A stretch of 64,000 nucleotides of DNA from Taenia hydatigena (lineage: Eukaryota > Platyhelminthes > Cestoda > Cyclophyllidea > Taeniidae): the NCBI GenBank assembly GCA_036345935.2, contig JADWOT020000006.1, positions 15,040,519 through 15,104,518 on the forward strand, given 5' to 3'. The notes beneath the pieces were generated by a model that was not told the origin of the DNA, ran no database searches, and saw nothing but the letters and a program-made list of their open reading frames with translations. How positions within the stretch are numbered: position 1 is the stretch's first letter; every line of letters starts with the position of its first letter. The position numbers were made by a program, and so were the translations under genes. Shown piece after piece: positions 1 to 64,000 of this stretch.

Positions 1-3000
1 TGGAGTGGGTGGTAGGAATGAGTAGACCGGGGTGAATGGATTCTGAGGTACCGAACTGTACGGCACTGGAGACGACGCAGGGGATTTGCGTCTCGGATTT
101 TCCGGATTGCTTGACATCCAGGCATCCTTCTTATACGCCAGGTTAGGAACTCGAAGTAAATAATGTAGTTTTACGGGGATCGCACAATCATATTTAGTCG
201 TTTTTTCCAGTCTGTTTATGCATCAAGGCTTTCAGTGACGGTATTTGCTCACATATGAGTATTTAGTTCTTGTCTAGCTATTTAAAATAGACTTCCAAAT
301 TGTGCATCTCACAATTAAGGGAGTACTTGGCGTTTGTCATATCAGCATAATTTAGTTTATCCATGAAATCCAATCCTCAGTTATGTAAGAGACTGAGATA
401 ATGCGTTAAATTACCTTTTATAGTTATCCATTTTGAATTTGACACCATCCTCAAATAAGATTCTATGCTTTCGACAAAAGAAGATTATTCTAAAATATGT
501 CAGAATTTTGCATTCAATAACGCTTTTGATTTAGGTAAGCTTTAATTAAAACTCTTAGAAACGGTACACTAAATATGTGCGCATTCTAACCAAGTGATTG
601 GAAATAAATTCTGATATTTGCTTTTATTTGATAGAATGATTGGATGCAATCTGCGAACTCTATGTTCTGAAATAAGCACATCTTATCCCCAGCTATGACT
701 TGACCTAAGTGGGCGTGGCTATCACGCTAAGGCGTATAGGAGTGGAAGAATAGGGGACTCACCACAGGAGCTTTTGTCGTTGATGCGGAAGAAGCCGGGC
801 TCGCAATTGCCGCGGCGACGGCAGCCCAACAGCCCGACGCGCATCGCGATGCGGCCCCGCCAGCTGATTGGGTGAATGCGCACGTAGCGTGCCACCACCG
901 GCGCCGCCAGGTAGTGTACGCGCTCCGTCAGGGTCTGCGTGTTGCCCGTGAACACCTTTACGTAGGAGAGTAAATTCACCTTTCCTACTGGAAATGCTTC
1001 CTTGTTACCTCAACTAACAATGCTTTCAGATGCCACCACTGTTACCAAGGTATCAGAAATAGGTAAAAGTCAGCATCTTCTTTGTCCAGACCCCAAACTC
1101 CTCTTCCTAGAACTCAGCATTTATGGGATATCTTCGTAGCTTCAAACCAAACTTGAATCACAAAAGGAAACCTCAGTCTAGAAGAAACGACTATATTGTG
1201 GTGTCATATCAGGAGCGTGAAGGAGCTTACAAAACTGTGTTCCAAAATGTTATGATTTCAGTTTGATTTCTCAATAAAATGTGAATAATTCGCTGAAAAC
1301 ATTGCTTCATAACCTAGTATGTATGTTCATGTAAGAGATCATAAGGACTGTATCAACACAAGTAACATGGAAAATGTTTTACTTCTCATCTTCCACTGTG
1401 GTTCCTGAGCATGTCCACCAAAGAGAGGAATGCGGGGTGGTCATACATTCAATTAATTCGAACAGTAATTAATATTTTCAATTGATCACCTCAGCATTTA
1501 CATGTTGCAGAGCTAATTTCAGCACTTTTGTTTGTGCTTACATCATAGGTTAAAGTTCCTCATGCATGTGACAAATTTGCTCAATTGGAAATGTTGCAAT
1601 TAAGGTTTCCACTATTTTGTTCTATTTCCTAGTATAAGTCGAAGTGTTTGGCCAATTTTCTCGTCGACATTGTTGCTATATAACCCGTGGCTTCTTCAAG
1701 CTGGAGACCATGTAAAGTGGGTGGACGTACACGCTGATCTAGATGTGTTGCATCCTTATAGAAGAACCAGAGCAGGCTGTCGTTGCTATAGGACAATTTG
1801 AAAAGTGTTACATATTGCTGCCACTTGCTATCCCCGCGCGGTCTCAGAACAATGCCAGTAATAAGGGTCGGTGGACCCAGGTCGATTTGGTACCACTGCA
1901 TGCCTGACAAGCAAATAAAAAAAGACCATTAACAAATTTTGCGATTTTCAACGGGAAGCTGTTAATCCCTTGATGGAATAAAACTTCCAGTTTTTAGTTT
2001 TAGAGTTTACGGTTATCTTGCACTTTTGCCGAGGTTTTCCATTAAAGGAATAGTTGTTAGGCTAATTTCTACCCTAGGACACTTTTTTAGCCTTGTGTTT
2101 TGAAATACAGGAGGACTGATAACTGACCATTCTGGCGTTTCGCGCACCAGGCTTTGTTGCTAAAATAGTGCCCATCTTCCGCAGTACAAGTTTTCCCATG
2201 CTTCTTGCTGCGAGTTGTGGAGGCACTATAGCGGGCGTACGGTGGGGTTCCGAGCAATTGTCGGCACGCTAAAAGTGAAATATAGTGCTTCAAAGTGTTC
2301 TCTTTCGTAATGAAGTCTAAATTCTGTGGAACTCACGTTGACACCCGATAAGTTCAACACGAAGACTTGGGTGTCGATTCCATGTGAATGGGTAAATACG
2401 AACGAAGCGAGTGACTACAGCCTCGTCCAGGTACGTGTGCTTTGCTTGGTACGAGTCTATGTTCCCTTCAAAGATCTGCGTTTAGAATACATTAAAATCT
2501 TCGATTAGCAGTTTTTTAATGAGAATGCTGCAGTGCCTCTCATAAGCAATTAAGTAAAAAGCGAAGAAGAATACTTAATAATCGTCTTTTATGAATAACC
2601 GTCTTCTTAAGTTGAATAATTGCGTCTCCAGATGCATTAAAACTAATGGGTTTAACAAGGTGAAGAAGGTTAATAAATTAGCATACTAGTAAACATAGAG
2701 CAGGTGCTTCACCCAGATGTCATTCGCGCAGCTTATGAAGGTGTACATGCCTGAAGATAATTTTATTCATTGCTAATAAGCGCAAATTCGATTAAAGCAT
2801 AACTTAGTGGCTATCACTTGCCAAAACTCTAATGCAAGTGGTGTGATGAATCCTTAACTTATCATGCATTCACTGAGGGTCACCGCATACGCCAACTGCA
2901 ACTGATGAGGTAACTATTACGTGTGTTGCGATGAATCGAAGAAAGTGTGGGCGACTGTCAACACCTGGTTGATATTTTGACAGCCTCCAATCAGTGGCAG

Positions 3001-6000
3001 TTATGTGGTCTGAATTTTCCCGATCCATTATTCACTATGTGAATTACACGAAGTTCGCCTGACAAAACTTCTTCCATTGATGAAACAAATTGACGTGTGT
3101 GGGTAAATACTGGACTCCGCACATTGGTGATGGGCGACAGGTGATTATTTTTGGGGAATGATTGCGATTTTATTCACCCACAGTGGGTAAAAATGTCCAG
3201 TTCGTATGGATACTACAATAACCATGCTAATAATATTGACACATGGAATATTCAGGATGGTCTTCAAGCCCTTAAGTTAAGAACAATAAGAGACCGTTTT
3301 TGCTTTCGGAATAAAAACGCAATACATTTTTATCCAAAACTATAGCTGGGGACTCATCAACTTACATGAGGCCTTTTCTTTGCCCCAAGATACTCGAGTC
3401 TCATTCAAACCCACTATCTTACCCTTTGGTTGTGATAAACGTCGTTGGCAAACCGCCAGAAGACTCCGTCATCGCTAAAGGAGAGTGTGTACGAAGCTAC
3501 CCATTCATCCCCATCTCCTCGTCCTTGTAAAAGCACTCCAGTTACCTAAAACGTAAAAAATGGCCCTAGAGAAACTAGGGGCTCATTTTGCGTAACTTGC
3601 ATTGCTGATCCACGAGCTTCAGTGAAGGGGGGCAATGTGGTTCTATTTCAAAAGTCGCCTGAATAGTAGTGCTTCGTCATCCTTCATTCGCGCCTAAGGC
3701 ATGTGTATTTCACACCTGCTGAAGCCTCAAATGATCCTATGCTTTAAAGCAGCTTCCTGTGTTTTAACAACTTGCAAGATCCACATACGAAGTTATGCTT
3801 TAAATTATATGTCGTATTTTCTAATAAATAAGCATCACTCTACTTATAGGCATTGGGAAGCTCGTACAATTTATTAAAGACCATATTTTAATTATCGAAA
3901 GTAGTGTATGAATCGCAAGGGTTATCCTACAGCTCTAGTCCCTTCCCATGATAACCTTTGAAGAAGACTTTAGCATTTTGATAAATTATTTTGAATTTAC
4001 TGGATCGGAGGCAATAAATATGAATCATACATGGCATGTAACGTCAAAACAAAAAATTCTTTCGAAGGTTTGCATAATACTTGCATTTAATCACAAGAGC
4101 ATCTGTTTTGCTAAGGTTGTATCTCAGTAGTTCCAGTGGCATAATTTATTATTGATCCACAAATTTTAACATGCATGTTAACAACTCGAAAGACTTCAGG
4201 GACGGAAACAAGAGCAGAAACTTCTAGCAAAAAAATGCCATGAAGCATTCTACACCAGTTCTACACTAAAATACACTTAAGAGCTGCCAATAACATACCT
4301 TAAAAGAGAACTCGAATTCAAGGACATCGAATCCAATGGAACAGACTCTGAGCACGTATCTTAAACGCACAATTTGTTTGCACTTATTTTTTCCTCGATT
4401 AATTTGAATACTGACTTCGATCAAAAAGAGGAGGAACTAGCTTGCTCGTATTTGCAGAAAAGGTAGACTAAGTCCACTCCTGCGGTGCTACGAGTCACAC
4501 ATGTGGCCGATAGGGCGCTGCCTTTGTCATTTGCAGCGTTGACTACGCGGTGTCTTTGACGCCTTGGCATTTTGATTTCGACAGGATTATTTAGTTCTAG
4601 GAACATCATGACGAAATGATCGCCTGCAAATTTGTGTGCGTGGAATTCAGCCAGCATTCATTAAGAATATTAAGCTTTTAATGAGAACTTGCGTTATTAG
4701 TCTAACAAACAACAAATAAGTTACTTAATCAACTAGCTTATGAAGTAATGTTGACTAAAACTCACTAATAAAAATACCTAAAAGCATAAACATTACCTGG
4801 TTTTTATCGGAATCTCAGGTATGTTATTTTTGGTAATTGTGTGCAGTTCATGAACAAGCAAACACATACTTAGGCAATTATAGATGCCGCGTATAGGCAT
4901 ATTCAATATCTGCAGCGCCAGTTTGGAATTTAAAAACGCATATTAACGCGTTCGCTGCCAGTGTCACACATACGTGACGTCCCGAACCAAGCCTGATTTA
5001 CGTGGCAGACAGTTTTGTGATTTTTGGCTTTAGAATGTGGATGAAAATAGCTTCCTTCTAAGACCCTCCTAGCAAAGGCACTGAGGCATCTACAGAATAG
5101 AAACGGCTCAACAGTAAAATCCTTCAAAACCCTTCAATAGTTAAATTCGCATGTTAAGGAACTTGGCACTAATTTATAAGTAACTTGATAAAACAAAAGG
5201 GGAGACGAGAACCGCGTCTAAATCTCATTGAAGAATATGAATTCATGTTTTTTGTACACCCTAGAGTAATTCAGTGCATTCTCGTCAATTTTCGCAGTTA
5301 ATCGCCGCCCATTTGATCGAATTGCTACGCGTTAGAATAAAATGCGACTGTGTTCGTGAGGTGAAGGTTAAGTTTTCAGCTCCAAATCGGCGGTAAACAG
5401 GCCTTTGGCTGCTAGAGCGCAGTTACGCTCAAGACACCGATGTGGCTTTCATTTGGTACTTATTCACCTATTTTCCAGTCTTAGATTTAAAAACGTTAGT
5501 TAACCAAATCCCCTAATGAGCTTGCACCGACTTCACTAAGCCTATTAAAGTAATGAATCCACTGAGAATATGAGGAAAGTCGTATGTACCTTGCAATCAT
5601 AGCATTTGCACATTGTTTTAGTGGCTATCTGAAAAGTATGATTACATGATTAAAAGCAAGTCTGGGGAATTTATTTTCATTTAGCCAATGATATTGTAGC
5701 ATTTTCAACCATACTATCGTGGAGTTCGTAACTATTACAAGTGACATATTTTCTTTTTCCAATTTACTTTTGTTGCGCTTTGGTAATGCCAATGAAGCTA
5801 AACAAGCAAGCGGCTTTCCTTTTGCATTGCATACCTTCCGCTTCCGTTTCTCCGTACAAGGTTTCACTTGATGAGCATTTTATTTTCCTAATACTCTTAT
5901 GCTATACCATAGTGACGATTAACGATTTATCTCCATTAGGCTACTGGTAATTAATTAATCAATTAGTCTGGATTAATTGTTTTAATGAAGTAAGTATCCA

Positions 6001-8268
6001 CTTACCAGTCAAACAATAAACAACTGCAGCATAAAGGGACTCCTTTTTAGAAACAGTTTGATATTTTATTGCTCCAGTGCACCTGTTATTCCCGAATAAC
6101 GCAAATGCTCAGTGCCTATTATGTGGCGCAGCTCCTATTCAAACATGTGGGGCTTGGAATGTTTTACGCAGCTGTATCAACATATTCAAGAGAGAGGAGC
6201 ACTTGAGAGCCGAACGCACCGTCGCCCTGACTCCTAGGTCTATCTGCAGCCACTCTGTGGAGGACTTGTATTTGGGGCACCAAGCTAGTCCGTTGGCGAG
6301 GAATGGACGAGCGTTTGTGGGAGCGCAGTTGTTAATCGCCCAGCCGCCCTCGACGATGTAAGAGGAGGCCGATATTTGAGCGTCAGTGATGGCACCGGAG
6401 ATCATTCCCAATGGATCGTCCTGTTCACAGGCTTTAAAATGGTTACGAAATTATGGTGGTGGCATAGAAATTAGCATGATGTTACAAGATGGCAGTGTTA
6501 CACACACATTCTCTAATATATTCTTTGCAGCTATTTGGACTAAATGCATACGTTCTGAAATTAATCGGTTTCGTTTTAACCAGCAGATGGGATATTGCGC
6601 AATTGTATTGAGCGCATCGAATTGTAAATCCAATTAATTTGCATAAAATGGCTACAGTCGAAGCTTGTCATTTTCATAGCACTGAAACATAGTTCAATAA
6701 AATGCTTAAAGCTTTTGGAAACTTTTCGATTTCAGAGGGTTCGTATGCATTATTCATTGTTAAATGGTTAAGTGGTTTCGTCTAGGCGCTACCTTCATTT
6801 GTTGTTGGCACCGGTGCTCGAATTTATCGCAACCCGCTCATTAAAAATTTAAATTAGTTGAGCAAACTACTTGCCGAGGATTACTGCACATAGACCTATG
6901 CCTTGGACCATTGGATCTCACATCCGGGATCCGCTATTTTAAACAAAGCTCTGCCCATATCATTTACAGTTACCATCACTTCAATGGAATGCAACTACGT
7001 TAGTGCAAGATTCGCCTCCTTTGCTCTTCATCGGACACATAATTCGCGTCCATATCAGTTTAAAGTATAATTTCAGATAAAAATATCCTCTTGTTTGCAT
7101 TGCCATTTCCACGTTGGCGTATCTGCCAAACGTATTCCCATAACGTCCTCAATTAGAACTATCAGAAAATGCGAAAGGAGGGGAATTCAAAAGAAAACTT
7201 CATTTTTGCATTAAAACGAATTTAGTGCTTTCACAAAATCTAATGATTCCTGGAGCAAATGCTCGCATAGCTTTACAAGGGCTTTTTTCTCACTTGAATT
7301 TTAACAAGGCAAACAAAATAAGCCGATTTTTTTATATCAATCCACTTAAATTTTAAGTCTATAATTTAGTCATCCATAATCTTTGATTAAGACTTCAGCA
7401 TTGAACTACATTGCGTGCAGGTTTGGTGATTGCAATATGCTTAAAACAAACTAAATTTTCTATTATGTTTGCATTATCCTTGCAAAGTCACCATCAATTC
7501 CTTTACATTTATGAATTTCTGTGTCTGTTTTCTTAACATTTTCCGTTGCTTTGGCCCTCTTGTATATTGCCACCTCATGATACCAATCGGGTGCAAAACA
7601 TCTAACTGTGGAGAGTGGACAATTCTGATCCGGAATCTTTCGTTGTCTTACCCATATGAAACAACGTAGTGCAAGTTCATCGCTACTTTAATAAGTGCCT
7701 TTTCCAACATTTGACCAAGCATTGTCTGGCAGCTACTAATTGTGTGTGTGTGTGTGCGCGCAGTTGTAAAGCCCTCCATACTGTATGTAATATCATCATT
7801 CTCACTTAATCGGGTGCATTTATGTCTTTCAATGAGCTAGTGACACCGCAAGGCCGTTTCTCGAACCCGCTACAATTAGTGTATTAAACGGGTGCTGGAG
7901 ACTGACTCAGTATTTTCAATAGGCGTTAGGTTAACTCGAAGCTATACGTTTACAAGACAGATTGATGAATTTCGCTAATGCAGCTAAAAAAGCGGCAGAT
8001 TCAATTATTACCATTGTGATGCATAATTCATCACACCACATTTCAAATAGTGGTGCAGCAAAAATCTAAGACCATTTGGAAAATATTCATTATTGCAGTT
8101 GACATGCGTCAACGTACCGTCGTAGGAGGGGTCATAGGGAAAAGTACCGGCAGCACTCCTGTCCATGCGCATGACCGGCTGTGTTTCTCCCCGCACTTGC
8201 AACGTACACTGAGTGCAATGCAAGATGAAAAGCAACAGCAGCTGCTTAGGCGGCGGAGGACCTCTCAT
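1..8268 (-). CDS. Secreted/surface protein with signal peptide and tandem discoidin (F5/8 type C) domains, 3'-partial
   Basis: Discoidin domains are beta-barrel lectin-like modules that bind collagen, phospholipid or sugars outside the cell. Exons on the minus strand, with agreeing splice phases: 8118-8268, 6232-6431, 3423-3545, 2337-2475, 2128-2268, 1731-1903, 763 to about 987, and 1-149. Exon 1 gives 50 residues with a Leu-rich signal peptide (PKQLLLLFILHC) after the start Met. Domain 1 runs from CEQDDPLGMISGAI through STEWLQIDLG and GVFWRFANDVYH to VTRFVRIYPFTW and ends at IGCQ. Domain 2 starts CRQLLGTPPYARYSAST, contains MQWYQIDLG and KLSYSND, and ends VARYVRIHPISW...LLGC. A Cys-rich link (CEPGFF...SSC) leads to a third module opening NLAYKKDAW, like a fucolectin or discoidin start, cut by the window edge. 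The last junction before exon 763-987 has two possible forms (VNLLSY or LGKVNLLSY). No transmembrane segment or kinase is in view, so a DDR-type receptor cannot be excluded. Confidence 0.82.
7741..7760. repeat. (TG)n microsatellite
   Basis: A run of alternating T and G ends in CGCGC. It lies in the first intron region upstream of the discoidin exon at 6431. Confidence 0.9.
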
Positions 8269-8339
8269 GGTTCTATCTCCAGTGGTAGACCTTATTTTTC
8301 TTTTTTCGGCCGTACTCGGAATTTAAGTGCGTGCTACTG

Positions 8340-8470
8340 TAGTTTTCGAGCCCTCTGATTGGTTCCCCCTTGGTGTGCACACGCGCCGCGCAAGCGCAAA
8401 CATTGGGCCGCGCAACCGTGCTCCTGAAGCTACGCGCCAGCCCCTTGTGCTGATTATAGCCAATCAAATT
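8340..8470 (-). promoter_or_regulatory. GC/CpG-rich probable promoter of the discoidin gene
   Basis: Just upstream of the start codon at 8268 the otherwise AT-rich sequence becomes GC- and CpG-rich (around 8378-8440, with CGCGCCGCGC and GGGCCGCGCAAC). This position and composition fit a promoter or 5'UTR for the minus-strand gene. No TATA box or transcription start can be fixed by eye. Confidence 0.35.
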
Positions 8471-11360
8471 TAAGTGATGACCCTAATGGGCTGTCACTGA
8501 TGAGGGGGCCGCTATGTGCTAATATCAGTGAAGCCATCTCCAACTCATTTGTATAGAATTCTAAAAATAGCTCCGGTATTCCATAAATCAGAGGATACGA
8601 ATACCTCTTCAAAATGAAAACATTTTGCTAGCGTTTCCTAAATTTTCAAATTGTAATTCCTTAAAAACTGTCGCTATCGCGTTTAAATTAAGTTTACTTA
8701 TAACATCCGGCTTTGTGCAGGGGCAATACATCTGTCTGCTAAAGTAAATCCGGATTTGCAAATATGTAACAACATTTTTCATCAGCTTATAAAAAAATTG
8801 GCTGCAATCAAGCACTGCTCAAAAAGATCAGTTGGAATTAAATGAATTAAATAGTTTCAAAGTGTTCTTATTGTGATGATTATGCATGTCTTAGCTTGAG
8901 CAGCAGCTGAATGGATAAAAAAGTCTGCTGAAAGTTAGTTCTTCATTCGAGAAATAAGACATGTAGGCTATAGTGGTTGATTTTCAGCTGATGCTTTACT
9001 GAGTCATGTGATGATCCTAACCTCTTCTGAAATCGTAACACGGTAAATTTCCGTGAAGTCTCAAGGATTCCTGAGTTAAACGAAATAGCAAACGGCTTTG
9101 ACGTACGACTGTAGTGCACACTTGTGTTAATCGAGCAACTCGAATTACTAGAACCTACACGCTTGAAAGAATAATTCCATAGTAATGACCAATGTATTTT
9201 GTTTAAATACACTAAACTTTACCCATGATAGTGATACGGACCCTTGGCCATGTTAGCGGCGATTAAGGACTACTCGTAGACCTCGATAATAATACAATAG
9301 CTGTCGCAGGCTTTAAAAGTTGGTATAAAGCCTCCATTTAAAAAGAAGCTAATTAGTAAAAATTTTAAGTCCCTATATTTCAAGCACAATTAATGTTTAG
9401 TTTGCAATTTTTGCATTCAACACATCTGCATAAATTGCGAAAAAATTGGTGCCTTTCATGCGTGGGCATTGCCGACAATGAATTGCGGCGTTGCAAGTGA
9501 TGTGCAAAGCACCTGTGAATTTCATACAACCAGCCTGTCTTTCGAAATGCTCGTTAGACCTGATGACTGACATCCATTGTAGTAATAGCGCAATACGACT
9601 ATGATTTTATTTAAACTTCTGATAGTGAAGCTGTGCTACTCTAAGGATATACAGGTATGGAATCAACAAGAAGTGATCGTGGACATTCATTTCGGTGGCG
9701 ACCTTTTTCAACTTAAACTAGATTCTGCATTTTAAATATATGAAGTTAATGCCTGATCTTTCGTACGCAAGCGTACACGCTCTTCGACCAAACTAATTTA
9801 TTAAAGTGTGAACTGTTGGGTTTTAATTTACAAAAGGCAAACACCATTTACCGTACTCAGATCAAGGGAAACCAATGACAAAAGATGGAACAGAATCGGT
9901 GATTTTTTATTTATTGGAGGCACTCTACACTTTTTGAAAAACTGTTTGTCATGCAGCAGCGATCGACTCATCGGTGAGTAATGCGATAAGTTTTTTTCAT
10001 GTGCGACTTTCAAGTTTTAGATAAATTTGCTCGCGAATGCCCCACGTCTATACATTGAGCAGTCAATTTCCAACTAATCATTAATATTGTGACTGTTTGC
10101 TTTCCATGAGCAGCGAACATGTTTTGCAGTTGTTCCACCGAGCATCGTAAGCCCCAAATGAATGATGTTTGAGTTAAACCAGCACAAGGACCACATGCTG
10201 AATATTGCCCTTCTCCGCAGACCATAATCACCTACCCATGAAAATACGATATTTCAACACAACACAAACCCTAGTCATCCCTCAGTAGAAAAGAAAGGTC
10301 CTTCCGAGGGCACTTTTCTCTTTAGACTTGCGCAGTTCCTGTGAAAAGCGTCAGGGTTCATCACAATTGTGCCATTGACTTGTGTTGATTCCCGAATGTA
10401 GGTGTAAAATAATGAAGTGATGTTAATTCTTTCGTAAATTCTATGGTTGATTCCTGCTCACCAAATAAACTGGCTTGATTATCACATAACATCATCCTAT
10501 AGCTCATTTTCTCCGCAATATCATCCGAATATATTTCCGTATGTTACTGATGTCCGAATTTGAGCTCGCCAAACATATTACAAAAATAGTAACTTTTCAA
10601 CTGACTACACTAAAAGTTTCTTTCAAGGATTCACGACTTTGAATTAGTATAGGCGACTCAGTGGGTTTCAAAAATCATCCCACAAAGATAGCAAACCCCA
10701 AGACTAGAAGTTTTTCTATCGCAATGGTTTAGATGTATCGATAGACTAAAAACAAAGGCACAGCATGGGATTTTAGATTATCATGATGGTTTTTGATGGC
10801 ACGTACCTAATGGGAACTTTTGTTCCGTTGCGTATAGTATCTGTGATTTGATACTTCGTTTACCTTCGAGGGCTCTACCGTATTTGCACGTTGCGCATCC
10901 GCCTTGCGACACGGCCTATGGACCATGATAATAGCCTTTCTATTTTTTATTTATGTCACTAGTATACATTCTTTCATAAAATTTGGACTCAGTATGATTT
11001 TGTTAGGCTTGGAACAGCGATTCGATTGCTGGATCCTCCTACAAGTACCGTTAAATCATCTCTAGCAAAAATTTAGAGCCATTTTATCTCCAACAGACGC
11101 AATATTTACCTCTCACCAACAAACTTGTAAAAGCGTTGAGTTCACAGCGAGATTAGTCTACATTCGAGAAGGGATCCGAGGTTTTAAAGTTCTCAGTTTT
11201 CTAAACATCCAGATTGGTATCAGACCATGCCTACTGCAGGATCCCGAGATTTCGGTAAAGGCAAGAGTCCATAAAACTCGAGCAAAACATAGAGGTTAAA
11301 CATACAAAATGGATTATGGCTGCTGACATAAAACGGACGCCAACTGCGTAGACTTGAAAT
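8471..11360. other. Intergenic stretch, no gene recognised
   Basis: This AT-rich sequence has only short, unconvincing open frames on both strands. One Cys-containing frame (10010-10231, minus) has no flanking splice logic I could confirm. I see no repeat of the LTR family here. Confidence 0.5.
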
Positions 11361-11528
11361 TGATCTATATGTCTGTCGGTTTCGGTCACTTAGGTAGCCA
11401 TTTTGCTCTAGCCGCGTGAGCTGGCCTCCAGCTCATGCCAGCAGTCCCATTTCCTCTATTTATTGAATATATATTCTGCCCTAGCATTACGCCTTCTTTT
11501 GCCTTCAATGAAGCCTTGGGACGTAACA
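11361..11528 (+). mobile_element. Diverged solo LTR of the TRIM family, 'CACTTAGG' variant
   Basis: The sequence shares the family's internal landmarks in order: CGGTTTCGGTCACTTAGG, a GAGCTGGCCTCC block, CATGCCAGCAG, TTGAATATATATTCTGCCCTAG, CCTTCTTTTGCCTTC, then a decayed end (GACGTAACA in place of GACGCTACA). The first part is eroded and I see no clear target-site duplication. It belongs with the copies at 41064 and 46508, which also read CACTTAGG where others read AAGGTCACAGAGG. Confidence 0.7.
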
Positions 11529-11757
11529 TAGAGCTCCTATGACGCTCTGCAGTTTAGTAATATTACGGATAAATATGGCATAGAAGAGTTGTGGAGAGGG
11601 TAAGGTATTTATTTTAAAATAAAATTATTTTGCTTACGTCTATTGACAAGGAAAGATCAATTCATTAAATGTGGAGAAGCGGGCTACTTTTCCAAAAGCA
11701 ATAAAGATATATCTTTTTATGATTACCTTAAAAATAAAAATAAAATAAAAAGAGCAT

Positions 11758-11943
11758 TGTAGTACTTTATCAGTTTGTGCTGCCGATTTCTGTCAAGGTC
11801 ACAGAGGTGGCCATATTGCCCTAGCTGCGTGGGCTGGCCTCTGAGCCATGCCAGCAGCCTTTTTTCCTCTGTCCGGTGAATATATTTATTCTACCTTAGC
11901 ATTCTGCCTTCTTTTGCTTTCGAGGGAGCCTCGGGACGCCACA
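11758..11943 (+). mobile_element. Solo LTR of the TRIM family with 5-bp target-site duplication AGCAT
   Basis: The copy begins TGTAGTACTTT and ends GACGCCACA, the family's near-inverted ends, and is 186 bp long. AGCAT lies directly before (11753-11757) and after (11944-11948) it, as expected of an LTR-retrotransposon insertion reduced to one LTR by recombination. The bases after the right AGCAT again read TGTAGTACT, so the target may have been another family copy. It closely resembles the reversed copy at 40648-40833. Confidence 0.85.
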
Positions 11944-11948
11944 AGCAT

Positions 11949-12150
11949 TGTAGTACTCATATTCTTTAAATGTGCTTTGTAGGCCAGAGGCGTGGAAACT
12001 CGCTGGAGCATGACACTTCCTCGGCCTGAACTCCCACATCTCGCCTAGCTGTGTAATTATCACCCTATATTATTAAAGATGTCGAAACATACGCAGGCTT
12101 CTACTAGCAAGGGTGACCAGGAGAGAGAGGAGGAACCCTCTACAAGCATT
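11949..12150 (+). repeat. Repeat family B, copy 1
   Basis: This interspersed repeat has related copies at about 50320-50552 and 52335-52515. Shared blocks include CTTTGTAGGCCAGAGGCG, CTGAACTCCCACATC, an ATTAAAGATG start and GAGGAGGAA...CTCTACA. An ATG at 12079 opens a short frame whose first residues (MSKHTQASTSKGDQ) match those of the other copies. The function and element class are unknown; it could be the leader and first codons of a retroelement or a mobile gene fragment. Confidence 0.6.
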
Positions 12151-12447
12151 TATGCTAAAAAATCATTTAATAACAGTTTGTGAGGTTGAGGTTGTCTTTG
12201 ATTACTTCAGGCGATTGGCTTCAGACTTAGAATATAATTATTTAAAATCAAATTTAGTTAAAAGCGTCCCTAATCTAATGAAAAAATTATCCGAACTAAT
12301 GCGTTGCCTCAACTAATTGGGCTATTATTCCGAAATATGGAAAAGAATAAACCACAATTACTTTGAGCATTGATAAGGTCCTTTACTTTAATGTGATTGG
12401 CTGTAAAGTATGCTGTTTGCCCTCGTCCTTGTGGTAGCTTGCTAATT

Positions 12448-14248
12448 ATGTCATTTTTCGGTTCTGGAAAGAGCATATTTGAGTCAACAGCTACTAACTC
12501 AGCTGCACAAGCTAAGAAAGATATAGAGGTGTCGTCACCACCATCTGATACTGTCTCTTGTTTGCGATTTTCACCTGCAACTGCAAGCTCGCCAAACGTC
12601 TACCTTGCCGGATCCAGCTGGGACAACCGCGTTCGTGTGTGGGAAGTAGCCTCTAATGGAACTTCGACTCCAAAAGCCGAACAACTGCATCAAGGCCCCG
12701 TGCTCAGCTTGTGCTGGAGCAGTGATGGGACAAGAATATTTTCGGTTGGAGCTGACAAGTGTGCTCAGATGTGGGACCTATCATCTAATCAATTTGTTCA
12801 AGTTGGCGCCCATGATGCCCCAATAAAAACGGTTCACTTTATTTCATCACCCAATTACACATGCATAATGACTGGAGGTTGGGACAAGAAACTTAGGTAT
12901 GTGGCATTGCTGGGGGTTTGATAAATCGGATTTGCGCTGTTAAGTTTTCGTGTGATTCGGCCCACCTTAGATTTTGGGATATGCGTCAGTCAACACCTAT
13001 GTCGAGCCTCGACCTTAGCGAACGTGTTTACTGTGCAGATGTAGTCTACCCTGCTGGTGTTGTTGGTTGCGCAGGCCGCCAGATAATCGTCTATACTCTA
13101 GAGAAAGGACCTGAGGTTGCTGCTCAAATTGAGTCACCACTGTCATTTCAGGTATTTTTTACCTGTTTTTAGTTTACTCGACTAAATTAGTTTGCATTGT
13201 TTTGTCCACTTCGTCAATTCTACTGCGGCAAGTGTATTATTTGCAAACATATATAAGGCTTTCGGTGTATAGTAATAAGAGTAAACGGGTGTACCTCGGT
13301 TTCATGCATATACCTTATGAAATATGCCTATCGAAAATTTAATTAGCAGATGTCGCATACTTCAACGGACCTGTTCCTCTTTGTTTGAAGACAATTCTTA
13401 AATTACTGTCGTGCAAGTCAATACTCCTTATTTTAGAACAGGTGCATTGCCATTTTTTTGGACAAGCAAAGACAATCTCCCACGGGCTTTGCACTTGGTA
13501 GCACTGAGGGTCGTGTGGCCATTCAGTACTTCCAACCTAGCGCGCCGCGCGACAACTTCACTTTCAAATGTCACCGATCTCCTACCGCAGTTAATGGATA
13601 CTACGAAATATTCCCCGTGGGTGTTCATTGAAATGCTACATCCAGATATAATGATGCATTATTCTCAATTATTGTTTTTTTTTTCTTGAAGGAATAGGGT
13701 CGTTTGATCTGTTATATCTTATTGAAAGGCTTCATATCCCTTTATTGCATCTATAGTGCATTTCACACCGAATCAGCCGCATCTTTCATCAAAACGGCAT
13801 TAGTCTATATATTGATTCACTTGTGAGTCTCCTTGGGCCTTACTGGGAAGGGATTCAATATGTAATTGCTTTATTCTTAAGGTTTAAGGGAGCATATTTA
13901 AATTATGTTTAAGCCATGATATTATTTGTTTTCACGTAGTCCAAACGGTACTGAATTTTATTTTCTCAATAGGTGAATGATGTGACTTTCCATCCGTTGT
14001 ATGGAACGCTTGCAACTGTCGGTTCGGATGGCCGGTATGCATTTTGGGACAAGGATGCTAGGACTAAACTACGAGGCCTTGATAATGCTGAAATGCCCAT
14101 TACCACCTGCACAATCGATCGAAGTGGTAATTTGTTTGCGTACGCTTGTGGATACGATTGGTTTAAAGGCCATGAATTTGCTGACCCTAGCAAACCACCG
14201 AAAATTTGTATACGACAAGTTTTGGAGGAAATGAAGCCTTCCAAATAG
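12448..14248 (+). CDS. RAE1: mRNA export factor RAE1 (WD40 beta-propeller)
   Basis: RAE1 (Gle2) binds NUP98 at the nuclear pore, helps mRNA export and acts in the spindle checkpoint. Exons: 12448-12896, 12971-13151, 13437-13616, 13973-14248. All splice phases agree and give 361 residues, against 368 in human. The N terminus starts MSFFGSGKS, followed by KDIEV. WD repeats are visible as [42 protein letters not shown] and, near the end, [20 protein letters not shown]. The family signatures [17 protein letters not shown] and [15 protein letters not shown] are present. The C terminus has [15 protein letters not shown] and ends EEMKPSK, like other RAE1 proteins. An in-frame upstream ATG at 12397 exists, but the family start is the one at 12448. 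Introns are 74, 285 and 356 bases. Confidence 0.97.
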
Positions 14249-14820
14249 ACTGTTTTTCATACTTATGCCTGAACTCTTTACAAAACTGTCTTGTTATTTT
14301 TGGCAAGGGTACCATTGATCGTAGCGTTAGCTCACATTCATAGAAGCTAGTGAAGCGCAGATGGCTCGCCTTCCACATTAAAATCGCACGGTTCCGTAGT
14401 CATAGGCTATCGTTATTGCCTTCAACGTAAAGTGGAAACGTACTTTGAGATGAAGGATCACACCCTTCCGAATTGTGCAAATTACGCTAAAAAGTGGGTA
14501 GAAGGTTTCCGCAGATCAGTTCTTTTCGTCGATCTGATTGGATAGTTCGTAGAAAGGGAATGCTTCCACGGATTCGCAGATATTGGTGAGGATGGCGTCT
14601 GTTGTCAGGTTAGAGTCGTCCGCTCAATTTTCTGGGGGTTTCTGTGACCGGGTAGTGTACTTCCATCTTAATGCTCCAGACTTTTCTTCTCAGAAGTTTG
14701 TCCTTTAAGCGTTACGGAGTGTGTCAAAATTTGGGCTCTCGTTTAATTTTCCATTAGCCAGTATGAAATAACCTGCGAGGTCAAGGTCACTCATAACGTT
14801 TTAAGTGTAATTTAACACTC

Positions 14821-15070
14821 TGTTTGTCCGACTCTTAGTTTCGGTTACACAAGTACTTAAGGCTCCGCAATTGTGCTTCTGCGGGGCGATATGGCCTCTG
14901 GGCCATGCTGATGGCCCCTCCGCTCTTCCGTTCGTTGATAATTCATTTACTACTATAGTATTGACTTTCGACGTCAGAAAAGACCTGGGACGCTACATTG
15001 GTGACAGCGCAAAGCAAACCCTGCCTTAAGGGACAAATATCCGTAGCTATACTGATGGGTGATAGACCTT
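14821..15070 (+). mobile_element. Old TRIM-family LTR followed by its primer-binding site
   Basis: A strongly diverged LTR ends at GGGACGCTACA (14987-14997). After one spacer base comes TGGTGACAGCG (14999-15009), one mismatch from the TGGTGGCAGCG primer site of the intact element at 51531. The next bases (CAAAGCAAACC, then ATACTGATGGGT near 15049) echo the internal region of that element. This looks like a 5' LTR with a decayed internal part. I could not find its 3' LTR. Confidence 0.65.
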
Positions 15071-16110
15071 AGTGTCACAGATGAAGAGAACATGCTACCA
15101 CTGAATTTGTCAGCTTATACCTCTAACCCGCCTGCCTGGCTCTGATCTTATCTTCCAGTGAAATCTTAAGCCCACCTACCTCAAAAGAATTCCATTTCTG
15201 ATGTCTTATGACTTAAACGTACTGTCCTAGAACCCTGTAAATCTCCTAGTTGAACTTATGAAGTAACTTTACGTTTGAGGGTTCCCCTTGCATAGGATAG
15301 CGGCTTCTAAAAAACGGTTCCAAATGAATATCGAGCCAATGAAACGAACTGACTTTTTTGTGAAAATATTCTACCGAAGCGACGCAATGCGGTAGGTGGA
15401 ATGACTGCGTCTAATAATGCCTTGCCCTGTATCGGAGGCATTTCTCAAGTGGGGAAACCTCTTAATAACTCAATGGGAATGAATTGATCGTTTTGTCCGG
15501 CTCGTCCTTAATGCCAAGGGGTAATTCTTTTTAGGTATGCTCAGCCTATCGACAACTATTGGCCAACCAGCTTAAGATAGCCATAGAGTAGACAAACATA
15601 GAAAAGCCACGACAAGTAGACAGCTGTATGAAACAGTGAATCATAACGAAAGCAAGCAGAGTACCTACAACCAACAGCAAATCATCTTTTCTTTCCGCAG
15701 ATGTATTTGCAAGGGCACCAGCAAAAATGGGGAAGTTAGAGTGGTAATGCGCCGTGTTTAACGGATTTCACTTGTTCCACATGTTTGTTCAGACTTTCAC
15801 AGGTTGTTGTCATTGGAAATATAATCCTCTCTCGGAATTGGAGCATTTTCCCGAAACGTGCTAGAGTGAAAGTTTAAGTAGGCTTAATTTCAACATATAA
15901 GAGCAATGAACGTTTATTACGATCAGAATACTGATGTGATTTAGAAGACAGAGAGGCGTAAAATCGTGCAGTGACTATCTTGTTTACTGTCCAGTTGTTG
16001 GTGGTATCTCAAATATATACTCAACCTGCAGTCAGGTAAATTAATTTGATTACAGCAGTAATGGCGTTCTAAATCGCTCTTGCCAGAGACATGCTGTGAG
16101 TGGAGGCTAT
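15071..16110. other. Intergenic stretch, nothing assigned
   Basis: The only open frame of note (15948-16135, minus) overlaps the possible last exon of the JAMM gene. It shows no family similarity I can name. Confidence 0.4.
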
Positions 16111-17601
16111 TCAATGTTCTACGAGAGATTGCCAAAAGCCTAGAGAACTCAAAGTTATGATAATATTAAAGTACGTGGCTGTCAAGATGTTAGTCATGAA
16201 ATTTGACGCTGTGGCAGTGCCGCACTTGGATGCATAGAGCAATAAAATAGTTTTGGGACTACGACAAAACGTTATGAAAATTCAAACTTACTGCAATCAT
16301 CAGGATCGTCCGATATCTCATCGAGCAATACACGAGGAATCGATCGCCAGGCTTCCATGCACGCGGCAAAGTAGTTGCTCACATGGCTAATCCCTGATGC
16401 TGGTTCGATGACCAGTTTGACAACCGTATTGGAGCGGAAACATGTTATGTTGATCGTTTTTTGCTGTAAACGAATGTTGATGAGAATAATGTGATGCATG
16501 AACGGCGATTACCAGAAAATTTAGCCATCCCACAGCTCTCCGTAGGAGCATTAAAAATAATTTTGGAACAATGTTTAATCGAATGATCTTGACACAAAGA
16601 CTAGCTGAGTAAATTAATAACATGCAAGACCTCAACCTTCCAGCAGACGGCACCTTGATGGCACTAGCATAGTAATATGATCAGGGTTCCCATATGAAAA
16701 TTAAGTAGTTTTGCCGCGAAATGCTACAAAAGGCGTTTTTATTGAAAAATCTCTATCAAAAAGGCTACTACCAAGAACTATTATAACACGGGTTGCCTTG
16801 GCGATAATTTCAATCAAAGTGGGTAAGGTATGGGGGGAGGGGGACAGCATACGACAAATGCAAGAAATACAACAATTGCAACTTAAAGTGAAGCAATGGG
16901 ATGTCGCAGGTACCTTATTGGCATCATCATTGTCAAACACTGAAACGATAAGACCAAAGAAACACGGGTTAAGTTTTTCGTAGAGGGCCTGTGTGCGCTT
17001 ATCTTCATCGCTTGGCTGTACCGTGATATGAGGGTGGGAATGATACCAGCCAAGAACACACAGATTCTCCTTTAATCCCTGTCCTAGTTCCTAAAAAGTA
17101 AAAGGCACTTGAATTCACATATTCGCGAAGGACTACCTTGAACTCAGGTACACTATCTCACTTAGCGCATCAGTACGGACAATTGCAGGATGAAACTGGT
17201 TTGATGTGAGCAAGGAGGTTATTAACATTAGCGGCAAACATATCAAAGCGTATCAATACAAATATTGCAGATACCATTAGAATTTATCACCAGGGGTGCA
17301 AAAACATGAAAGCGAGGGAAGTCAAGCACTCAGATCACTATTGGTGTCAGTGGCTTTTCTCTCAAACAGATTTGGAAATACTCACTTCAGCTTTCTGTGC
17401 ACCCAGTACAATATCCTCATCTCCCACCTCTACTCTATCTCGGAGATGTGTACTTCGACGGAAGGGAATGGCAGTGTAGATTTGAATGTACGAATCATAT
17501 TCTTTCACACAGAGAAGGCCTATGATTTCTTCGTTTTCATGCGAAAGAGCGTGAGTGACAATCGTCTGATATGCAGAAGGAGGGAGCCTAACCTCTTTCA
17601 T
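16111..17601 (-). CDS. BRCC3: JAMM/MPN+ deubiquitinase, BRCC36-like (copy 1)
   Basis: BRCC36 is a zinc metalloprotease that cuts Lys63-linked ubiquitin chains in the BRCA1-A and BRISC complexes. Exons: 17386-17601, 16914-17090, 16292-16463, and a phase-consistent short last exon 16111-16139. The first 72 residues carry HALSHENEEIIGLL with the catalytic Glu, then PFRRSTHLRDRVEV, matching the RRSDKRKDRVEI segment of BRCC36. The second exon (177 bp, phase 0 at both ends) holds GWYHSHPHITVQPSDED, a complete JAMM motif (His-x-His, seven residues, Ser, two residues, Asp). The third reads INITCFRS, like TCFQS in BRCC36. The predicted protein is about 197 residues against 316 in human, so the C-terminal coiled coil is missing, in unseen exons, or my last exon is wrong. 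Other MPN+ families (CSN5, PSMD14) fit worse because they have Gly-Cys-Trp-Leu-Ser after HSHP. Confidence 0.8.
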
Positions 17602-17649
17602 CTACCGGAAGTAAAGACAAGGATTAGTAAAAAAAAAAAAAGAAGTAAA

Positions 17650-18466
17650 GGGCACAATCGTAAGCTTGGTAATCCTTTATTCTAAAATAGATAGGTGTAC
17701 TAATTGACAAGTCAAACGGACGGCTACGAAAAATCATTTTGGGATCCAGGGTTCCACTTTTGGCTTTGTTGTGGAATAGGGCACATATTTGGCCGACTCT
17801 TCAAGAGTGCAGTTTTCTTTGTGGTCCAGCATCCATGAGTGGCGCTCTGGAGGACTTTGTATTGGGGTCTCATCTGTCATGTAATGAAGCCAACGATGCC
17901 TAACAGTTTGTTCGGTTTATAGAACCTACCACTCTGGAGGGATTTGAGACCCCTCATAATCCCATCCAAAGCGGTTTCCATAAACAACCCAACGATTGCG
18001 TCCTAGTATGTTTAAAAGAACTCAAAAAATACCCAGGAAATAGCGATCATTTTTGTAATATTTATTTCCCAGATAATCTTCCCCAACTAGTGTTCCGTCT
18101 TTCAACTCGTCCGTCCTTGTAAACATAGCTAAAAAACAACAACCCACCTGAATAACATCATAATCGAACCACGAATACCACCATTTTGTTTGATTATGGC
18201 AAGAAACCTCGACACCTTTGCAACGAGACTAGCCATCACGAAGCACTAGTAAAACACACCACTAACCCAACCAGCAAAAGATTGGCCAAGTACCAAAATT
18301 CAACAAATTGCAGTGATACATTTAAAGGCATTGTATCTAAGTTTTTGCTCGCAAAGAAACACAAGCACCATGACTTAATATTTTTTAATAAGACTACATT
18401 AGTAGCGTTATAAGGACCGAAACGTTACAGGAATTAAAACTAATGTGCCGCATTCCTTAATACTAC
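17650..18466. other. Intergenic stretch, no gene recognised
   Basis: A poly-A run lies at about 17630-17640. No family-like frame or repeat was recognised. Confidence 0.4.
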
Positions 18467-18649
18467 TGTAGCTTCACGAGGCTTCCTTGAAGGCAGAAGA
18501 AGGCACAATACTTGGGCAAAAATATATGCATAACAGGCTGAGGAAACAGGCTGCTGCCATGACCCGGAGACTAGCCCATCCGCCCAGAGCAACTTGATCG
18601 CCCAATTGACTGCAACAGGAAAAGGCAGTAAAACAAACAAAGTATTCCA
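18467..18649 (-). mobile_element. Diverged TRIM-family LTR, reversed
   Basis: The reversed copy starts TGTAGCTTCACGAGGCTTCC. It keeps AAGGCAGAAGAAGGCA, GGCTGCTGCCATGACCCGGAGACTAGCCC and AAACAAACAAAGTATTCCA in the family order. It is more diverged than most copies and shows no clear target duplication. A still weaker relative may follow at about 18727-18885 (GGGCACAATGCTGAAGCAAAATATATG). Confidence 0.65.
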
Positions 18650-18889
18650 TCTCCCATTATTAGCGATGGCGCAACAGTCAACATTTTTCATGCATCATTT
18701 TAAGTATGCATAATCATTCTCCAAATCTACATTTGATTAAACGTGGCCGCAGTGCCCAAGATTTTGTTGAATGCATAAAGGGCACAATGCTGAAGCAAAA
18801 TATATGTATTTGGGAAATAGAAAGGGCTGGGGTTACAGGCATAGCCAAGAGGGTAGCCTGCCCGATGAATTAACAATGGGCAACCAAGT

Positions 18890-19830
18890 ATTCCATAAAT
18901 GAAACCAAGAGTTAGACAAACAACCGAGTAATTGCAATACCTCTTAAGGAAGAGACAGTCATGTTGCAGTAACTTCATGATCGAGTAGCCTTCATCCGCT
19001 TCATCCGACCTGCAAAAGCTGGGAGAATGTGCAAATCTTTCCCACATTGCGCAAAAATACGATGGTGTGCTCTCAGCTCGGTTTTCTCGATCCGAGAGTC
19101 CGAGGCTAAACATAGATTGAAAGAGGGCAGGTGCACTTTAAGATTCTTCCTTGGATCGACGGTATCAGCAATGAATCCTGTGTCTGTTCCGCCCAATTAC
19201 CAGTGTGTTAGGATTGTTTCAGTGATGGACTACGACCAGAAGAGGGAATGCTAAATGAGAAAACGTAGTTCACTTAACCTTAGACGGGAAAAATTGGGGA
19301 ATGTAACTGCTTCTAAGTCCAGAACCGACTGAAGATATGATTCTTTGAGCTGGTTTCCCACGAGTCTCATAGTGGCATCAATATCTATTACCAATCAAAA
19401 TGACCATTCCAAGCTTATTCATGTCAACGTCAGCGAAGGGAAAGGGCATTGAGAGCAATTGGCTGAGTACATGCGTGTATTCTCGCATTAAATGTCACCC
19501 TGAGGGGAAGGCAAGCGTGATGAAGCACAAGATCTAGAACACCTTTAAACCACCACCACATTCTTTTTAGATAAGATAAAAAAACTGGTGAGATTCTCAA
19601 AGACGAGGTTCTAAGGTCCTCCAAATCGCAGTCGACATCACCAGTCGCCATGGGCAATAGAAAGAGGCGGAAGTCTCTGGCTGAGCGCCGACTACAAAAA
19701 GCTAGACTCAGTGATCAAGAGGGATTCCGTTACCCCACTAAACAACCCGTTTGACTCCCCACTCGCGTTGGCAAGTGGAGATGGCAGGAACAGGTCAAGG
19801 ATAGGCTGTTCCCATATTAACAGACAGACT
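18890..19830. other. Intergenic stretch before the gypsy remnant
   Basis: Nothing recognisable as a host gene is seen. Part of it may be eroded internal sequence (gag or protease region) of the following retroelement, but I cannot show that. Confidence 0.35.
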
Positions 19831-19846
19831 TTAGGAATTCCAGACG

Positions 19847-21680
19847 ATGCTCTTCGGACTCTGTAATGCAGCAGCCACTTTTCGGCGCCCTATACACACT
19901 GCTCTGATCGGAATATCTTCGCAATACTCTATGCTACGTCTAGATGGCATACTTGTCTTCAATAGAGATACTCTGGAGCACAGTGCTAACCTAAAATCTG
20001 TGTTAGTTCGTCTACAATACCGAGTTCGTCGATTGACCCAAAGAACTGTCAGTTTCTGCAACACTTAGCAAACGCTTTGGGACGTTTTGTCCCATCAGAG
20101 GAGATGGCGGTCACTGAGCACCGCACAAAGCAAGTGAGGGTCTAACCCACACCATCTGATCAGAGGGAGCTTTGCGTTTTCCTAGGCCTAGCAGGCTGGT
20201 ACAGGCGTCTTGTGTTAAAGGTTTTGCTAAAATCGCAACCTCGTTGCGTAAGCTCACAGAAAGACAAGAGAAAAGAATTCCAAGTGAGAGAAAGAGCACG
20301 ATGAAGCCTTCAAACCACAGAAGCAAACACTTCGCTCTAAAGCAATTCCACAGTTGGCTATTTTCGTACCAAATGTCTCGCTATTCGCTCTGGACCCCAA
20401 TGCTAGTAATACAGCTGTGAGTGGTGTACTCCCACAAAAGGATGAAACAGGTCGGAAACACACCACCTTTTCCGCGAACACCAAACTCAACAAACAGATG
20501 AGACAGGAATGGACAATCCAACGCAAACTGATAGCCATTTTCGCCGTGGTCAGACATTTTAAACACTTCGTGATAAAGACAAGTTCATAGTGGGATCAGG
20601 TTACTAGTCATCGGCCTCGTCGGAAGCAAGGAAAGTGATGGACTGCACCACCAGACGTCATGCAAACCAGTGATACCTTCATCAATGCCATACTCTTGAA
20701 CAAACCCAATCAACACCAGCGTAGAAACCCGTGAAGTACCGATCTTCCCGACACTCTGACTGTGTATGAGAGGTTTACAACACCCTCTCACGAGCCGAAA
20801 CCGAGAGAACCGGCCTCATCATGCAAGGCGACCAAACGCATATGGCAGGAGGGCTCCAAACTATCGCGAGCACATGAGGTCGTATTCTTTCCAAGATCAA
20901 ACCGCATTATCACAAACAGGTGCAAAGAGTTACATATGCTTAGCACAATATGCAGGCAGTTGGGGCATGCGAGGCAAAAGAAGGTGCTAAATGACTCGAG
21001 TATAATGTACTCGTGGTCCTCGCTTACTCAGTGTGTGCTTGACTTCTGACGGACTTGCGCTACATGCAGCAGATTCAAGAGACCTCACCACACGGCAATA
21101 ACCACAGGAGAGAGTGAGCATTGACATTGCGAGCCCTCCACCGACCACAAAAGAGGCCACTGATGTAGTCGTGTGATAGTAGACCGTTTCACAAAGGCGG
21201 ATGAGATGGAGCCCTGGAGACCCAATGCACCGCAGTGTTGGTGCCCGTTTTCTTCAACTCCAGCATTCGTCAACACGGACTTCCCCAAACGGTGCACCGC
21301 AATCGAGGTGCCGAGTTCGAGGGTCCACTTTCTACACTCGGTCATCCCCAGGCCAATGGACAGGTAGGAAGAATGAATCACACTCCATATGGACTGTTGA
21401 AGGCTTTCAGTAAGCATGTCCAACTGCAGAATTTGGATCCGTGCCTAGGACGATGCCTTCTTGTATTCACGTCTACAGTCCACGCATTCACCAGTGTTTC
21501 CCACTAAAAATGCTCACATGCCACGAAATGACAGTACCAGTCGGTGTTTCCTTACCGAACGTGGAAGTGGCAACTCACAAGGGTCCACAGCGTGCACTGC
21601 GACTGAAAGGCGGGATGGAACAAATTAGCAATCTCGAGCATAAACACTTGTGCCCACGACATGTTAGAAGAAAGGCCTAG
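19847..21680 (+). pseudogene. Decayed Ty3/gypsy retrotransposon pol remnant (RT, RNase H, integrase)
   Basis: Fragments follow the gypsy order reverse transcriptase, RNase H, integrase. RT: MLFGLCNAAATF at 19847-19882 is the usual FGLCNAPATFQ block, followed by DGILVFNRDTLEHSANL, where the active-site Tyr-x-Asp-Asp has become Arg-Leu-Asp-Gly. RNase H: FALDPNASNTAVSGVL near 20388, then TTFSANTKLNKQ and RKLIAIFAVVRHFKHF. Integrase: VIVDRFTKADEMEP near 21174, then GHPQANGQVGRMNHT and LLKAF up to about 21420, with matches into 21560. The blocks lie in different frames with stops between them, so this is a fossil. The ends and LTRs were not found, and I cannot link it to the short LTR family of this window. 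Confidence 0.85.
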
Positions 21681-23528
21681 AAAGGCAAGCACACCCAGCC
21701 TACAGTCTGACAAGAGAGAGACCTAGTGATGCTCTGGAACCCTGTTCCGCCTGCCGAAAAATACATGCATAGCAAGTTTTACCACCCTTGAAAGGAGGGC
21801 ACGGTCCGAGTGACAAAGTTCATCTCACTATTCAATTACGTGGTCTGCAACACTGCCCCGTTTACAACCAATCGCGGCCCATAACACCAATATGCGACCT
21901 TATAAAGGCACACTACCGACTGAGAGAATGATGTCTGCAAAATAGCCGGGGAAAAAAGCTCACTTTAAATAACGCATGAAGAACCGAGGGCAGAATTAAA
22001 AACGGTAATGGGCCATTCAGCGCACCTTTGTGTGAAAAGCATTCAATTTACACGAGCCTCGTGAATAATGAGATGTTGCCAAAATCTGAGCAGCAACCGA
22101 ACGCTGATTCTTCATAAGACTTGATGACCTTTAACCTTTCTGCAAGCTGTGCAAGCACAAGATGTCTTCCTCTATTCTGCCCTTACTCATGGCTCTGAAG
22201 CCGCAGGGAGGGATGAGTAATAGAAAAAAAAGTTATTCAACTTGATGGCACCTATGCTCCCCCATTTAATGCCATATGAAATATACAATGATACATTTGG
22301 TGATGGACTCTGTGGTGGTAAAAGTCAGGATCATCGACTTTATAGTGAATGCATCGAGATGCCGATTTGAATGTCCCAAAGCGCAACTCGACTCACGGAT
22401 GCCACGCACTGCAGCAACGTCCGAAAGTGGCAAAAACATTCGACTGATTCTCACTCTGTTTGAAGGTTCCAATATTATTAGTGACTGTATAAAAGCGCCT
22501 TATCCCCGAAAATGAATGCAAGCTTCTCTGATCACAAAAGGTAGGCCTCTGGAGTGAACATTCTCCTCTCTGACAGCCGCACAGCTGTACCTACAACTAG
22601 CTTGAGTAGACACTCTGACTCAGACCACATCACACCCTCTACATACAAAATAACCAAACACAGTAGATAATTCCAGTACAGTCCACTCGACCACAGTATT
22701 ATCCGACTTAAAGTGCCTATCACGAATCATGCTACGTTTTACAACTAAAACACAAGTTGAGTGATAAGCAACAACATTTTTTTTCAGACCAATACATAAA
22801 AGGAATGGTCGGACGCATAAAATATCCAGAAAGGGTACTTGCAATTCGGTTTCTCCGCCAAAATCTTGACTATAAGTCGTTCGTCGACGCAATCATAGAT
22901 TGCAGAGTCATTAGAATCGGTTTAAGCACTGCCGAATCCAGATAGTTCGGTTCCTCTGAAAAGAATCACATATCACAGACTAGATGGCCCTTTTGCTTGA
23001 ATACAACGACTCCTATACTTATCAGTAGAAATATATGCATTAACAAGGCCCCCTTACAGAAGCCAAACGATTGCTATAGCGATATTACTGCTATCGCTGG
23101 ATTCTTTCGAAAGCTAAAAAATAACCAACAAATGCTGCTATAGCAAAGACCATTTCCCAATATCAGGAACACCGGAAACATTTAACGAATGAAAACGACA
23201 TCGTGCTTGATGAGCCCCAGGGACGTGATTCTCGGACGTTAAATCACACCTAGAGTTAGTGCAGTAGCCACCATCCACGAGTTGGGACGGCCAAATGATG
23301 GGCTGTAAAAATGTCTTGAGAGGTCTTACTTATTTCGATGAAATTGGACCCTCTCACCTGACTTGCATAGGTCAGAATGCCAGTTCCATAAAATATTCGA
23401 AAACTAATGCTCAGAAATTACCAAAAAAGATATCAAACGCCTCGTATGGCTGAGAAAAAGGGCTTCTTAATCTATATAATTTTACGCAATAAACAGGCGA
23501 TCATTAGACCGACCGTTGCGTTTCTCAC
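21681..23528. other. Intergenic stretch, no gene recognised
   Basis: Short frames only, on both strands. The left end may hold the 3' end of the gypsy fossil. Downstream exons of the second JAMM gene, if any, should lie here but were not identified. Confidence 0.35.
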
Positions 23529-24733
23529 CCTTTTGCTGACTAAAGGCGCACTCCTCCGCAATCTTGAGAACACTTTCGAGGGCGAGGCAAGCAAATGCGT
23601 AATACTTTGAGGAGAAGGGATTTGGAAGAATTGGCCTGACCAAACATTGGATTTGAACTGGCTTCTCATTTAAATCACACCGGAAGGCAGTAAATGACAT
23701 CATTCTGGTCTAAAGTTACCATCAGAATGTTTCGTGCGTACATTTCCACTGCGTTGGAAGTGTGTTAGACCAAAAAGCATATGACTTTTAAAGAAAAGTG
23801 AAGCCAGCAATTCAAGTAGTTTATACCTACTTAAATCGTTCAAAGTTACTTTGAGAAATAAAACACAGTTTAATAAACCATTATAAAAGACCTACCATTT
23901 GATCGTCTGAGCGTCTACCAAACATACCAACCAAAGCCACCGAGTTGGGAAATTTGGCTGTAAATTTCAGATGGAAGTCAATATCCTGCTTAGTGAGAGT
24001 TGTATCAATCTCGCTGTGAGAATGGTACCAGCCAACTATGCCAAGTTGAGTTCCAATAGTCCGACTGAAATCCTGCAATATGAATGCAATCTATAAGATA
24101 ATCACAGGATTGCTAAGACGCATCAATTTAATGTTCGCAGTACACTCAAATAAGTCAGTTTCGTAACAAACAATGCGTTAAATTATTAAATCAGAGACAA
24201 AACAAAGTGTGTGCTTCGCATATTACGTCAATCGACTAGTAGTTAAAAGTTAAGACATTTTCGAGAAACCTGACAATACGATTTGGCCTAAATGATAAAA
24301 TCTACATTACGAGTTAAGCGCCGATATTTGGTCATAGGTATGGATGGAACTACCGATTGAAGAAAGTTCGAATATATATAGATATGGTTCGCGATTAAAG
24401 CATATCTCCTGAGAATAAGGAGGAGTCGCAGAACTGCCCATTAAGAGTTGGTTCTCTTGGAGTAAACTAACTTACGGAAATCTGGGCTCCTTGCTAAGAG
24501 GCAAAAAATTGACAAGCAGGAATGTAGAAAATAGTACCTGACATCTGGACTCAATCACTGAACAGTTTATGTCCTGATTTGATGGAAGCGGAATCACAGT
24601 AACGACGAAAACACTGGGCACTTTTAACTAGGAGATGTCAAGATAGAATGCACAAATGATACCGAGCCAACAAGAATTCCTCTCATCTCTTGCGTAATAT
24701 CAACAGCAAAGTGTAGAAGGATCGACTGGAACG
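23529..24733 (-). CDS. JAMM/MPN+ domain protein, probable diverged BRCC36-type paralogue (copy 2), ends not resolved
   Basis: Likely exons: 24663-24733, about 24538-24620, 23896-24072, 23529-23709. The first has FQSILLHFAVDITQEMRGIL, which fits the MPN start including the catalytic Glu (compare HALSTEKEEVMG in BRCC36). The second reads VFVVTVIPLP, a typical MPN strand; its splice phase to exon 1 does not close, so a boundary or exon is missing. The third holds GIVGWYHSHSEIDTTLTKQD: both zinc His and the Asp are kept, but the conserved Ser is Thr and the Pro after HSH is Ser. This exon is 177 bp with phase 0 at both ends and the HSH at the same residues as in copy 1. The next exon leaves in phase 1 in both genes. 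The start and stop codons were not found. It could be another MPN+ family member, and activity is uncertain. Confidence 0.62.
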
Positions 24734-24739
24734 CTGTCG

Positions 24740-25893
24740 GCAGAATGTTGACACACGGTTCCATCTACATAACATCACAAGCCACCCGATTAAACCGGCA
24801 TGAAAATTTCGCATGCAACATTTGACACCAAAGAAAAAGAAAAACAGACGAAATAATTTACTAAAATTTGCCGCAGATGCGACAAGCCAGTCACGCAAAA
24901 ACCCTTACCCATTGTGCGGATTAAGACTAGTTAGTGCTGAGCGAGCAAAATGCAGAACAAATACCTTTAGCTTATAGGATACCTGATGCGAAGACCAAAA
25001 AACGATCACAAACAGGGAAGCAACTATAAAAGGGTTGACTCGAAATGCGCACTCTTTGCTACCAAAGTTAGATTATATAGTAAAACGACAGAACAATAAA
25101 ATTACCAAAGTTTTAGTAGGCAAGTTGATGATTTCGTGGCACCTGATAAATGCACTAGCAGGATTGATACGGGGATGATAATGACAGGCGAAATTTTCTC
25201 TTTTGTTACCTTTTTAAATTTAACAAAGCACATCGATTTTATTTTGTTTTTTAGGGCAATTTGTGTATATTATCAAATATTGCTCAGGTCTTGTCTTTTT
25301 GCAATTGTGCTGCAAATGAGATATAATAAGCCTTACACCTAAAGCCCTGCATAAACAAATTATGCCAGCAAGAATCTAGTTGTCGCTAGCATTTTCTGAG
25401 ATTCCTATCCCGTACTTTATTAAATTACCCTGATCAATTATTTAGACGGATGGGGAGCATACCTGATAGGCTTATTCGAATCTGTGGCGCTGTTATGAAA
25501 AGCGATTTGTAGACGGTCGCGTTATCGCATGAGTGTACACCACAAGTCGTCGGGCTTCACCGGTGCACACGGGTCTACAATGAAGCGCAGCAGGTCATTT
25601 GCTTGCTTATAAGTTTTTGCGTGATAAGCTGCATTCTCGTGGGATTTGATACTTCATAATGAATGTGTAAATTTATGAATTCGCTTCGTTTTATACCATC
25701 ACTGATTTTGATTTTTCCTCCCTCTTTGATGGTTTTAATTTATTAACTTCTGTGTGATTTTGGCGCAATACTCTGAATCATAATCGACTTTGCTATGAAG
25801 TCTGCATATAAGAAGTAGGCCTTCGCTTTTCTGAAATTGACATTAAGTCTGTTTAAATATTTTTAGATGTCTGATTAATGCTGTTCTTTTAAG
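24740..25893. other. Upstream region of POLD1, first exon not found
   Basis: The missing first exon of POLD1 (start codon and basic N terminus) should lie here or further left. It is probably short, and no candidate could be chosen by eye. The 5' part of copy 2 of the JAMM gene may also lie here. Confidence 0.35.
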
Positions 25894-28800
25894 ACCTAGG
25901 AATTTTGGCGGTGAGGGTTTCGAGCCGTCGGAATTTGAGGAGGAGCTCATGGTTCTCGATGAGAACGAGGCTACTGATGAAGATATTCTTGTTGATGAAA
26001 GTGATGTTGTGACTGCTGATACTAGGGTGTCTTTACCCAAAACTTGGCTAAGACCGCCAGTCGTGCCCTTTGATGCAGTGAAAGAGAAGCTAGTTTTTCA
26101 ACAAATGGATATTGACTTTTACAAAGTAAAGTTGGTTTAGATATACTATATCGACACCCGTTGTGTACGTCTACATGAAATCGATTCGTTTCAATTTGTT
26201 TTGGTACATTTTAGGGTCCGAAGCTCCCGGCTATGCCCGGTCCAAATCACAGTTCAGTACCGATTATTCGTGTTTACGGAGTATCCGAGAAGGGACATAG
26301 TGTCGTGGCTCATATTCACGGATTTATGCCGTACTTTTATGTTGCTGCGCCGCAACACTTCATGCAAGAACATCTTCTAGAATTTCGTAGACAGCTAAAC
26401 CTTGCTCTTTGTCGGGAATTCAAGGGAAACCAATCAGAAGGTCTTAAAGACTTGGTCCTCAATGTTGAACTGGAGGAAAAAGAAAGTAAGCAAAACTTTC
26501 GGTATCCGGCAGCGGAGGTACATTTTTGGGCAAATCACCTAACCTCACTGTTCTTCCACTACCATTTTTGTCAATTTTCTCTGCTATTTACGTAATTACT
26601 CAAACCCATGTTTAGTGGATTTCACAGTAAGGCACTAGCGCAAGCGTCCCGTAGCATAGAAGTTTATGAACCTGAAATCGAAATGCATGTTGGTTTTTGT
26701 AATTTCAGGTTTGGATTGATGCGAATTTTTTCATGCGATTTCCGTTTTTTCCGAACTTAGGTATATTCGGTTTCCATGGTAATATTAAGTCCAAATTCAT
26801 TCGAATCGTGCTTGCTCTTCCTCGGTTCATCGCCACTGCAAGGCGCCTCCTTGAAAATGGGTTTTCATTTGACGTTTTTTCGGATTGGGTACGTTTCCAC
26901 AATCGAGGCGCTCTTCCTTTTCTATCTCCACACGAAATAACATGTCGTTATTTAGTCTTACGCTCCGTTTGAGGCCAATGTCGACTTTGAAACGCGTTTT
27001 ATGGTTGATACCAACATGACTGGATGCTGTTGGATAGAGCTGCCCGCGGGCAAGTATCTCTTGCGGCAGAAAAGTCAGATTACATCGCCTTCCAAAGTGC
27101 CTCTGAAAGAGACTAACTTTGCGCCCTCTACTGGTGGATTCTCCTCTTCAGTTGCGGGGCAGACCAGATGCCAGTTGGAGGTCGACATTGCGTGGAATGA
27201 CGTCATAATTTACCCCACTGAGGGTGAGTGGAGCAAGATCGCGCCCATCAGGATTCTCAGCTTCGACATTGAATGTGCCGGTCAAAAAGGTGGGTAATTA
27301 GATCTTATTGACTTTTCTAATCATTCGATCTTAGTAAAATAACTAGTTTTTGAGGTTTTTCCGCTAGTTGAAATAGTTTATTTTACACTAGAGTTTTCTG
27401 TCCATTGGATAACCGCATTGTTACTTATTTCAATCCAATCTGCCCATATTGATAATTCCTGGTAATATTAATGGTTCTATCTTGCGAGTTTCCCTTTACA
27501 GCATCATTGTTGATAAGATGCAAGGAATCCCACTGAATCAACTAGCTGAGGAAAATGTGCAACTTCGTATAGGTCGTTACGATAGCTAGTCTTTCGACAA
27601 TGTCCCGCGTGATTTAAACACGCAAAAAGGAAACATGTGGTTTACCGGTTGTGTCCTCCTGTGGTGTTGCTGTTAATGGGTAGCTTTTCTGTTTAGGTGT
27701 TTTTCCAGTTCCAGAACATGATGCTGTTATTCAGATAGCCAATATGGTCATCAGATACGGTGATTCGAAGCCTTTTATTCGCAATGTTTTCACGCTCAAT
27801 ACCTGCGCTCCCATCGTCGGCTCGCGCGTCATCTGCTTTGCGACGGAAGCTGAAATGCTTTCTGTAACCAAGCTTTTGTTAGACCCTGTTCTATTTCCTC
27901 TCAATGCTTCACTATTATTAAGCTCTTGCTTTAACGTGGGGTCGCGTTTCTTGCCAAAATGCCTGAAGCGTTACATGAATGCAAATTTTTTGTTAATATC
28001 CTTCCAACTCAGGTGGCAACTGGCCGAGATTTGTTTTTTAGCAATGAATTCTATCGTTTTCCTAACCTTGTGTTTTTATTACAGAGATGGGCGCACTTTG
28101 TTCGAGAAGTTGATCCAGACATGATTACAGGCTACAACATGCAGAATTTTGACCTTCCCTATCTAGTGAATCGATGCAACCATCTGAAAGTGAGTTCATT
28201 CCCTTTCTTGGGACGTGTGCTTGGATCCAAATCCGTTGTGCGTGAGAGCTTGATCCATTCGAAACAGATGGGCCGGCGGGAAAACAAGTACGTGTCCATT
28301 GATGGGCGCATCCAATTTGATCTATTGCAGGTATGAAGACTATGAATGTTATGCATCGCTGGTTTTGGATCCAGAGGTGTTTTATTATTGAACAAATTAT
28401 CACGAATGGTACCGTGGTAGTATTTTTGTGGTTTTTAATCACCATGATTTCGAGTTTATCGCCCTTGTCACTTATCCCGCCATAAAGTGTACGGAGAGCT
28501 GAGTTTGACTCTGATATTTAGTAAGCTACTTTATTTTTAGGTGCTACTGAGAGATTATAAATTGCGAAGTTATACTCTGAATGCAGTTAGCTACCATTTC
28601 TTAAAAAAACAGAAAGAGGATGTGCATCACAGTATTATCAATGATCTTCAAAACGGAAATGACCAAACACGTCGACGCTTGGCCATATACTGCCTAAAAG
28701 ACGCCTACCTACCTCTGCTCTTGTTGGATAAATTGATGTTGGTTGCGAATAACGTCGAAATGGCTCGAGTCACAGGTGTGCCCATTGCCTATCTTTTGAA

Positions 28801-31800
28801 GCGAGGCCAGCAAGTTAAGGTATGGTTATTTGCTGATCCAACACTCGCAATGCCAGTAGCAATTCTGTATCTCATGCATGCGTCTTCTCCATAATGCGTT
28901 GTTTACTTCTTCTTCTTCGTCAATTCCACAGGTGATTTCTCAACTCCTGCGAAAAGCGAAGGTGCATGGCCTCCTCTTGCCAACCCAGAGACCAGGTCAG
29001 GGTGACGAGTACGTGGGGGGCACTGTTATCGAACCTCAGCGCGGCTTCTACAATGAGCCCATTACGACCCTAGATTTCTCCAGCCTGTATCCGAGCGTCA
29101 TGGTTGCCCACAATTTGTGTTACACGACTTTCTTAAAGCCGGAGGACATTTCTGCCTCGGGAGGGCTAAGCAGTCTTTTGGCTATCTACAACCTTGGTCC
29201 TGACGACTACATAAGAACACCTGCGGGGGCATACTTTGTTAAAAAACATATTCGCAAGGGACTCTTACCATGTGTTCTTGAACAGCTACTGGAAGCTAGG
29301 GCGAAGTGAGTCACTTATTTCAGTTCTGCTGCTTTAATTGAGGTCCTCTGAGGCAGCTCAACTACAGTTAGCGTCGAGGTTCTCATTTTTCATCGCCAAA
29401 CATGGATAAGTCGTTCTGCATTAGACTAGTTTGTGCAATCTCTTCCTCTCCGGCCTAGGATCCCGCAGTTTTCATTGTTGATCGGATGGCTGTCCTGTTA
29501 CTTAGTCAATATAGCTTGTAAAATACCGAGTTATTTAGCCCCCTTATCGACAAATCGATGTTTTTCATAGGGCCAAACGTGAAATGGTCACAGAAACGGA
29601 CCATTTCAGACGACAAGTCCTTGACGGTCGTCAACTGGCGCTTAAGGTGAGCGCCAACTCTGTCTACGGTTTTACGGGTGCTCAGGTTGGAAAGTTACCT
29701 TGTCTCGAGATCTCCAGCTCCATTTCAGGATTTGGTCGAGAAATGATCAAGGAAACTAGACGCTTACTGGAGGGAAAGTTCACCATCGGAAATGGCTATA
29801 AAAGTGATGCAAAGGTGCATATTTTTTCGGGCATTTAAATTTCTGCGTTTCTTTGTTTCTACCTCCATGCGGATTATCCATTTGGGTTCGTTTTACTAGC
29901 TTGAGGTCTCTACTAGATGGGAGTATCTTAACTTGGTCTGCCTATTCTGATGAACTATTTAATGTATTTTTTCTATGGACTTGTTCAGGTAATATACGGT
30001 GATACGGATTCCGTTATGTGCAAGTTCGGAGTTTCAACTGTCGAGGAAGCCATGCGGTTGGGCCGCGAAGGCGCTGAGTACATATCTGGCAAGTTTTTGA
30101 ATCCAATCAAGCTGGAATTCGAAAAGGTGATTTTGAACATCTAGTTGTCCAGCGAATACGTTAATTTGTGTAGATACGGCAACGTTTACGTATATTTGTT
30201 CCACGGTTTCACATATTTCGATTTCGCAGAATAGATAGAGCTTTGGACAGAATATGCTGTAAATTGGCTCCTTTCTTTTAAGAGTGGGTGAGCCCTTTAT
30301 ATCTAATAGGTTGTGGTTTTGCTTGCCCTTTTTTATCTTTTTTGTTGATAAAACCTTGGCAAAATGCATTGGGACTTTTTTCACTTTTATTTGCTTCTAG
30401 GTTTACTTCCCCTACTTGCTTATAAACAAAAAGCGGTATGCAGGCCTCTATTTTACAAAACCGGACAAGTACGACAAGATGGACTGCAAGGGTATCGAAA
30501 CGGTCAGACGAGACAACAGTCCCCTCGTGGCCAATCTCGTGAACGCTTGTCTCGAGCGCATCCTCATTGACAGGTGAGGCTCTCATGCTTACTTGTGTTC
30601 CTCTTCCATTTGTCAAATTTAGCAAATTCTTATGCCTAATGCCAATCACCATTGTAGTCTTGACCTTGTTGAAATAGTGGAGTTTTTTGAGCCTTTGGGA
30701 TCCGGTTTTTTTGAAAGTGAACGGAGTCATAAGGTTTGTGTATTTCAGCGAAAGCAGACTAAGTGGAGCAGAAGGAATTAACTTGGGTCTTCATTGGACT
30801 GTGTACGTCTTCCAGGAATCCGTCAGCTGCAATCAGCCACGCCCAGCGCACGATTTCTGATCTGCTCTGCAACCGGATTGACATTGCCCAGTTAGTGATA
30901 AGCAAAGAGCTGACCAGAACCGACGAGGAGTATACCGGCAAACAGGCCCATGTGGAACTGGCCAATAAGATTCGTAAGCGCGATCCCGGCTCGGCACCGC
31001 AGCTGGGAGACCGAGTGCCCTACGTCATCACCTCGGTGGGCGGCAAGAATACTGCCGCCTATGCCAAGGCCGAGGATCCGCTCTATGTGCTGCAGCACAA
31101 TATCCCCATCGATGCTAAATACTACCTCGAAAATCAGCTGGCGAATCCCCTTCTGCGCATCTTCGAGCCAATTCTCGGGGAGGCCAAAGCCAAGTCGGCG
31201 ATATTAAGTAAGTTCTCTTAAGCCACCTCATTCGAGCCGTACAGGCTTGCTTATTGAATGAACACTATTATTTTTTCATTCGTTTTAACCCTGTTAACAA
31301 TAAGAGATAGGATTTTCTATTTAAAGAGATAATATGTCATCATGAACTGTTTTCAAATTTTCAATATCCCTATTATCTGTTTCTTTCAGCTGGTGAGCAT
31401 ACACTGGTGAAATCGGTTCTTCATTCAAAAGTTGGTCAGTTGTCTGCATTCACTCAAAAGCGCGTATCGTGCGTCGGATGTAGATCCCTTCTTCCTGAGG
31501 GCCATGAAAGTATGTCGTGCTTGCGGTCTGCATTGATGTTGCTTGCATAGTTTCGATAAGATGTATTTCATCCATTAATTGTCATCTGTTCGGTAGGCTT
31601 TTCCTCACACTGCGGAATTTGAGTACTAACTTCACAAATTTGCGCTTAGCTGAAGCACTGTGCACCTACTGCCAGTCACGGGCCTCCGAGATCTACCAGA
31701 AGGGGACGGAGCGACTGCGTGCACTGGAGGCTCGCTACGCTCGTCTTTGGACCGAGTGTCAGCGCTGTCAAGGCAGTATCCACGAACAGATTATCTGCGC

Positions 31801-32290
31801 CAGGTCAGTCGGCGCTTGTTTACCACTTTCTTGTGCATTTTGGGGAAATGTCGCTCCATCAGATCTTGGGTCCTGTCTTTACCACTCAGTTTAACATAGT
31901 TTGTAGAATGGTTGTCATTGCAGTTTACTTCTACCTTACTCTCTACCCTTTGTTCTCACGTCACAATGAGTCAGTAAAGTGCCTTTGCCAGCTTGTTAAA
32001 CTGATTAACTTCTTTTCCTACTTCAATACGCACGCTTATTTGCTTCATGCATATTGGTTAAAATTCCTATCGCACATTCTACATTAGCTTTCTTTTATGG
32101 ACCAATAATTGTAAGAATTGATGTTGAGCCCTGGTTTTGTTTAATATGACTCCTTTATTCCGTGAAGGTAATGTGCATCGACTTCAATTTTAGCCGTGAT
32201 TGTCCAATCTTTTATATGAGGACAAAGGCACAAACTGACCTTGATGAACAAGTTAACATCATGAAGCGGTTTGGGGAGCCCTCCTGGTAA
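25894..32290 (+). CDS. POLD1: DNA polymerase delta catalytic subunit (5' exon missing)
   Basis: This is the B-family polymerase and proofreading exonuclease of lagging-strand synthesis. Exons: 25894-26125, 26215-26485, 26761-26888, 26956-27289, 27697-27863, 28085-28330, 28541-28819, 28932-29305, 29571-29814, 29989-30126, 30401-30573, 30816-31207, 31391-31509, 31650-31803, 32194-32290 (TAA). The N terminus aligns from [11 protein letters not shown]. Exonuclease motifs are intact: [15 protein letters not shown] and YCLKDA. So are the polymerase motifs [21 protein letters not shown] and YGDTDS. CysA (CVGC...CTYC) and the iron-sulfur CysB (CQRC...C...RDC) close the protein, which ends KRFGEPSW. 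Exon 2 ends at the GTAAGC donor at 26486; this joins to give ESIFGFHG, like ESMFGYHG in human, and is better than the longer open frame. Confidence 0.97.
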
Positions 32291-34491
32291 ATACACTGAA
32301 ATTTCTTTATTTTTCAATCAGCATTTTTTAAAAATATATTGGACGTTAATCAGTAGCATTGAGTTTCTTATTTGCACTACGGGTAGCATGATTGAAGTGA
32401 ACTAGGCTTAATATATTGCAATGTAAATGATTGTGATGGGTCCATTCTGTCCAAGGATATTGCTGCGTTGCGTGGCTTTTTAAAACCATCAATGTATAGA
32501 ATGTGACATGCAGGCATTGTATGTGGACATGGCAACGGGGAAGACGCAATCGATAGCCACTCATTGAGTTAGTTCGGAGAGGCTAGTTCCGTGGGACAGC
32601 AAAGTCGGATAACGAGTGTCGGATACACAGCGAGCGAGGCAGATGATCCCCCCTGCTCAGGTTCGGGGTGGGACATCATATCATATGAAAAATCACTGTA
32701 AAAGTTTGATTGAGGTTTAAGGGTGATCCTTTTCTCAACTACTTTCATACTGAGCAAGAGCGAAGTAACATCTGTGCGTGTTTTTAGAATTCATTCATAG
32801 ACTAATTTTAACGCCACGTCCTGTTCCACGTCAAATTTGGTTGTTTGCTTGATCTTATCCTTCTGACATTTAGTCAAAGCCAAAATTGGTCACAGATGGC
32901 CCAAAACCACCAATTGTTAGTGGTTTATGTAGTGGGTTTCCTTTAGTTGCCATGGTCACATATGCAAGTGAATATCGTTGCACTTTGCTTAGTTTTCAAA
33001 CTTATTGCTAGTTGACTCACGAAAAATACACAGCGTACTGAGTGAGCCATGAAACAGCATGCCTGATGAGGTGGCTCGATGACTATCGCATGTTCTCATA
33101 GTTCTTTGGACATTAACACAATTTACGTAGAACCAGGGCATCTTCAAGACGTAATAAGTGAGCTTATCAGGCTGTGATAATTTGTTGTCCACCCTCTTAA
33201 TTTCAATCAGTCCTGTTGATCTAATATTTGTTCTTACCAAGCTGCTAAGGTTACAACATCTCGAGCCAAACGAAGGCTGAGTTAATATGCCGAATCATCC
33301 ACTTGTGTACTTTGTGCAAGTGCATACAGCTAATTTTCGGTGATTTTCACCCATTTAAATTAGCAACACTGTAGGCATGAATAAGATAGCCCCCAAAATA
33401 TATCTGAAGATGTTAAGAGAATTGAGGATAGAACACTCCATGACCTCCGATCGAGTACTAAAGTAGGAAGCAGTAAATGTGCGTATTGAGGTGTTGAGGA
33501 TCGATAGGAGTCCACCTGCGCCATTCGCTTCAATTATGTACCAATATGCCGTAGCAGCATGCTTTGGTACAATGTAGCCCCTCGAATTGTAACTGCCTGC
33601 CCAAAAATGACATGGGTAATTTGTCGAAGTGATTGTTGGGGATCCACACGATTTGTTCATTTAACTAATAATATTGCATCTGGCAACTCATTCGTCAGCT
33701 GACAAAGAATGCAGCAAGTAAATGGTTTAGTGACGGGATGGTTGAACTTCTTAATCAGATGGCAAAAAAAGACTACCTAATGTAGTCACGGATTCGCAAG
33801 AGGCGTCAGCATGTAGGCAGTTGCATAAAAGATCTAATTCACGTGTGCTTGCGAAATTCGAGAGCCGACAACGAAAACCACACCTCATACGTTTGAGTTA
33901 TGGTTGACGGGAGAATTTGTCCCATTTAGGTTCATGGTAGATTATGCTCCAACAGACAATAAACTTGGACAGCATGTCAAAAACAATAACTGCAAACGAG
34001 AAACAAACTGCCCCAACTTGTAAACGGTGTTTGGCATAGTCATCACCGTCTCCGAATGACTCAGGTTATTCTTGTTTATTGTGAAACTGAGAATTACTCT
34101 GCACATCGAAGTAGATGATCCTGCGTTCCAGCTATTCCAAACTGAAATAACCTTTAAAAACAGGATTCGTGTACCTGTTGAGAATTACAAGCGGAATACA
34201 TAAATCGGAATCAAATGCGTTTCCCTAGACCCTCAATTAATTCGTACGAGCCAAACTCACGACCACCATCAATGAAGGTGACTTGGACCATCCCTGAACC
34301 CTACCGATGCCACCAATGAATACATAATGGAACAGCAATGTGCTCAAAAAAAACGTTTTTAAAAACCAAGTCCCCCAATTTTAACGATCCCAAGGTCCAA
34401 TGGACACTCGTAAGCAATTCAAAAAACTGTAAGGCATGAGCATTCAAGATCGCCATTTACAACCAATACACCAAGGCCTGTTCAACCCAGC
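32291..34491. other. Region between convergent POLD1 and PSMD8, no assured gene
   Basis: Open frames on the minus strand at 33355-33660 (101 codons, with CGSPTITSTNYP and YWYIIEANGAGG, faintly CUB-like) and 32989-33240 might be exons of an unrecognised gene. They lack confirmed splice partners. Confidence 0.3.
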
Positions 34492-34676
34492 TGTAATACC
34501 TCGTTTGTTTAAGTGCCGGATTCGGCGACGGCCACTTGAATGGCTACATTGCCCTACCAGGGTGGACTGGCCCCCGGGCCATGCCGTTAGCCCCCTTGCA
34601 TCTGCCTTATGAATATATAGATTCCGACCTAGTATTTTGCTTTCTTTTGCCTTCAAGGAAGTCTCGGGACGCTGCA
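34492..34676 (+). mobile_element. Diverged solo LTR of the TRIM family
   Basis: It runs from TGTAATACCTCGTTTGTTT to CTCGGGACGCTGCA (185 bp) with the family blocks GGCCCCCGGGCCATGCC, TATGAATATATAGATTC and TTTCTTTTGCCTTCAAGG in order. No matching 5-bp duplication flanks it (CCAGC / TAAGT). Confidence 0.75.
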
Positions 34677-35285
34677 TAAGTTCATTATTAGAAATAAAAT
34701 AAGCATCAGGCCTCAGAGCAAGATCCTGCAACAGCCAAGGTCAATAATCCTTACTTAACTTCTAATCACGAACGCGCAGATTACATTGGCATGGTAATAC
34801 ACCGAATACTGCCACTGAAATCGATAGTTGTATGTAATCGAACATTCCAGGCCAATTGAAATGATTCCGACACCAAAACCTGGAGAGCTGCGAATTTGAG
34901 CAAGAAGCGTGAGTACATAAGTCTTTGAGGTTCAAAAATCATTTGGTTTGCTGAATAATAAGCATGAGGCGATTGTTACCATACACAAAATTGTACCACT
35001 TACAATTACCATTCATTTGCGAAAACCAGGGTCACGAGTGACACAACAAGGAGCACATACACCTCTACTTAGCTCACAAAAAGTTTACAACTGAAATGAA
35101 CTATTATTTTGTAAAAGCACATGCGACACACTTAAAGATACAAGATTATTGGGAAAACAGGTGACTAACTAAACGGTAGCCTATATTGTGTGGCCCTCAT
35201 AGTTTTTTCGCGCAGATAATCCGTTACGTCCCGAACGCAAACTCAATCAGTGTAATGAGGCGATAAATTAATAAAATGCACAAAA

Positions 35286-36274
35286 CTATATTATTTGTTC
35301 TAATTCGTGAGTATAATAAAGAAGAATTTTCGCCAAGTCAGTAGCAGGTAATGCGTTTTCAGTCTGCTTATTAGGCTTTGCAAACATATACCTGCCGTCA
35401 ACCTGGGTCCACTGACGCTAAAATGTACCAATGTAAGGAAATCACTACATGGTACCTGTTTGGCGTAGGCTTTCATTTGTTCGGGTTTAGTGAAAAATAG
35501 GGCTTTTGCTGCTTCTTCAACAGACAGCTCTTCGTAGGCAGACTCGATGCAAGAAGCTACTTCATCCCTTTAATACCGTAAGGAGTCACAACTACCACGA
35601 ACCTAGTAGCATCCAGAAGGATATCAATGAAATAGTTATAACGCTCCGATGGGACATTTCCCTTGGAGAGAAAAACTTTATGAAAACTACCCTCCATCAA
35701 GTATTGCTCCATTGAAAGTGGGTGCTTGATGTAAGCGTTCATATTAATTTCTTCCGATGATAAACGCTCAACTTCCTAAAAATTAGGTAGGAAGCCGTAA
35801 TTACTGTATGGAACTCAGCCAGTCTCCCCTGTGCGAGTAGGCGCAACAAATTCAACCCGAACAATTCATATTTGTAAGGAGAATCAGGCAAATTGACTCT
35901 ACACATTGGCGAGTAACTACAAAGCAATAACGTGCTTGTAATCACAGTAGTAGCACTTCAGTTGTGACATATAGCGTTCAAAGGCAGCCATATCACGTTT
36001 CTCGAGAGATAAAATGGCACCGATCTCCAATGTGTCACCTTCAAACGAATATAATCCAAAGAAACAGCTCACGAGCAATGAGAAGCTCTCTTTTGGATGC
36101 GAATGTTTCGCGATTAGGCATATAGCAAAAACGGGTCAGGTCAAGCTTAAAAATATTAAGGTTGAAAAAGATTACCGTCAATTTCTCTAATTTTTCTTGA
36201 CAAGCAGTTAAATCATGGTTCTTCTTGTTCCACTCTTGAGAAAGGCATTGAAACTTGCGCACAAGATCCTCCAT
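35286..36274 (-). CDS. PSMD8: 26S proteasome regulatory subunit PSMD8 / Rpn12
   Basis: Rpn12 is a PCI-domain subunit of the lid of the 19S regulatory particle. Seven exons: 36176-36274, 36073-36145, 35936-36038, 35805-35898, 35603-35775, 35456-35567, 35286-35417. All phases agree and give 261 residues. Signatures: [106 protein letters not shown], then a PCI tail ending [10 protein letters not shown]...ELEQII. Every intron is ultra-short: 30, 34, 37, 29, 35 and 38 bases. The first 30-base intron has no stop and is a multiple of three, but removing it makes the protein align with human without a gap. The 37-base intron begins GC instead of GT. The whole gene fits in under 1 kb. Confidence 0.96.
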
Positions 36275-38770
36275 TACTCATGAAGTGAGTGCAGACAGCC
36301 GACAAATCGTCAAGGTCAATAGGATTCGTGCTTTGATTTCTAAATAATGTTTGTTGAAAAAATTGCAAATTCGCCAAAATTAAATAGCATTTCTTACTAG
36401 AAAAGACAGGTCTTATCTAATGATGGCTGCAATTTTGTACTCATAGATTTGATAATTCAGAAGTAGACATGACTTCGAAATCGAGAACATTACATACAAT
36501 TCGAAGCATCGATTTCCCTTATCAACATGTTTCTATCATTCTACCACCTTGAAACTTATCATCTTTGACCATTAAAATGTCGTCACAGGCAATGACTTCT
36601 GCTCATCCATGCGGTACCTAATAACTATTTTATTAAAAAATGTCTCGTACTACAATTCTTAGAGCGCATATATATCTATACCTGATGAAGTCCTGAAACG
36701 TTAATGACTTGTCTCGCTTGTACGATCTGATGCTTATTGCCATTTTCAAAGATGGTGTTTTCGATTCCGGTGATATAACTCCACTTATTTTTGCATCTCG
36801 AACCTACCTCTGACGACGCTAGAAATTAGAGTAGTACCCCCTGGAGACCATACAGACGAGTGTTTCTATGTAACAGATAAATTTTCTGGTAATCACTCTA
36901 AAGATCTAAAATGCAACATGTATCCGAATCGCAAATACTTTTAAATCAATAACCGACAACCAGGATCTCGTTTAATCTAAAACTGCATTGGAAGGTCCTG
37001 TTTTTATATTTTGTGATGGTTTTAATCTGGATGTAGAGAATTCATATTTATCAGAAAGTTGGGTTGCGTCACCAGTCCCACAATATAGGAAATTTGCCAT
37101 TGTCAACTAAAATGGAATTCGTGTGAATTGTATCGTTTGGTAACAAGTTATTTAAAGCTAATGTATAATACCCCTCAGTCAAAGTACAGGAGCATTAAGG
37201 TCAGTTATGTGGGTTGCAGCGGTCCGCCATGTGTCTTGCTTGAAGCTTAACGAAGGCATGATACTCCGACATTACATGTATTATTGAAATTCAGAAGGAT
37301 TGAGGTACTGCTGGCACTGCTCAAAGGCTGCGGCGCCAAGACTGAGTACGAAAATGGAGTCTCAATCTTTCGCGAAATCAAATCAAAGGGCTAAACGAAC
37401 TGTAGCGCTGTTACTGGCTGCGGAAAGCGAACCTTGTCTTAAAGGAAAACTGCTCTGATTTATACGTCGGGTGGTAAACTTTGCAGGGCGGACGAAATGT
37501 ACATGCTACGGATGGAAGTACTGGTCGTGACCCAGGACAGAAGGGCTGAAAATAAGACCAACTTTTGGCAACCATCCTGGTCTCGCAGCCTTCAGTATAG
37601 CTGCCAACAGCTGAAGCGAAAATAGCCACGAAACCACCCGAAAAATTTCCTTTCAAAGCTGTCGACGGTATCTACATAAAGTTGCCAATCAGATTGCCGC
37701 ATAATACATCCAGCTGGTTAGAACCTGAATAGACATGGCTGGGTAGTACAAAAGAGAGATTAACGTGGCTAGTCGAAATAGATGCAAACCCCTATTCCCA
37801 TGGAACTATGCTTGGCCCAATTCTTGGTTTGATGGCTTCTCTGGGTCAGTGTTCCCACAACTATCCATGGACACATGTGATGCTAGCAGAATTTCCCGCC
37901 TCTAATCTATTTTCCATGCAGGACGAAACAATAGATCCAGTGAGATTGTTAAAGGAAATAAGTGTCGCTGAGGACTAATGACTCCTCGGTTGGGTGGAAT
38001 TTCGATAAATGGCCTGCTTGGTTTATTCGTGGGTGCTTCCTTACATCACCAAATGAGTTGATATAAAAGCACCAGAAGCGACGCCCGAAATGGAGATGGG
38101 CCACATAATGTGTCGATTGTTTGTCCAGCTCTCGCCTGTGGTAGAGGGCCACTCAGATTCACCACTTTTATACTCTCACAAAATGAGTTGTCCTTCGGAA
38201 TGCGCCAGTAGCGCCATGAACGCCTATACCATTTTTACAAATTTTAAAATGAATTCAAAGTGCATAATCAGCTCGCCAAAATAATTTTCAACTTTTCAGA
38301 ATTCATATATTACAATTAGATTCATCTTTTGTAAGATCATAAATCACTGGGAGCAATTTCGTTACGGAATCATAACGACTAGAGAGTTGTAGACTCACCG
38401 AAGAATACGTCCAACCTTATAATGGATAAATTTTAAAATTGAAATAAAACAACAGTAAAGTGTCGATGGCAGTTCTGCCTGATAAACGAGAGTCCAAGCT
38501 TAACCGGTGCTCCCTTTTTGTCGCATAGATCAGCAATAAGTCTGATGTGATGGACAGTATTCCACGCGTTTACCGAAAATCAGACTGTGGTCAATTCAAT
38601 ATGTCTTTATACTCGTTAGATTTTAGTTTTAGTGTTAGAAAGGTCAGATATGAAAGCGATTTGAGCAATGGACTTTTGACTTTGAGGTTCACGGTTAATG
38701 CGCTTTACAAAGAAATGTAATGTATCTCTTATCCGGGTACTGATCAGAGGTAGGATCTTCAGAGACTTTG
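36275..38770. other. Intergenic stretch, no gene recognised
   Basis: The right end leads into the promoter-like block at 38771-38857. The frame at 37411-37656 (minus) has no recognisable feature, and nothing here matches the repeats of this window. Confidence 0.4.
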
Positions 38771-38895
38771 CACGTGCCCAAACCTTCCCACAGTGCGCAT
38801 GCGCACTTTATCCAATCCCGCCCAACTTTCCCCGTAGGAGGGCTCGAAGATGGCGGCAGAAAAAATATAAAATACCGCAACATGTAGTCACTGAA
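38771..38895. promoter_or_regulatory. Housekeeping-type core promoter motif cluster
   Basis: Within 90 bases lie a CACGTG E-box (38771-38776), a palindromic TGCGCATGCGCA NRF-1-type site (38794-38805), a CCAAT box (38812-38816) and AAGATGGCGGC, the YY1-type initiator motif (38847-38857). A GTAAAA that could serve as a splice donor follows at 38896. These motifs mark TATA-less metazoan promoters. The ATG in the YY1 motif gives only five codons before a stop unless spliced. No recognised gene starts here, so the product and direction are unknown. Confidence 0.5.
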
Positions 38896-39213
38896 GGTAA
38901 AACAGAATGACAGTCTACAAGTTTACATATGCATTTCTCATATGGACTTACGGTTTCAGGATAATTTTCCATTTCTTCGGCTTTGATGCTACAGAAAGAG
39001 GCTTACTTGTCATTGCAGTAGCAAATGTAAATGCGGTGCGTCCGTTGTGGGAGGTTTGGTGTTATTTTACTCCTTCGGAATTGATTTCATCAGTTGGTGT
39101 AACCAGTCCGCTTGTCAATTATAAGGTGCATTCATGTAAAGGATTCATGTAATTGCCCACATAAATCCGCAGTTCTAAAAGTTTCAAAATGCAGAATTTT
39201 TACACGATCATTC
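38896..39213. other. Stretch after the promoter-like block, no gene recognised
   Basis: An 81-codon plus-strand frame at 38907-39152 directly follows the possible donor. It is not similar to anything I know and may be intronic. Confidence 0.3.
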
Positions 39214-39370
39214 TGTAGTACTTTGTTGGAACTACCGGTTTCGGTCAAGGTCACAGGAGTGGCCGTACTGCCCTAGCTGCGCGGGCTGGCCTCCGGGCCG
39301 TTGAAGATATATATATTCTACCCTAGCATTCTGCCTTTTTTTATCTTCGAGGAAGCCTCGGGACGCTACA
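39214..39370 (+). mobile_element. Solo LTR of the TRIM family with an internal deletion
   Basis: It starts TGTAGTACTTTGTTGGAAC and ends GGGACGCTACA (157 bp). Compared with full copies it lacks about 25-30 bases around the CATGCCAGCAG...CCTCTGTCC block. ATTC occurs directly on both sides (39210-39213 and 39371-39374), compatible with a 4-base target duplication. Confidence 0.82.
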
Positions 39371-39396
39371 ATTCAATCAGCAAAACGCACGAAGTT

Positions 39397-40296
39397 CTAA
39401 ACAGTTGCATTATGATGACAATGCTTCACAAGCGACGAGTTACACTCTACATTGATTACAAACTTTTGAACTAGGTCCCGCTTCTTTGCTATCGAAACCC
39501 AAACAGGTGCGCCTTTGGCAGTCCCTTAAGGAAAAAATTCCTTCTCATGTAAAAACCGAGGTTAGGCGGCCAAATAAAAACTATTCCCAAACCTACCAGA
39601 TTTCTCATGCAAAGCGAATCCCGAAAGTTGGGAAAACAATACAGGAAACGGTACAGTCTTTGTACAGGATTCTTCACTTGGTGTCTTCTGCTCAATCGGA
39701 ATTGTTGTAGACACAAGTTTGTGTATAGCAGTACTCAACTTGAGGTGGTATTTGGTCCATTCTTCTATTTTTCCACACTTTTTCTAGAAAAACATTCCAA
39801 ATGGAAATCGAATCAACAGGAGCTGATTCCAACACAGCATATCGGCTGTCACAAGACAACATCGGGCAATCAAAGTGCAATATAGAAGTAGGCATGCAAT
39901 CTCGGTAGTGCTTTTACATACCATACAACTAATAGACAACCTTATTGTATTTGTTGACAGATTCGGACATTCCTCCTCTAGAAACAATGCCTGACGGTCC
40001 ATCTCAAGTACAACGGCTCTGGCTCTGTCTGCCATTTGGTGAATGTATTCAGAAGAGGCATTTCGTTGTGTATTCTGACAAGTCTTCATCAAACTCGAAA
40101 GCATAAGCGTTTCGGCATACAGTAGCATTGTACCAAACTCAACAACTTCCGAAAAGTCAAGCGACTTGACATCGACTGAATTGCACAAGACTTCAAGCAC
40201 TATGCACTTCAGTACAAAGTTACCTCTGAATCTGTCAAGGTTTGGTTCACTTTGTTGAAATACATCCGAAAAAAACGTTGAAACCACACGAATCAT
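39397..40296 (-). CDS. Unidentified four-exon gene (possible Integrator INTS7 C-terminal similarity)
   Basis: Four minus-strand blocks join with consistent phase: 39941-40296, 39740-39845, 39597-39687 and about 39397-39524 (TAG). The first ATG is at 40296; an upstream exon is possible. Exon 1 encodes 118 residues that look helical, with RFRGNFVLKCIVLEVLC, FGTMLLYAETLMLSSL and ADRARAVVLEMDRQ, as in alpha-solenoid proteins. Later exons read SIWNVFLEKVWK, TVPFPVLFSQLSGFAL and GAPVWVSIAKK. The last part is faintly reminiscent of the C-terminal beta domain of Integrator subunit 7, from memory only. An alternative frame in the last exon ends at 39489. Existence of a gene is fairly likely; the name is not. 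Confidence 0.5.
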
Positions 40297-40647
40297 TTGA
40301 CCAGCGCGCCGAAGCCAATGCCAATTAAAAGCTCGCGCTTATGAAGCGGTGCCTTTTTAGATGCCTTGCATAACGAACGTGGTGGTTTCAAACTCACAGC
40401 TCATCTGATACCAGGTTAAGACTCGCCGTTGTGCGGTTAGTTGTGTCGCATCTGCAGCCTAGACCATTCTGACTGGTTGAGCTCCGAATCCGGAAGACCC
40501 GGCAGTTAAGGGTTACCACGCAACTACTCTGCTTTTTTTTCATTCGTCTTTCCTATATCATCAAATTATCGAATGTGATGATGTTTTTTCGTAGCCCCAG
40601 AACGCACCAGATTACCACACTGACACTTCGCTGTCTGCAGGTTTAAC

Positions 40648-40833
40648 TGTAGCGTCCCGAGGCTTCCTCGAAAGCAAAAGAAGGCAGAAAGCTAAGGTAG
40701 AATACATATATTCACCGGACAGAGGAAAAAAGGCTGCTGGCATGGCTCAGAGGCCAGCCCACGCAGCTAGGGCAATATGGCCACCTCTGTGACCTTGACA
40801 GAAATTGGCAGCACAAACAGATAAAGTACTACA
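40648..40833 (-). mobile_element. Solo LTR of the TRIM family, reversed
   Basis: This 186-bp reversed copy runs TGTAGCGTCCCGAGGC to AAAGTACTACA. TTAAC (40643-40647) and TTAAT (40834-40838) flank it, a target duplication with one change. It is nearly the same sequence as the copy at 11758-11943, including GGACAGAGGAAAAAAGGCTG, so the two share a recent source. Confidence 0.85.
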
Positions 40834-41063
40834 TTAATACCCATTCATTGGTGACCACGTGTCTACACCGGTTCACATGCGAAATATGAATCTTCTCCAG
40901 GTAGTGTGTGCCTTGCAACGAAACGCTGCTCTCCCGAGCCTTCCCCAAAGTCGTAGTGCAAAAATATTTGGAAAAGGGACGTCTATGGATTGACCTCCAA
41001 GCTATACGCGTAGTTCAGTAACCTATTCTATGTCGAATGTATGTATTAGACCCAGGCATTATG

Positions 41064-41251
41064 TGTAGCGTCCTGAGACTTCCTTGAAGGCCAAAAGAAG
41101 GCGTAATACTAGAACAGAGTATAGATATTCAGTAATCAGAGGGAACGCGGCTGCTGGAATGGTCCAGAGGCCAGTCCACGCGGCTACAGCCAATATGGCC
41201 ACCTAAGTGTCCGAAACCGAAGCCAGCAGTCATAACAAACAAAGTATTACA
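41064..41251 (-). mobile_element. Solo LTR of the TRIM family, reversed, 'CCTAAGTG' variant
   Basis: It runs TGTAGCGTCCTGAGAC to AAAGTATTACA. Flanks TTATG (41059-41063) and TTGTG (41252-41256) match at four of five bases. It carries GGCCACCTAAGTGTCCGAAACCG, the variant also seen at 46508 and 11361. Confidence 0.8.
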
Positions 41252-41649
41252 TTGTGTCTGCCATTGTCTTCAGAGAGGTCTCGGAACGCGACAGCAACAA
41301 CAGACTAGGTTGGTATGACGGTACGTACATCGCCAACGCGCGAAAGCGCCAGGAGTCTACACTAGCATGTCGCAAAGGTCACGCTGTGCACTTTGTGGGG
41401 CCGAAGCGACCGCAATGTTAGCCACGCAGTCAAACAAAATGCCAAACTAGATAAAATGCATAAGTTTGGAGCACAGCCTTCACAAACACTCATAAGACTG
41501 TAATGTTGTAAATGCTTTTTAAAAATGCATTGCGTGATACGTCTGACGAGTTGTCAGCAATGAGATAGCTGCAGCCGTATTCGTCCGATGATTACTTAAC
41601 ACACGAGGACTTGGTAATGAGCACGAAACAAAGGTTGCTGTGTGATGAT

Positions 41650-41790
41650 AGTGTGTGCAGCACTGCAAAGCTTTTCTTGAGACGGAGCAAGGCCTAGTAC
41701 TGTAGTAGAGCATGCTTTTTCGGCGTACAGTAGGGCTTGGGTCTGCTGGCATGGCCCAGAGGCCAAGCCGTCCGGCGGAGGTGCAATAAT
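41650..41790 (-). repeat. Weak relative of the TRIM LTR
   Basis: Only the block GGTCTGCTGGCATGGCCCAG and an eroded left part (CTTGAGACGGAGCAAGGCCTAGTACT) recall the family. It may be a very old copy. Confidence 0.35.
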
Positions 41791-42945
41791 TGAGTCCCAA
41801 GGTGGCTCATTATCGGAGCTTATAGTTGAAAGAAAAAACAAATTTCAGCATTACAATATGTGGCGTAAAAACTACGCTCCTGTGTCTACAAATTCCATTA
41901 GTTGTTAAACTATGCTGTGTTATTGCTGTTAATCTTATTAAATGCCGAATTAGTTTCGTGCTGTTTTCTACATTTCGGTTCGTCTTGATTATGCTACATG
42001 ATGGTTGCTATTGGAGAATTTTTTTGTAGCACTCCTAAGCATACTTTCCAAAAAATGCCATAATTTTACTGATCTAACCATGTTGAACTCCTTAAAAACT
42101 GTTGTAAAGTCACAAAATTGTTCCCTTCAACCTGGTGATGGCGCAGTTTGTCCCCCAATTTTTCGTTAGTCTTGCCTAGTTACTGCATTCCTCCTTTTCG
42201 TTTCATTGTCTAACTTATGTTTTTTTAAATGAGGACTGTTGTACACACCTATGAATTCATTAATGTTTGTTAGTTAATGCATAATTCCATGAAAAGATTC
42301 CTTTTAATGGATTTATTAAAGTAAATGTTACATATCACATGTTTGTTAAGGAAGTAAATTGATGCTCTGATCCCGTATTATTTCATTTACTTATTTTACC
42401 AAAGGCGAGCCTCGAACGATCGAATGCAAGTCTTCTATCTTCGACACGAAGATTACCTGAGAAGAAACCAAATAGCTTAGCTACGCTTTTAGGCTTTGCA
42501 TAATTAAACACGATCAAATTTTTAAATATCCTTTGATCTGGCGCTGGGGCCCAAACGCCGCATCTTTAAACAAATAGGTCAGATCCGCTGTAATGTACTC
42601 TCATTTACGTGAAGCACCAAGCCCACTTCTACTGTCGCCTAGCCGCCTTACCTTTGGTGTGCAAGTTTCCTCCAGTTTTCTACTACCAAGCCGTTTCACT
42701 TTAACATTATTTTTGGCATGCTTCTTGGCTTACATGATGCTGTAGGATTGGCATTAAAATGTCATTAATATTAATGTGGTGTGCAATCTTTTCTCCGGTA
42801 ATGCCATCGCGAAGTAATCCGTTCCGGAATAAATATCTAAGTAAACGGTACTATCTCTAAACAAAATGATGAATAATTGACAAGATGGTTAATCGTCATA
42901 CAGGGTTCTTTTATATAAAATTTTATGCACGTGAAGACAGGTTCT
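41791..42945. other. Intergenic stretch, no gene recognised
   Basis: AT-rich, with short frames only. No repeat of the LTR family was seen. Confidence 0.4.
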
Positions 42946-44334
42946 TCAGCCTACTCGTAGCCGTTCAGTAAAAGAGAGGTTAGAAATGTGCCCCTTCGAG
43001 TCCGCCAGCCATGCAACAAAGAGGCCAGCGCGTAGCGCGTCAATGGCGAAAGCTGTGCTTTTGGCAAAGACGATGACATTGCGCCCAGGAACCGCAGCCT
43101 CCACGAAGCGCTCACACGCCAATAGCACCGGGCTACGTTTCATGGGTACACGACCGTCTTCCAACTGGTCGAAGAAGAGAGGAAAAAGCCTATTCCTTAA
43201 ATTCAAACACGTGGTGTGCATATACAACTCGTCGGGGCTCACGCGAGACTTTTCAACTTTGCTTCACTGAGGCTCTTCGTTGGCTTATCACCCTACATGG
43301 AATTATGAATTTGACTTCCATAGCACTTTCCTTCGGATGCTGATCGTGCTTTAATATTATTCTGGAGAATGTTGATTCCATACGCTAGACACTTTTGTTG
43401 CTCATAAGTTTTTAAACTGGCAGTCTTTCTTTCTTTGCATAAAAGCTGATTCATTGCATTTGATTGCTTTTGGATCAGCACCAAATGCCTTTTAACATGT
43501 ACATTTTATAAAAAAAACACAAGGAAATGGCTTGTGGAAAGTTAAAAAACCATCGTTGAAATGTCGAAATCATTGACAACATGGCTTCGTGCTCACTTTT
43601 TCGCAGTTTCAAATGATATATAAGCCTCTTAAGTTGATGAAACATTGCTCAGCAAATTTTGTGGCTACTGCCGCTAGTGTTGAAGCAACTTCAATTTCCC
43701 TACCATCACATTCCAATGCACTTCAAGGCTCTTTATTATTCACTTCATAAGCTGACAAACACGACTATTCTCTTAAATGACACTGCGATTGAGGTTGTTC
43801 TAGTTCAGCTATGTTCTACGCTCATATATTTTCCATGTAAATGAATTAACGTTAACTACACATCTAAATCTATAATAATCCTCCAACTTGTTTTACACCA
43901 TAATTCTGTACCAGACTTGCCTCAGGATCGTCTCTAAAGATCTTCGTTTCAAAATACTCCATTAAATGGCTATATTTTGCGACGTGCACGATAGCATCAG
44001 CCGAAGCATGATGCGAGACCATTGCCATCGGAATGTTATTCTCTCGAAGGGTCGATAAGAGATCCAACACGCCAGTTCGGACATTCGATGTGTGCCAGGA
44101 TTCCGCCCTCAGTGTTTTATGATAGACGCTATCAAATATGGTTCTGTCAAAAGGTGCTGAAATCCCCTGGATAAGGAGCTCGCATGTCTTATCCATTTGG
44201 TCGGGCATAAAATAAGTAGAGAGGGTATGAGGAATATGGCGATCGAACCTTTTAAAGATGACCGAATCCTTACATGGATCGGGAATTGTACAGTCAATAA
44301 GAATTCCCTCCCTCTCAAAAATAGCATGGGTCAT
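42946..44334 (-). CDS. HAD-superfamily protein, pseudouridine-phosphatase-like, predicted inactive
   Basis: Two exons: about 43912-44334 (or to 43899) and about 42946-43182, ending TGA. The fold order matches HDHD1/PUDP: motif I near the start, the LRENNIPMAMVSHHASADA segment (motif II Ser kept), FETKIFRDDPEASL, MKRSPVLLACERFVEAA (motif III Lys kept) and NVIVFAKSTAFAIDALRAG (motif IV place). In motif I the usual Asp-x-Asp-Gly reads IFEREGILID, so both the nucleophile and the acid/base Asp are Glu. In motif IV the usual FED reads FAK, losing the metal-binding acids. A phosphatase mechanism is therefore unlikely. Reading frames are open, so it looks like a pseudoenzyme rather than a dead gene. 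The exact splice junction and any exon before the ATG are uncertain (an acceptor-like TTTTAG lies 14 bases upstream). Confidence 0.68.
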
Positions 44335-45170
44335 CCAGGGTTTTATCCCTAAAATACACAGCAGAAAATTTCCTCAGATTACTTAAAACCTGATTCACAA
44401 ATCAGATTTAAGGGAGGCAACGGAAACCAGCATCAACAAAATGATTGTGGTAAAATTTGGCAACCTTATAGTGTTCCATGCTTTACAATACAGACAATTA
44501 ATGTCATGTTCAACTCCAGTGTAAAACAAGGCCTCCAATCCAAAGTAGGTGCTCCACCAGCAAAAATAAGCTAAAGACATTTTCTGACTTCTTACACTCA
44601 GGAACCTTTGCGGTGATAAAGATAAAAACAGCGAACAAAGGAAGCCTCTTGAGTACATAGGCGAGGTTTCTCGACGGAGCCACAAAGCCCAGACTTTAAC
44701 CCCAACGAATAGCCCAGTTAGCGTAGAAGGGCATAACAATGAGTTACAAACTGCGAAAAACCCAAAAACAGTACCACTCATGAACACAGCAAGCAGGAGG
44801 CGTAACTACGGGATACGACGGGCAAATGATTAAAACTGTGTAAATTTCTAACATTTATTAATAAGTGCCTACTGCATTGCGTCATTGCATTTGAAAAATT
44901 AGAAAGCCTTTAAATCATCGATTTCACGCCTTAATTTGAACAACTAGAAGGGAATTGTAACATGAACAAATGCATTTAATAACTGCACTAAATTTACAAT
45001 ATTTTGTTATTTATTGCTTAGATATATTTTAACAAAGCCGATATTGACGTTTATGGCTCACAAATGCACATGCTAAAATGTAATATGGTTTTACGACTTG
45101 CATTGGGAAGGACTGAGTTACAGAGTAAGAAACATGCATGAAGTCTGAAGGCACCGTTTGCATAAACATG
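44335..45170. other. Intergenic stretch upstream of the HAD gene
   Basis: A 130-codon minus frame at 44395-44787 has hydrophobic stretches but no recognisable family or splice context. I do not call it a gene. Confidence 0.35.
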
Positions 45171-45220
45171 TGTAGCGTTCCGAGGCTCCCTCGAAGACAA
45201 AAAATGGCAGAATGCTAGAG

Positions 45221-45266
<46 letters not shown>

Positions 45267-46259
45267 CGGACAGAAGGAAATAAGCTGGTGGCATGGCCCG
45301 GAGGCCAGCCTACGCAGCTAGAACAATACTGTAGTAACTTGGGTGTTGGAACTACAGGTTTCGGTCAAGGTCACAGAGGTGGCCGTCTTGCCCTAGCTGC
45401 ATAGGCTGGCCTCCGGGCCATGCCAGCATGCTATTTCCCCTTGTCCGTTGAATATATGTATTCTACTCTGGCATTCTGCCTTCTTTTGCATTCGAGCGAG
45501 CCTCAGGACGCTACAAATACAGCCACCTCTGTGACCCTGACCAGAACCGGTAGTTCAAACAAAAAAAGCACGACATTGCCCCTCTTCTCTTTCGAGCGTT
45601 GTCCCCGACACATCCCCTGGTGCACCTCCCGCGTCAGCCGTCACAACATACTCAGTGCTGCAAGAAGCACCCACGAGCTAACCATGCCAGTCGCCGACAT
45701 TCCACGCGATTGAGGCGATACTTGACACCAACGTCAGTAATCCCTCTTGGCAGTGCATTGGACTTCGAGTTTCGTTTGGCTTGGGAACAAAGTCCAGAAT
45801 AAGTGGTTCTGCCGACCATCAGTATGTCTGTAGGGAGGCGTTAGCACGCCGATCTCCTTAAGCAAGTATATTAGGGGCAATCTTCGAAACGGAACTTTCC
45901 AGGTGGTCCGTGGCTAGTGTCGCTTCCGTTGTTAATAGCTTTCTTGTAGAACACGGAGATGGGGTAGATGCCGGATGTGGACGTTGTTCGTGGCCCATCC
46001 GAAGCACATGCACTTCCTTTGCACCGCTGCAACATGCCACAGGCGGTAGAGGTCGGGATAAAAACCCTATAGAGTCGGGTCTGCTTTTCGCTGCCACCAA
46101 TGTAGGGTCCCGAGGCTCCCTCGAAGGCAAAAGAAGGCAGAATGCTAGAGTAAAATAAGTTGCTGGCATGGCCCAGAGACCAGCCCACGCAGCTAGGGCA
46201 GTACGGCCACCTCTGTGGCCCTAACCGATACCGGTAATTCAAACAAACAAAGTACTAAA
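45171..46259 (-). mobile_element. TRIM element, reversed copy, with a solo LTR nested in its 3' LTR
   Basis: Read on the minus strand: 5' LTR 46101-46259, primer-binding site 46089-46099 (complement TGGTGGCAGCG), internal 45576-46088, polypurine tract just before 45576 (GAAAGAGAAGAGGGG on the minus strand), and a 3' LTR split into 45171-45329 and 45516-45575. ACATG (45166-45170) and ATATG (46260-46264) flank the whole element, a target duplication with one change. The internal region encodes no gag or pol. The block 45524-46200 appears identical to the inverse of 51430-52106. The 45171 end carries a (TA)n run at 45222-45262. Confidence 0.88.
45330..45515 (+). mobile_element. Solo LTR nested inside the reversed TRIM, target duplication AATAC
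   Basis: It runs TGTAGTAACTTGGGTG to CAGGACGCTACA (186 bp). AATAC lies on both sides (45325-45329 and 45516-45520). Removing it joins GCAGCTAGAACAATAC to AGCCACCTCTG and restores the host LTR, so this insertion is younger than the element it sits in. Confidence 0.9.
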
Positions 46260-46507
46260 ATATGTCTAGGTGAATGTAATTTCTACGTCTCTACATCTAA
46301 TCTGCTACGCCGGTAGTGACGAATCGCATGATGTATAATGAACCGCATTGTTGGATCGAATGCGCCCTAACGAATCTTCTTCACGTTTAAATAAAATTTC
46401 GCGAAAGAAGAGTTCGGTAACTACGAGTCTGATGACGAAGCAGGCTATCTATCCGTGAGGAGGATGTGTCTCCTTAAAATGCATAACCCTGATCACTGTA
46501 CGCCGTT

Positions 46508-46613
46508 TGTAGAGTCTCGAGACTTCCTTCCTTCTGAGGTTATGCTATGCGGCTAGGACAATACGGCCACCTAAGTGACCGAAACCGGCAGTCAGAGCAA
46601 ACAAAGTATTACA
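46508..46613 (-). mobile_element. Shortened solo LTR with perfect CCGTT target duplication
   Basis: The 106-bp reversed copy starts TGTAGAGTCTCGAGAC and ends AAAGTATTACA. It lacks the middle of the LTR (the TTGAATATAT and CATGCCAGCAG blocks). CCGTT flanks it exactly (46503-46507 and 46614-46618). It carries the CACCTAAGTGACCG variant. Confidence 0.83.
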
Positions 46614-48558
46614 CCGTTCATACTTTTACCAATAAAGAATGGCCACGGAGGTCGAAGAGATACGCATCGAATCTAGCTCATATGGGGACTTAAGATTAGT
46701 TGGCAACTTACAGGCAACCGTATAGAGTAGGGCTCTTGCAGAAGACGATACTAGAAGCTGCGTAATTTTCAGCAATAAAAATGAACTTCATTTCCATTCC
46801 TTCCCCTTGTATGCAGTTGTCCGATAAAAGGCACCTCACGTTTAGAAACATAGTAAACATTTCATTATGATCGACTTCCCTCCTTTACAAAGTCATCTCG
46901 CTAATACAAATTAATTAACAAAAAGGTGTCCATACGAGATACGCTCTTAACTCTTGGGTGGTGGGTATCTGCGAACTCAATCATATGCAATAGCATTTCC
47001 TTTCTCCAGTGCTTACATCCTAAAAGCCGCCGACTACATATTGGAAGTACCTCAATTGGGTTGGATTTACCTACTGCGGCAAACAATGCAGCACCCAGAG
47101 TTCGAAGAGTCCTCTGCTACAATGTCATAGCCAGCCGAGTCTTCCCAGAAAACGAAAGAAGACATTATGCTCAGGGAGTACACATCAGATATACAATAGG
47201 GATTGTGACTATTAACATAATCTAAAGGTCTGACCACGCATCAAAGGCACAATGGTGGAGCATCTAAGTGGTCCTTCTTACCAAAACCAAGGGGTAAACA
47301 AACTGCCAGAGCATTGCAATATATCCTTATTCCTAACAATTACAAAGCAAACCATCAGTACTACTTTAGGATAGATGCATAAACCATCCATAATGGAGTC
47401 ATAGTTATTTAAGCTTTACCTTTAGACTCGTTCACCATATCCTGCAGTAGTGTAGGTCTCATTTATTAGGCCGTCATTGATGCAAAAGGTCATTTACAGT
47501 ATCTTACTTTCGCACACAAGTAAAGACGAAGCTTCTATCACAAATGTTCAATCTATGGTCTTTTCATCAGCGACACTTTTGATCTTTAACACCCAAACTA
47601 AGTCCTACTACGTACCTTGGGATCCTTTTTCTCGATTAGTCGATTCAAGGACCAATTTTTTTGGATCGACTGGTACGCTCACTTTGGGACAAAATTTTTC
47701 CAAAAACGAAACCAATATCAGATCCGGCCAATAGTTTTTAGTAAAACTTATGTCCCGCACTACTTCCCTAACATCGTAAATAACAGTCTGCAGAACATTT
47801 CCACAAGAATTTTTAGAACCTCATTTGAGTGGTGGTTGGTGATGGAAGACAAAGACAAACGACCAATTAAATTGGTGAGTGGCGTTGCCATAGGCTCGAC
47901 TGGCTGTTACCCTTCATAGACTTCGCTAACGAATGCCCATCATCTGGGCACATGCAATGGGGAGTACCTCAAACCCATGTGGGAACAATGAAACCATCCA
48001 CCCACACCCTTACCGCCCCTAATCCATGCAGACCCGTGGCTGCAGTGATGCAAAGCCTCACTGCTCCTGGCAGCCCAAATTGGCGGCTACGTCCGCATCA
48101 CAGCATCAACCTCTCCTCCATCAAAATGCGAACCGGGACCCCACCACCGATGCCGTGAAACTGAACATTGACAAAGTGAATTATATGATCACCCGGAAAA
48201 CCCATCTCAGCCTCATGGGTGCAGCGCTCTGACAAAAGGTGACCGCACTCTCCAAGGGACGCTTCCATAGCGACTGCTCTCAAATCAAATCCCACCTCCA
48301 CCAACTGTAAAATTGATCTGTGGTCGCACTGCCCTAAAATGGCTTGCTGACTTCATTGCTTTTCGCAGAACAATCAAACACAACGTAACCTATAAATCGC
48401 ACCTCAACCACAAATTTTTACAACATTCCTGAGTAAAATAATAGTCATGGGACACGTTTCAGCTTCACCCTATTATACTACAATTTATTGGATGCACAAG
48501 AGGACCAGCGTCTTAAGAAAGAAGCGACTGATTTCCAGTAATCCAACGGGTACATTCC
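46614..48558. other. Intergenic stretch downstream of GINS2
   Basis: A GC-richer patch at about 47940-48310 has overlapping frames on both strands without known similarity; it may be an old repeat. Plus frames at 47477-47919 are also unassigned. Confidence 0.35.
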
Positions 48559-49474
48559 TTAGGTATCAGATATTGACATGCTGCTTTGCGAGAGATCTGA
48601 GACGCCCACAATTCGCTGCCGTGCGGCCCGCAGGACAGCTAGCTGATCAAGGCAATTGGTCAAAAGGTTGCGAGCTGTGGCCAGCTCTAGAGACGTCAGC
48701 TGCGAAACCCTAGCCGTGGAAGCACCACTGAGGACAAAATTGTTTGCTGACGCAACAAATTTACCAACGCGAGCATCCCACAGGTCCTTCACTAACGTTC
48801 GAATTTGCTCATGGCTAAAAGGGGACGGAAAGTCCGATTTTGACTAACCTCAAATATTTTGATTGTACGTCCCATCAAAAGATTCTATGCACTTCATTGT
48901 GCGGTACGTTCCGCACAAGAAGAATGTGAAATGAAACAAAGGTATACTTACTTAGGTATATCCTCCAATGCATGCTGAAGTAGCAGAGTGGCCAGTTCCG
49001 AATAATGTGGGTGGGGAGGTGTAGTACAGCCCGTATTGAATTCCTCAATCTCCTTGAACTCTGATAATCGCGAAACGCACAACCAACTTGGAGGAACAAT
49101 ACGACACTTCTGTTGCTGACGCAAATAAAGAGCAGCCCAGAAAGGAACATCGGTGGGAATGTTCGGATAAAGGGGCCCAATCTTGAGAAAAAAAGCTGAG
49201 TACTCTTGAAATCAGAAAGCGAAAGATGACGACACTTGCCCGTATTCGAATCAAGCATCAGGATCACAAAACAAAAGTACATTTTGAAGTGAATACATAT
49301 ATAAAATTGCACTTCATGCAATTCGAATAGCGCTTTCAACATGACACTGCTAAAGCAGCGTCATACGCAATCACTAACTTGAGCTTCCATAAGATCAACT
49401 GATTCCATACGAAACCTCGGTACGATTGTGACGAGTTCACTCTCAGCCAAAAATTCCAGCTCATTGGGATCCAT
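48559..49474 (-). CDS. GINS2: GINS complex subunit 2 (PSF2)
   Basis: PSF2 is one of four GINS subunits that join MCM2-7 and CDC45 in the replicative helicase. Exons: 49379-49474, 48952-49181, 48559-48814. Phases agree and give 193 residues, against 185 in human. The start MDPNELEFLAESELVTIVP matches the conserved PSF2 N terminus. PLYPNIPTDVPFWAALYLRQ, QKCRIVPPSWL and HYSELATLLLQHALEDIP follow. The last exon has EQIRTLVKDLWDARVGKF, the strongest family signature, then LTSLELATARNLLTNCLDQL. An in-frame upstream ATG exists at 49546, but the family start is at 49474. Introns are 197 and 137 bases. Confidence 0.96.
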
Positions 49475-50121
49475 CACGCCAGAAATCCCGCCCACAACGA
49501 AACGAGGAAGTGGCGAGCTAGTAAAAGAATTGGATCTAAATACCAAAAGTCAGAAAAGTAAGTAACACAAAGGAGTATTAGCGATACTCATTAAAGTGGC
49601 ATTTCTCCCTAATTACAGGCCACTGCAACTATACATACGACTAGACGTAGTAGCGCTTTTAGACTGCAGTATGTCATTTAGGAATCAGAACAGGTGCAAA
49701 AAAATTAAAAATTTGTTTAATTGCTTATTTAAAAGTTGAATCTAAAAAATAATCAGCAACGTTGTGGATTTGCCGGCTCTAGTTCATCTTTCATGCAATG
49801 CTTCCATTCCGCACATTCGAATGCTGTCGATTTGTACAATCTTTAGAAGCCACGCCTCCTTGCCACTGCTTTACCGTCCTAGCATGTCTGCATGACGTTT
49901 TTACATGTGTAGTCACGCCAGAGACACGATAGGCCATATTGCTGACAGTGGAGTCCAGCCTCGCTTCTAGACGGCAGATAAAGCATTTACAACTTCTTAT
50001 GAGCAAAATCTTCTGGTTTTTCTTAATAAAAACCACTAGAGCCTGTAAGAAGCGAAATCTTTACTTGGTCATAGGTTTTGCAGCACAGAGGAATAATTTT
50101 TCGTTTCTTTAAGAAAGCTAG
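49475..50121. other. Intergenic stretch upstream of GINS2
   Basis: It should hold the GINS2 promoter. No clear core element was seen. Confidence 0.35.
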
Positions 50122-50307
50122 TGTAGCGTCCCGAGGCTCCCTCGAAGGCAAAAGAAGGCAGAATACTAGGGTAAAACATATGTATTCAACGGGCAGAGGG
50201 AAATAAGCCGCTGGCATAGTCCAAAGACTAGTCTACGCAGCTAGGGCAAGATGGCCACCCCTGTGACCCTGACCAAAACCCATCGTACAAACAATCAAAG
50301 TACTACA
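50122..50307 (-). mobile_element. Solo LTR of the TRIM family, reversed
   Basis: The 186-bp copy runs TGTAGCGTCCCGAGGC to AAAGTACTACA. GCTAG (50117-50121) and GCTGG (50308-50312) flank it, a target duplication with one change. Confidence 0.87.
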
Positions 50308-50319
50308 GCTGGAGTCCCA

Positions 50320-50552
50320 TGCAACACTTGTGATCTTCAAATGCGCTTTGTAGGCCAGAGGCGGGACGACAATTTTAACCTGGTTGCAGGGCGGCGCGGT
50401 GACTCCCAGGAGCGCAACATATCCCCGATCTGAACTCTCCTACAAGATCTCTTTGTTCCCTCTCTGTTACCGGTAACAAAGATGGCGAAGCTTGTTCAGA
50501 CTTTTAATAACAAGGGCAGTAAAAGGGAATAGGAGGGACACTCTACACCCTA
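50320..50552 (+). repeat. Repeat family B, copy 2
   Basis: It shares GCGCTTTGTAGGCCAGAGGCG, AACAAAGATGGCGAAG and AGGAGGGACACTCTACA with the other two copies. The middle is rearranged. Its ATG-led frame from 50482 (MAKLVQTFNNKGSK) is interrupted by a stop. Confidence 0.55.
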
Positions 50553-50602
50553 ATTGGCTTCTTTGCACTCAAATGATAAGTTAAATAAAGCATTATTGGC
50601 GT

Positions 50603-50788
50603 TGTAGTACTTTGTTTGTTTAAAATACCGGTTCTTGTTGGGGTCAAAGTGGTGGCTGTATTGTTCTAGCTGCGCAGGCTGGTCTCCTAGCCATGCCACC
50701 AGCTTATTTCCCTCTGTCCATTGAATGTGCATATTTTACTCTAACATTCTGCCTTTTTTGGTCTTCGAGGAAGCCTTGGAACGCTACA
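50603..50788 (+). mobile_element. TRIM-family LTR, first of a head-to-tail pair
   Basis: It runs TGTAGTACTTTGTTTGTTT to GGAACGCTACA (186 bp). A second copy in the same direction starts at the next base. Confidence 0.85.
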
Positions 50789-50975
50789 TTAGTACTTTAT
50801 TTCTTTAGGCTATCGGCTTTAGTTAGGGTCGCAGAGGTGGCCATATTATCCTGGCTGTGTAGGCTGGCTTTTGGGCCATGCCAGCAGCTTACTTCCCTCT
50901 GTCAGTTGAATGTATGTGTTTTTATTTATTGCTTCGCCTTTTTTTTGACTTCAAGAAAGCCTTTTGAACGCTACA
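50789..50975 (+). mobile_element. TRIM-family LTR, second of a head-to-tail pair
   Basis: It starts TTAGTACTTTATTTC, directly abutting the previous copy, and ends TTTGAACGCTACA. No sequence separates the two LTRs and no target duplication surrounds the pair. The two differ at many bases, so they are not a recent duplication. Confidence 0.8.
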
Positions 50976-51145
50976 AAGTTTGTTTCTATAGGTTCGTTTT
51001 AATGTCATCCTAAAAATAAGAAGCTGCTTGGATGAAAACGTTAAACAAGAATTTCCATAATCTGACGTAGGCATTGCAAGAGGAAATTCATGCAACTACA
51101 AAACAAAACTTTTTTAAGCGATAAAATGTTAACATAAGATTGATA

Positions 51146-51200
51146 TGTAGCGTCCCGAGGCTCCCTCGAAGGCAAACAAAGGCAGAATGCTAGGGTAGAA

Positions 51201-51243
<43 letters not shown>

Positions 51244-51361
51244 CGGACAGAGGGAAATAGCCTGCTGGCATGGCCTAGAGGCCAGCCTACATAGATCGAG
51301 TAGTACAGCCGCCTCTGTGACCTTGACCGAAACCGGTAATTCCAACAAACAAAGTTCTACA
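51146..51361 (-). mobile_element. TRIM-family LTR, reversed, with internal (TA)n expansion
   Basis: It runs TGTAGCGTCCCGAGGC to AAAGTTCTACA. The AT-rich segment present in all copies is grown to a (TA)n run at 51207-51242. It ends ten bases before the intact TRIM at 51371, in the opposite direction. Confidence 0.85.
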
Positions 51362-51370
51362 GGTATGCAC

Positions 51371-52219
51371 TGTTGCGCCTTTTTTGCTTGGACTACCGGT
51401 TTCGGTCAGTGTCACAGAGGTGGTCGTTTTGCCCTAGCTGCGTGGGCTGGTCTCTGGGCCATGCCAGCAACTTATTTTACTCTAGCATTCTGCCTTCTTT
51501 TGCCTTCGAGGGAGCCTCGGGACCCTACATTGGTGGCAGCGAAAAGCAGACCCGACTCTATAGGGTTTTTATCCCGACCTCTACCGCCTGTGGCATGTTG
51601 CAGCGGTGCAAAGGAAGTGCATGTGCTTCGGATGGGCCACGAACAACGTCCACATCCGGCATCTACCCCATCTCCGTGTTCTACAAGAAAGCTATTAACA
51701 ACGGAAGCGACACTAGCCACGGACCACCTGGAAAGTTCCGTTTCGAAGATTGCCCCTAATATACTTGCTTAAGGAGATCGGCGTGCTAACGCCTCCCTAC
51801 AGACATACTGATGGTCGGCAGAACCACTTATTCTGGACTTTGTTCCCAAGCCAAACGAAACTCGAAGTCCAATGCACTGCCAAGAGGGATTACTGACGTT
51901 GGTGTCAAGTATCGCCTCAATCGCGTGGAATGTCGGCGACTGGCATGGTTAGCTCGTGGGTGCTTCTTGCAGCACTGAGTATGTTGTGACGGCTGACGCG
52001 GGAGGTGCACCAGGGGATGTGTCGGGGACAACGCTCGAAAGAGAAGAGGGGCAATGTCGTGCTTTTTTTGTTTGAACTACCGGTTCTGGTCAGGGTCACA
52101 GAGGTGTCTGCATTGGTCTAGCCATGCCAACAGCTTATTTCTCTCTGTCCGTTGAATATATAAATTTTGCTCTAGTATTTTGCCTTCTTTTGCCTTCGGG
52201 GGAGCCTCGGGACGCTACA
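51371..52219 (+). mobile_element. Complete TRIM (terminal-repeat retrotransposon in miniature)
   Basis: The element is 849 bp. The 5' LTR is 51371-51529 and the 3' LTR 52055-52219. After one spacer base the primer-binding site TGGTGGCAGCG (51531-51541) complements the 3' end of a tRNA-Leu of the AAG/TAG type plus CCA, as I recall that tRNA. A polypurine tract, GAAAGAGAAGAGGGG (52037-52051), lies three bases before the 3' LTR. TGCAC occurs on both sides (51366-51370 and 52220-52224), a perfect 5-bp target duplication. The roughly 500-bp internal region has frames but nothing like gag, protease, RT or integrase, so the element must borrow its enzymes. The two LTRs differ at many bases, so this is not a recent insertion. 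Confidence 0.92.
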
Positions 52220-52334
52220 TGCACATTACTTTAAATGACTTAGTTGTTTTTGCCTAAATTTCACGCAGTTGGTAGGGCATTTCATCATCGCCAAATATTT
52301 TTGCAGTCAAAAAAGCAGTCCAAGTTTTTTACAC

Positions 52335-52515
52335 AATTTGAACCTCGTGGTGGAGCGGCGTGGAGACTCGCAAGAGCGTGGCTCTTCCCCGTCCTGACTC
52401 CCACATCTTGCTAGCTGTATGATTTCCACTCTCCATAATAAAGATGTTAAAACATGCTCAGACTTCTATTAACAGGGTTGACCAGAAGGAAGAGGAGGAA
52501 CACTCTACAAGCATC
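52335..52515 (+). repeat. Repeat family B, copy 3
   Basis: It shares GCGTGGAGACTCGC, CTGACTCCCACATCTTG, ATAATAAAGATG and AGAGGAGGAACACTCTACAAG with copy 1. The ATG at 52444 begins a 62-codon frame, MLKHAQTSINRVDQ, similar to copy 1 in its first two dozen residues. Confidence 0.6.
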
Positions 52516-53381
52516 GAAGTAAAATTACCTTTGCTTTCGATTTTCTGCATATTGGTGATGCGTTACATTTTCTCAAATCAGGCCGTCGCATTATTCCCGT
52601 TAGAATTGTCCTCGCCACGGCTACCTCTGTGATGATCAGGCTAAGCGTTTGTGACAAATTTTTTATCTCGGGACAGAATGAAACTATATGGTCTTAATAG
52701 GGATTTTGCCAGCCTTCATGAAATCGACCTGTTCGTCAAGCATGAGGTCTATAACTGTGTTCTCATCTCCCGCCTAAAGAACGCATTTAAAGTACACAAT
52801 ATTACATTGGCTTTTTTTATATGGTGATCTATATCTAATCTTACACTTTTTGTTCTTACACTTTTTAAAAACAACTTTGAAATCCATACCTTAACATGAT
52901 TGGCTACTTTGAGAAAATGTGTGCATTGGGTTGAAATTCTTTTTCGTATTATTTTTAATTTCGCATTTTTGTTATCCGAAGTGGGGGATGTGGAACTGAA
53001 TTGCTTTTTCCACGGTTGCACGTATTACGTTTTTTGCAGCATTGTTAATTCCGCCTACTTTCCCTCTATTTGCCCTGTTTTTCAGCGCTGCGGTGCAGTT
53101 TTTTAGCGTGATACTCTTGGTGCGCCAATTAATGCTCTTAAATCTACCGGCTTTAAATTATAATCCAGGTTTTATTGGCTTGATGTTGCTGATCTGCAGT
53201 GTAGGTTATCTTACTTCACTCGGTTCAATATTTTGTTTGGTTAGTTGACATCTATTCTATGTTTAAGTCTTTGTATGAACTGCTATCAATTATCGCTAAA
53301 TTCCTTCGTATAACTTTGGGGGTCCTGATCCCTTTTACTCAACTAATTAATTTTTGTACCATTACTTTGGCTCAAAGCTCA
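52516..53381. other. Upstream region of PRMT5
   Basis: No gene was recognised. It should contain the promoter and 5'UTR of PRMT5. Confidence 0.4.
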
Positions 53382-56300
53382 ATGATGACTAGCAATCTTG
53401 TGGGTCTTCGTATCGAAACATTTGATGATGTCAGAAAGCAATTTCTGACTGCTCGAAATGAAGGGTAAGGCTTTCCTCTTTAAAATGTACCATTCCCTTA
53501 GATTTGCTTTCATTGGTATAGACTTGTTCCCAGTGTTACATTTGAGTCCTCAGTCTCTTCATGACGTCGATGAAATGCTTCCACTTGTTCGTGCTGATAG
53601 TGTTTATTCGAAAAAGGGTACACTAATTGGCATTAAAACTGTTTAGGTGATTCAATTGGTGGAGGTATTGTTGGATTCACATCTAAATGGATAAACTGTG
53701 ACTCAAGAGACACACGGGTTTCTCGCATATCTGAGCAATGTTTGCGGAAAGAGCTTTCTTGGGCGGTGCATTTGGCGCTTCCAGCCATCGAAGTACCCCT
53801 CCGACATGACAACAACGTAAAACTGGCACAAGTACTGACCTCATTTATTAAATCTGAGGTAGCCCCAATCAAGGTTGGCACCTTCGTTTTACTAAGCACT
53901 ATATTAGATTTGGATTTCTGTTCCGATGTGCATTGAAGGCGACAGTACATCGCACTCTGGTGGTATGTCTTTGTCTTCTCGATCTTCCTTCCTTCCCTCC
54001 GTTCATTTTATTGGAATGTAAAAGCTATGGTTTCATTCCACTCTGCTTGGTGAATTTCCCTTAATTAATATTTAACGTATGATTGCGCTTAGTAGCTAGC
54101 TAGTTGGTAAATCGACATTCACGTGCGCTTATTTTGACAGTAGGTCAGGATGCGTCGTCACCATGGCACTGGTGGAGCCAGTTAGTAGGGTTGGCGGGTC
54201 CTGCGACGTGTGAGTCACTCGGTCTTCTCCTCGAATTGCCCGCCGACCTACCCGAGGAGGACGTCGTCAGCCGCTGGCTCAGCGAGCCCGTTTCCTGCCT
54301 CGCTCTCTCCACCCAGCTTTTCGTCACCAATTCCAAAGGTTTTCCGATTCTCTCTCGCGCCCACCAACATGTTCTGCGCCAATTTCTGAAGGTTCCTCTC
54401 ATGTCTTTCCGTGTTTTTTGTCAAACCATTTAAAGACTATTTTTACGGTGACGTTTTTTTGCATGTGCTGAGATACCTTCCTTTTAGATCAATGCTCAAG
54501 TATTGATCACGGGGCCGAGTCAACATGAGCGCGGTCTGTCCATGTATCGTCAGTACATAAACTGGATTTGGAAGTGTACTGTTGAAGCAAAGTCACTTTA
54601 CGAAAAGCACTCTATGGGATTTGAGGATCAGCTTCAGGTATTGTCTAACTTAACTCTTATCTTGTTATTGAAATACCTATCGGCTTTTTGAATTTTACGT
54701 TTACCGCCTTCGAAAAATATGCGTACCATGTTTGGATTGATCTTTGCTCCAGGAGCCCTTGCAACCACTGCAGGACAACCTTTCTTCTGCAACCTATGGT
54801 GTATTTGAAATGGATCCGTACAAATACAAGGCCTATGAAGAAGTAAATTTATCTGGTGTGATCCCTTTATTCCGAATATCTATATCGATCCCCTTATCCT
54901 TTACATATATTTTCCTCAGGCTATCCTTCTGGCTTTGGTACATCGTTGTACCTCCAGAAAGGTGGTTGAGTCCTACCAATCTCCTCTCCCGAAGGTGGAC
55001 TACAAGGGCGATCCCAGTATAAAACAAGTTAGTTCACCTTTTTCACTACGAACATGAAGAAATTAAAGTGTGGATGTTTCGTTAGTTTTTCTTATTCTCC
55101 TACGTACTGATATATCCTGCGTATTTGTTCTTAATTCGTTTCATTGGACATCTCTGCACTTATGGCTAAAACGCATAATATTTGAAAGTGTGCATAGTAT
55201 GCTCACCTATCAGAGTCATGGTGGTCGTTCCCTACTTTATTACTGCCAAAAAATTTCGTAACTGTGAGAAATTTGTGGGATGTGCCATGTGTGATTGCTC
55301 TTGAAACAACCACCTGTTGTCATTCATTTTGGCCAACGACAGTTATTTGCGCGACTTTAGAGGTTTCGGTGCTTAAGATTTGATTTTTGAAAAGTAATTA
55401 GCAGTAGCTGACTTTCAGAAATCTCTGGTCGTTCTGCTATTTCACTCAATAACTTCGTTTTTCCACTCTAGGTTATATACATACTGGGTGCTGGTCAGGG
55501 TCCCTTTGTGGATGCCAGTCTTCAGGCAAGCCGCCGTTCTGGTTGTCCTGTCCGAGTCTACGTCATTGAAAAAAACTTGAACGCTCTTCTCACATTGAAG
55601 GTAGTTTTTTGGTGGCTGCGTCAAAGTGAGAACACCGAAACAGTTATCTTGGTGACTAACATCGCGCTGCTCAAATTATGGTTTAGTTATGTTCCACGAT
55701 TTTTAAGCCTCGGTTCTCGATTCCTCCTATCTATCGGGTGCACATACCTCAAAGGCTTGAAGAATACTTTTATCGTCTATGTTTGTATTAATTTATACGG
55801 ATGCTTCAAAAGCGTCTCCTTTAGCTGTTGTTCCAGTTTTAAATTAGTGTCTCCCCACTTCGTGTGCCTCATTCTGTAATTAACGGCAATTTGACCCTTA
55901 TAGCATCGTTTATTTTCATTTTGACAACAAATTAGATCCAAATGTTTGAGGACGCGAAAATCCCTGATCTCATACGATGCGGTCCTCACCTTGGTGGCAC
56001 AGACCTCTACTAATGCTGCGCATGCCACCTATCCCTTCTGTGCACTTGTAGTGAAGCTAGTTTTGAGACCTATTACATTTTCAGGGATTCCTTACGTGCC
56101 ACAACGGCAATTTATCCTTAATTTGACCTTCAGCACCGCATGCAGACGGATTGGTCCGGTGAGGACGTCCATCTTGTTCCTGGTGATATGCGCTGTTTGT
56201 CCGCTCCACCTCCAGAGAAGGCGGACATATTTGTTAGCGAGTTGCTGGGGTCCTTCGGGGACAACGAGCTCAGCCCTGAATGTCTCGATGGCGCTCAATA

Positions 56301-57420
56301 CTTACTCAAAGGCGAGTCGCTCAGATATTTCGTCTAATGGAAGCACTGACCGCCTTTGTTAGGCTCTTATTGATAATTTGAACCCTTTAGATGATGGTAT
56401 TAGCATACCGGCCTCGTACACATCCTATGTAGCGCCTCTTCAATCCCTGCGAATATATATTGATACTTCTCGATGCATGGACAATGTAAGAAATGTTCTT
56501 TCTATACTTGGATAGGCGTTTCCCGAACTCATTCCCATCTTTAATCCTTTTAGCCTAAGTTTCAGGAGCGTATACAAAGACACTCAGAAACGCCTTATGT
56601 TATTCGGCTTTCGAATTGTCAGATACTGGCAGCACCAGAAGAAGCATTTACTTTCAGGCACCCTCGGAAAGGTGGTCCTTTACCGCCGGTTTTGATGTTT
56701 TTGTGAGGCATTTCAGTATTACTCTTAGTTGGCCATCGTTGCTTTGTTAGTGTGAATGCAGCATTAAGCGTTGAATTTTGATCATGAAGTCAATAACTGA
56801 CTGGTCGAAAGCGAGACTGCTTATTACGTAATAAAGGTCGGATATCAAGGTTTGGAACTCATCCCAATCTCTGGAGTTTTCGAGTACTTTATTTTGCAGA
56901 TATTGACGCCACCCCCAATACTCGTTACTGTCGCCTGACTTTTGTGCCGAGAGAAGACGGGATAGTACACGGATTCGCAGGGTACTTCGAAGCCGTGCTT
57001 TATGATAAGATCATGTTAAGTAAGTGCATTGATGCATGTCTCCTGCCTTTAAAATTAGACCAAAGAAACCTCCTCGGTGGAGGGGGTATTCACAAGTTTT
57101 TTCCGTCTTGTTAGCAAATCAAGGCATCTGTGTGCCAGCCATGACTGCAAATTTGATGAAATACAAGGCCATTCGGTACTTATGAGCTTTCTCTTCCGCT
57201 AGGCATTCACCCACAGCGCCACAGCCCCAACATGTTCTCGTGGTTTCCAATGGTCTTCCCCCTAGTCTCCGCAGTACCTGTAAAGGCAGGTCAGAAGATA
57301 ACATTCCATCTCTGGCGCTGCGTTACTCCACGGCATGTATGGTACGAATGGGCCACAACCGAACCAGCGGTCTCCAAAATTCACAATTCGGCCGGTTCCG
57401 CTTACAAGATTGGACTGTGA
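53382..57420 (+). CDS. PRMT5: Protein arginine N-methyltransferase 5
   Basis: PRMT5 makes symmetric dimethylarginine on Sm proteins and histones, with MEP50. Fourteen exons: 53382-53464, 53502-53617, 53647-53873, 53908-53962, 54144-54391, 54488-54637, 54753-54842, 54920-55027, 55472-55600, 56134-56311, 56391-56485, 56554-56671, 56900-57019, 57203-57420. All phases agree, giving 644 residues against 637 in human. The TIM-barrel part has [21 protein letters not shown] and [15 protein letters not shown]. The catalytic part has [15 protein letters not shown], which keeps the PRMT5-specific Phe; [14 protein letters not shown] (SAM binding); and [16 protein letters not shown] with both catalytic Glu. 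It ends in NMFSWFP, HVWYEWA and SAYKIGL. Introns 1-3 are 37, 29 and 34 bases. Intron 10 begins GC (56312-56313). The start could be either of two adjacent ATGs. Confidence 0.97.
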
Positions 57421-57449
57421 GAATATGTATTTTTCCTAATATCCTTCCC

Positions 57450-57455
57450 AATAAA
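57450..57455 (+). terminator. Polyadenylation signal of PRMT5
   Basis: A canonical AATAAA lies 30 bases after the PRMT5 stop codon, in the short gap before the convergent SIN3 gene. Confidence 0.65.
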
Positions 57456-57915
57456 GCCACCCCCACTCTCCAACACCAGTTACTTATTTCGGCACGTTAA
57501 ACTGAGTAGACCCTAAGTTTAAGACTCTATCGCTTGAGTATGTTTTGCTTACATTAGTTTGTTCGTCCCCATGTGAAAACTCCACAATAATGAAACCAGA
57601 AATCTGCTTATTTTTCCTTGTTTGGCGCATGTACGGCACTGTTTCGTCCGTTTCACTTCCAACAGTTAGGCAGGAAACTGAGGCGCGTCTAAACTCCCTC
57701 TCCCCAGTTACGAGGATAGTTTAAGCATGGCCAATATTTATAGATATATATATATAGCTAAAGCATTGAGGCGCAGCAAATAAACATCTAGGCTTACTTT
57801 GAATGTGAAAATCTATACAGGGTAGCACAGGTGTGGCCGACAGATGCTGATCGTGCACAGAATGTAAGAGTACTATGCACAAGTCGTGCTGAGTTGTATC
57901 CATGCGGCTCCTGCA

Positions 57916-60900
57916 TCAATGATTTGACGCCTCAGATTGTTTCGAATTTTCGGCGGATCCTGATGGAACTTCGACCTGTGTGGAGACCTTAGAAGCAGAC
58001 CCTTCTCCTTCGGAATTAGGTGTCGTTATGGTAACGCTGGAAAGCTCCTTGACCGGTGAGGATAGTGTTTGGTTCTGCTGACTGTTATCCAAGCCTGCAG
58101 ATGCGGGCTCGAGTCCATTATTTAGACTCGATCTCCGCTTGAGTTGCATCGTAATCGCTTCAATTTCCGCCTTGTTTCCATGCTCACTTAGCCAGCGTGC
58201 TTGAAACTCCCGAAATTTCTCCACTGATCGCAAGTTCGCATTGAATTGAGTGCATCGATTCTAGGAGCTGAAGGACGACGCAAATCAAAGTTACCTTCCT
58301 GGTTCGAATGAAGATTCCGTATGACCCAACAGACCAATTAATCCTGTAAGCTGCTTTGGGAGCAGAATTGCCACTCTTCATAGTTTTGCTCGACTGCATA
58401 CAGTCACTCGAGTACGTATCGCGAAATACCTGCTCAAAAATTGTTTAGGTAAAATCAGACGCACCTCTGATCGACTCAAATTATTTCTAAGCACTCTGGC
58501 CATGACTTCCCAAGTGTCCTTTTCAAGATTTCCCTGTTCAACAAAAGTAGATTCAGTCTGCGTCGTGGACTCCTCGTTCTCCTTCGAAGTACCACGTGCT
58601 AAACTGTTTAGTAGAACCTTGAAAATACAGTAAAAGCTTACAACTGCGAATGAATGGAGCAAGGAAAAATGGTGCAAACATGTAACAAAGAAAACAATAA
58701 CCACCTCTTCCGGCTGTGGATCAACGGTTGCAATGGCTTCCTCCTTCCTCCTTTCCACGGCCTGACGCGTCAATTGCTCCACGCAGCGTCGCACGTTGCG
58801 ATACAAGAATACTGGCCTTACACGAGCTACTAGAGCTGCAGAGATGGGTCCTGCCATCCAACATCCCGGAATAAGTAGGTAGCGAGCGAGATAGTCGTAC
58901 CAATGCCGTATTTCGTGCTCATCTCCTACTTCTGCTCGTTTGAGAGCACTTGCAGCCCGTGCCTCCTCGCCGGGTGACGGGGGTGGGATGATGCGAGGGG
59001 GCGAGTACGCTGGGGCTTCGTGAGGATTTTGCTGCGCTGCAGCACACGTATTAATTACGTACGTGGGGTCATGGAGGCGAATGAGAAGTTTTGATGCTTG
59101 ACGCAACATCACAAGCGTGTAGCAATTGGGAACCTGTGAGCGAGACGGAATGGTTGGTTGTGCACCGCTACCGACGTTATTACCATTTGATAAGCCGCCA
59201 CCATCGTCGTTGGAAGCAAGGGCTACCTCTAGATAGGCCGAAAAGACTGCTTGTTGATAATGAGCTTCGTCCTTCAGTCGAGAGTAGCGCGTTCTCAATG
59301 GACCAGATATCCCGTTAATGCTAGAAACGGAAGCATAGACTGTACAGATAAAATTATAAAAATATTACTAGTTCTTTATGTTGTGTGAGCTCTGGTTCCA
59401 AGACTAATTTTGTGTTCTGCACAAACTTACACTGGAGAAAAGTTACGTCCATCGTTCTCCGCAATGCCAACGTCCGATTCAATCCGCAAGCGATTGGTGG
59501 GATTCTTAAAGTGACACCGAAAAAGAGATGTGAGCTGCTGACTCAAATCATCTCCACTAGCCAGCACATGAAGTTGCCGCACGAGATTGGTTATTAGACG
59601 GTCCATAGTAAACCATGGGTATGCATATATGCCGAACATATCACGCAAACGATCTTCATACGAATGCACGTCCTCACAGCCATCTAGGAGATCTTTTACT
59701 AGTTGTATAGCCAGTGAATAGTATTCCTTTGGTTCGCTTTGTCCTATTCAGGCAAAAAAATACATTTTAAACTACCCATCTCACTGACAGAAACGTAAGT
59801 TAATCTTTTTTTATATTTTTAGCACTAAGCTACTTCAATAGTTGATAAAAAGGGCAAGGTGATGGGATCGCAATTTACAGTACTATCACTTAGGCGAAAT
59901 GCAGAGGAAAAGTACATTACATATTCCTATCAATGACGCTATTTCAAATTTTTGTGCACATTTGAAAAGTAAGCTGAACTAACCTTTTTTTCGCAACCTC
60001 AAAACGTCTGCCACCTGATTATTGTTCTTCCCGCTCTCGTCAGCGTATTCTTGCTGCAATAGCTGAGACCTTGCCCGCAGTTGAGAGAGACGAGTGAGCA
60101 AAAGGTGATGCAATCGAAGAAAAGCATACCATTGATTGTTGCCATTCAGGACGCAGTAATACTCCTCGGAAGGAAAACGCGAAGGTATGCCATTTGCAAT
60201 CACCGAAGCCTTAGGAAACTCCAATGGGTTCTCTCGATCACCGCTATCATTCCCACTCGTGTTTGATGTTTTTCGCTAAATGGGAAAAGTCGTCAGCTAA
60301 TTACTCACTCCATCACTGATTGTTTAAACTGCTTTGGACGCTACTACCTGTAGACTCAACGCCGGTTTAAACAGCAAGAAATGTGCTGATCTCACCTTTG
60401 AACGCTTCCGTACTTTAAAATCAGGTTGCTCCAACGGAATCGGTGATGTCTCCTTAAGACCATTTGCTGACTCTTGCAACCTTGGATGCCGGGTTTGGTG
60501 ACGCATCCGACGTAGTCGCTTGGGCATACCACCAGTTGTAGATTCGCCAGTTTCCATTACAGTTTCACTATCACCGCTAGCTTCATTCTCACTACCACCA
60601 TAATCCTCATTATCTTCGCAATCTTCGTCCTCGCCCTCGTCATCTGACATGGGGAAACGCTCTTGCATGAAGAAATCTTGCAAAACCGTACGAACCTTGC
60701 ATCGCAAAGAAGGAATGCAGTTTAAATAGCGCGAAATTTAAATGACTTTGAAAAGTTCATGCTTCCCAGTAGTCACTAGGACCTGTATATTTGCAGTGGT
60801 GCATGGCATCACAACCAATTTTATCACTGAGTTCATTGGACGAGATTCAAAACGGCATATTAACAATTCAGCAACCTAAGGCCTAACGTTAGAACAAACT

Positions 60901-63900
60901 TTCGACTTATGATTTGAACTATGACGTCTCACCAGAAACTTCATCGTTCGCTTATCCTCCTTGGTAGCATTTGATTGCCTTTTGACATGATGTATGATGA
61001 GGGAAGATACATCCCGGAGTAACGAAGCACATGTTTCAGGAGGTGGATATTCTAGTGTTAAATGCATGCCGCCATTATCCCCGACACCCTCGATTACGTG
61101 GCTCAGCGCTGAACCAAGTGTTGCCGGATTGACAGAGTTCGTACCAGGCGGACAGCAGGTCATACATTTCGCTAACATTGCCCCAACAACATCCCCAGAG
61201 ATTGGGTCTGAGGATGCGGACTAAAAAGTAGCACATGAACTATAATTTAACACCACTCAAAGCAGTGAACATCCGATAAACCAAATTTGAGGAGCGATGA
61301 AGTTAGGTCACAATAGAGGCAATATACCTTAAACAATTTATGCTTTAAGCAAGAAACTGGCACAAATTAATGATAACGTGGGAATTTAAGAAGTCACATA
61401 CAGATACTAAATCAATTAACTTTGATGCTCACATTTTCACCGCGCGCAATACCTTCAATTAGGTTGACAACCGCTTTTGGACGAGTGAAGGCGGTGTCGC
61501 GTTGTTTAAAGTTGGCGCCCTGATGATCGAGGGACCGGAGATAATTTTTTGCATCCTGATCAGCCCAATATTGCTGAAATTTTCGCAGCGCCTCTTTCCA
61601 TTCTGATTCCTTTTGAGCCATTCGCTGTATTACGATCGGAACCACTGTATGTGGACAATTCTTGAGTCCATATATGACATCGCCTGCTTTGTCCCCGTAT
61701 ACCCTGAGATGGCAATTACTTTTGGTAAAATTAGTTTTTCTGCATCGTTTTCGATATCCTCTAGTAGTTAGTTAGCTATCATAGTTGAACCATTTCGAAT
61801 GAATTTTGAAACTTTGCTCACAACCCCCTTAAGTTAAAACGACTGCTTATATAATTGCATTCCTGCACAGTTTGTATCAAACACTGAACGAAAATTACAG
61901 CGAACTTGGTACGATAACTGAACCATGAACCTGATGAGGATGGGTATTAAAAATCCGAAAAATGCGTCAAAATTACGACGGATATAAAACTCAAAGTCAG
62001 CCTACTAAAGATACATGTATGAGGGAATACAAGTCTCACCGATGAATTGCCTTTTTCATCAGTATCGCTGAAGTCCCTCCCAAATAATCATCAAGTCGAA
62101 AACTTTGTATTTCATCCCTGCTCATTCGATCGAGACGACGTCTTACAACGATTAGATTCTGCATTGCGGACCGATTGACTTCCATCACCATATCTGCCTC
62201 ATAGCGCTCGTCCTCCGTATGATACATATTTTCCTCATACTGATTCTTTTTTGACGACACAAACTGTGAGTCTTCCGATGTTAGAGAGGAAAAGCTTATG
62301 TAGGTATCATTGAGCACGGCCCGGGCAATCGCGCTCTTTACACGTCCTGAGCATTTAGGCTGGGGAAAATTAGGCGGAAGAGCCCGATAGCTTGCTCCGC
62401 AAGTGCGCAGCTTATTGAAATCCAAATCAAGGCGCCTTTGGGAGACCTCACTTACTAGTGCAACCATGTCAGCCCCTGTGAGTGGATGAATGTTGTTCCC
62501 ACCAGTAGTAGCACCAACGTCAGAGAGGGGAGGACTGGCAACGGAGTTATTAGAGGGATATCTCTTAGTATCTTCGTTCTGTAGGCAACTGGATGGGGTT
62601 ACAACCGCCTCTCGATCTGATGTTTTCGTCCCAGTTTCAACTGAACGAGACTCAGAATTAGGTAAAACAAACATGTCACAGAATTGTCGATGAAGTTCAG
62701 GGTATCTATGCAGAACTGAATTCGATGCTTCAATCAAATATTTTTCGTCTATTAACTTGCGATTATAAAGATTTATGTTTTGAAGCAAGGACTGGTAGTA
62801 GCGACCAGCATTATCCGCATCCAGGGCATTTCGAACCTGTTTAAGCAGTAAATATTGGGATCTATACAGGCTTACCTTTTGCAACAAGATTGCCTCAGGT
62901 CCAGCAATAGCAACTCCTGCATCCGATAAACTCACATCTCTCGGAGTTTGACGCGGCTTTTTCAAAGGAATCGAATCCACCTGCGAATAGCCTTGAACAG
63001 ATGAATTGGCGGCTGCCATTCGTTTCAGTTTTTTGGACTCCGGTTGTCCTATTGATTCCGGTGGATTACGGTGCCAAGTCGACGAACTATCAGATGCAAT
63101 GCCAGCACCGCTTGCAGAAAATCTGTTGTGTGCGGCGGAGGAGAGTTCACTTACCGAACAATACTGCGGATTTCGACTTCCTCCAGCCTCGTGCTGAAGT
63201 ATTCAGTAAAGAAAGTACACGAACTCACTGGATCCGATGCCATACTAGTGGATTCAGGCAAAAAACGACTGAATTCCTGTAGTAGATCCTCGTGACCATG
63301 GAGCAACTTGGCTACATCTTGATACACTTGCATCTCGGCTTGTTTACGACGGTGTGTATCAATATGCTCCTGTTCACGTTGATACCATTGCAATATTTCC
63401 AGGAAGCATTTGTAAACATCTGGTTTTGCTTGAAACCGATTCTAGAAATAATCTCCTCTCCTTTTTATCTTACCTTGACTTTGTTTACGTAAATGATGGC
63501 GTGATTAAATGACTGTGCGTTATGTTGCTGTTGCTGTTGGACGTTTGGGACGTATGATTGCTGTTGATGGGATGATTGAATACTGGAAGGGTATGCCATG
63601 TGACTTTCAATAATAGGTTGGCTGTTAGGAGCAGATACATGCTGATAATTGTGTGACAATTGTTGCTGTTGTGAATCCGAAGTGGTCAGTTGTGAACGTA
63701 AAACAGGTGGCTGACCGACAGCAGGGGCATAAAATGTGTTTTCTGTAGCTTGCGGAATTGGCTGATAGGATATCGTAGACGAACTGGATGAAATGGCCTC
63801 ATGTGATGCGGAGTCAGAATGACGAAATGCTGAAAATGACGGCAGTTTGCCTGGGGATATTTCAGATGGGTATGCCTGACCGACTGTGGAAAGTGAAACA

Positions 63901-64000
63901 TTCATCGGTCTTGATGTTGCAGCGGGACTTTCTAATCGATAGCCTTGGGGTATAAAGGTGTTGAAGCCAATTATTAGATCTTGATGTCCGTCAAAAAGTT
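57916..64000 (-). CDS. SIN3A: SIN3 transcriptional co-repressor scaffold (5'-partial)
   Basis: SIN3 links DNA-bound repressors to histone deacetylases. Exons: 63474-64000 (partial), 63155-63441, 62040-63122, 61433-61703, 60933-61220, 60396-60695, 59984-60275, 59431-59743, 58705-59320, 58465-58617, 58295-58429, 57916-58260. All phases agree. At the window edge PAH1 ends with GHQDLIIGFNTFIPQGYRL. A Gln/Ser-rich linker precedes PAH2 (FNHAIIYVNKVKNRFQAKPD, then DLLQEFSRFLPE). PAH3 is in the large exon (YRSQYLLLKQVRNALD). The HDAC-interaction region is clear: CGASYRALPPNFPQPKCSGR, LNDTYISFSSLTSEDSQFVS, then YLRSLDHQGANFKQRD, SSLIIHHVKRQ and NNQWYAFLRLHHLLLTRL. An acidic block (DDEGEDEDCEDNEDYGGSE) lies between them. 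Four introns are 32-35 bases. Flatworms may have a single SIN3, so the A suffix only names the nearest vertebrate form. Confidence 0.95.

Follow-up and report, generated by a model that had tools for sequence, protein, structure and literature searches.

The closest described systems are the ta-TRIMs of taeniids. According to the accessible text of their description (Koziol et al. 2015, PMC4558846), these elements have two LTRs of ~198 bp with TG...CA ends, a tRNA-Leu primer-binding site, a 15-base polypurine tract positioned three bases ahead of the 3' LTR, ~590 non-coding bases between the LTRs, target duplications (TSDs) of 4-5 bp and, as a criterion, no internal-region ORF of more than 120 codons. 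The same text reports four significant conversions, detected by GENECONV, among the ta-TRIMs of Taenia solium and none in four other taeniids tested. Linked copies <30 kb apart with <1% divergence are also mentioned there, and closely placed, near-identical tandem copies are attributed to unequal crossing over. For human LTRs, the accessible part of PMC4921805 describes non-allelic gene conversion in which linked donors are favoured and maximum tracts span 14-450 bp. Gene conversion between ta-TRIMs is thus already published, and the locus described here adds another example to a process already known.

The locus lies in a 64,000-nucleotide stretch of genomic DNA (the window), which contains no N, and comprises two elements, A and B, that are inverted to each other, head to head, and ~5.2 kb apart. 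Animal genes are present in the window, and the similarity of the RAE1 and Sin3 sequences in the window identifies the host as a taeniid tapeworm. Among the best 120 of 1513 matches to the RAE1 protein joined from four exons, Echinococcus multilocularis was closest (85%), followed by Hymenolepis diminuta (71%), Spirometra (65%), and flukes (55-60%); the first RAE1 exon was identical to that of E. multilocularis at 140/150 positions. The Sin3 fragment gave 11 matches, the two named ones being flatworms. A Pfam search with eight ORFs of the window matched four, one of them (a hydrolase) below the cut-off, and left four unmatched, including the ORF that enters element B. The whole window gave no Rfam match at the gathering threshold, and a 22-base LTR-end pattern had no exact match in the bacterial/archaeal and viral contig collections.

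Element B (51371..52219, plus strand), delimited like A by an LTR profile scan and alignments, is flanked by TGCAC on the left (51366..51370) and on the right (52220..52224). Its 5' LTR (B5, 51371..51529, 159 bp) and 3' LTR (B3, 52055..52219, 165 bp) both begin with TGT and end with CTACA. The internal region (51530..52054, 525 bp) opens with a primer-binding site, TGGTGGCAGCG (51531..51541), located one base past the LTR, which may match animal tRNA-Leu(AAG). At the other end, the polypurine tract GAAAGAGAAGAGGGG (52037..52051) is followed by CAA and then by the 3' LTR. The longest stop-free stretch of the internal region in six frames is 80 codons. A 151-codon ORF (51317-51772) runs from a neighbouring LTR through the 5' LTR of B into the core; it had no Pfam match, and a search with its protein yielded 50 candidates and no relatives at E up to 0.1.

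Element A (45171..46259, minus strand) is flanked by ACATG (45166..45170) and ATATG (46260..46264), which differ by one mismatch. Its 5' LTR (A5, 46101..46259, 159 bp) begins with TTT, i.e., the TG is mutated. The primer-binding site TGGTGGCAGCG (46089..46099) and the 15-base polypurine tract (45579..45593), three bases before the 3' LTR, mirror 51531-51541 and 52037-52051 of B within the identical tract described below. The 3' LTR (A3, 214 bp) begins with TGT, ends with CTACA, and is split into a proximal part (45521..45575) and a distal part (45171..45329) by a solo LTR of the same family. This nested LTR (45330..45515, plus strand) has the opposite sense to A and its own AATAC duplication at 45325-45329 and 45516-45520. 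An earlier note on this DNA had recognized two inverted TRIMs; that description stood, and the element limits were refined to 45171-46259 for A, with the nested solo LTR 45330-45515, and to 51371-52219 for B.

A and B are ta-TRIM-like, fitting the published anatomical description. Relative to the accessible text of PMC4558846, they share the host group, the TG...CA ends, the LTR size class, the primer-binding site after the 5' LTR, the 15-base polypurine tract three bases from the 3' LTR, the TSD size, and a non-coding core; the locus also shares numerous solo LTRs and, probably, gene conversion, which is reported there for T. solium. The 525-bp internal region of B, with its maximum of 80 codons in six frames, contains no ORF of the excluded length, and the duplications TGCAC/TGCAC (B) and ACATG/ATATG (A, one mismatch) fall within the described size. 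Differences from the same text are the length of the internal region (525 bp versus ~590), the start of the primer-binding site one base after the LTR instead of four, and the range of LTR lengths, which is 157-216 bp for the 15 aligned window LTRs versus ~198 bp; 8/11 of the aligned LTRs outside A and B measure 185-188 bp. Neither an inverted pair nor a tract as long as 677 bp is described for ta-TRIMs in that text.

Base-by-base comparison of 45524..46200 in A (minus strand) with the reverse complement of 51430..52106 in B (plus strand) revealed 0 differences and no gap over 677 bases, the coordinates in the two elements always adding up to 97630, just as the earlier note had stated. From 5' to 3', the tract takes in the final 100 bp of the 5' LTR, all 525 bp of the internal region, and the initial 52 bp of the 3' LTR. 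Outside it are 46201-46259 of A5, 51371-51429 of B5, 52107-52219 of B3, and, in A3, the distal part and the bases of the proximal part before 45524. The pairwise alignment of the whole elements that the note had proposed, carried out with the nested LTR of A omitted, gave 849 ungapped columns with 33 substitutions and two gaps. No substitution fell inside the 677-bp run; 16/59 positions differed on the 5'-LTR side and 17/113 on the 3'-LTR side, or 33/172 aligned bases pooled. The identity therefore ends abruptly inside both LTRs and not at the element ends, also in agreement with the note.

When the 33 differences were placed at random in 20000 shuffles, the longest run averaged 100 and reached 277 at most, and an analytic bound on a run of at least 677 was ~8e-22. 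The 677-base identity is therefore real and not a product of chance. The test is our own permutation, designed in the spirit of GENECONV and distinct from GENECONV itself. An identity tract this long for the overall divergence of the copies is what ectopic gene conversion is expected to leave, and so are flanks that are unchanged, as after repair without crossover. The TSDs display this second feature, matching inside each element and not between A and B; the separate target duplications noted earlier were thus borne out.

The LTRs themselves record how the shared sequence spread. We aligned 15 window copies, namely A5, A3, B5, B3, and 11 others, leaving aside the strong match at 18467-18644 (a sixteenth) and all weaker fragments. 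A deletion around the AATATA region is present in A5 and B5 and absent from A3 and B3; LTR 39214 has a different deletion that overlaps it. Near the LTR end, A5 and B5 carry a C, which A3 and B3 lack, in place of the G found in 11/11 other LTRs. A5 and B5 further have an A in common at column 100, which occurs in 0/11 others; its placement depends on the gap beside it. In canonical retrotransposition, the two LTRs of one copy come out alike, as the accessible text of PMC4558846 sets out. Because the process equalises the LTRs of a copy, traits common to A and B in the 5' LTR only indicate that the sequence spread as DNA after insertion. Together with the LTR divergence, these traits contradict the separate recent insertion of two identical elements. 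Elsewhere in the window, the 97%-identical LTRs 11758 and 40648 were considered as a second conversion pair and rejected, since both are solo LTRs at separate sites and no BLAST match continues past the LTR, so that a young subfamily suffices.

A recent non-crossover gene conversion between the linked, inverted A and B is, with good confidence, the best explanation of the tract; the earlier note had favoured such an event, which the common 5'-LTR-only traits and the TSD pairing now support. Alternatively, assembly or polishing could have filled in one core from the other or collapsed the two; a collapsed repeat would also yield perfect identity, and 677 bp is longer than a typical short read. 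However, the tract ends inside the LTRs, where the copies still share homology, the TSDs fit on both sides, and the window is free of N. Copies as unlike as the flanks (33/172) would not normally be merged, such that even a collapse would imply nearly identical true copies; we regard an assembly artefact as unlikely. Inverted copies can also cross over and invert the interval between them, and the earlier note had listed inversion with exchange as an alternative. This is contradicted by the TSDs, whose pairing inside each element argues against a net inversion, an even number of inversions aside; the exchanged pairs, ACATG with GTGCA and CATAT with TGCAC, do not match. Crossover with inversion is thus extremely improbable.

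Instead of the chromosomal copy, a cDNA made from B or from a nearly identical element could have served as the converting template. A cDNA of B would join the U3 of B3 to the R-U5 of B5, which is compatible with the imported parts, and this type of route is raised for ta-TRIMs, citing yeast work, in the accessible text of PMC4558846. For this, an old, altered copy would nevertheless have to be expressed and reverse-transcribed, and the route leaves unexplained why, in a family with many members, the identical partner should be as close as 5.2 kb (the same text reports 1,939 related loci in E. multilocularis); we consider it very unlikely. There is likewise a very slim chance that A was once a solo LTR, within which a full element was rebuilt from the neighbouring inverted copy by break repair, or from its circular cDNA by recombination with a one-LTR circle. 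Outside the tract, A consists of LTR positions 1-59 and 53-214, which is nearly one LTR with a 7-base overlap. A single LTR predicts positions 53-59 once, whereas A has them twice and with 2/7 bases different (GCCGTAC versus GCTGTAT), and two new mutations in 7 bases are unlikely beside 0 in 677. The doubled positions point to two earlier LTRs in A, although the overlap is very short. A solo-LTR origin, if true, would mean that a solo LTR is not in every case a dead end.

For gene conversion between A and B, we infer that one of the two, A more likely than B, suffered a break and was repaired off the nearby inverted copy after strand pairing via LTR sequence common to both. Copying would have extended over 677 bp (100 bp of 5' LTR, the complete 525-bp core, and 52 bp of 3' LTR), with the repair finishing without crossover. 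On one side, copying may have stopped beside the nested LTR of A, which B lacks. Within the 3' LTR of A, 3 bp separate the tract end from the flanking duplication of this nested LTR, and the block of non-homology is a plausible cause of the stop. On the other side, copying may have ended where the 5' LTRs strongly differ. Since mismatches outside the tract occur about every five bases (33/172), the true tract end may sit slightly further in.

Comparison of the tract with the outer 5' LTRs over 52 columns disclosed two derived states common to the tract and B and none common to the tract and A only. One further 5' column has non-consensus bases in both the tract and B, though not the same base in the two, and the outer 3' LTRs offered no derived site favouring A or B. 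Total distances do not separate B from A as donor, being 8/52 for B versus 10/52 for A on the 5' side and 10/79 versus 13/100 on the 3' side. On the strength of the two derived sites, B, the copy at 51 kb, is weakly favoured as the donor and A as the recipient. A third identical copy elsewhere in the genome could be the real donor.

With the taeniid intron rate of 7.1e-9 taken from the accessible text of PMC4558846, the LTR pair of B (22/138 sites differ) would date to ~13.0 My and that of A (24/159) to ~12.1 My, while 0/677 differences place a 95% upper bound of ~0.31 My on the age of the tract. Only the LTR divergence of the donor is a valid insertion age. The recipient is a patchwork with imported parts of both LTRs, so its LTR5/LTR3 divergence does not date its insertion. 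As the LTR pairs of both elements give ~12.1-13.0 My, the donor, whether A or B, is old. The earlier claim that both insertions are old is consequently borne out only for whichever copy was the donor, the LTRs of the recipient being partly imported. The imperfect TSD and the nested LTR of A suggest age without proving it.

Unequal crossing over, invoked for tandem ta-TRIM copies, does not fit A and B, which are inverted and have their own TSDs. Like the human LTRs in the accessible part of PMC4921805, A and B would be LTR-bearing copies between which linkage favours sequence exchange; the human maximum tracts measure 14-450 bp, whereas the tract here measures 677 bp and crosses the whole core. 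As in the plant LTR-LTR conversion described in the accessible part of PMC7251063, ages from LTR divergence are distorted; in plants, the conversion occurs inside LTR pairs, while A and B are two elements sharing a core and parts of both LTRs. Some observations from these sources weigh on the side opposed to conversion: the tract exceeds the human maximum, conversion was detected in only one of the five taeniids tested in the accessible text of PMC4558846, and near-identical tandem copies are ascribed there to unequal crossing over.

The taeniid precedent that we found is one paper (PMC4558846), whose accessible text gives four cases, all from T. solium, and a literature search returned no title describing the A/B locus among the matches listed. 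A and B offer a clean single-locus case in which the complete core of one retrotransposon copy would have been replaced by conversion, and the locus could serve to test what linkage and inverted orientation contribute. Where ta-TRIM copies have been converted, ages from LTR divergence and element phylogenies can mislead.

Pairwise comparison of the LTR family shared by the ta-TRIM-like elements A and B disclosed that, within the window and leaving A and B aside, all pairs but one differ at approximately 14–38% of sites. In the exceptional pair, the solo LTRs at 11758–11943 and 40648–40833 share 97% identity, and each carries its own target duplication, AGCAT/AGCAT for the former and ATTAA/GTTAA, with one mismatch, for the latter. 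These two solo LTRs appear to represent a younger subfamily.

In the alignment of 15 LTRs from the window, the nearest relative of the outer 3' LTR of A was the LTR at 50603–50788 (16 of 127 positions different), which lies a single base from another LTR in the same orientation (50790–50975). Long (AT)n expansions occupy an equivalent position in the 3' LTR of A (45221–45264) and in the LTR at 51146–51361 (51200–51242); none was present in the remaining 13 aligned LTRs.

A second short repeat of approximately 200–240 bp occurs in three copies (11948–12149, 50319–50561, and 52302–52515, the start positions of the latter two being uncertain), and is possibly another LTR family. All three end in CTCTACA and are placed, in window coordinates, 4–83 bp past a TRIM LTR. 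The copy at 11948–12149 starts with TG and is flanked on either side by AGCAT, the same five bases that surround the adjoining solo LTR at 11758–11943.

The A/B LTR family alone gave 16 matches with E < 1e-20 in the 64-kb window, spanning 11376–52219. Taeniid tapeworms are described in PMC4558846 as having very few mobile elements, and against that description this number of matches is dense for the group.
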